Below are positions 1 to 27,497 of a stretch of 27,497 nt of DNA, one piece after another. This stretch comes from a virus. The stretch's first letter is position 1. Each line of letters opens with the position of its first letter. Under the pieces are notes generated by a model. It worked only from the letters and a program-made list of their open reading frames with translations, had not been told where the DNA came from and did not search any database. The stretch lies in IMG/VR virus record IMGVR_UViG_3300033148_007023, positions 1 to 27,497 of that record. One strand, given 5' to 3'. The translations under genes and the position numbers were made by a program.

Positions 1-417
1 TGCACAACCCCACCGCTCGCTGCTCATCACCCATGCATGACCACCAGGCTTAAGGACACGGAAGCACTCCTCCCAAATTACCTGCGCCGGAAGTGTATCA
101 TCCCACGTATTACCCATGAAAAACAATCCATGCGGTGGGTCGGTCACAATGCAATCAAAATAACCATCGGGAAAGTGACCGAGTACCAGTGCGCTATCAC
201 CAGCCAGAATATATTCAGTGGTCAATATTTTCACCTTTATAGTAAGATGTGATTCCTTCTTCGCGAATCGGTATACCCTAAAACCATTGCCGCGAAACCC
301 ATGTTTGACTTTCTGCCCCGCGTGGGTATAATAGCCTCGCAGAACCAAACGACGTTCACCCAAAATAGAAGGAGGTGTACCGCATACCTCTCCGTTCTTA
401 AGTGGGTAAACGAACAT
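1..417 (-). CDS. DNA methyltransferase (beta-class-like), 3' part cut by the window edge
   Basis: Reads leftward off the window edge, so the C-terminus is missing (139 codons present). The frame contains IVTDPPHGLFFMGNTWD followed by W-x2-C-F-R-VLKPGG. This is the motif IV region of N6-adenine/N4-cytosine methyltransferases followed by the usual RVLKPGG strand. Motif IV is normally DPPY; here the tyrosine is histidine (DPPH), at a position that stacks on the flipped base. The S-adenosylmethionine-binding motif I would lie beyond the edge. The start is uncertain. The ATG at 417 has no Shine-Dalgarno and would add about 60 residues of unknown character. A GTG at 234 and a TTG at 225 (AAAGGTG ends 6 nt before the TTG) begin just ahead of the recognisable domain, at KILTTEYILAGDS. 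Methyltransferase assignment is firm; target base and start are not. Confidence 0.7.
   Translation of the reverse strand, partial: MFVYPLKNGEVCGTPPSILGERRLVLRGYYTHAGQKVKHGFRGNGFRVYRFAKKESHLTIKVKILTTEYILAGDSALVLGHFPDGYFDCIVTDPPHGLFFMGNTWDDTLPAQVIWEECFRVLKPGGHAWVMSSERWGCA
305..332 (+). promoter_or_regulatory. sigma70-like promoter candidate
   Basis: TTGACT (305-310), 16-bp spacer, TATAAT (327-332): an 11/12 match to consensus. It points right, toward the glycyl-radical-domain gene at 512, giving a leader of about 170 nt that contains the large hairpin at 448-481. It lies inside the possible N-terminal extension of the leftward methyltransferase. If active, it favours the shorter methyltransferase start. 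Confidence 0.45.
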
Positions 418-447
418 TTGGTGCTGTGCATGTAATCTCGGTGTGCT

Positions 448-481
448 GAGGCCGGGGCCTCTCGCAGGCGGCCCCGGCCTC
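448..481 (+). promoter_or_regulatory. very stable GC-rich hairpin in the leader of the 512 gene
   Basis: GAGGCCGGGGCC (448-459) pairs perfectly with GGCCCCGGCCTC (470-481) around a 10-nt loop: 12 uninterrupted, almost all G-C, pairs. The following run CCCCTCTTTCTTC is pyrimidine-rich but is not a clean U-tract. It sits 14 nt upstream of the Shine-Dalgarno AAGGAG of the next gene. It could be an attenuator, a weak terminator or an RNA-stabilising cap. Confidence 0.65.
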
Positions 482-511
482 CCCTCTTTCTTCAAAGGAG
501 TAACCTCACCC

Positions 512-799
512 ATGACAGATGCAATCCTCAAGATATGTCCAAACGCCGTAGTAAAACAAAACTGTAAATCGGTGATAGTACTGGTGCCGGAGGACTTCGA
601 CAAAGACGCAGACCTAGAAGCATTGTTCGAGAATAGCGACTTGGAGTTGCTATTAGACAGAAGGACTACGTGCGAAGTGTGGAGCAGAGTAATGGGCTAC
701 CTCCGCCCAATTTCAGGCTGGAACGCCGGTAAGCAAAGCGAGTACGCCGACAGAGTATCGTTCTCCAGCAACATAGCACAGGAAAGGTTCGGCATCTAG
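512..799 (+). CDS. stand-alone NrdD C-terminal (glycyl-radical) domain protein
   Basis: A 95-residue protein. Its second half, CEVWSRVMGYLRP followed by SGWNAGKQSEYADRV, matches the C-terminal glycyl-radical loop of anaerobic class III ribonucleotide reductase, where R-V-x-G-Y carries the radical glycine (Gly62 here). The 10-stranded catalytic barrel is absent, so it cannot be a reductase by itself. Similar short proteins annotated as NrdD occur in anaerobes. By analogy with YfiD/GrcA, which replaces the damaged radical domain of pyruvate formate-lyase, it may complement a host or phage NrdD (inference). Cys9, Cys18 and Cys54 are its only cysteines. ATG 512 is chosen because AAGGAG lies 11 nt upstream; an in-frame ATG at 443 overlaps the hairpin and lacks a ribosome site. 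Confidence 0.7.
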   Translation: MTDAILKICPNAVVKQNCKSVIVLVPEDFDKDADLEALFENSDLELLLDRRTTCEVWSRVMGYLRPISGWNAGKQSEYADRVSFSSNIAQERFGI

Positions 800-817
800 C
801 CCCGCGAAAACAATAAA

Positions 818-1471
818 CTATTCGAAGACGCCCCACCCTTCGTCAAGTAGGTATGACCGAAGCAACCATGGTCTTGTCGAGTACTTCTCAGGGGTTATGC
901 ACAACATACTCTTTCCGTCGAGTTTGTGCGCGGGAATAAGATAGTGGTAAATGTCGGGGCCATCCGTCCCTATCAGATGATACACATCACAAACGTTTGA
1001 ATGTACGTTGTTGGGGTCGGCACCAGTAGTACGCTCAAATTGCCAGACAAAACGCCTACCGTAAAACAGGTTGGAGTTGAACACCACTACTCGCTTCCCG
1101 TTTACTACGAAGTCGAACGGACAACAAAACGGCATCCACAGGACGTTAAAGCCCCTCTTCTTGTACTCCTCGAATGCCTTGGCTTCCTTTATCCCAAGTG
1201 AGGTTCTCTGTCTGGCAACACCAGACTTCCTTGCATGTTCAACACGGCATTCTGGGTGGAACCAGGTCTTATATGCTACAGAACCATCGAGCAACTTCCC
1301 ACAATGCAAGCATTTACGTTTTCTTTGCTCAAATGGAATATTCTTGTTTGTGAATAACCTTACGGCTTCTCTGGTGACACCAAAACTCTTGGCTATGCTC
1401 GCCATAGGTTCCCCATCGTCAAGGCGCTTCTTTATCTCGTCAATATGCTTGAACAATACAGACCTGGGCAT
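818..1471 (-). CDS. helix-turn-helix, zinc-finger, degenerate nuclease-fold protein
   Basis: 217 residues, last gene of the leftward operon. Three parts are visible. (1) An N-terminal helix-turn-helix, with IASIAKSFGVTREAVRLF-like spacing (residues about 10-42). (2) A zinc-binding module C-x2-C ... H-x2-C (CLHCG, WFHPEC). (3) A C-terminal alpha/beta region, with FEEYKKRGFNVLWMPFCCPF then DFVVNGKRVVVFNSNLF and a later YHYLIPAHKL strand, which resembles phage PD-(D/E)xK nuclease folds. The D of FDFVV is present, but the usual (E/Q)xK is replaced by FNS, so nuclease activity is doubtful. It may be a DNA-binding regulator built on a dead nuclease. ATG 1471 has AGGTGGG 7 nt upstream; an upstream in-frame extension to 1573 overlaps the neighbour and lacks a ribosome site. 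Confidence 0.6.
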   Translation of the reverse strand: MPRSVLFKHIDEIKKRLDDGEPMASIAKSFGVTREAVRLFTNKNIPFEQRKRKCLHCGKLLDGSVAYKTWFHPECRVEHARKSGVARQRTSLGIKEAKAFEEYKKRGFNVLWMPFCCPFDFVVNGKRVVVFNSNLFYGRRFVWQFERTTGADPNNVHSNVCDVYHLIGTDGPDIYHYLIPAHKLDGKSMLCITPEKYSTRPWLLRSYLLDEGWGVFE

Positions 1472-1482
1472 AATTGTCCCAC

Positions 1483-1761
1483 CTAGTTGAATATACGCAC
1501 TTGCAGTCCGCCGCAGTGCGGGCACTTTGTCTTCGTCGGGAATTTGTCCTTGGCCGTTTCCCTGATAAGGCAATCAACTAGTCCGCAATCCTCACACTGC
1601 ACGAACCTTGCTTTGGTGTTGAATTTCCCTGGAAGTGAGACATCTATCCTGTCATGTAATACATCCCACGCGGTCTTGGTGCACGGTCCGAGAAGACACT
1701 TATAATCGTCCGGTGGTGTCTTCTTCTTTTTTTCCCTCCCGAGGATTTCGTCTATCGGCAT
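1483..1761 (-). CDS. small zinc-ribbon protein, function unknown
   Basis: 92 residues. It carries C-x2-C-G-x3-C (CEDCGLVDC) and C-x2-C-G-G (CPHCGG) pairs spaced like a zinc ribbon in the C-terminal half, after a Lys-rich N-terminus (GREKKKK). No catalytic domain is recognisable; such proteins often act in nucleic-acid binding or as adaptors. ATG 1761 is preceded by AAGGAGG about 12 nt upstream. A longer GTG start at 1842 would overlap the gene before it and has no ribosome site. Lies 11 bp before the helix-turn-helix gene in the same leftward operon. Confidence 0.55.
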   Translation of the reverse strand: MPIDEILGREKKKKTPPDDYKCLLGPCTKTAWDVLHDRIDVSLPGKFNTKARFVQCEDCGLVDCLIRETAKDKFPTKTKCPHCGGLQVRIFN

Positions 1762-1795
1762 TTGTGCTTCGTCCTCCTTGTTCTTATTGGGCAAT

Positions 1796-1811
1796 TTCTC
1801 ACCGCTGAGAA
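1796..1811. repeat. small hairpin, one copy of a 15-bp repeated sequence
   Basis: TTCTCA-CCGC-TGAGAA forms a 6-bp stem in the 52-bp gap between two leftward genes. Its first 15 bases occur again exactly at 15856-15870, directly after the tRNA. A 15-mer repeat in 27 kb can arise by chance, so significance is modest. Confidence 0.4.
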
Positions 1812-1813
1812 TT

Positions 1814-2410
1814 TTAGGGGAGTTTGCCCACTTCGTAGCCACGGTCTATGCAATCACTGAACAGCCTGTGTGTCCTGCGAAAGCGGCCACCTCCCCAATC
1901 TCTGGGGCTTGATGGCAGAAATACGTGCTCGCACAGACTTATACCTCGAACACCGCGTTTGTAGAAGTGGAGCATCTCTCTACAATGGTGTTCTATGTTG
2001 GCTTCTGGGTCGGTAATCAGGGGATAATGCTTAACATCCATCGGCCCGGCACAATTACCTGGAGCAGTGGCATAGCATCTAAGCCCGAAGTTGGCATACC
2101 CATAAACCATACTCCAATACCAGGCTGCGCCAAACCCTTCAGCGAAAGGCCCACCCTCTGCCTCCATTCTTTCATGGGTACTGATAAGAAATTCCACATA
2201 TGGGAGAAAGCTACTTCGGGCTACTGTTCCATCATGATTTCTATAATCGCAAAAGGTAAGCACAAGCCTTGTGGCCTTCCGCACCCTGAGTTCATGAATG
2301 GATTGCCGATCTGAATTACACCTACCCGAGAAAACAGCGATAAAAACCATCACAATCAAGATAATCACAGCGGTCTTATGCCGCCTGAGTTCACTTATAT
2401 AGTCTCTCAA
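1814..2410 (-). CDS. membrane-anchored protein, possible lytic transglycosylase-like fold
   Basis: 198 residues with one N-terminal membrane segment (TAVIILIVMVFIAVFSG, residues about 13-29) preceded by basic residues, consistent with a signal anchor placing the rest outside the cytoplasm. The middle contains GNCAGPMDVKHYPL then DPEANIEHHCREML, recalling the GA-x-G-x-MQV and DP-x2-N-I elements of lysozyme-like transglycosylases. The catalytic glutamate cannot be assigned with confidence. Several cysteines could form disulfides. The start is TTG 2410, supported by GGGAG about 5 nt upstream, and the gene overlaps the stop of the radical SAM gene by 4 bp, implying translational coupling. It could aid cell-wall penetration or lysis; a purely structural exported protein is the alternative. 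Confidence 0.45.
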   Translation of the reverse strand: MRDYISELRRHKTAVIILIVMVFIAVFSGRCNSDRQSIHELRVRKATRLVLTFCDYRNHDGTVARSSFLPYVEFLISTHERMEAEGGPFAEGFGAAWYWSMVYGYANFGLRCYATAPGNCAGPMDVKHYPLITDPEANIEHHCREMLHFYKRGVRGISLCEHVFLPSSPRDWGGGRFRRTHRLFSDCIDRGYEVGKLP

Positions 2411-3423
2411 TTGACTCCCTCTCTAATGTCTACCATATAGTCGGGCATCCAGTAGTATTCATCGCCAAGTGTTTGTCTGATATAGGTCTCAAGCTCATTA
2501 AGCAAAAAGTCCTGCTTTATCCGCGAGCCTTCGGTCTCAAGCCCCGTGCCACCAACCGTGTCGTAATGATACTTTATCAATATCGGAGTACATCTTGTAG
2601 CAAAATACGGGCCAAGATTAGAGCTTGCCATGTCAAGGAAAGAGATAAACTTATCGCTCCATTCATAGGTGAGGTCGTCCCATACACTATCCCATTTCCC
2701 GGTAAAAAGCAAATCCTTTTCATCTGCAGAAAGGGCACATGGATAGTAGAAATACATATCTACGTCATTGTCCAGCATAATAGATGCGTTCTTCATCTGT
2801 GTCTCTACAAGTGTGTCCCCCAGCAACGGTTTGAAACAGCCACACACAGACAAACCAACTGGGTTTCCGTATTCAGTAACCCTTCCTCCCAAGAGGTCAA
2901 GTAATTCATCTGTTGGCTTTATGCTTAGGTTTGTATCAATCCAGAAGTAGGGCGTAAAGTCGTTTTTGACAAGGCCGTTAAGCTGATGTTCCTCTGATAG
3001 CCATTGCACTCTTGTAACAATAGACGCTACGAAGTCTTGTTGTAGAAACGGTTCTCCTCCACTAATCCTGAATACCGGCGTAGGTCTGGGGCACTCTCTA
3101 TGATAGACTTCATAGTAATCTCTGGCTACATCTTCGGAAGCAACGCTTACGGCGGTAATATCGTCTCCGACGAAACAATAATCACACTTCAGATTACAGC
3201 CACACAATTGGACGATAGCGGCGTAATTGGTGATAGTCCAAGGCTCGCCAGTCCACGCACTGGCGACCTGATAAGGTTCGGGGAATTCCAGCTTTCTAGG
3301 GTCAGTCATTATCCGTAGCTGACTTTGTTTCACATAACACTTCTCACGGATAAGACCATATATCCCTATATCTGCTGCGCTGTCGTTTATATCGTTAGCC
3401 TGAACCATTTGAGAAACAGACAT
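2407..3423 (-). CDS. radical SAM superfamily protein
   Basis: 338 residues. C-x3-C-x2-C at residues 76-83 (CNLKCDYC) binds the [4Fe-4S] cluster that cleaves S-adenosylmethionine. RISGGEPFL about 40 residues later is the SAM-binding GGE motif. The substrate is not evident. It is longer than phage NrdG (about 156 residues), and its cluster loop differs from QueE, so neither name is given. As first gene of the leftward operon and near a glycyl-radical-domain gene, it is a candidate activating enzyme for that protein (inference). The ATG at 3423 is preferred because GGAG lies 5 nt upstream. In-frame ATGs at 3453 and 3483 would add up to 20 residues and have poor or no ribosome sites. Confidence 0.8.
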   Translation of the reverse strand: MSVSQMVQANDINDSAADIGIYGLIREKCYVKQSQLRIMTDPRKLEFPEPYQVASAWTGEPWTITNYAAIVQLCGCNLKCDYCFVGDDITAVSVASEDVARDYYEVYHRECPRPTPVFRISGGEPFLQQDFVASIVTRVQWLSEEHQLNGLVKNDFTPYFWIDTNLSIKPTDELLDLLGGRVTEYGNPVGLSVCGCFKPLLGDTLVETQMKNASIMLDNDVDMYFYYPCALSADEKDLLFTGKWDSVWDDLTYEWSDKFISFLDMASSNLGPYFATRCTPILIKYHYDTVGGTGLETEGSRIKQDFLLNELETYIRQTLGDEYYWMPDYMVDIREGVN

Positions 3424-3638
3424 AACTACTCCGGAAACATCACAAATCTCCATATCCAATGCACCGAAGGAACACCACGCCATAGCGGGGAGTACCTGAC
3501 TGGCCCTTTCCTTTCTAAAAGTTGACTTCTTTCACGGAAAGAAGCATACCCAATGCGGGAAAGAATAAAACATAATGCGATTTCAAGCCGTTCAGCAGTT
3601 GCGAACATCCGTTCGAGAAAAAAACGCTGTTCGAAATA

Positions 3639-3788
3639 CTAGCATTTCTAGTGTCTAGAGACAGAACGACTCAGAGCTAGTTAACTACTTTTAAACGACT
3701 TAACGGCTAGAACGGCTCTAGATGAAGTTAACTCTTCTAGAAGGAGTTAACTTCTAGAACGACTCTTAACTACTAGAACGACTCTAGA
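3639..3788. repeat. CTAG-rich cluster of iteron-like repeats and dyads
   Basis: CTAG occurs ten times in 149 bp (3639, 3648, 3655, 3677, 3707, 3718, 3737, 3754, 3773, 3784). The 10-mer AGAACGRCTC occurs four times (3663, 3709, 3756, 3775). In three of these it is extended to CTAGAACGRCTCTWRA, itself an inverted repeat CTAGA/TCTAG. GTTAAC occurs at 3680, 3727 and 3746; the last two flank TTCTAGAA to make a nearly perfect 27-bp dyad (3726-3752). Such an array suits multiple binding sites of a dimeric protein: operators, origin iterons or a partition-like site. Confidence 0.75.
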
Positions 3789-3802
3789 CGCGCGCGCGCA
3801 CA

Positions 3803-3830
3803 TTGACGTGGGCATACGCATGTCTATGTA
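3803..3830 (+). promoter_or_regulatory. sigma70-like promoter candidate (weaker)
   Basis: TTGACG (3803-3808), 16-bp spacer, TATGTA (3825-3830). It lies just right of the CTAG repeat cluster and points toward the gene at 3948. Confidence 0.3.
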
Positions 3831-3870
3831 TATAGGGATTGGCATACTCACAGACGATAGTTTTTCTTGG

Positions 3871-3904
3871 TTTACTTTTTCTTCGTGGAGGATATAATAC
3901 CACG
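3871..3904 (+). promoter_or_regulatory. promoter with overlapping operator-like inverted repeat
   Basis: TTTACT (3871-3876), 16-bp spacer and a perfect TATAAT (3893-3898). The -10 box is framed by CGTGG (3884-3888) and CCACG (3900-3904), an 11-bp-spaced inverted repeat that could be an operator. It is about 40 bp ahead of the deoxyribosyltransferase-like gene. Confidence 0.5.
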
Positions 3905-3947
3905 GGGGGGGCAGGCCGGATAAACAAGAAATGAAGCGAAAGGCAAA

Positions 3948-4622
3948 ATGCTCTCAGAACATAGTTCAAACTTCAGATGGTTCCTCGCGGGACCGTTATC
4001 TATCCCGGAGAGATTGGCTCCAAGGTCGGTTGTAGAAAGATACCCCCACCTACTTGACGGGCAATCTTCCTTTCACTGGCGTGGAGTAATCAAGCCGGAA
4101 CTTGAAAAACGCGGGATGGAAGCAATAGACCCATATTCGTCTGACGTTGTGGATTACTGTCTTATATATGGGCTTAGAGATGGATACCTCGAAATATTGA
4201 AACAGTGCGATGGAGTGGTAGCAGTACTTATGCCCTATCACTGGGAATCAATCCCGGATAGAGAATCCAACCTTTCGGTGGTCATCCGTTATTGGAGAGT
4301 CCCGTTTATAGCGTATTCCCCGATAGTGAATCTTTCAGACTATGAATGCAGGACGATGACTGAGGTAAAGCGTTTCGTTTCGATAATACCAACCTGTTTA
4401 CGTGTAGCGATGGCGATGAACAGAGTGGCAGAGAAGGGGATAGCAATGCCCAAAAAGATTGAAGGGCAAGAGCCCGAAGAGAAAGAACAGCACAATGAGA
4501 ATATTGTCATGGTCCGTACCATTACGTGTGGTGCTTGCGGCTATACGTACCAGGAGGGAGTTGCACAACTATCTGAGATAGTTGGATGTCCTCGGTGTGG
4601 CAGGAAATTGCTGGAAGAATAA
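3948..4622 (+). CDS. nucleoside 2-deoxyribosyltransferase-like protein with C-terminal zinc ribbon
   Basis: 224 residues. The N-terminus FRWFLAGPLS is the phosphate/sugar-binding loop typical of the nucleoside 2-deoxyribosyltransferase/DUF4406-like fold. The central ILKQCDGVVAVLMPY matches the strand that ends in D-x-V-V-A, and a later VIRYWRVPFIAYSP corresponds to the last core strand. The family's glutamate after the D-x-V-V-A strand is represented by E-S-N-L, so activity is uncertain. The last 50 residues form a separate zinc ribbon (CGACGY ... CPRCGRK) after a Glu/Lys-rich linker. AAAGG lies 5-7 nt before the ATG. With the Mom-like gene next door it may process or supply modified nucleosides (inference). 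Confidence 0.5.
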   Translation: MLSEHSSNFRWFLAGPLSIPERLAPRSVVERYPHLLDGQSSFHWRGVIKPELEKRGMEAIDPYSSDVVDYCLIYGLRDGYLEILKQCDGVVAVLMPYHWESIPDRESNLSVVIRYWRVPFIAYSPIVNLSDYECRTMTEVKRFVSIIPTCLRVAMAMNRVAEKGIAMPKKIEGQEPEEKEQHNENIVMVRTITCGACGYTYQEGVAQLSEIVGCPRCGRKLLEE

Positions 4623-4667
4623 TTGTGGTTTCCTGTGATATTCTTAGATAGAACGTGAAAAGTTATT

Positions 4668-5474
4668 ATGCCCGAATTCTTTGATAGTTATTCGTTTATA
4701 AGCCGTGGTATGGCGTCTATGTTGATACAACGATGCCATTATTCTAAAGTGATGCCACGCATTACAAAGGTTTGTATTGGTGGATGGGTTAATAATAAGC
4801 TTATGGGGGTAATGACGCTTGGGTATGGTACAAGGCCGCTTCACACAATAAGAAACATGTTCCCCGGATTAACTTCAAAGGACTATCTTGAGTTGGGCAA
4901 GTTTTGCATAGATGATGTTATGCCACGAAATAGTGAAAGCCAGTTTCTTTCGCGAGCAGTAAAGATGATTAAGTCGGAATTTCCGTCGATATTGCTTCTC
5001 TATTCGTGGGCAGATGGTATTTTAGGTAAACCAGGATATGTATATCAAGCTGCCAATTGGTTTTATGGTGGATTTATCTGGACTGAGTGTTACTTGGATA
5101 AGAATGGCTGGCGTGTTCATCCTAGGACATTACAAGGTTTGACTTCTACTGGAACCGGTCTTGGCCCCCGCGATTTTGAGACCACTACCTCTGCTGGTTT
5201 CGTTCGATGGCGTGGGAAGCAGTTCCGTTACTGTCTTCCATTATGTGGTAAGCGTCGGTGGCGCGAGCTTCAGAACGAGAGTACGATAGAATGGAGGCGT
5301 GATAATTATCCTAAAGATGTAGATTGTGTGTGGCGTGAGCAAGTTGGGATTGGAGATTATGTTGAGAGGGGATCAATTCCGTGGACTGGAACATTTTATC
5401 CTCAAAAACAAACAACTCAGCTTTCATTATTTGATGAGCAGGCGAGCGTGTGCCCGGAGGTGGGGTCATCGTGA
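4668..5474 (+). CDS. Mom-like DNA base-modification enzyme (GNAT fold)
   Basis: 268 residues. The order of conserved blocks fits phage Mu Mom and its relatives: QRCHYSKV near the N-terminus, YLELGKFCIDD, RNSESQFLSRAVK, and LYSWADGILGKPGYVYQAAN followed by W-F-Y-G-G. Mu Mom adds a carbamoylmethyl group to adenine N6 in phage DNA, protecting it from host restriction. Substrate and product here are not determined. About 70 residues beyond the usual core (from roughly residue 190) hold a Trp-rich tail. The ribosome site is weak (AAAAG). The final 31 bases of the gene overlap the tRNA-like element at 5444-5514, so its C-terminus (about the last ten residues) may not be conserved. Confidence 0.7.
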   Translation: MPEFFDSYSFISRGMASMLIQRCHYSKVMPRITKVCIGGWVNNKLMGVMTLGYGTRPLHTIRNMFPGLTSKDYLELGKFCIDDVMPRNSESQFLSRAVKMIKSEFPSILLLYSWADGILGKPGYVYQAANWFYGGFIWTECYLDKNGWRVHPRTLQGLTSTGTGLGPRDFETTTSAGFVRWRGKQFRYCLPLCGKRRWRELQNESTIEWRRDNYPKDVDCVWREQVGIGDYVERGSIPWTGTFYPQKQTTQLSLFDEQASVCPEVGSS

Positions 5475-5514
5475 CCAGCGATGACGACGGTTCGATTCCG
5501 TTCCACACGCTCCA
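5444..5514 (+). tRNA. degenerate tRNA-like cloverleaf ending in CCA
   Basis: GAGCGTGTG (5444-5452) pairs over 9 bp with CACACGCTC (5504-5512). A T-arm GACGG-TTCGATT-CCGTT has a perfect box-B loop, and the 3' end reads TCCA. A short D-like arm CCC-GGAGGT-GGG follows the acceptor, then a 7-bp stem GTCATCG/CGATGAC with loop TGACCAG. It departs from canonical form: connector bases are missing, the variable region is about 1 nt, and U33 is absent unless the loop is read as 9 nt with anticodon GAC. It is most likely a decayed tRNA or a tRNA mimic, not a decoding tRNA. Its 5' part overlaps the end of the Mom-like gene. Confidence 0.45.
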
Positions 5515-5557
5515 TACAAAGCAATAGATAGCTAGTAGTAGCTATTATAGAAGAAAT

Positions 5558-5597
5558 AGATTGATTGCCAATCCCGAGGCGATCAATCTGTTTTTTT
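5558..5597 (+). terminator. Rho-independent terminator
   Basis: AGATTGATTG (5558-5567) pairs with CGATCAATCT (5580-5589), 10 bp with one T-G, around a 12-nt loop, followed by G and seven T. It ends the 3948-5514 transcription unit. A smaller hairpin, ATAGCTA-GTAG-TAGCTAT, precedes it at 5528-5545. Confidence 0.85.
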
Positions 5598-5602
5598 ATG
5601 GC

Positions 5603-5631
5603 TTGCGTATTACAGACTTCCGTTGTATAAT
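5603..5631 (+). promoter_or_regulatory. promoter of the lysis/packaging operon
   Basis: TTGCGT (5603-5608), 17-bp spacer, perfect TATAAT (5626-5631), starting 6 bp after the terminator and about 40 bp ahead of the gene at 5672. Confidence 0.55.
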
Positions 5632-5671
5632 TGAATAGTGATTGCAAAACACTAAACAATAGGAAAACTAA

Positions 5672-5917
5672 ATGCTGATAGCCTATGACCCGTTTATCTG
5701 CCGAAGGTGTGAATGGGCATTGTTTGTGCCGAAGAAGCATAGCACTGATGGCATAGTTCGAGTTGGTTTTTCGTGTTCGCATCCCGACGTGCTATATGGC
5801 GGCTGTTCGGCGTGTAAATACTTCAGGCCGATGAACGAAGAATGGGAAAATTACACTATAGCCAATATTATTATTCACGAGCCGGTAGAAATATATGAGG
5901 CTTATTCCAATGTATGA
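5672..5917 (+). CDS. small Cys-rich protein, function unknown
   Basis: 81 residues. C-x2-C near the N-terminus (CRRC) and a second cluster, C-x-H ... C-x2-C (FSCSHPDVLYGGCSACKYF), suggest one bound zinc. No family is recognised. AGGA lies about 10 nt before the ATG. First gene after the promoter at 5603-5631; its end overlaps the start of the short frame at 5910. Confidence 0.55.
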   Translation: MLIAYDPFICRRCEWALFVPKKHSTDGIVRVGFSCSHPDVLYGGCSACKYFRPMNEEWENYTIANIIIHEPVEIYEAYSNV

Positions 5918-6020
5918 ACGGCTTGACGTTAATGGTTTTGCCAAGCACATATCATTGATAGATGTTGGGCGCGAGATAGGTTGTGTATTTGTCGGTCATC
6001 GGAATTCACAGGTATCATAA
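5910..6020 (+). pseudogene. displaced N-terminus of the amidase gene (short frame)
   Basis: A 36-residue frame with a good ribosome site (GAGG at 5897-5900, 9 nt before ATG). It ends in GREIGCVFVGHRNSQVS. The strand CVFV followed by His resembles the first zinc-ligand strand of amidase_2 enzymes (T7 lysozyme has IFVHCS). It overlaps the amidase frame in the -1 register, so the two together look like one gene split by an indel, with about a dozen residues also missing between the His and the RYH helix. It could instead be a small leader gene. Confidence 0.4.
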
Positions 6021-6969
6021 AAACGTACGGGGCTGGTGGGGCATAGGTTATAATTTCGTTGTAGATTGCAATGTTCCGGATACTATTTGGGTTGGCAGAC
6101 CACTCACCAGAACCGGAGCACATGCACTTATAGAACCAGAGGCAGCATATCTTGGACCGAGATGGGCAAAGTATCCGAGGCAATATCCCAACATTCATGG
6201 TGTTGGAGTAGTAATACCGGGAAGCTATGACCTAGACTCAATTGATGAGGATTGTTATGATACTTTGGCGAGGGTTGTGGCTATAATTTGTGATAAGTGG
6301 GATATTGCTCCGAGGGCAATCGGCTATCATGAAGAAGTAAAACACAAGATTTGTCCGGGTTCGCACTACAATTTCCCGAAGAGAGACAATCTTCTTAACC
6401 TTGTTGCCCAATATCGTGGCATATCAAGCGAGTTCAAATTCCAAATGAATGACGACGAACCCATACCGGCTACTGTAATAGACGGAACCTCATTTATTGG
6501 TAATGTATATGCCGAGGCCATTGCTAGAAAGTATAATCTTTCTCGGATACCTGAAACAGATGGAGTGCCGATAAAGTCATTTCTACAAATGAATGGACTT
6601 CCCCCGCCACAATATATTAGTGAACACAAACTAATAACCGGTTATACTCCAGACTACTGGACGAATGTTCGACTTATAGTGAATGATGTCCCGGCTGGTA
6701 GGGTTTGGTTGGTAAATGGACATGGGGCTGGCAAGGCAGAGGATATAGCTGACGTTTCTGGTTGGCCCAAGAGTTCTCTGCCCGTGCATGGGAATGGAAT
6801 GGTATACTTTCGGGAACTTTATGAGACATTTCCCGACAAGGTTGTTCTCAGCACAGAATATTGGACATCACAGCGCAAGGTATACTTATACATGGATGGG
6901 CCTGATTTCTGTGCCAAAGAATCTAATGCTACTACTGAAGCTAGTGCCGACGAACGTGAACATACGTAG
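5983..6969 (+). CDS. N-acetylmuramoyl-L-alanine amidase (amidase_2 / T7-lysozyme family) endolysin, N-terminally broken
   Basis: Cuts the amide between MurNAc and the stem peptide. Visible family blocks: HRYHKNVRGWWGIGYNFVVD, GRPLTRTGAHA, NIHGVGVVIPGSYD, and GYHEEVKHKICPG. In the last, His and Cys are 8 residues apart, like zinc ligands H122 and C130 of T7 lysozyme. The first zinc histidine strand is missing from this frame: a TAG closes the frame at 5977, and the only start is GTG 5983 with a poor ribosome site. The missing strand appears in the overlapping frame at 5910-6020. The C-terminal half (from about residue 175) contains no recognised wall-binding domain, though it is long and aromatic-rich. 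Placed directly before the holin, as expected for a lysis cassette. Confidence 0.75.
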   Translation: MYLSVIGIHRYHKNVRGWWGIGYNFVVDCNVPDTIWVGRPLTRTGAHALIEPEAAYLGPRWAKYPRQYPNIHGVGVVIPGSYDLDSIDEDCYDTLARVVAIICDKWDIAPRAIGYHEEVKHKICPGSHYNFPKRDNLLNLVAQYRGISSEFKFQMNDDEPIPATVIDGTSFIGNVYAEAIARKYNLSRIPETDGVPIKSFLQMNGLPPPQYISEHKLITGYTPDYWTNVRLIVNDVPAGRVWLVNGHGAGKAEDIADVSGWPKSSLPVHGNGMVYFRELYETFPDKVVLSTEYWTSQRKVYLYMDGPDFCAKESNATTEASADEREHT

Positions 6970-6982
6970 GCTTCTGATAGGG

Positions 6983-7525
6983 ATGTTGAAAAGGATGGGT
7001 AATTACTTCGAGTCTTTGTTTGGGAACAAACTACAGGTAGTTATCGCCGGGGTGCTTGCATTTCTCGCCGGTATTGGTTTCAACGTCGAGTCTGGCGAAC
7101 ACATTCCGTATATACTCCTATGTGCTTCTGTCGCCATTCTGTATCTCATCGACCTTGTTATAGGCTCTATGGCTGCGTGGAAGAGGCAAGAGTTCTCGTC
7201 AAGAGGCTTTGGCAGAACACTTGAGAAACTGGTTGTATATTCCATGGCGACGCTTGGTATGACAGCATTCGGAGTGATAATAGCAGCATTACCATGTGCT
7301 TCGGGTGTTGCAGTCCCGGTTGTGTTTATGATTGCTAGTGCCAGAATGTTCTTTTCGTGGTGTCTTATTCTTATAGGGTTTGCCGAGTTTATTAGTGTGA
7401 CTGAAAATTTATCGGAGCTTGGGTTTAAGCTTCCGAGTAAGTTTATGGAGTATCTAGACAAGATGAAAAAGAAGGTGTGGGAGACGTTACCGATAAACAA
7501 TGGACCGAGAGAAGACGAAGAATGA
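6983..7525 (+). CDS. holin (phage_holin_4 / toxin-secretion holin family)
   Basis: 180 residues, predominantly membrane. About four hydrophobic segments: VVIAGVLAFLAGIGF, ILLCASVAILYLIDLVIG, VVYSMATLGMTAFGVIIAAL and VVFMIASARMFFSWCLILIG. YLIDLVIGSMAAWK-x4-SSRGFGRTLEKL matches the D-x2-x-G-x2-A-x-K ... SS-x-G ... K signature of this holin family. A charged C-terminal tail follows (PINNGPREDEE). It forms the pores that release the amidase or collapse the membrane. ATG 6983 is chosen, with TAGG about 12 nt upstream; ATG 6995 (AAAAGG adjoining) is possible. Overlaps the next gene by 26 bp. Confidence 0.75.
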   Translation: MLKRMGNYFESLFGNKLQVVIAGVLAFLAGIGFNVESGEHIPYILLCASVAILYLIDLVIGSMAAWKRQEFSSRGFGRTLEKLVVYSMATLGMTAFGVIIAALPCASGVAVPVVFMIASARMFFSWCLILIGFAEFISVTENLSELGFKLPSKFMEYLDKMKKKVWETLPINNGPREDEE

Positions 7526-7811
7526 ACCGGTTGAAGGATGGATTGCTCGGGCCAGGCGTGGGAAGACCAAGGCATACAAAGCTCAGGCCTATCTCAACAA
7601 GGAAGAGGAAGAGTGGTTCCGAAAGTTCATGGAAGAGAACAACCTTGGTGTTAGCGCGGCTACCAGATTGTGTATCAGACACGTTATGGTCGAGCACAAG
7701 ATGAAGGAGCTTGGTCGAGCCCGGCTTCGCGAGAATGAAAAGAAAAACGGTGTCAATGTTGGGGCATTAGTTGGGCTGAGAGGCGACAATGGGCGACCTG
7801 ACGAAGACTGA
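7500..7811 (+). CDS. small basic protein, possible DNA-binding helix protein
   Basis: 103 residues, strongly basic N- and C-terminal thirds. The middle, YLNKEEEEWFRKFMEENNLGVSAATRLCIRHVM, has the strand-helix-helix spacing of ribbon-helix-helix (MobC/Arc-like) proteins, but the match is by eye only. It lies between holin and small terminase and overlaps both, so it may be a packaging accessory or regulator. ATG 7500 lies within the holin 3' end. Confidence 0.5.
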   Translation: MDREKTKNEPVEGWIARARRGKTKAYKAQAYLNKEEEEWFRKFMEENNLGVSAATRLCIRHVMVEHKMKELGRARLRENEKKNGVNVGALVGLRGDNGRPDED

Positions 7812-8448
7812 AAAGTTCAATCTAGCATTGCTTGGTGAAGACCCAAGGCCAGATTGGGTTCCTGACATCAAGTGGCGCGGGAAGATGGATGGGCCACTGG
7901 CCGATTTCTGTACCAGCATGATAGCTGCAGGTCATCCCGACTCCGAAATTCATGAGATTTGCCTTGAATACTTTGGTGGCCCCAAGACGATAAAGGTTAT
8001 TCGCCGTCTTCGCGATACTCATTCCAAGATAATAGCGGAAAAGGTCGAGGCCCTTTCCCGCGAGATGGCGACAATACCCATTGCCCATAAAGCCTATAGG
8101 CTGAAAATCCTGAATGATATGGTTGTTGACCTTCTCGATAAATGGCATTCCAGCATAGATGAGTCCTCTGCTCAGGATGCAGAAAGACTATCGCGGGCGT
8201 TATCAAAGACTATAGCTTCTGCCCAGAAGGAGATGGAGGGCACCACTGTAAATCTCAATCAGCAAAATGTATACATCAATGCCGTGCAAAATGTTTCCAG
8301 TGATGAGCTTGATGAGTTGATAGGCAGCCTGTCTGAAGTTCATAGTAAAATACGCGATATGGTTGGGGCGGACGATGAAATAATAGACACGGAGTTTGAA
8401 GCCGAAGATGAGCGACTTGAGGTCATACATTCGCGGCAAGAGTCTTGA
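7789..8448 (+). CDS. terS: terminase small subunit (putative)
   Basis: 219 residues, directly ahead of and overlapping the large subunit gene by 41 bp. The N-terminal third includes a helix-turn-helix-like stretch (AGHPDSEIHEICLEYFGGPKTIKVIRRLR), suited to recognising the packaging site. The middle is long alpha-helical (residues about 80-150), fitting oligomerisation, and the C-terminus is acidic (IIDTEFEAEDERLE), where small subunits contact the large one. Identity rests on position, size and layout; no sequence signature is unique. Confidence 0.65.
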   Translation: MGDLTKTEKFNLALLGEDPRPDWVPDIKWRGKMDGPLADFCTSMIAAGHPDSEIHEICLEYFGGPKTIKVIRRLRDTHSKIIAEKVEALSREMATIPIAHKAYRLKILNDMVVDLLDKWHSSIDESSAQDAERLSRALSKTIASAQKEMEGTTVNLNQQNVYINAVQNVSSDELDELIGSLSEVHSKIRDMVGADDEIIDTEFEAEDERLEVIHSRQES

Positions 8449-9946
8449 GGGTATGAGTGTCGATGACCTTGCCAAAGAGGGCAACAAGATAGCGGAGGCT
8501 ATTCAGCGAGCCCGAATACGTCAGGCTCGCGAAGACCCCAATGCTTTCAATGAGTTTGTATTTGGCATAAAGCAAGCACAGATACATAGAGAATGGCAGG
8601 AACTAATAAGTGATAAGTCGTCCAATCGTACGCTTATACTTGCCCCGAGGGACCACGGTAAGACTACACAGATAAAAGGTAGATGCTTGTGGGAGGTGGG
8701 GCACAATCCCAATCTACGTATAAAGTATGTTATGGGCGTAGATAACAAGGCCAAAGGTGTAGTTTCTCATATAGGGTCTTTGATAGACAGAAATGAACGT
8801 GTGCGTTTAGTTTTTCCACATTTGAGGCCGGGGCAGAAAGAGACATGGACGAAGCATGAGTTGTTTGTAGAGCGCACCAATGAAGGACTTCAGGATGCAA
8901 CATTTGAAGCAGCCGGTGTTTTGTCGTCTGCTGTTTCTGGTAGAGCCGACAAGCTTATCTTTGATGACATTGTTACACCGCAAAATGCAGTGCATCAGCC
9001 AGCGCTACAAAAGCAGGTCAAATATCAGTATGCAAATGCATGGATACCGACGCTGGAAGAAGAAGGCGAGATAATCTATATAGCCACGCCTTGGACCGAC
9101 AGAGACCAGACTGCAGATATTATGCGCGAACGAGGAAACTGGAAGGTCTGGAAGAAACCGGCTATTGTAGACGGCGAGGCTATCTGGCCCGAAAAGTGGG
9201 ACATAGAGGCGCTTGATAGACGGCTCAAGGATATGAATAACAACTTGCGGGCCTTTGACCAACAGTATATGTTGAAGGTGGTCACCGAGGGCGAGCAGGT
9301 ATTCAAGATTGAGTCGATTGAAGCATGTAAGCGTAGGGATATATGGATTGGCGAGGAACTCAACAAAAACTGGCCCAGGTATATCGGTGTTGATATAGCT
9401 GGGTCCGAAGGCAAGGGTAATTACACCGTTGTGTTTGTAATAGCTGTTGATGATAAGGGAAGAAGATGGGTTGTTGATATAACCAGGCAGAGGATTCGTG
9501 TTGCCGATATTGCCAAATTAGTCTATGATAAGTATATACAACATTTGCCGGAAGTGGTAATGGTTGAGAACAACTCGCTTCAGCAGGTAGTTATAGACCA
9601 ACTTACCGAGATAAACTGCAGTGTTCCGGTTCAAGGTCATTACACGGGGGCCAAGAAGCACAATCTTTCTATGGGAGTTCCGTCGCTAGCAACGCAGATT
9701 GACAACGGTAGCTGGGTTATTCCTTTCGCCGGAGACCATGACGACATGTTACATGAGTGTCCGATTTGTGCTTGGATAGACGAGATGGTGGCGTATCCGG
9801 TTGGAGAGTTTTCCGACACGGTTATGGCTATGTGGTTCGCGGACATTGCAGCTAGGGGCGGGAAGTTTTCTAAGACACAGTTTGATTCGTGGTATGAAAC
9901 GCCAATGACCAATTCTGCGCTTCGTAAAATGGAGCAGCAACCATAA
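8408..9946 (+). CDS. terL: terminase large subunit (ATPase and headful/cohesive-end nuclease)
   Basis: 512 residues from ATG 8408; a TTG 12 bases earlier is in frame. The ATPase domain has Walker A APRDHGKT (residues 79-86), Walker B LIFDDIV (183-189) and coupling motif IATPW (about 225). The RNase-H-like nuclease domain starts at YIGVDIAGSEGKGNYTVV, with the first metal aspartate at about 329, a second acidic site in VVMVENN, and the C-terminal YPVGEFSDTVMAMWFAD. The protein translocates DNA into the prohead through the portal and cuts it. GGAG lies about 13 nt upstream. The TAA stop shares one base with the portal ATG (TAATG). Confidence 0.92.
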   Translation: MSDLRSYIRGKSLEGMSVDDLAKEGNKIAEAIQRARIRQAREDPNAFNEFVFGIKQAQIHREWQELISDKSSNRTLILAPRDHGKTTQIKGRCLWEVGHNPNLRIKYVMGVDNKAKGVVSHIGSLIDRNERVRLVFPHLRPGQKETWTKHELFVERTNEGLQDATFEAAGVLSSAVSGRADKLIFDDIVTPQNAVHQPALQKQVKYQYANAWIPTLEEEGEIIYIATPWTDRDQTADIMRERGNWKVWKKPAIVDGEAIWPEKWDIEALDRRLKDMNNNLRAFDQQYMLKVVTEGEQVFKIESIEACKRRDIWIGEELNKNWPRYIGVDIAGSEGKGNYTVVFVIAVDDKGRRWVVDITRQRIRVADIAKLVYDKYIQHLPEVVMVENNSLQQVVIDQLTEINCSVPVQGHYTGAKKHNLSMGVPSLATQIDNGSWVIPFAGDHDDMLHECPICAWIDEMVAYPVGEFSDTVMAMWFADIAARGGKFSKTQFDSWYETPMTNSALRKMEQQP

Positions 9947-11436
9947 TGGGATTACTTGACAGGGTTTCAAAGGCATATATGGCTCTGATGGGCAAGGAGC
10001 AGCCTAAGCAGAGCACTGATACGCATACGAACCTTAAACGCGCTTTCAGGGCTAACTTCTTGTGGATGCAGGAAGTTGATGACCGTAAGGCCGTTGAAGA
10101 GGCAATCGAGCGCATGGACAATGAAGACGAAATAGTAACCACAGCGCTTGATGCTATAGCAGACTGTGCTACAACGTTTACTGACCCGGCAGAAGACAGA
10201 GAGTTCTACGTGGAGTGCGACAATACAAGGGCGGCAGAAGTTATTGATGAGCTTTGTAACAGGGTTGATTTGTATAACAGACTATGGGACATAACAAGAA
10301 CTACAGTCGAAAAGGGAAATCACTTCTGCCAGAACGTAATAGATGACAGGGGAAGAATTGTTGCCGTCAAGCAGTTCCCATTCAGTTATCAGATAAAGAA
10401 GAATGTAGACGAGGGTGGCGACCTTCTTACCGGCGACCCAAGGGAGGCCATGAAAAGGGGAAAGATTGGTATTGCGCCATATGACCAGGTAATTGACCAG
10501 ACACTGGTTGCAGCCTTCTTCGATTTCCAGATTCTTCACTTTATGTATGGCGTTACCAAGGGGAAGCAATATGCCAAGCCAATATTGCGGGCGGCCATAA
10601 GGAATTGGCGGAGGCTTCAGATTTCAGAGGATAGTGTTGCCCTTGCGCGTGTTACCAGGGCATATGACCATCTTGTGCACAAAATCCCTATGCCGGTTGA
10701 ATCGTCTCTAAGCGAACGCATAGAGTATATCAAGCGATATAAGGAAATGATGACACGAAGAGATGTTGCTGATTACAACAGCACTAATGCATATACCGCA
10801 TTTGATGAGAGACCTGAGCCGCCTGATGTAGAGACTGATTACTATATCCAGAGATTGTTTACTCCGCAGGGCGACATTATAGATGGTGATGTATCTTCTG
10901 TTGGTGGGGAGAATCCGCACATTACCAATCTTGATGACCTTGACCGTGCATTGAACCGGATACTGTGTGTGCTAAAGGTTCCTGCCAAGTATCTAAACTA
11001 TGATGTTGGCAGGCGGTCGTTTGTGGATACTGGAGACAAGGAGAGGGATGAGCAGTTCGGAAGAGTGCTCAGGAAAGTTCAGAAGTCTGTGAAAAGAGAG
11101 CTTTATACTCTGTTTGATTTGCAGTTGGCCCTTCAGGGGATAGACCCAGATAGTGTAGAGTATTCTATCATTATGCCTCCTATTGCAATCAGGGCAGAGG
11201 AACGTGTTGCTCAGATTGAGAACCAGAGAGGGCAAACGGCTACTTACTGGCGGACGGCGGGAGTTCCGCCTCCAGTTATATGGGACAAAGTTCTTGGAAT
11301 GTCGCCGGAGGAGATAGAAGCAGTCCAGCAAATGCAGCTTGATAGACAGGCGCAATTTGGTCTTCAACCAAATGATGGCGGTGAAGATGACGGCAATGCG
11401 CAAGATAGCCAAGATAATACAATCGGGCAAGACTAG
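9946..11436 (+). CDS. portal protein
   Basis: 496 residues, right after the large terminase. The body has the features of T4 gp20-like portals: a helical N-terminus with EEAIERMDNEDEIVTTALDAIADCATT, the crown/wing region around FDFQILHFMYG, and VLKVPAKYLNYDVGRRSFVDTGDKERDEQFGR before the long stem/clip helices. The Gln/Asp-rich C-terminus (about the last 40 residues) is likely disordered. It forms the dodecameric DNA gate at one capsid vertex, docking terminase during packaging and connectors later. Its 3' end overlaps the ligase-fold gene by about 50 bp. Confidence 0.85.
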   Translation: MGLLDRVSKAYMALMGKEQPKQSTDTHTNLKRAFRANFLWMQEVDDRKAVEEAIERMDNEDEIVTTALDAIADCATTFTDPAEDREFYVECDNTRAAEVIDELCNRVDLYNRLWDITRTTVEKGNHFCQNVIDDRGRIVAVKQFPFSYQIKKNVDEGGDLLTGDPREAMKRGKIGIAPYDQVIDQTLVAAFFDFQILHFMYGVTKGKQYAKPILRAAIRNWRRLQISEDSVALARVTRAYDHLVHKIPMPVESSLSERIEYIKRYKEMMTRRDVADYNSTNAYTAFDERPEPPDVETDYYIQRLFTPQGDIIDGDVSSVGGENPHITNLDDLDRALNRILCVLKVPAKYLNYDVGRRSFVDTGDKERDEQFGRVLRKVQKSVKRELYTLFDLQLALQGIDPDSVEYSIIMPPIAIRAEERVAQIENQRGQTATYWRTAGVPPPVIWDKVLGMSPEEIEAVQQMQLDRQAQFGLQPNDGGEDDGNAQDSQDNTIGQD

Positions 11437-12103
11437 CCCACGGGTCTATATAGATAGAGACATTGTAGCCTCGATATATGAGGCCATTGATGATGCATTG
11501 CCAGCCGACTGCCATGTTGTTGGTCATGCCCCCGAAGCAGAAGCATACGAGGTATGGCTTGTCCCCAAAGACGAATTGTCATGGACTGAATGTAATGAGC
11601 TATTGCCGATAGGCGAGTATATAAAGCCAGTCATGGCAACAAGGCCAGAGGGCAATATCGAAGGCGAGTATATATATCAACCATTACTTACAGGAAGAAG
11701 GGTGCAGATTCATAAGAATAATAATGTTGTCAAGGTGTTTGACCATAAAGGCCGCGAGATGACTGGCACATTGACAATAGAGGATGAGAAATATGACCTC
11801 TCGATGTTGTTCCTTGAAATTATCACTATGGAGGAGCCGATGGTTGCTATTTTGGATGCAGTTATTCTATCCTCCAATGATAGGCTTGTTGTTACTGATG
11901 TCTTGAGATGGGAAGACATAGACGCTCGGAATGTAGATGCCATTGGTAGAATGTCAATACTTACATCTACTGAATGGGGTGGTAGCTATATAGAGGTTGC
12001 CAGCCATTCGTATGATAGAGCAGAAATTGATGGTGATGCATTGGCGAGGCCCGCTGGAGAAGGATATTTCTCTGATTGGTTGATTCTGGTGGAGGAAGAC
12101 TGA
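11387..12103 (+). CDS. DNA-ligase adenylation-domain-like protein, catalytic lysine lost
   Basis: 238 residues. The central order EYIKPVMATRP ... EGEYIYQPLLTGRRVQIHK, NNVVKVFDHKGREMTG, MVAILDAVILSSNDRL VVTDVL parallels ATP-dependent DNA ligases: PMLA, motif I KxDGxR, the F-S-R-G-x-D-x-T strand, and motif III LDGE. The motif I lysine that takes AMP is Leu and the Asp is Thr (LLTGRR). The motif III Glu is also lost (LDAVI). So the fold may persist as a structural or binding module without ligase activity. Position between portal and capsid gene implies a head-assembly or decoration role (inference). Starts at 11372, 11375, 11387 and 11396 are all possible; GGCGGTGAAG favours 11387. Confidence 0.55.
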   Translation: MTAMRKIAKIIQSGKTSPRVYIDRDIVASIYEAIDDALPADCHVVGHAPEAEAYEVWLVPKDELSWTECNELLPIGEYIKPVMATRPEGNIEGEYIYQPLLTGRRVQIHKNNNVVKVFDHKGREMTGTLTIEDEKYDLSMLFLEIITMEEPMVAILDAVILSSNDRLVVTDVLRWEDIDARNVDAIGRMSILTSTEWGGSYIEVASHSYDRAEIDGDALARPAGEGYFSDWLILVEED

Positions 12104-12477
12104 TGCCGTATACTATGGCAACGCTTCCCAGCAGAATAAAAAAGCTACCGGCTAAGGATAGACGGAAGTGGATGGCAGTATTCAATAGTGCTTATGCATA
12201 TGCCAAGAAAAAAAAGATGAAAGACCCCGAGGCGTATGCTTATGCTGTTGCTAACGCCGCTATCAAAAAAGGCGAAGCAAAACCGGAAGAGACATTGACC
12301 TTTGATACTCCGGACTACCAGATAGTCGGAGCTTCAACCATGCAACTTATAGGCTTTCATGGCAGGATACATAAAGCCATGCTTTTGCCAGATAGCGATA
12401 TGGAGAAATTGCGTATACTTCATGATTTAGTGGTATCTGTTTTAGATGTTCGTGGAGTTAAGCATAGAAACGACTAA
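12103..12477 (+). CDS. ChaB-like domain protein
   Basis: 124 residues. The N-terminal 60, with LPSRIKKLPAKDRRKWMAVF then NSAYAYAKKKKMKDPEAYAY and AVANAAIKK, matches the short helical ChaB domain (LP-x2-VK-x-LP ... FNSA ... A-x3-A-W). In phages this domain recurs next to capsid and protease genes, where its role is unknown; cation transport is not implied. The C-terminal half, SMEKLRILHDLVVSVLDVRG-like, is helical and unassigned. ATG shares bases with the TGA of the ligase-fold gene (TGATG), indicating coupling. Confidence 0.65.
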   Translation: MPYTMATLPSRIKKLPAKDRRKWMAVFNSAYAYAKKKKMKDPEAYAYAVANAAIKKGEAKPEETLTFDTPDYQIVGASTMQLIGFHGRIHKAMLLPDSDMEKLRILHDLVVSVLDVRGVKHRND

Positions 12478-12484
12478 CAACTTG

Positions 12485-12513
12485 TTTACAAAAATTGTGA
12501 TGTCGGATATAAT
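12485..12513 (+). promoter_or_regulatory. strong sigma70-like promoter for the capsid gene
   Basis: TTTACA (12485-12490), exact 17-bp spacer, TATAAT (12508-12513): 11/12 match. It begins 8 bp after the ChaB-like stop, and the ATG of the capsid fusion gene is only about 12 nt beyond the expected transcript start. Confidence 0.7.
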
Positions 12514-12531
12514 GTTGCGGGTGAACTCGAT

Positions 12532-15500
12532 ATGAAGCTATGCCCAAAAGCGAAGACGGAAGAGTGTTCTGCCAACGGTTTTTCATACCCTCCCGCCGTA
12601 GAGGCGCTCAATGACATCATAAACGCTATTGAGCAGTGTGGAGAGATTGAGTCGCTTGCCGAGGACATTGCATGTCCATATCTTGAATGGGTTTGTGAAC
12701 AGGGAGGGGATGACCGCGACAGCTTGCGCAAGGCGAGGGAAGAAAGAAGCAGGAAGTATGGCATAGAAGTTCGCGACGATGGCAACCTTACCAAGCCAAG
12801 CAAGTATAAGGACATACCGGACGAATCGTTTGGCGACCCCGTGAATTATGCTTATCCTATAGACAAAGACCATGTAAGGGCTGCTGTAAGCTATTTCCCG
12901 AAAAAAGGAAACTATGACAAGTATTCACAGACTAGCTCTAGGCGCGTCATTTGGAATAGGATAATTGCAGCCGCCAAGAAAAATGGTATAAAGCATGAGT
13001 ACAATCCGGATAGTCCAGTTGACAAGCTCCTGAACCCAACACTAAAGCGATGGGCCAAGAAAAACGCTGGTATGGGTGCAGAAAGCATAGAGGCAGCTTC
13101 GTCTGCAATAGCCGAAGCGACCAGCATAGAAGAATTGCTTGCCATTGAGGCGGATATATCTGTTTCAATGGAAGAGTCTGACGACGCTGAAGAATGGACC
13201 AGTGTCCTATCAGAAACTAAGGGTAAGATGAAGGCCATAGCAGAAGAGCGTGGTCTTAAAGAACTTACCGACTCGTATATAGACAAGCCGCAAGTCAAAG
13301 AGTCCAAGGACGGACGACTCCTTGTTACCGGAACCTTTGCACGGGTAAATGTGCCGACTGCCAATAAACGGGTGTATCCTCAGTCCGTATGGAATGCCAA
13401 TGAGGAGCACATAGCCAATATGCTTCTTATGGGCAAACTGGTAGGACAAGACAATCATCCGTGGGGCGGGACAGTCTTGGATAGAATAAACATAGTCTTC
13501 CAAGACATTTGGCAGGATGGAGACGAGATGAAGTATGAGGCCATAGTGCCCAAGACGGTATCCGGTATGAACTTGCAGGAACTCATAGATGTCGGAGTAG
13601 GCATTGAATTGAGTACTCGCGGGTTTGGCTCCGTAGAAGAGGGCGAGTGGAACAACGAGGATGGCTACCTTATCGTTCAGGATGACTATCTGCTTCACGC
13701 GATAGATACCCTGATGGATGGTGCTTCTCCGGGAACATCCATGAAGCCCAAAGAAGAAGCAACAGAACCGCCCCACACTACGGAGGGGCAAGAGACGAAC
13801 ACACCCAAGGAGGAACGGACTCAGATGCGAAATAGAATAGTCAAGATGCTAGAACAGGCCGTTCGTACTGCCGGTGCTCTGGGGCTTGCAGAAGTCTCGG
13901 AGTCTGTGCAGGCCAAGCTCGACGCTCTGAAGGCTATTGAAGTTGATGAGGGCGAAGAGTTTGATAAGGCTATTGAGGAGGCCCTGTCCGCACTCGACGA
14001 GGCCGCCGAGAAGTTTGAGAGTGCTGGTAGCGCGGGCGAAGAGAAGGAAAAGACCTCTACCAATGAGGGTAATGGCGACGGCAGCGGTGTTGCTGTGGAA
14101 GACGCCATTAAGCGCCTTGAGGCTCTGGAGAATGCGGCCAAGGAGCGCGAACAGCGCGAGCAGGCCATAGCTGAGCGCGACGCCAAGGTCGCCGAGGTTA
14201 TGGAGAGCGCCGAAGGTCTCTCCGAGTCTTATGCGAGCAAGCTGCGTGCTGCGCTGGAAAGTTGTTCTGTTGCCGAAGAGGTGCAGAAGACGTATGACCG
14301 GCTCTATCCGGTTATGAAGGAAGCCTCTGAGGCCGTAGAGGCCGGGCAGTTCGCGGTCCACATCCGCAAGGATGAGGAAACCCAGAGCATCACGGGTGAG
14401 GCCCAGCTTCGCCCGCAGACCACCGGTGAGGTGCTCAACGGTCTGGTTGAGGGCCTGAAGAAGCGCACTGGATGGGAAGACACTGGCGAGGCCAATGCCT
14501 CCAACAAGATATGGGTGTTCAAGCAGCTTATCAACAACTATGTTAAGGAACATCCGTATTATGTTGAGTGCATGACCCGAGAGGGGTTTAAGCGGCACAA
14601 GGCAATGATTGAGTCTACTCAGACCAGCGACGTTGCCGTTGGTGCGCCGTTTATCCTGCCCATATTCAGGGAGCTTTTCCCCAAGCTCATCGCCCTGGAA
14701 CTTTGTTCGGTGCAGCCGATGAGTGTCCCTGACGCCAAGGTCTTCTTCTACGATGCGAAGACCGACCCCGGCGGGCTGGCGCTTGATACCGAGGCCAACT
14801 TCGACAGTACCTATGCCGACCATACGGAGGGCTCGGCGTCTGCGAAGATAAAGCTGGTTATCAGTTCTGCCAGCGTTTCGGCGGATGCCAAGTCGGTAGA
14901 GGCGGAGTGGACCACCGAAATTGCGCAGGACCTGCAGGCATATCACAATATGAATGCTGAGTCCGAGCTTATGGCGAGTGCCGCCGACGAAATCGCCCGT
15001 GAAATTAACTACACCATCCTTGAAGACATGCGGGCCAATGCCAGCGGTAGCACGTCGCGCACGTTCAAGACTACGGCCCCGTCCGGCTACACTGGCCGAG
15101 AGTGGGACCAGCGTCTTGCCGACTTCATCAGTCGCATGAGCGGCGATATTGCCGAGAAGACCTATCGGCGACCGAACTGGCTGGTTATGGACCCGACGAC
15201 CGCTAGCCGTCTGTCGGCGCTGAACACGTTCGTATCGGCTGCGCCGGACGAGATGAACGCGTTCACTGTCGATGTTGCTTATGAGGGTGTTCTGAGTAAC
15301 CGATGGAAGGTTTACTCGGTTGGCTGGTTCACTAACAACACCATCATGTGCGGCTATAAGGGCGCGGACTGGAAGGAGACCTGCTACATCTACGCTCCCT
15401 ACATCCCCGCTTATATATCGCCGCAGTCGTATAACACCTCGACGCTGGTTGCGTCGCGGGCCGTCATGACGAGGTTCGCCAAGTACCTGGTAAATAGCGA

Positions 15501-15552
15501 TCTTCTCGGAAGACTCACTATTTCCTCGGGCACGGGTGAGGACCTCACGTAG
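12532..15552 (+). CDS. prohead protease-scaffold-major capsid fusion protein
   Basis: 1006 residues in one frame. Residues 1-80 are Cys-containing and unassigned. Residues 95-165 (NYAYPIDKDHVRAAVSYF, YSQTSSRRVIWNRIIAAAKK) form a small helical domain common in phage head proteins. Residues about 262-370 are a T4 gp21-like serine protease: LLVTGTFARVNVPTANKRVY, catalytic His309 in GQDNHPWGG and Ser361 in IELSTRGFGS. Residues 430-620 are Glu/Ala/Lys-rich coiled coil, the expected scaffold. Residues about 640-1006 are a T4 gp23-type HK97-fold capsid protein (IFRELFPKLIALELCSVQPM, CGYKGADWKETCYIYAPYIP, TRFAKYL). LVE-G at 638-641 fits the T4 protease cleavage rule (L/I)xE|(G/A) and would free the capsid domain. 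From codon 432 onward third positions become markedly richer in G/C, as in highly expressed genes. Confidence 0.85.
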   Translation: MKLCPKAKTEECSANGFSYPPAVEALNDIINAIEQCGEIESLAEDIACPYLEWVCEQGGDDRDSLRKAREERSRKYGIEVRDDGNLTKPSKYKDIPDESFGDPVNYAYPIDKDHVRAAVSYFPKKGNYDKYSQTSSRRVIWNRIIAAAKKNGIKHEYNPDSPVDKLLNPTLKRWAKKNAGMGAESIEAASSAIAEATSIEELLAIEADISVSMEESDDAEEWTSVLSETKGKMKAIAEERGLKELTDSYIDKPQVKESKDGRLLVTGTFARVNVPTANKRVYPQSVWNANEEHIANMLLMGKLVGQDNHPWGGTVLDRINIVFQDIWQDGDEMKYEAIVPKTVSGMNLQELIDVGVGIELSTRGFGSVEEGEWNNEDGYLIVQDDYLLHAIDTLMDGASPGTSMKPKEEATEPPHTTEGQETNTPKEERTQMRNRIVKMLEQAVRTAGALGLAEVSESVQAKLDALKAIEVDEGEEFDKAIEEALSALDEAAEKFESAGSAGEEKEKTSTNEGNGDGSGVAVEDAIKRLEALENAAKEREQREQAIAERDAKVAEVMESAEGLSESYASKLRAALESCSVAEEVQKTYDRLYPVMKEASEAVEAGQFAVHIRKDEETQSITGEAQLRPQTTGEVLNGLVEGLKKRTGWEDTGEANASNKIWVFKQLINNYVKEHPYYVECMTREGFKRHKAMIESTQTSDVAVGAPFILPIFRELFPKLIALELCSVQPMSVPDAKVFFYDAKTDPGGLALDTEANFDSTYADHTEGSASAKIKLVISSASVSADAKSVEAEWTTEIAQDLQAYHNMNAESELMASAADEIAREINYTILEDMRANASGSTSRTFKTTAPSGYTGREWDQRLADFISRMSGDIAEKTYRRPNWLVMDPTTASRLSALNTFVSAAPDEMNAFTVDVAYEGVLSNRWKVYSVGWFTNNTIMCGYKGADWKETCYIYAPYIPAYISPQSYNTSTLVASRAVMTRFAKYLVNSDLLGRLTISSGTGEDLT
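13807..13827 (+). promoter_or_regulatory. internal ribosome site and in-frame start for scaffold-capsid protein
   Basis: AAGGAGG (13807-13813), 11-nt spacer, ATG (13825-13827) inside the fusion gene, in frame at codon 432. It lies exactly at the junction between protease and scaffold, and where codon usage changes. It would give a 575-residue scaffold-capsid protein in excess of the protease-containing form, like the nested Nu3 start in lambda gene C. Confidence 0.65.
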
Positions 15553-15591
15553 TAACATTTCGTGAGCCTTATGAACGCTTGGCCGCATAAA

Positions 15592-15642
15592 GTCTAGTCT
15601 GGGTTGGGGGAGATTCTCGGTCGCCTCCAACTCGGACTAGAC
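15592..15642 (+). terminator. hairpin after the capsid gene, no U-tract
   Basis: GTCTAGTC (15592-15599) pairs with GACTAGAC (15635-15642). An inner stem TTGGGGG/CCTCCAA forms beyond a small internal loop. No T-run follows; AAAGGA, the ribosome site of the next small gene, comes immediately after. It may stabilise or attenuate the capsid transcript. Confidence 0.5.
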
Positions 15643-15657
15643 AAAGGACTTGATATT

Positions 15658-15771
15658 ATGGCCCGTAAGGGCGTACCAAAGCGAGACGGTAGTGGTCGTG
15701 GTATTCGTAAGAACAGGGGACGTGGTGGGTGCAAACCCACAAGGAAGACCGGCAAGGGAAGAAACAGATAG
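15658..15771 (+). CDS. 37-residue Gly/Arg/Lys-rich protein
   Basis: Begins MARKGVPKRDGSGRGIRKN and ends KTGKGRNR, with 16 Arg/Lys and 11 Gly of 37. AAAGGA lies 9 nt before the ATG, just after the hairpin. Tiny basic G-R-G proteins like this recur near capsid genes in phage genomes. A role binding packaged DNA or capsid interior is possible but unproven. It stops 7 bp before the tRNA. Confidence 0.6.
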   Translation: MARKGVPKRDGSGRGIRKNRGRGGCKPTRKTGKGRNR

Positions 15772-15778
15772 TTATTGG

Positions 15779-15852
15779 TGCGGGGTAGTGAAGTGGCCTC
15801 ACGGGACCCTCATACGGTTCAGAGCCGGGTTCGATTCCCGGCCCCGCCACCA
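15779..15852 (+). tRNA. tRNA with anticodon CAT (Met or Ile2), encoded CCA
   Basis: 74 nt. Acceptor TGCGGGG/CCCCGCC has 6 pairs and a T1-C72 mismatch. D-arm GTGA-AGTGGCC-TCAC; anticodon arm GGACC-CTCATAC-GGTTC with U33 and CAT; variable AGAG; T-arm CCGGG-TTCGATT-CCCGG; then ACCA. An unpaired 1-72 is an initiator hallmark, but the three G-C pairs of the initiator anticodon stem are absent and 11-24 is the elongator type (T-A). It may be an elongator Met or a lysidine-modified Ile tRNA. No intron. Confidence 0.9.
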
Positions 15853-15855
15853 ATA

Positions 15856-15870
15856 TTCTCACCGCTGAGA
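15856..15870. repeat. second copy of the 15-bp hairpin repeat
   Basis: Identical to 1796-1810 (TTCTCACCGCTGAGA) and located 3 bp after the tRNA CCA. Stem TCTCA/TGAGA with a CCGC loop. It may be a processing or transcript-end element for the tRNA. Confidence 0.4.
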
Positions 15871-15893
15871 GAAAGTAGATTGGAGATAATTAT

Positions 15894-16223
15894 ATGAGGC
15901 TTACAGTACATGATATACGAGAATTGAAGATAGATCTTGAAGACATGCTGCCGTTGGCACGTGATGTCGAGTGGGAATACGGCAAGGGCGGGGAGATAAC
16001 TAAACTAGTTGTCACCAGTTATACTGAAGACCTTGGGCGGCGATGGGCGAAGCGAATTGGGGAAGAAGTTTGTCTCTCAATGTCCTTTTCTATTCATGGT
16101 TGTCTGGGTGGATGTAAGACATATGTTACTCAAGGAAAGAAGTTTGTCATAAAGAATGTTATTGTGGGTTCGGATAAAGAAGAAAGGTCGATGAAGGAAA
16201 AGATAGTTCTTGTAGCTGTGTGA
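15894..16223 (+). CDS. hypothetical protein
   Basis: 109 residues. No family recognised. It has an N-terminal helical part (VHDIRELKIDLEDMLPLARDV) followed by alternating strands. The segment SFSIHGCLGGCKTY contains two Cys three residues apart. The ribosome site GGAG is 9 nt before ATG. It lies between the tRNA and the structured leader of the GT4 gene, transcribed with the structural genes. Confidence 0.5.
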   Translation: MRLTVHDIRELKIDLEDMLPLARDVEWEYGKGGEITKLVVTSYTEDLGRRWAKRIGEEVCLSMSFSIHGCLGGCKTYVTQGKKFVIKNVIVGSDKEERSMKEKIVLVAV

Positions 16224-16250
16224 TGTGGGTAGCTGTTAGGTCAATCTTTC

Positions 16251-16380
16251 GTTGTAGCTGGGAGAGCACCAACAGATATTGGCCCCCGCTTGGTTAGTCG
16301 AAAAAACAGGGCGCATACTTCCCTGCGTCCGGCCTCCCAGCGCCCCGAGCGGGGGCTAGAAACCAAGCTGGAGGCCAGTC
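16251..16380 (+). ncRNA. structured leader RNA with pseudoknot and competing pairings
   Basis: No gene is present in these 157 bases before the GT4 start. GCCCCCGCT (16282-16290) pairs over 9 bp with AGCGGGGGC (16348-16356). GCTTGGTT (16288-16295) pairs over 8 bp with AACCAAGC (16361-16368), giving the C-D-C'-D' order of a pseudoknot. CAGGG/CCCTG (16307-16325) is an inner hairpin. GGCCTCCCAGC (16331-16341) can pair with GCTGGAGGCC (16367-16376), burying the Shine-Dalgarno GGAGG of the next gene, or instead with upstream GCTGGGAG (16257-16264), freeing it. This looks like a translational switch or a folded functional RNA; no known riboswitch or ribozyme class is recognised. Confidence 0.55.
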
Positions 16381-17415
16381 ATGGGGAAGTTGAGGTTTAG
16401 ATTTCAAGCTCCGTTTACTATGAAGACCGGGTACGGCAGGCTGGCCTGCTGGATTGCCCGGTCGTTTCTACACCGACGAGACACCGACGTAGAGATATTT
16501 GCACATGGCGACAAGATACAGGACGATGTTCCACCGGAGGTAATAGAGGCGGCGAGAAAGCCTGCTAACTACCGTGGACTCGGTATCATATTCTCATACC
16601 CTAACCATTTGCATTACCTTCCAACCAATATAAAGGTAGTCTATACAGTTTGGGAGACCGACAGGCTACCCAATGAGTACATTCGTGCACTTGGTGAGGC
16701 GGACTTGATTCTGACCCAAAGTGAGTTTTGCAGGTCGCTGTTTTCTTCTAGTGTTGATGTGCGCGTAGAAAACGTTGGGGCCGGTGTTGACACAGATTTC
16801 TTTACCTATGGTGACACCAGAGATGGTTCTGTATTGAGGATAGGCACGTGTGGTGTAATGTCGCCGAGAAAGGGTATAGATGTTTTAGCTAAGGCGATAG
16901 CCCATTTCAAGGGCAGAAACGATATTGAGTTTCATATAAAGACCAGAGACACTAGGTGGATGCCCGATATAAATCAGAGCAACGTCTTCATATACGATAT
17001 AGACTGGACTAATGAACAGATGAGGGACTTTTACAGGTCGATAGACTTCTTCATTTCTCCGTCTCGGGGCGAAGGTTTCGGGTTGTGTCCGATAGAGGCT
17101 GCATGTTGTGGAACTCCGGGTGCTGTGACAAACTGGTCTGGGCCGAGGGATTACATAGGAGAATATATACAGCCGATAGAGTGGACGTGTCTCAACAGGC
17201 CGCATAGCGGCGCATTTCGTTTTGAACATGTTGGCAAATGGGCCGAACCATCGCTTCAGCACCTTGTTCATGTAATCGAGACTATGTATAATAATGGTGG
17301 GCCCACTGAGGAATACCGACGTAGAGTATCGAAGTGGGCGCGCGGGAATTATGCTATAGACCTCGTGACTGACAGAATACACGCTAGTCTGAGGCGGATA
17401 TATCGTGAACGATGA
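16381..17415 (+). CDS. glycosyltransferase family 4 (GT-B fold)
   Basis: 344 residues. The N-terminal acceptor half (FRFQAPFTMKTGYGRLACWI) is followed by a hinge and the nucleotide-sugar half with RIGTCGVMSPRKGIDVLAKA and SRGEGFGLCPIEAACCGTP. The last is the GT4 E-x7-E signature that binds the donor. It transfers a sugar from a nucleotide-sugar to an acceptor unknown here. Placement between capsid and head-tail connector genes suggests a virion protein as acceptor (inference). The ATG follows a sequesterable GGAGG and a 157-nt structured leader. The 3' end overlaps the adaptor gene by 11 bp. Confidence 0.88.
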   Translation: MGKLRFRFQAPFTMKTGYGRLACWIARSFLHRRDTDVEIFAHGDKIQDDVPPEVIEAARKPANYRGLGIIFSYPNHLHYLPTNIKVVYTVWETDRLPNEYIRALGEADLILTQSEFCRSLFSSSVDVRVENVGAGVDTDFFTYGDTRDGSVLRIGTCGVMSPRKGIDVLAKAIAHFKGRNDIEFHIKTRDTRWMPDINQSNVFIYDIDWTNEQMRDFYRSIDFFISPSRGEGFGLCPIEAACCGTPGAVTNWSGPRDYIGEYIQPIEWTCLNRPHSGAFRFEHVGKWAEPSLQHLVHVIETMYNNGGPTEEYRRRVSKWARGNYAIDLVTDRIHASLRRIYRER

Positions 17416-18070
17416 CCAGCTTCTAGAAGAACTCAGAGCAAATGGGATAAGCAGTTCCCAGATTTCCGATGCCAATGTCTACATGCTTATACGCAGATTG
17501 CTTCGTTTGTATAATAGGTATCGCCCACAACTACTTCATTCCACCATAACGACTGTTGCATATCAGGGCGAGTATGACATAGATGCTGATGCTAATAGTA
17601 TTGTAGAGGTGTTCTGGGAGCCGTCTGCTACCAGTGATGTATTGGCTAGGGTGTTGACAGAGATAAAAGCTATGGAGACGGACTTCCATTATCCATCTCT
17701 TCTCAAGATACACTATGCAAAGCTGGCCTCACTTGCTGATACAGTGAATGGGAACTGGAGAATGTATGGCAGGCAGATTAGGCTTATACCCGTCCCCACT
17801 GAATCGGGCACGGTTGTCCCATACCTTTATACCAAAGGATGGGATGACTTGGACGATATTCCAATTGATGACGAAGAGCTTCTAATAGAGGGTATAGAAG
17901 TTCTTGCTCGTCGTTCGCTGGAGAGAAGCAATTCTGGCAGTGTCGGGTGGAGAGCAGGAGATTATTCAGTAGATGGTAATGCCGGTGCCCGTGGAATAGA
18001 CTCGGCCAACAGGGAATACTCCATGTTCCTTTCGCGGCTTGCCGGTGGAGCGGTTGGGGGGAGAAGCTAG
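17405..18070 (+). CDS. head-tail adaptor (connector) protein
   Basis: 221 residues. The helical N-terminus, VAYQGEYDIDADANSIVEVFW (strand pair common in phage adaptor/neck proteins), and the C-terminal helix LIEGIEVLARRSLERS followed by a Gly/Ser-rich tail fit the adaptor class that binds the portal clip (like SPP1 gp15/HK97 gp6), though larger. Assigned mainly from order: first connector gene after the capsid. GTG start 17405 lies inside the GT4 gene end. Confidence 0.55.
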   Translation: MNDDQLLEELRANGISSSQISDANVYMLIRRLLRLYNRYRPQLLHSTITTVAYQGEYDIDADANSIVEVFWEPSATSDVLARVLTEIKAMETDFHYPSLLKIHYAKLASLADTVNGNWRMYGRQIRLIPVPTESGTVVPYLYTKGWDDLDDIPIDDEELLIEGIEVLARRSLERSNSGSVGWRAGDYSVDGNAGARGIDSANREYSMFLSRLAGGAVGGRS

Positions 18071-18420
18071 TGCGTAGTGATGCATTTCTCCACACCGTAA
18101 CCATACAAACGATGTCTGTTACTTATAATGGTGGCAGGCAGAGTGTTCCCACGTGGACTGAGAGCGCAACTGGAGTGTCTGCCCTCATATCTCCGATAAG
18201 TCTAAGGTATCGTATTACAGTTCTCGGTGGGATTACTGACGAAAGACATCTTCTTTTTTTGCCCGCCGGAACCACGATAAACCGTGGGGATAGAGTGGTA
18301 GACGAGGGCACTAACGAAGTATATACTGTTGCAACGCAGCCGGTAACGTATAAAGACCCAAGAAACGCAACGGATAGTCATATGCAGTGCGAGATAACGC
18401 CACTAGATCCAGAGGAATAG
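18070..18420 (+). CDS. head-closure (stopper) protein
   Basis: 116 residues, all-beta character. ERHLLFLPAGTTINRGDRVV then EVYTVATQPV and a final MQCEITPL strand are typical of the SPP1 gp16-like stopper barrel of about 110 residues. It follows the adaptor with GTG sharing one base with the TAG stop. The protein closes the portal channel after packaging and offers the docking surface for the tail. Confidence 0.6.
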   Translation: MRSDAFLHTVTIQTMSVTYNGGRQSVPTWTESATGVSALISPISLRYRITVLGGITDERHLLFLPAGTTINRGDRVVDEGTNEVYTVATQPVTYKDPRNATDSHMQCEITPLDPEE

Positions 18421-18421
18421 C

Positions 18422-18931
18422 ATGGCAAGTCACGGTGAGGAAATAACAGAGGTGTTGTATGATATTGTAGATTGGAGTTGGTCGGGACATGGGCCAGCCC
18501 CATCATCCGTGACTATACACTCGAAGAACGAGGGCTATCCGTTGGCATTTATTGATAGAGATACAGCAAGACAACCCGCCCTATTCTTCGTCAAGGGCGA
18601 CTGGCCTGCTGTTGTTCACCACCCTAAGATAACTACGGAGACCTATAGGCTATCCATTTACATTACCGATAGACTGCCATCGAGTGGTTATCCAGAGACA
18701 TCAATTAGGCGTAAAATGGATAGCATTGTTACAAACATATTGGCATCAAAGGATACTGATACTCCGACATACAATCTTACTTACCCTATGGGATTGAACT
18801 ATATAGAGGACATCAGGTGGATTGGGACTTTCATGGAAGACGAGGTGCAGGAGCTTATAAATGCGCTTGAACTTGGGCTTGTGTCTGCCATGTCAATGTG
18901 GGAAATACAGGCATACGGGACACAGCGATGA
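18422..18931 (+). CDS. neck / tail-terminator-like protein
   Basis: 169 residues. Alpha/beta pattern with TYRLSIYITDRLPS, a long helix ETSIRRKMDSIVTNILAS and a final helix VQELINALELGLVSAM. Size and place (third gene after the capsid, before the gp10-like gene) suggest a tail-completion or terminator role. No diagnostic motif. One base separates it from the stopper, and its TGA overlaps the next ATG. Confidence 0.45.
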   Translation: MASHGEEITEVLYDIVDWSWSGHGPAPSSVTIHSKNEGYPLAFIDRDTARQPALFFVKGDWPAVVHHPKITTETYRLSIYITDRLPSSGYPETSIRRKMDSIVTNILASKDTDTPTYNLTYPMGLNYIEDIRWIGTFMEDEVQELINALELGLVSAMSMWEIQAYGTQR

Positions 18932-19464
18932 TTTCATTTACTTTTAGCATGAATGCCAATAGTCTGATAAACAAATACAAAGAGCGCAGGTTGATACGTT
19001 ATCCTGCTGCTGTGCAACGGTATGTCAATGGCATAACCAACGTAGCTAAGCTTAGATTTATCAGAGAATCTAGGCACAGAAGATACGTTATAGGTAAATG
19101 GGGTAAGGGATTTATAGTAACTCGTGGGAAGAAGAAGCGTCAGTATATTGGGCCATACTCAAAGAGGAGACCTATTGATAGTGGCCCGACAAAAGACTAC
19201 CAGATGAACATTCAAAGTGGTGAATATGCCTCTGGATGGTTTACTCAGGATGTTAGTTGCCCAGCGTGGGGAAGCCATGCTTATGCAAAGGGCATTGGGA
19301 ACACCGCACCACACGCCAAGTATCTTCACACTATCGGTGGGGCTGGATGGATGCGAGAGCGCCGGATAGTTCCAGTTGTGACGCGATGGGCAAGGAGAGC
19401 GTCCAGACATGGAGCTATTCAGAGACTGCATAGAAGGGCATTGGGGTTTGAAGTATCCAGATGA
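18928..19464 (+). CDS. HK97 gp10-like tail-completion protein (putative)
   Basis: 178 residues, very basic, with many Arg/Lys (KERRLIRYP, RESRHRRYVIGK, RGKKKRQY, RRIVPVVTRWARRASRHG). N-terminal helix then a compact region with Tyr/Gly-rich strands. Position just before the tail block fits the gp10-like minor tail/neck family. ATG 18928 overlaps the previous stop (ATGA) and has GGGA 9 nt upstream; a GTG at 18898 is in frame. Confidence 0.45.
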   Translation: MISFTFSMNANSLINKYKERRLIRYPAAVQRYVNGITNVAKLRFIRESRHRRYVIGKWGKGFIVTRGKKKRQYIGPYSKRRPIDSGPTKDYQMNIQSGEYASGWFTQDVSCPAWGSHAYAKGIGNTAPHAKYLHTIGGAGWMRERRIVPVVTRWARRASRHGAIQRLHRRALGFEVSR

Positions 19465-19469
19465 ATACT

Positions 19470-19485
19470 GTAGCTGGGAGGCTAC
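19470..19485 (+). promoter_or_regulatory. hairpin presenting the GT9 Shine-Dalgarno
   Basis: GTAGC-TGGGAG-GCTAC, a 5-bp stem whose loop holds most of GGGAGG; the ATG is 10 nt past the last G. The 12-mer TGTAGCTGGGAG (19469-19480) also occurs at 16253-16264 in the leader of the GT4 gene. Confidence 0.5.
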
Positions 19486-19491
19486 CGGAAT

Positions 19492-20583
19492 ATGATACGC
19501 TTCAAGACCACAGACACTCGCTTCTACGAAGACCAGCGGTTTGGCTTTGATGCTTCCAGGTATATCATCTGGAAGCATGAATGGTATATAGCCCACGACG
19601 ACTTTGAAAGGTCTCTATGTGCACTTGGAGACAATGAATTTAGGGTAGAACCATATACCCTGAACCAGTGGACCGCAAGGCAGAACGAAGATACCACCGG
19701 CAAGTCGCTTATGCTTATGTGTTGGGGGGGTATAGGCGACCTTATCAGCATGACCCCGATTTTCCGAGCACTCAGAAGAGATTATGGTCTGAAGCAACTT
19801 GTGCTTGCTGCACCGGGAACATTAAAGGCATGGTTCAGTCCATATATAGACCATGTGGTTTCATATCCGACAATGCAGACAAGGGTGCAAGCCTGCGACT
19901 ATGTGCATATGGTAGAAGATATTCTAGGCGAGATGATGCACCGCAACCTTACAGACATATTTGTTGACAACCTTGATATACATGTTCCTATTGGGGAGAG
20001 GTATCCATTCCTCAATCTTGACACGGACACCGTGAAGTATGTCAGGGAACTTCTTCCACCAAGGCGGGGCAAGTATGTAGCCATCCACTTTAAGGGTTCG
20101 GTTCCCGAAAGGTGCATACCGCTTGGGAAAACACTCGCCATAGCCAATAGGATAGCGGACGAAGGGCATACTGCAATCCTTCTCGGCAAATGGCCGGACT
20201 TGGCATCATTTGAGACTGACGATATTGGCGACAGGGTTTCGGCTAGGAACATCAAGCCCGGCGTATACAACATGTGCGGGCTGCTTGAAAATCAGGACGA
20301 GATAGCCGCCTTGATGTCGCTGATGGACTTCTTCATCGGGCCCGACTCCGGCCTTTTGCATATAGCCGGGGCGTTAGGAATACAGGGGCTTGGTATCTTC
20401 ACTGGATACGATAGTTCTATAAGAATAGGGTATTACCCTTCCATTACCGGAGTAGATGTTGACCCAAAGTATCACACCAGCAATAGGGATACATTCTTCC
20501 CGGAGGAAAAACAGCGACAGCTATATGAAGAGGCAATTGATAGCATAGATTGGGATGGTGTTGTCGGGGCGGCGATAGAATGA
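19492..20583 (+). CDS. glycosyltransferase family 9 (heptosyltransferase-like)
   Basis: 363 residues. GGIGDLISMTPIFRALRRDY is the N-terminal signature of GT9 enzymes. The C-terminal MDFFIGPDSGLLHIAGALG is their nucleotide-sugar site, and YVAIHFKGSVPERCIP matches the strand that starts the second domain. In bacteria the family adds ADP-heptose to lipopolysaccharide; the donor here is unknown. It sits between neck genes and the tail tube gene and overlaps the next glycosyltransferase by 4 bp (ATGA), so both form one inserted pair in the structural operon. Confidence 0.82.
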   Translation: MIRFKTTDTRFYEDQRFGFDASRYIIWKHEWYIAHDDFERSLCALGDNEFRVEPYTLNQWTARQNEDTTGKSLMLMCWGGIGDLISMTPIFRALRRDYGLKQLVLAAPGTLKAWFSPYIDHVVSYPTMQTRVQACDYVHMVEDILGEMMHRNLTDIFVDNLDIHVPIGERYPFLNLDTDTVKYVRELLPPRRGKYVAIHFKGSVPERCIPLGKTLAIANRIADEGHTAILLGKWPDLASFETDDIGDRVSARNIKPGVYNMCGLLENQDEIAALMSLMDFFIGPDSGLLHIAGALGIQGLGIFTGYDSSIRIGYYPSITGVDVDPKYHTSNRDTFFPEEKQRQLYEEAIDSIDWDGVVGAAIE

Positions 20584-21443
20584 ACCTAAGTGTCGGAGTG
20601 ATAGTTGTAACCTACAACAGCCTTGGGTTTGTTGAAAGGCTGATTGATGGTATTGAACACGCGGATAGCACGCCCATCGAACTCAGGCTGATAGATAATG
20701 GTTCATCTGATGGAAGCAGAGAATGGATATATAATTATGTCTTCTCACCATCTCCCATAAGAAGGCACGGCGGTTACGCCTTTAGCAAAAACACGGGCTT
20801 TACTCATGCTGTAAACAGGGGGCTAACGTACTTCCTTAACGAACCCAACATAGAATATATAGCATTGGTGAACCCAGATGTGATAATCTGTGATGATTGG
20901 ATAAGTAAACAGCTTCCAATCTTTACAGAGAATCCAACGTGCGGTATAATAGGATGTAGACAGGTTCGAGGACAGGAGATTATACATGGCGGTGGGCAGA
21001 TATATGCTGACCCACGCCCGCTGTGGGAACCAACAACTAAAGAGATAGCTCCCGGCGTCATGGTTGACGACAATGAGTTTATTACCTATTCGCGGTTTGC
21101 TCATCGCAAGGGGCACCTGAACAAAGACGCATGGAATGTTACTGAAGTAGTTCCATGGGTAACGTTTGCTTGTGTTTTTCTCAGGAAGGCGATGGTGGAA
21201 GAGATAGGCTTACTGGACGAACGGTTCTTCAACTATGCGTCGGATGCAGAATATTGTTGTAGGGCATGGAAATACAACTGGGAAGTGTGGTATACTGCTA
21301 ATGCTACAGTGTACCATCATGTTGGTGCATCAGAGGCGCTGGGAGGACAGGAAGTAAAACGGAGGAAGATAGAAGACCTAAGACTTTTCGCACAGGAGGA
21401 GCAGTCCCATGCGTCTTATTGGACACGACGTTGCATTGTTTAG
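20580..21443 (+). CDS. glycosyltransferase family 2 (GT-A fold)
   Basis: 287 residues. VGVIVVTYNSLGFVERLIDG and ELRLIDNGSSDGSREWI at the N-terminus, FSKNTGFTHAVNRGL, and ALVNPDV as the metal-binding D-x-D-equivalent strand. LLDERFFNYASDAEYCCRAW then ATVYHHVGAS is the C-terminal signature of rhamnosyl-like GT2 enzymes. It probably extends a glycan begun by the neighbouring enzymes. Starts at ATG 20580 within the GT9 stop. The last 35 bp overlap the tail tube gene, whose ribosome site AGGAGG lies inside this gene. Confidence 0.85.
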   Translation: MNLSVGVIVVTYNSLGFVERLIDGIEHADSTPIELRLIDNGSSDGSREWIYNYVFSPSPIRRHGGYAFSKNTGFTHAVNRGLTYFLNEPNIEYIALVNPDVIICDDWISKQLPIFTENPTCGIIGCRQVRGQEIIHGGGQIYADPRPLWEPTTKEIAPGVMVDDNEFITYSRFAHRKGHLNKDAWNVTEVVPWVTFACVFLRKAMVEEIGLLDERFFNYASDAEYCCRAWKYNWEVWYTANATVYHHVGASEALGGQEVKRRKIEDLRLFAQEEQSHASYWTRRCIV

Positions 21444-21777
21444 CATCAGTGGGGTAGATGTACTTGCTCTGTATTCGTCTGCTTCTATCAGCTTCACGGT
21501 CAATGAAATTGACCTGACTGCTGCCAAGGACGACTGGACGAATCGGAGAACCAGCACGAGAGATTGGGAAATCTCTTGTACCAAGTTTATTGATGGTTCT
21601 ACTGACTTCATGAACATGATTGTTACTGGTGGGCAGGCCGCTGTGTCTTGCGACATTGGCGGGAGCACGTTTGCGGCCCCCGGCAATATTGTCAGTGCTA
21701 CCATCAACACTGGCACTGGAGAACAGTCGGAAGATTGTACAATCCGAAGTTATGGGACCGCGCCAACAATTTCGTAG
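21409..21777 (+). CDS. major tail (tube) protein
   Basis: 122 residues, strand-rich: GVDVLALYSSASISFTVNEI, WTNRRTSTRDWEISCTKFI, GGQAAVSCDIGGSTFAAPGN, ending GEQSEDCTIRSYG. Pattern and size match TP901-1-like tube proteins (a two-sheet fold polymerising as stacked hexamers). AGGAGG is 9 nt before the ATG. Followed by the tail chaperone pair and tape measure in standard siphovirus order. No sheath gene precedes it. Confidence 0.72.
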   Translation: MRLIGHDVALFSISGVDVLALYSSASISFTVNEIDLTAAKDDWTNRRTSTRDWEISCTKFIDGSTDFMNMIVTGGQAAVSCDIGGSTFAAPGNIVSATINTGTGEQSEDCTIRSYGTAPTIS

Positions 21778-21782
21778 TATGA

Positions 21783-21802
21783 CTATCTGGGAGGCTCTAT
21801 AG
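21783..21802 (+). promoter_or_regulatory. ribosome site of the tail chaperone inside a small hairpin
   Basis: CTAT ... ATAG flanks CTGGGAGGC, the same 9-mer that carries the GT9 ribosome site (19474-19482). GGGAGG is 12 nt before ATG 21807. Confidence 0.4.
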
Positions 21803-21806
21803 CAAT

Positions 21807-22223
21807 ATGAGTGAGAAGAAGAATGTTGCTTCTAAGGAAGAGTTCCTTGGAGCGGTGGATACACCGTTTATCGAAGAGTTCGTTATAAAGTCTATCGGCA
21901 AGGTAGTGCATATAGCACCGGCCAACCTTGTCGATACGCATCGTATCTTGGCAGAACTTACCGAGATTCGGGCCAATCCTAGCGACGCCGATGCGAGAGC
22001 GGCTTGGGATGCTGCCTGGGTTGTGGCCTGTATGGTAGAGCCGAAGATTACCGCCAAGGATGCCAGAAAGCTGATAGACTCGCGCAATCCTGATGTGCGC
22101 AGGTTGGCGCTCAGGTGTCAGGCTATTTCTACATTTGGCATTCTTGATGAATCTGAGGCACAAGCCGAGGCTACGGAAATTGATACTGCCGAGGAGATGC
22201 CTGGGACTGCCCCTTTAGAGTAA
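21807..22223 (+). CDS. tail assembly chaperone, short form (gpG-like)
   Basis: 138 residues. N-terminal strand region (FIEEFVIKSIGKVVHIAP) and a helical body (AELTEIRANPSDADARAAWD) with an acidic C-terminus. Lies between tube and tape measure genes, the invariable place of tail chaperones that coat the tape measure during tail assembly. The final codons contain the slippery heptamer CCCTTTA, three codons before TAA, which shifts a fraction of ribosomes into the downstream frame. Confidence 0.75.
   Translation: MSEKKNVASKEEFLGAVDTPFIEEFVIKSIGKVVHIAPANLVDTHRILAELTEIRANPSDADARAAWDAAWVVACMVEPKITAKDARKLIDSRNPDVRRLALRCQAISTFGILDESEAQAEATEIDTAEEMPGTAPLE
22191..22217 (+). promoter_or_regulatory. programmed -1 ribosomal frameshift site
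   Basis: C-CCT-TTA (22211-22217) fits X-XXY-YYZ in the zero frame. After slipping to CCC-TTT the -1 frame is open through 22223-22270 and enters the 22271-22528 frame without a stop. GAGGAG (22191-22196) lies 14 nt upstream and could act as a stimulatory Shine-Dalgarno-like element. Fusion length about 240 residues. Confidence 0.78.
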
Positions 22224-22270
22224 GCCATAAGTACTTCGAGAGATACGCTGCCTGTGTCGAGGAGCTAGGT

Positions 22271-22528
22271 ATGTTGCCATGTATGTTGCCTCCAACGGTA
22301 ACTAACCGAGCACTCGACGAACTGGTAGCGTATCGTCGTATTAAGGAACGTGCACAGAACATTTGCAGGCAATGTATGGAAGAGTCCAAGCGCGACAAAA
22401 AACGTTGTGTGCGGTGTGGCTATCTTTATGATGAGGAGCATGGGAGGATAATAGAAGAAGGGGAAGAGTTGAATCGAGCTATCAAGGAGCTTGAGGTCAG
22501 TGGTGCGGTGAAGAGGAAGGCGAAGTAG
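22271..22528 (+). CDS. tail assembly chaperone extension (gpT-like), made by -1 frameshift
   Basis: The downstream frame, 85 residues from its first ATG, is preceded by 18 frameshift-only codons (SHKYFERYAACVEELG among them). Expression is expected mainly as the C-terminal part of a 240-residue G-T fusion. The ATG at 22271 has only a weak ribosome site (GAGGAG at 22259-22264). Unusually for this class, the extension has C-x2-C ... C-x2-C-G-Y-x-Y (ICRQC, CVRCGYLY), a zinc-ribbon-like pair. It presumably recruits tape measure and tube subunits. Three bases separate it from the tape measure gene. Confidence 0.72.
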   Translation: MLPCMLPPTVTNRALDELVAYRRIKERAQNICRQCMEESKRDKKRCVRCGYLYDEEHGRIIEEGEELNRAIKELEVSGAVKRKAK

Positions 22529-22531
22529 ACC

Positions 22532-25500
22532 ATGCCGGGTGGACAGAGGTTCCAGGACAATCTTGTTCTTGTTATCGGTGCCGAATACAGTAACGCGCTG
22601 AAGGCTATGGAGCAGATTGAAGAGCGCGTTGACGCTATGGCTAAGCATATATCTGCTAGCGGTGCTGCAGCTAAAACAGCCGCCCAAGCACAGGATAAAA
22701 TGACTAGCAGCACCAATAAGGCTGCCAAAGCTCAGGACAAGATGTCTACTAGTACAAAACGAGCAGCTACTTCCCAGGCCAAGATTAACTCCAGCCTTAT
22801 ACAGACTTCGCATTCTATGCGTAGAATGACGGCTAGTCTTAGCACTGGCAATTTGTCGCTTGACACCCTTTCTCTCAGGCTTGATAGGGCCTCTATGTTC
22901 ATGTGGCGGTTTAATATCGCCATGATTCCTCTTCAGCAAATAGAGTTTCAGATTGCAGCATTGACCACGGGTGTGGTAATGCTGGAAAGAGCGGCGGTGA
23001 ATGCCTATAGAAGTGCAGAGAGAATGAAGAATACCTTCATTGGCATGGGCGATTCCGCCAGCGAAGCTGGCGACAAGGTTGACTTTCTGCTGGAGAAAGC
23101 AAAGTCATTGCCGTTTACATTTACTGAGGTTTCTGGGGCTGCCATGGCATTTAGAACCTCGGGACTTGCTAAGTCAACCGAAGAATTGGAGAGATGGCTC
23201 GATGCTGCTGCCGACCTTGCCGCTGCTTCCACCACTGAGGCTGGGCACAACATAGCAACTGCTGCTGAGGCTATGGTAGATGCGGTAAATGGTGAAATCC
23301 GTAGACTGCGTAATACCTATCACGTTAGCATGGAGGAAATACAGAAGTACGGCGATGATACTAAATCGGCGCTGTTCAGTCTTATTGAGGCCAAGTGGGG
23401 CGGAACTGCCGAGAAACAGATGGCTTCACTGGAGGGTGCAATATCGAATTTTGTTGACTCTTTGACTAGGTTGGGTATTGCATTTGGGGAGAATCTGGCG
23501 GAGCCGTTGTCAGCGTTATTGGGGATTGGTGGGAAAATTATTGACTGGCTTACTGATGTAACAAAGCTGCTTGGTTCTGTCGGCGGGACGGCGGCCATGG
23601 CCGGGGTTGGTGTTGGCATATTAATAATAGCGGGCACCAGACTTATGATGATTTGGATGCAAATAAAAAGCATGTCTGGTGCTGTGCTGATTCTTACTAG
23701 GAATATGGGTAGTCTGTTTACTGTAATGGCGCAGATGACTGAGGCCATGAACAGACTAGCCATACAAGAGGCTGATGAGATAACCAGAACTAATGCTCTT
23801 AGTGGCGCATTGGCGAACCAGTTGAAGATTCGTCAGGCACTATCTAAGACTATTGGAGGACAAATAGCTGCCGGGGCTGCGGAGAATATGTCACAAGGGT
23901 ATTGGGGGGCGGCGAGGAAGTTCGGGCCTCCGCCCAACACTGGTGTTTCTGGGCAAATGATTTATTCCCCAATGGATAAGCAGTTGTTTGGTGTTGGCGG
24001 GTATGAGAGTCTCGGGAAGAACGTAACTGGGCTTGCTGACGCAATTGCTCGTGATGTTGGTGCTCCTATGAAGCTGTTCGAGGAGTATGCACGTCGCACT
24101 GGGAGGGTTGTTAGCGAGCTTACAAAGCAAGAAGTGATGAGTCTCACCGAGACGGCCAAACGCATTGGTATTCTTGAGGTTGAGACCAATGCAACTCGTG
24201 AATCTACGGCTGCTAACGCGGCCAAGGCAGCTTCTGAACAAAGATTAGCTGATAATATAGCTAAGAATATATTGCTCAGGAAGAAATTCGAGCAATACAG
24301 CATTGGGAATGTATTTGGTGGTATTACTGGTGCACTTGGTGGTGGGGCAAGAGGGCTTATGGACATGTTCACGTCCAATAAGCTAAGAGCTGCGATAGTA
24401 GCATTGCAGGGCAAATTTTTAGATATGCGACTTGCGCTTAATTCTACTGCTGGTGCTGCTGGTGCGTTGACTGCTGCTACCTTGTCGGTAGGATGGGCTT
24501 ATTCTAAGATAAGTAATGACATACGAAAAACGTACAGTGAGCTTGACGAGCTTGTATCTGAACATTTGGGCGACATCGAACAACGAGAAAATCTTAAACA
24601 AATCTCTTCTACGCAGGCGGACATTGCCAGACAAAGGCTACAAGCACTGAAAGAAGAAGAAGCATTGCTTATTAGACAACGTAATATATTGGCTGGGCTT
24701 TCGCTGTTAATTGTTACTCTCCCAATTACCCTTCCTCTGCTCGGGAAGAATGAGGAAATGTTGATGGAGATAGAAGCTAAAATGCAGGGGGCCTATGACA
24801 CCGGTATAAGAGAAGAAGCATTTAGGAGATTTGAGAAGGGGCAAGGTGCGGCTAGGTTTATGGGGAGGAGCACAACATATGAAGAGGTTCTTGGAGAAAA
24901 AGGTGCTCTTACTAGAATAAATAGATATGATGTACGGGGTAATATACAACACACAGAATTCTCTAAGCAACTGGAAGAAGCAGAGGCGCTTGTTCAGTAT
25001 TATAAAGAACTCGACGAAAAAGGGATAGATGTTACTGATGAGTTGACTGCTGCCACTATACGATACAATACTATGCTTGAACAGGAGGCTAGAGACCGCA
25101 GGGCAATTGCAATTATTCAACGAGACCAACAGGGGTTACAGGAAGCCGAGCAGGATATTCTTCTAGCGATACAGGGTGCTAGGCAGGCATTGATTGAAAG
25201 CCTTGGCAAACAAATCAACGAGGCAGATTCGCATCTTGGCTATCTTAGGGAAATAGGTGCTTCAACCGACGAACTTAGTGATGTGATGTTGGAACAGGTG
25301 AAAATTCACCTGCAGCTTGCTGATGCATATAAAAAGTCTGGTGATATGGCAAGATATTGGCAGGAAATGACTGCCGCCAACAAGATGGCCGTTGAAGCTG
25401 CCACGGCTGATGCCAAGAAACAGGTTGACTCTATTCAGAGGGAGATAGACCGATATACAGCACTTGGGGCTAGTGCTGATGTTATATATGACATAATGAT

Positions 25501-26332
25501 GGACCAGGTTAGCGCCCTTCGTGAGCTTGCCGACAAGTATGACGAGGTTGGTAAAACGGAGGATGCTGAGGCTGCAAGAATTGAAGCTATTACGAAAGAG
25601 CGTCAAGCATATATTGGCGTTCTTCAGCAAGAAGCCTCTATAATGTCGGCATATGCCGCTCGTGCCGATATACTGGCGGCTGATGATAGAGGAGTACTTG
25701 ACCCAAATGTATATAATGCGAGAATGCGAGCGGCGAGGGCAGAACTTGAACTTGCCAAATATCAAAGAGACCCAGCGGGGATAATATCTGCAGAGAACAG
25801 GTTGCTTCAGATTCAGCGTGATAGGGTAGATGCCGCCGAGAAACTTAGAGAAGAACGTATTAATAGTATTCGCGACGCTCAGGATGCATTTTACCAGTGG
25901 TCAACCGTTGCCGCGAGCAATAACCTCATAACTCAAGACCAAGCAGATTTTATAAGAAATAGATATATGCAGGTGCTTGCGCAGAGGATACGTGGGGAGC
26001 AAGATGTTGCCGAACGCATAAAGATGCAGACTGAGCTTATAAGGCTTCAATCGCAGGAAGCTGAAGACGGATATGATAACATCATTCGTCGTATCATAGG
26101 TGGCCCCGAGGCCGTTGAGCAGGCTATTTCTACACAGATGTTGGCCCGCAGGTTTGGCCCAAGAGATGTGGGCGCAGCCTCATTCCGTGTTATTGGTAGA
26201 GACAGGAATACTTTGACTATAGAACTTGGCCCGAACACTTCCGCGAGGCTGCGTGGAGCACTCTCTGGCGCTGCCAGCGAGGCGTTTATACGCTCGTTCA
26301 TCGAGGAATTGGTGGTGCGTCTCCGTGGGTAG
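22532..26332 (+). CDS. tail tape measure protein
   Basis: 1266 residues, the longest gene. N-terminal 100 residues: Ala/Lys/Ser-rich coiled coil with near repeats (AAKTAAQAQDKMTSSTNK / AAKAQDKMSTSTKRA). Residues about 160-290 match the phage minor tail/tape-measure domain (RMKNTFIGMGDSASEAG, FLLEKAKSLPFTFTEVSGAA). Hydrophobic segments at about 352-377 (GVGVGILIIAGTRLMMIWM) and 717-737 (LAGLSLLIVTLPITLPLL) suit membrane insertion during DNA ejection. The rest is helical with repeated DADDI-like coiled-coil stretches. At about 0.15 nm per residue the tail would be near 190 nm (established rule, inference here). No peptidase or transglycosylase motif noticed. Confidence 0.9.
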   Translation: MPGGQRFQDNLVLVIGAEYSNALKAMEQIEERVDAMAKHISASGAAAKTAAQAQDKMTSSTNKAAKAQDKMSTSTKRAATSQAKINSSLIQTSHSMRRMTASLSTGNLSLDTLSLRLDRASMFMWRFNIAMIPLQQIEFQIAALTTGVVMLERAAVNAYRSAERMKNTFIGMGDSASEAGDKVDFLLEKAKSLPFTFTEVSGAAMAFRTSGLAKSTEELERWLDAAADLAAASTTEAGHNIATAAEAMVDAVNGEIRRLRNTYHVSMEEIQKYGDDTKSALFSLIEAKWGGTAEKQMASLEGAISNFVDSLTRLGIAFGENLAEPLSALLGIGGKIIDWLTDVTKLLGSVGGTAAMAGVGVGILIIAGTRLMMIWMQIKSMSGAVLILTRNMGSLFTVMAQMTEAMNRLAIQEADEITRTNALSGALANQLKIRQALSKTIGGQIAAGAAENMSQGYWGAARKFGPPPNTGVSGQMIYSPMDKQLFGVGGYESLGKNVTGLADAIARDVGAPMKLFEEYARRTGRVVSELTKQEVMSLTETAKRIGILEVETNATRESTAANAAKAASEQRLADNIAKNILLRKKFEQYSIGNVFGGITGALGGGARGLMDMFTSNKLRAAIVALQGKFLDMRLALNSTAGAAGALTAATLSVGWAYSKISNDIRKTYSELDELVSEHLGDIEQRENLKQISSTQADIARQRLQALKEEEALLIRQRNILAGLSLLIVTLPITLPLLGKNEEMLMEIEAKMQGAYDTGIREEAFRRFEKGQGAARFMGRSTTYEEVLGEKGALTRINRYDVRGNIQHTEFSKQLEEAEALVQYYKELDEKGIDVTDELTAATIRYNTMLEQEARDRRAIAIIQRDQQGLQEAEQDILLAIQGARQALIESLGKQINEADSHLGYLREIGASTDELSDVMLEQVKIHLQLADAYKKSGDMARYWQEMTAANKMAVEAATADAKKQVDSIQREIDRYTALGASADVIYDIMMDQVSALRELADKYDEVGKTEDAEAARIEAITKERQAYIGVLQQEASIMSAYAARADILAADDRGVLDPNVYNARMRAARAELELAKYQRDPAGIISAENRLLQIQRDRVDAAEKLREERINSIRDAQDAFYQWSTVAASNNLITQDQADFIRNRYMQVLAQRIRGEQDVAERIKMQTELIRLQSQEAEDGYDNIIRRIIGGPEAVEQAISTQMLARRFGPRDVGAASFRVIGRDRNTLTIELGPNTSARLRGALSGAASEAFIRSFIEELVVRLRG

Positions 26333-27497
26333 TTGGGAGTGGAAGGTACAGGCAGATGTGCCTGATAGAATCCTCTCCAAGAGGGGAATAGTTCTGCTTG
26401 ACCAGCCACGTAGTGGGATAGACGACTGGAGAGCAGAGGACTCATACGCCACCGACATGGTATATGAACCGCTTATCGGTGGTATTATGATGCGGCCAAT
26501 TATTGCCGACACGGTTCATTGGCCTGCCGAGTATTACGAAGTATATCCGGGGTCTGTAGGACAGGAATGGGTAAGTGTAAAGGATTGCTGGGGAGAATTC
26601 GGAACATACTGGCTTTGTAGAAAGGAAGCATTGCGCGGTTCTGGTGGGAGGGGCAGGTGGGCTGCTTATACGAATACCGGCCATACTGTAATCAGTAAAG
26701 ACCGTGGCATCTATTATGATATGTATCTTCTTCCCCCGAGCGGGAACCCGACTCACGGTAGACTCAATGGCATTACTTTCTATCCTAGAATAGACAAGAG
26801 TTATTCTGTCACAGACTCGGATGGCATCCCTCGATATTGGGCTCCATATAGGGGCATTCTCTATGCAGACAGGTTCGTTCTCCAAGAAGTAACCGGTGAG
26901 CCAACTACTCCACCAGCCGAGGGAGCGGCTGATTACTACACTCATTACGTCACTGTCTACGAACATCCCTTCGAGGCCAAGTTGGATATGTCGATTGAGT
27001 TCTACTCTAAGAGGCAACGACTATGGTTTATGCCTATTAGAGAAAAAGAGCTTATGATAAAGGCCGACTTCCTCAAAGATGGTGGATTTGTATATCGTAC
27101 CGAGGAAGAGCGCAATGGCTACTATATTTTCCCAGAGGGCCAGGCCGGTGTTGTAGTTGATAACGCCGGTAGTGTCTTTATGCAGATACTTCCCGTCCAA
27201 TTCCCTTCGCAGGGTATTTTCTGGAGTGGCGTCAAGCAGTTGAATTCGACGGGCGAGTTTCAGGCAGGGGACGTATCCATGTCTGTAACACATTCTGCGC
27301 CCATATCTGGCGGCTCGATTATAGGTTACTCTATTAGAGACGAGGACGGTAATTCATTCGACCCCACAGACGTAGTTGACACCTTTAGATATAGACTACA
27401 GGTAGATATATCCAACGTTTTCTACACACCGGTGATAGAGGAAGTCAATATCTCTTGGGATTCGACGGAAGCGTCAAAGACATTTACCCCAAGCTAT
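26325..27497 (+). CDS. distal tail / tail-tip protein, 3' end beyond the window
   Basis: 391 codons open to the edge. Strand-rich and aromatic-rich throughout (GSWEWKVQADVPDRILSKRG, WPAEYYEVYPGSVGQEWV, YWAPYRGILYADRFVLQEV, YYIFPEGQAGVVVDNAG). It follows the tape measure gene as distal tail proteins do, and overlaps its stop by 8 bp. No carbohydrate-binding or hydrolase motif is recognised in the visible part. GTG 26325 is the most likely start; its ribosome site is weak (GAGG about 18 nt upstream), consistent with translational coupling to the tape measure gene. Confidence 0.6.
   Translation, partial: MGSWEWKVQADVPDRILSKRGIVLLDQPRSGIDDWRAEDSYATDMVYEPLIGGIMMRPIIADTVHWPAEYYEVYPGSVGQEWVSVKDCWGEFGTYWLCRKEALRGSGGRGRWAAYTNTGHTVISKDRGIYYDMYLLPPSGNPTHGRLNGITFYPRIDKSYSVTDSDGIPRYWAPYRGILYADRFVLQEVTGEPTTPPAEGAADYYTHYVTVYEHPFEAKLDMSIEFYSKRQRLWFMPIREKELMIKADFLKDGGFVYRTEEERNGYYIFPEGQAGVVVDNAGSVFMQILPVQFPSQGIFWSGVKQLNSTGEFQAGDVSMSVTHSAPISGGSIIGYSIRDEDGNSFDPTDVVDTFRYRLQVDISNVFYTPVIEEVNISWDSTEASKTFTPSY

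Follow-up and report, generated by a model that had tools for sequence, protein, structure and literature searches.

A single reading frame for an S77 protease, a scaffold-like region and a gp23-type capsid protein in a phage contig

How would a phage with head proteins of the T4 type obtain its protease, scaffold and capsid protein from one gene? The question is raised by the phage contig IMGVR_UViG_3300033148_007023, which was analysed over 27,497 nucleotides (the window). An initial annotation, made from the sequence alone, proposed that a single frame joins the three functions and that a nested start divides its output in two. Its interpretation (the fusion, the domain identities and the nested start) is supported by the analysis described here, with corrections to the significance of the arrangement and to the placement of a shift in codon usage.

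Domains of the fused gene

The frame runs uninterrupted over 1006 codons on the plus strand and encodes, from N- to C-terminus, a DUF6582 domain, an S77 protease, a scaffold-like region of predicted helices and a capsid protein of the gp23 type (Table 1); PHROG profiles label the product both head maturation protease and major head protein. Protease, scaffold and capsid parts, the scaffold recognized by its position and helical prediction, all lie in this one open frame, as had been claimed, and the fusion gene in the window is genuine. Profile search and structure prediction by part, which the annotation had suggested, identified S77 and gp23 and predicted residues 432-640 to be helical. The DUF6582 domain at the N-terminus was absent from the annotation. 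It also occurs in open reading frames with other phage head proteases (L010-L017), before or after the protease part.

The protease belongs to peptidase family S77 by profile and by its His/Ser/Asp triad. H309 (13456), S361 (13612) and D392 (13705) align with H85, S140 and D168 of T4 gp21, and the triad is invariant across 41 aligned proteases. The best match of the predicted fold is T4 gp21 itself (5jbl; Foldseek E 6e-8, TMt 0.69), followed by herpesvirus proteases. The gp21-like protease with His309 and Ser361 that the annotation had named is thus borne out by profile, alignment and fold.

The C-terminal part is equally well placed. The Gp23 profile (PF07068) matches as far as residue 992 (Pfam E 2.8e-48), and the HK97 fold of this region is nearest to gp23 (T4 chain 7vrt_bj; VIA-align Z 21.6, rmsd 2.8, 256 aligned), in agreement with the capsid assignment first made. 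Residues 432-640 are predicted as long helices, mostly at pLDDT 80-94, and this region varies in length and sequence among relatives. From position, helical prediction, composition and variability we infer that it acts as a scaffold; VIA-align, a weak test for this part, returned no rows. T4 gp23 loses 65 residues (PMC9958956), which in the T4 sequence end in LTE. Motifs of this type ([LI]xE) occur between the domains of the window protein and flank its protease domain. Judging from the motif, the protease would probably cut at LVE640|G641 and so free a mature capsid protein of 366 residues.

Table 1. Features of the fused head gene and its upstream region, with positions in the window.
Feature	Position	Strand	Basis
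Promoter-like site TTTACA-17-TATAAT (11/12)	12485..12513	+	Consensus match only; 18 nt before gene
Tripartite head gene, full-length product 1006 aa	12532..15552	+	ORF and profile matches; fused likewise in L001 and L002
DUF6582, residues 79-154	12766..12993	+	Pfam E 1e-12
Peptidase_S77, T4 gp21-like, residues 259-408	13306..13755	+	Pfam E 2.9e-12, 46.9 bits (cut-off 27)
Shine-Dalgarno AAGGAGG of nested start	13807..13813	+	11 nt before ATG
Nested in-frame ATG, codon 432, putative scaffold-capsid form of 575 aa	13825..13827	+	SD strength; counterpart at L001 5893 (codon 440)
Scaffold-like helical region, residues 432-640	13825..14451	+	Predicted structure, position, composition
LVE|G candidate cleavage site after residue 640, T4-type [LI]xE motif	14443..14451	+	Kept in L001 (residue 586)
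gp23-like major capsid protein domain, residues 641-1006	14452..15549	+	Profiles and structure comparison

Relatives and known counterparts

The window is a metagenomic contig, in which separate genes could have been joined during assembly. Two other IMG/VR contigs, L001 (953 aa) and L002 (933 aa), carry the same single-frame fusion, the occurrence in related contigs that had been proposed as a check. Their proteins are nearly identical to each other and 54-55% identical to that of the window and, coming from neighbouring sample numbers, are counted as one independent related lineage. Since the same junction is shared by contigs of diverged sequence, the fusion is not an assembly error, and we give an artefact next to no credence. 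Separate genes, or a stop near 13800, which the annotation had named as grounds for rejecting its reading, were sought and not found in the closest relatives. No second protease gene or gp23-type capsid gene was found in the window, L001 or L002 records, all of which are fragments. Within the capsid domain, 20 residues of L001 are missing from the otherwise identical L002 protein, either as a variant or through an error of assembly.

The fusion is infrequent among the loci sampled, which are the best 80 per scan by score and not a census. Both protease and capsid profiles were found in 114 of them, fused in 6 and in separate genes in 108 (T4 included); all 6 are stretches of the L001 and L002 contigs, so that by contig 2 fused cases stand against at most 108 separate ones. 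In the phage collection, 1431 records match the window protein, in none of which does a single region span 80% of the query, and the same holds for P0002. A pattern scan of genome contigs (88 matches) yielded no relative and the plasmid collection no match.

Partial fusions occur as well. In L112 (1390-2988) and L119 (4863-6812) an S77 protease is fused to a scaffold-like region, and a separate gp23-type capsid gene follows; both arrangements may be intermediates. L119 is joined to the window and L001 in the protease tree (support 98/90) and in the capsid tree (82/90), with long branches in both, and is a plausible intermediate toward the tripartite gene. The protease matches in a 646-aa protease frame of L023 (1192-3129) lie towards its two ends, at 52-132 and 502-612, which hints at an insert of the intein type.

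Genes of this composition are known with other proteases. According to PMC8508860, protease, scaffold and capsid are all encoded by gene 5 of phage MD8, and the title of Effantin 2010, as quoted in PMC8538268, names a "tripartite capsid gene" of Gifsy-2. The NCBIfam families NF045540 and NF045541 consist of prohead protease/major capsid protein fusion proteins (Pseudomonas phage MD8, Rhodobacter phage RcBaka). These families, MD8 and, as far as that title tells, Gifsy-2 have protease, scaffold and capsid in one gene in the same order as the window. However, the NF045540/NF045541 members tested combine ClpP-like or S78 proteases with a Phage_capsid_4 capsid, whereas the window combines S77 with a gp23-type capsid. 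Searches of P0001 and P0002 against the two families gave no match up to E 10, and NF045541 had none in the window. The three-in-one arrangement, which the annotation had set apart from T4 and lambda, is therefore present here, but was already known with ClpP-type and S78-type proteases (Gifsy-2, MD8, NF045540/NF045541).

The closest counterpart by content is the T4 set of genes 21-22-23, which shares with the window the S77 protease with its homologous triad, the scaffold, the gp23-type capsid protein and their order. T4 has three genes, whereas the window has one, in which the scaffold is joined to the capsid domain and DUF6582 stands in front. A described fusion of S77 protease, scaffold and gp23-type capsid was found neither in the phage collection nor in the literature searched, and the gene is apparently the first tripartite one in the S77/gp23 (T4-type) lineage.

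A nested start at the protease-scaffold border

The annotation had further pointed to an AAGGAGG and an in-frame ATG at codon 432, on the border between protease and scaffold, and this holds. The predicted anti-SD pairing of the nested ATG is -11.3 kcal/mol, against -3.8 kcal/mol at the gene start at 12532. It is the strongest among the 628 plus-strand ATGs of the window and the sole one of 148 in-frame internal ATGs there at or below -9 kcal/mol. The site recurs in L001, where the ATG at codon 440 lies at the matching domain border in a poorly conserved linker, with an SD of -11.6 kcal/mol (next-best in-frame SD -7.2) that ranks first of 60 in its 17-kb locus. Across 813 ORFs, 10 of 7254 in-frame internal ATGs reach -11 kcal/mol, those of the window and the relative among them. 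Seven of the 11 strongest sites fall within protease-scaffold genes (window, L005, L012, L013, L015, MD8, lambda C), a clustering that is suggestive only, because the loci were picked as head-gene relatives and L012 and L013 are near copies.

Lambda gene C served as positive control; just one further strong in-frame start shows up in it, at codon 309, close to the scaffold-coding part. The lambda record annotates nu3 from codon 239; the true Nu3 start presumably lies further in. Like the window, lambda C/Nu3, L012, L013, L015 and phrog_976 have a strong nested SD and ATG near the border of a protease-scaffold gene, but their capsid gene is separate and their proteases are of other families. 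The sites in the phrog_976 frames of L012/L013 (codon 375) and L015 (codon 394) are very strong. Among the tripartite genes, a strong SD falls within the ClpP motif of MD8 and mEp213, and RcBaka has a weak one, while the SD of the window gene stands at the domain border. In L180 (codon 185) and L182 (codon 153), both ClpP-type fusion genes, a strong SD precedes the Met of a common ETW-MNG motif, and either marks a nested start or is a chance product of this motif.

A strong SD can also arise from the protein that it overlaps. The gene might make the full-length polyprotein only, with a protease at every capsid subunit, the domains parted by self-cleavage and the nested SD a by-product of a Lys-Glu-Glu linker. 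The [LI]xE motifs between the domains would suit such cleavage, and 53-64% of synonymous shuffles of residues K-E-E/D contain a strong SD (one as strong at the nested site in 53%). Codon choice at the nested SD is thus not unusual, and the argument for a start rests on its recurrence at the matching border: in both genomes the SD of the nested ATG stands far apart from those of other internal ATGs, although the linker has diverged. The weak gene start, the different codon usage of the two parts and the T4 stoichiometry of about 55 copies of protease to 580 of scaffold and 930 of the shell protein (PMC9958956) also speak against a polyprotein as the sole product, which we consider quite unlikely. 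RNA structure around the nested start was no stronger than in shuffled sequences.

Codon usage was said to become G/C-rich at third positions from codon 432. The shift itself stands, since GC3 rises from 0.515 before this codon to 0.689 after it and none of 2000 synonymous shuffles reaches the observed difference; no other part of the window has a GC3 as high as the scaffold-capsid part, and other genes lie at 0.38-0.53. Its placement does not stand, as the maximum-likelihood break is at codon 482, where the log-likelihood gain is 20.7; codon 432 gives 15.65. The rise was looked for in L001 and is absent there. In the window's genome it would agree with stronger expression of the C-terminal part, but it does not mark the start.

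A proposed two-product model and the surroundings of the gene

We propose, with a probability of roughly 0.8, that one late gene yields two nested products, a rare full-length protein and an abundant scaffold-capsid protein, which co-assemble and are processed by self-cleavage. Initiation at 12532, with its weak SD and short predicted leader, would give the rare DUF6582-protease-scaffold-capsid protein. Translation from 13825, behind the window's strongest SD, would supply the abundant scaffold-capsid protein from which the procapsid is built. The scaffold would be a removable N-terminal arm of the capsid protein, as in the delta domain of HK97 gp5 (PMC8508860); in HK97 the protease has its own gene, whereas here it is part of the capsid gene. 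The rare form would co-assemble through its own capsid part, so that the ratio of initiation at the two sites would determine the dose of protease. Once the shell had closed, the S77 protease would digest the scaffold and cleave ahead of the mature capsid domain, with LVE640|G641 as the probable site.

Alternatively, the nested site makes the scaffold-capsid protein, but an early cut frees the protease from the scaffold-capsid part of the full-length form, the fusion having neither a recruiting role nor a function of its own. This would agree with the [LI]xE sites on either side of the protease domain and with the fusions that arose with other protease families. The retention of the fusion in another lineage at about 55% identity argues against a neutral accident, although two lineages are a thin test, and we hold an early split to be unlikely. 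With the co-assembly of both products as the preferred reading, it seems somewhat probable to us that this T4-type branch delivers its protease covalently on a minority of shell subunits, with a copy number fixed by the two-start ratio, unlike the separately recruited core protein of T4. The tripartite capsid gene, already seen with ClpP-type and S78-type proteases, would in that case have originated a third time, by way of a protease-scaffold fusion such as that of L119. The same genetic solution would then be seen with a third protease family, in a lineage whose protease resembles that of herpesviruses in fold. A fused gene with a nested start would also offer a handle on the protease dose per procapsid: the start ratio lends itself to measurement and manipulation more readily than the three genes of T4 do.

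The gene stands after genes for the terminase large subunit (8396) and the portal (9946) and two unknown ORFs, and is followed by a tRNA-Met, a glycosyltransferase gene (16381), an adaptor-like gene (17405) and tail genes with a likely tape measure gene (22532). Within 20 kb there are three sites with an 11/12 match, including the promoter-like one upstream of the gene, and a transcript from this one would have a predicted leader of about 12 nt; in the relative, a promoter-like TTGACA-17-TACTAT (consensus match only) lies 55 nt before the gene. Downstream by 40 nt, a hairpin at 15592-15642 has 19 outer and 4 inner base pairs (region -40.8 kcal/mol, z -4.3) and no T run after it, and is either a processing site or an unusual terminator. 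The tRNA-Met (CAT), at 15779-15852, separates the capsid gene from the gene that follows. The window also encodes a Mom-like DNA modification protein (4668-5474) and two glycosyltransferases (16381-17415 and 19492-20583), the latter two among the head and tail genes.

Follow-up and report, generated by a model that had tools for sequence, protein, structure and literature searches.

To our knowledge, few leader RNAs are known from phages outside the model phages. In HDV-like ribozymes P1 is 7 bp long, P3 continues directly from P2, and J4/2 supplies a catalytic C. The theta ribozymes sit by phage tRNAs (PMC10879173). Pseudoknots bound by proteins serve as operators for S4, S15 and L20 (PMC10931766) and for T4 gp32 (PMC535899). 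The regulatory structures of rpsO mRNA vary widely between species (PMC10931766), and the knot of T4 gene 32, which regulates an ssDNA-binding protein, comprises about 28 nt followed by UUAAA repeats (PMC535899). In translational riboswitches of the preQ1 type a pseudoknot can hide the SD (PMC11625349). The put RNA of HK022 consists of two stem-loops in about 70 nt, putL lying just behind the promoter and putR about 270 nt in (PMC9378689).

The locus studied here lies in a virus record of 27.5 kb, analyzed over its whole length and termed the window, which carries terminase, portal, adaptor and tape-measure genes and a protease-capsid fusion. A leader stretch at 16224-16380 has a gene of 109 aa as its 5′ neighbor and a glycosyltransferase (GT) gene as its 3′ neighbor, the latter being the first gene of a run toward the tape-measure gene. 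The GC content of the leader region is 0.63-0.66, compared with 0.48 for the whole window. One related phage was found (see below), the 45 kb G001, with near-identical contigs G002 and G005. The features of the window locus are as follows.

15894-16223, + strand: upstream gene, 109 aa, no Pfam family
16223-16297, + strand: possible leader ORF of 24 codons (MWVAVRSIFRCSWESTNRYWPPLG*), in part inferred
16257-16264, + strand: 5′ strand of helix S1, GCUGGGAG (anti-anti-SD); GGGAG core conserved in G001 (6451-6455)
16265-16278, + strand: loop L1, 14 nt (12 nt in G001)
16279-16293, + strand: 5′ strand of the 15-bp helix S2, UUGGCCCCCGCUUGG; 15/15 pairs kept in G001
16294-16308, + strand: A-rich linker of 15 nt, UUAGUCGAAAAAACA; counterpart in G001 CGAAACCAACAAAGC (linker similarity alone, P = 0.055)
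16309-16330, + strand: internal hairpin of 7 bp, GGGCGCA-UACUUCCC-UGCGUCC
16317-16324, + strand: ACUUCCCU; in a fully closed nested fold, possible partner of 16383-16390 at the GT start codon
16331-16342, + strand: switch strand, of which 16334-16341 (CUCCCAGC) is the 3′ strand of S1 and 16331-16341 can alternatively pair with the GT ribosome site
16345-16359, + strand: 3′ strand of S2, CCGAGCGGGGGCUAG
16361-16368, + strand: AACCAAGC, partner of 16288-16295 (8 bp), competing with S2
16368-16378, + strand: SD region CUGGAGGCCAG, containing the GGAGG of 16370-16374 and able to pair with the switch strand
16381-17415, + strand: glycosyltransferase of GT4 type, Pfam Glyco_trans_1_4; 47% identical to G001 6740-7786

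S2 comprises 15 bp when G-U pairs are included, and only one stem on the + strand of the window is stronger. Its duplex energy is −29.0 kcal/mol for 14 bp, and plain stacking gives −35.1 for 15 bp. S1, of 8 bp, crosses S2 to create a pseudoknot of about 103 nt, the 3′ end of which lies 21 nt before the AUG of the GT gene. A preliminary description of this DNA had listed four complementary sets, and all are found where it placed them (16282-16290/16348-16356, 16288-16295/16361-16368, 16331-16341/16368-16376 with one bulge, and 16257-16264/16334-16341). The first of these, given as a 9-bp stem, is present but longer than described, because G-U pairs extend it to the 15 bp of S2. Our own initial stem count, allowing at most one G-U pair, did not detect the 15-bp helix, so that the region seemed ordinary; an energy-based count was used instead. 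The second set excludes the inner half of S2. The 24-codon frame, possibly a leader ORF, begins in a TGATG that overlaps the stop codon of the upstream gene, and covers the 5′ strands of both S1 and S2. GTAGCTG occurs three times within 50 nt (16212, 16229 and 16254), as had been reported; the G001 leader matches the third copy only (GTAGC).

Could the knot be chance complementarity in GC-rich intergenic DNA? The elevated local GC content speaks for this, as does the nested fold of the leader, which taken alone is not unusual (z = −1.3). Against it stands the crossing pair of helices. Scored by stacking energies, S1 with S2 gives −53.7, the strongest H-type knot in the window, while the best of 20 dinucleotide-shuffled windows reached −43.4. 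On shuffling the local GC-rich stretch, none of 2000 sequences attained −53.7, the 1% level being −41.5. A geometric descriptor (short S1, long S2, L1 of 5-25, L2 of 20-60, junction of 0-9) was written after both leaders had been seen and is therefore post hoc. It has one match in the window and one in G001, both on the sense strand, and none in 1.09 Mb of shuffles, on antisense strands or in seven natural control phages. The homologous leader of G001, in which seven pairs have changed on both sides, argues in the same direction. The chance reading is largely refuted, and we consider it highly improbable.

Covariance models of Rfam 15 applied to window positions 16100-16500 gave no match that approached the gathering score, the best E value being 4.1, for unrelated families, and G001 and G002 were also without a match. 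The nearest kinds of RNA are the S4/S15/L20 operators, T4 gene 32, preQ1, put and theta, and those tested fail a defining feature. The order S1-S2-hairpin-S1′-S2′ resembles the P1-P2-P3-P1′-P2′ of the HDV-like and theta ribozymes, but the element has no room for P4 and the catalytic C of J4/2. A ribozyme of this type is rejected on a gap of 3-5 nt between the 3′ strands of S1 and S2, a linker of 15 nt from S2 to the hairpin, and the lack of an Rfam HDV match, in agreement with the earlier statement that no known riboswitch or ribozyme could be recognized. A lone tRNA-Met (CAT) is present at 15779-15852, between the capsid and GT genes; in contrast to the setting of theta ribozymes, it lies 400 nt upstream of the element and is not adjacent. 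No tRNA was found in the G001/G002 loci scanned (L002, L003 and L004). The preliminary description had named an ordinary terminator or a decayed tRNA as readings that would tell against its proposal, and neither matches. There is no intrinsic terminator (a GC hairpin followed by a T run) within 15500-16800; the tRNA models find only the tRNA-Met, and in the G001 homolog the counterpart of the D-arm-like UAGCUGGGAGAGC does not resemble a tRNA.

The E. coli rpsO (S15) and alpha-operon (S4) operators are alike in having a leader pseudoknot that lies close to the first gene's ribosome site or overlaps it, and in exerting translational control. However, the downstream gene here encodes a GT and not a ribosomal protein, which does not fit an operator of this kind; moreover the helices of 8 and 15 bp are far longer, and there is no Rfam match. 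In T4 and RB69 gene 32 a phage leader pseudoknot lies 5′ of the SD and has diverged in sequence between related phages. The present element differs in its length of about 103 nt and its GT gene, and positions 16360-16380 (AAACCAAGCUGGAGGCCAGUC) have no UUAAA repeats, so that a gene 32 operator is also rejected. PreQ1 riboswitches are small aptamers with a set consensus, whereas the element has long helices of changing sequence. With HK022 put the element shares being a structured RNA that acts in cis close to the start of a phage transcript, but two helices of 8 and 15 bp that cross within about 103 nt do not match the two adjacent stem-loops of put.

Relatives of the leader were sought by several routes. 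A search at the nucleotide level through 50,697 named phages found none with the leader region as query, and either leader alone gave only short matches there, with E values of 0.5 or worse. Viral contigs were scanned with the GT, portal, capsid, terminase and tail proteins and with the exact leader motif. This gave one related phage, as three identical or near-identical contigs, together with far relatives (L014, L015 and L019) that have neither the GT nor the element. Scans of genome contigs added L020, a phage contig from a MAG, whose GT is 37% identical. L020 has no leader; the start of its GT and the gene upstream seem to overlap. L020 (QMZP01000025.1) is filed under a Candidatus Aenigmatarchaeota MAG and has related capsid, GT and adaptor genes; it is probably a phage contig in the wrong bin.

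The best-conserved proteins of G001 and the window are 47-58% identical, and the gene order after the GT is unchanged. Before its GT gene, G001 has a knot in which 6450-6457/6519-6526 (8 bp) is crossed by 6470-6484/6532-6546 (15 bp), starting about 290 nt before the GT start and ending 193 nt from it. The geometry is shared, with helices of 8 and 15 bp, L1 of 14 and 12 nt (window and G001, respectively), a 15-nt A-rich linker, a hairpin, and a junction of 3 and 5 nt. Local alignment of the two leaders from GUAGC through S2 gives a score of 42 (P = 0.002, 1000 shuffles), and they are reciprocal best matches over both strands of the whole genomes, ranking 1 of 6022 and 1 of 3650 windows. The best match of one control phage scored 41, so the similarity of the leaders is modest, and their position before an orthologous gene carries much weight.

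All 15 pairs of S2 are kept between the window and G001, seven having changed on both sides and three on one. When the register of S2 is shifted by 1-3 columns, total pairing falls from 89% to 34-48%. The register used begins at S2, with the local alignment for the 5′ side and MAFFT for the 3′ side; applied to the full element, MAFFT sets the 5′ strand of S2 one base out of register and yields five double changes overall. In S1 both leaders keep the GGGAG/CUCCC core, with the flanking pairs changed. The internal hairpin of G001 (6 bp, loop UGUCCC) is at an equivalent position and is not alignable pair for pair with that of the window.

The independent leaders compared are two, the window and G001, and for the predicted helix the compensatory changes in S2 are direct covariation evidence, from two sequences only. 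Such changes are what the preliminary description had proposed to look for in homologous leaders. Its pseudoknot stands as a set of crossing helices beyond all shuffles, but the conserved knot is that of S1 (8 bp) with S2 (15 bp); for the second 8-bp stem (16288-16295/16361-16368) nothing comparable is seen around the G001 element. Judged from the comparison of sequences, the leader is a real, conserved and previously undescribed phage RNA, its fold kept before the homologous gene. The suggestion of a candidate new regulatory RNA is upheld in that the leader is conserved in G001 and unnamed, with regulation itself a putative role. The element is absent from Rfam, and is backed by compensatory change between phages with proteins about 50% identical.

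The CCUCC-bearing strand of S1 has an alternative partner in the GT ribosome site (GCUGGAGGCC), with which it can form 10 bp with one bulge (16331-16341/16368-16376). The calculated energy of this duplex, including G16367, is −20.9 kcal/mol, compared with −14.6 for S1. The two pairings are mutually exclusive because strand 16334-16341 is common to both, which confirms the competition of CCTCC between a GGGAG strand and the SD that had been claimed. Both cross S2, which can thus stay in place during a swap of partners. The exclusive pairing of an upstream strand or the SD that characterizes an anti-SD translational switch is therefore predicted at 16334-16341, but pairing beyond the core is not conserved in the homolog. 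In the window the flanking fit beyond the anti-SD/SD core is slightly above expectation (P = 0.023), and in G001 it is no better than chance (P = 0.51 for the GT leader and 0.33 for another leader); extra SD complementarity common to all three leaders is accordingly rejected. On folding from 16224, S1 has a probability of at most 0.03 at any length with a program that cannot form pseudoknots. A local hairpin upstream can block S1 if the transcript starts before 16254.

We also searched for upstream, anti-SD and SD strands arranged about a long helix and followed by an ORF of 60 codons or more. This three-strand layout is matched once in the window and at one place in G001, in both on the sense strand only. 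Six natural phages with a GC content of 0.48-0.61, searched on both strands (about 267 kb), gave no match, and of 50 shuffled genomes one had a match, of weaker score; in phage Mx8 (GC 0.68) chance matches do occur. A G001 leader of different sequence, 5127-5247 before an AUG at 5258, has the same three-strand layout as the window.

Our main reading, to which we assign a probability of roughly 0.4, is that translation of the GT is controlled in cis by a conserved, pseudoknotted leader, the knot keeping the ribosome site open. A translational switch would be the single likeliest mechanism, at somewhat less than even odds. S2 would be the constant helix, with S1 and the SD pairing as competitors. 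Formation of S1 would tie up the CCUCC strand and leave the GT ribosome site free (ON); with S1 opened, the freed strand would pair with the ribosome site and hide it (OFF). Candidate openers of S1 are a ribosome from the upstream gene reading through 16257-16264, late or partial transcription, and a bound protein or ligand. The state that prevails would depend on the transcript start and on whether the ribosome of the upstream gene reads on. What evolution demonstrably keeps, on the two leaders compared, is the knot, and the hiding of the ribosome site is what we infer. The proposal that the leader hides or exposes the site holds as far as the pairing itself is physically feasible and above expectation in the window; it finds no echo in the flanking fit of G001. 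With the G001 element 193 nt from the GT start and SD hiding weakly above the core, it is plausible and unproven. That these RNAs constitute a new class of phage leader, in which an anti-SD strand looped out by a long helix moves between two pseudoknots, one that frees and one that hides the ribosome site, as a switch for glycosyltransferase and tail genes, seems doubtful. If the switch is true, these genes could be timed through RNA folding alone, and the analysis defines the exact strands for mutation.

The conservation of the S1-S2 knot and not of the SD pairing would also suit a pseudoknot operator or 5′-end element that has no need of that pairing, acting as a site for a phage or ribosomal protein, a transcript shield or a ribosome standby site; the anti-SD strand would then simply follow from S1 having a GGGAG/CUCCC core. 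G001 has a promoter-like TTGCAA-17-TATGGT, and about 11 nt separate its −10 box from the start of the element, i.e., the element is at the 5′ end of the transcript and far from the GT start. The second strong knot of G001 (5127-5231) is also right behind a promoter, and the operators of S4, S15, L20 and T4 gp32 cited above provide precedents. In the window, on the other hand, no promoter is recognizable just upstream of the element, and the knot abuts an SD with an unusually good extra fit; nor did the analysis point to a candidate protein. We regard this explanation as possible, and hold it tentatively.

The promoter-like sequence in G001 would also be compatible with a processive-antitermination RNA similar to HK022 put, heading the run from the GT to the tape-measure gene and acting on RNA polymerase. 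A long gene run lies downstream in both phages, and the positions of putL and putR match the variable distance to the first gene seen here. Yet put is two stem-loops of about 70 nt, no Rfam family matches, and no terminator to be read through was identified, and this explanation is improbable. A separate intergenic small RNA, rather than a GT leader, is more improbable still. The 193 nt that follow the G001 element leave room for a GT promoter, but in the window the element extends right up to the GT ribosome site and leaves no such room, and no terminator follows it.

The second G001 knot (5127-5231, locus L005) is the strongest of that genome at −60.0, with 14 bp crossed by 13 bp, directly behind a sigma-70-like promoter (TTGACT-17-TATACT). 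Its CUCCUUGAC has two possible partners, the 5′ strand and the SD preceding the next gene (GUUAAGGAG, 5239-5247), and the protein encoded from the AUG at 5258 has a T5orf172/MUG113 domain. As a sequence homolog of the window leader it is rejected (P = 0.39). G001 also contains seven near-identical copies of a palindrome, AATAGTGGAACCGGTTCCACTATT, at 4947, 6551, 8712, 20400, 27395, 31831 and 41795, which is absent from the window. One copy directly follows the knot of the GT leader and another lies about 120-140 nt before the 5127 promoter; the palindrome may be a control site, such as a repressor operator.

Three different glycosyltransferases (GT4-like, family 9 and family 2) are encoded among the head-tail genes of the window at 16381-21443, and all three have counterparts in G001 in unchanged order. 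A single reading frame of 1006 aa (12532-15552) has Prohead protease (Peptidase_S77), DUF6582 and T4-type major capsid (Gp23) domains, and both of its halves also match in one frame of G001. Directly 3′ of the capsid gene stop the window has a 19-bp hairpin (15592-15642), and G001 has a 20-bp hairpin beyond its capsid gene (33054-33097); these hairpins perhaps function in mRNA processing or protection of the 3′ end.
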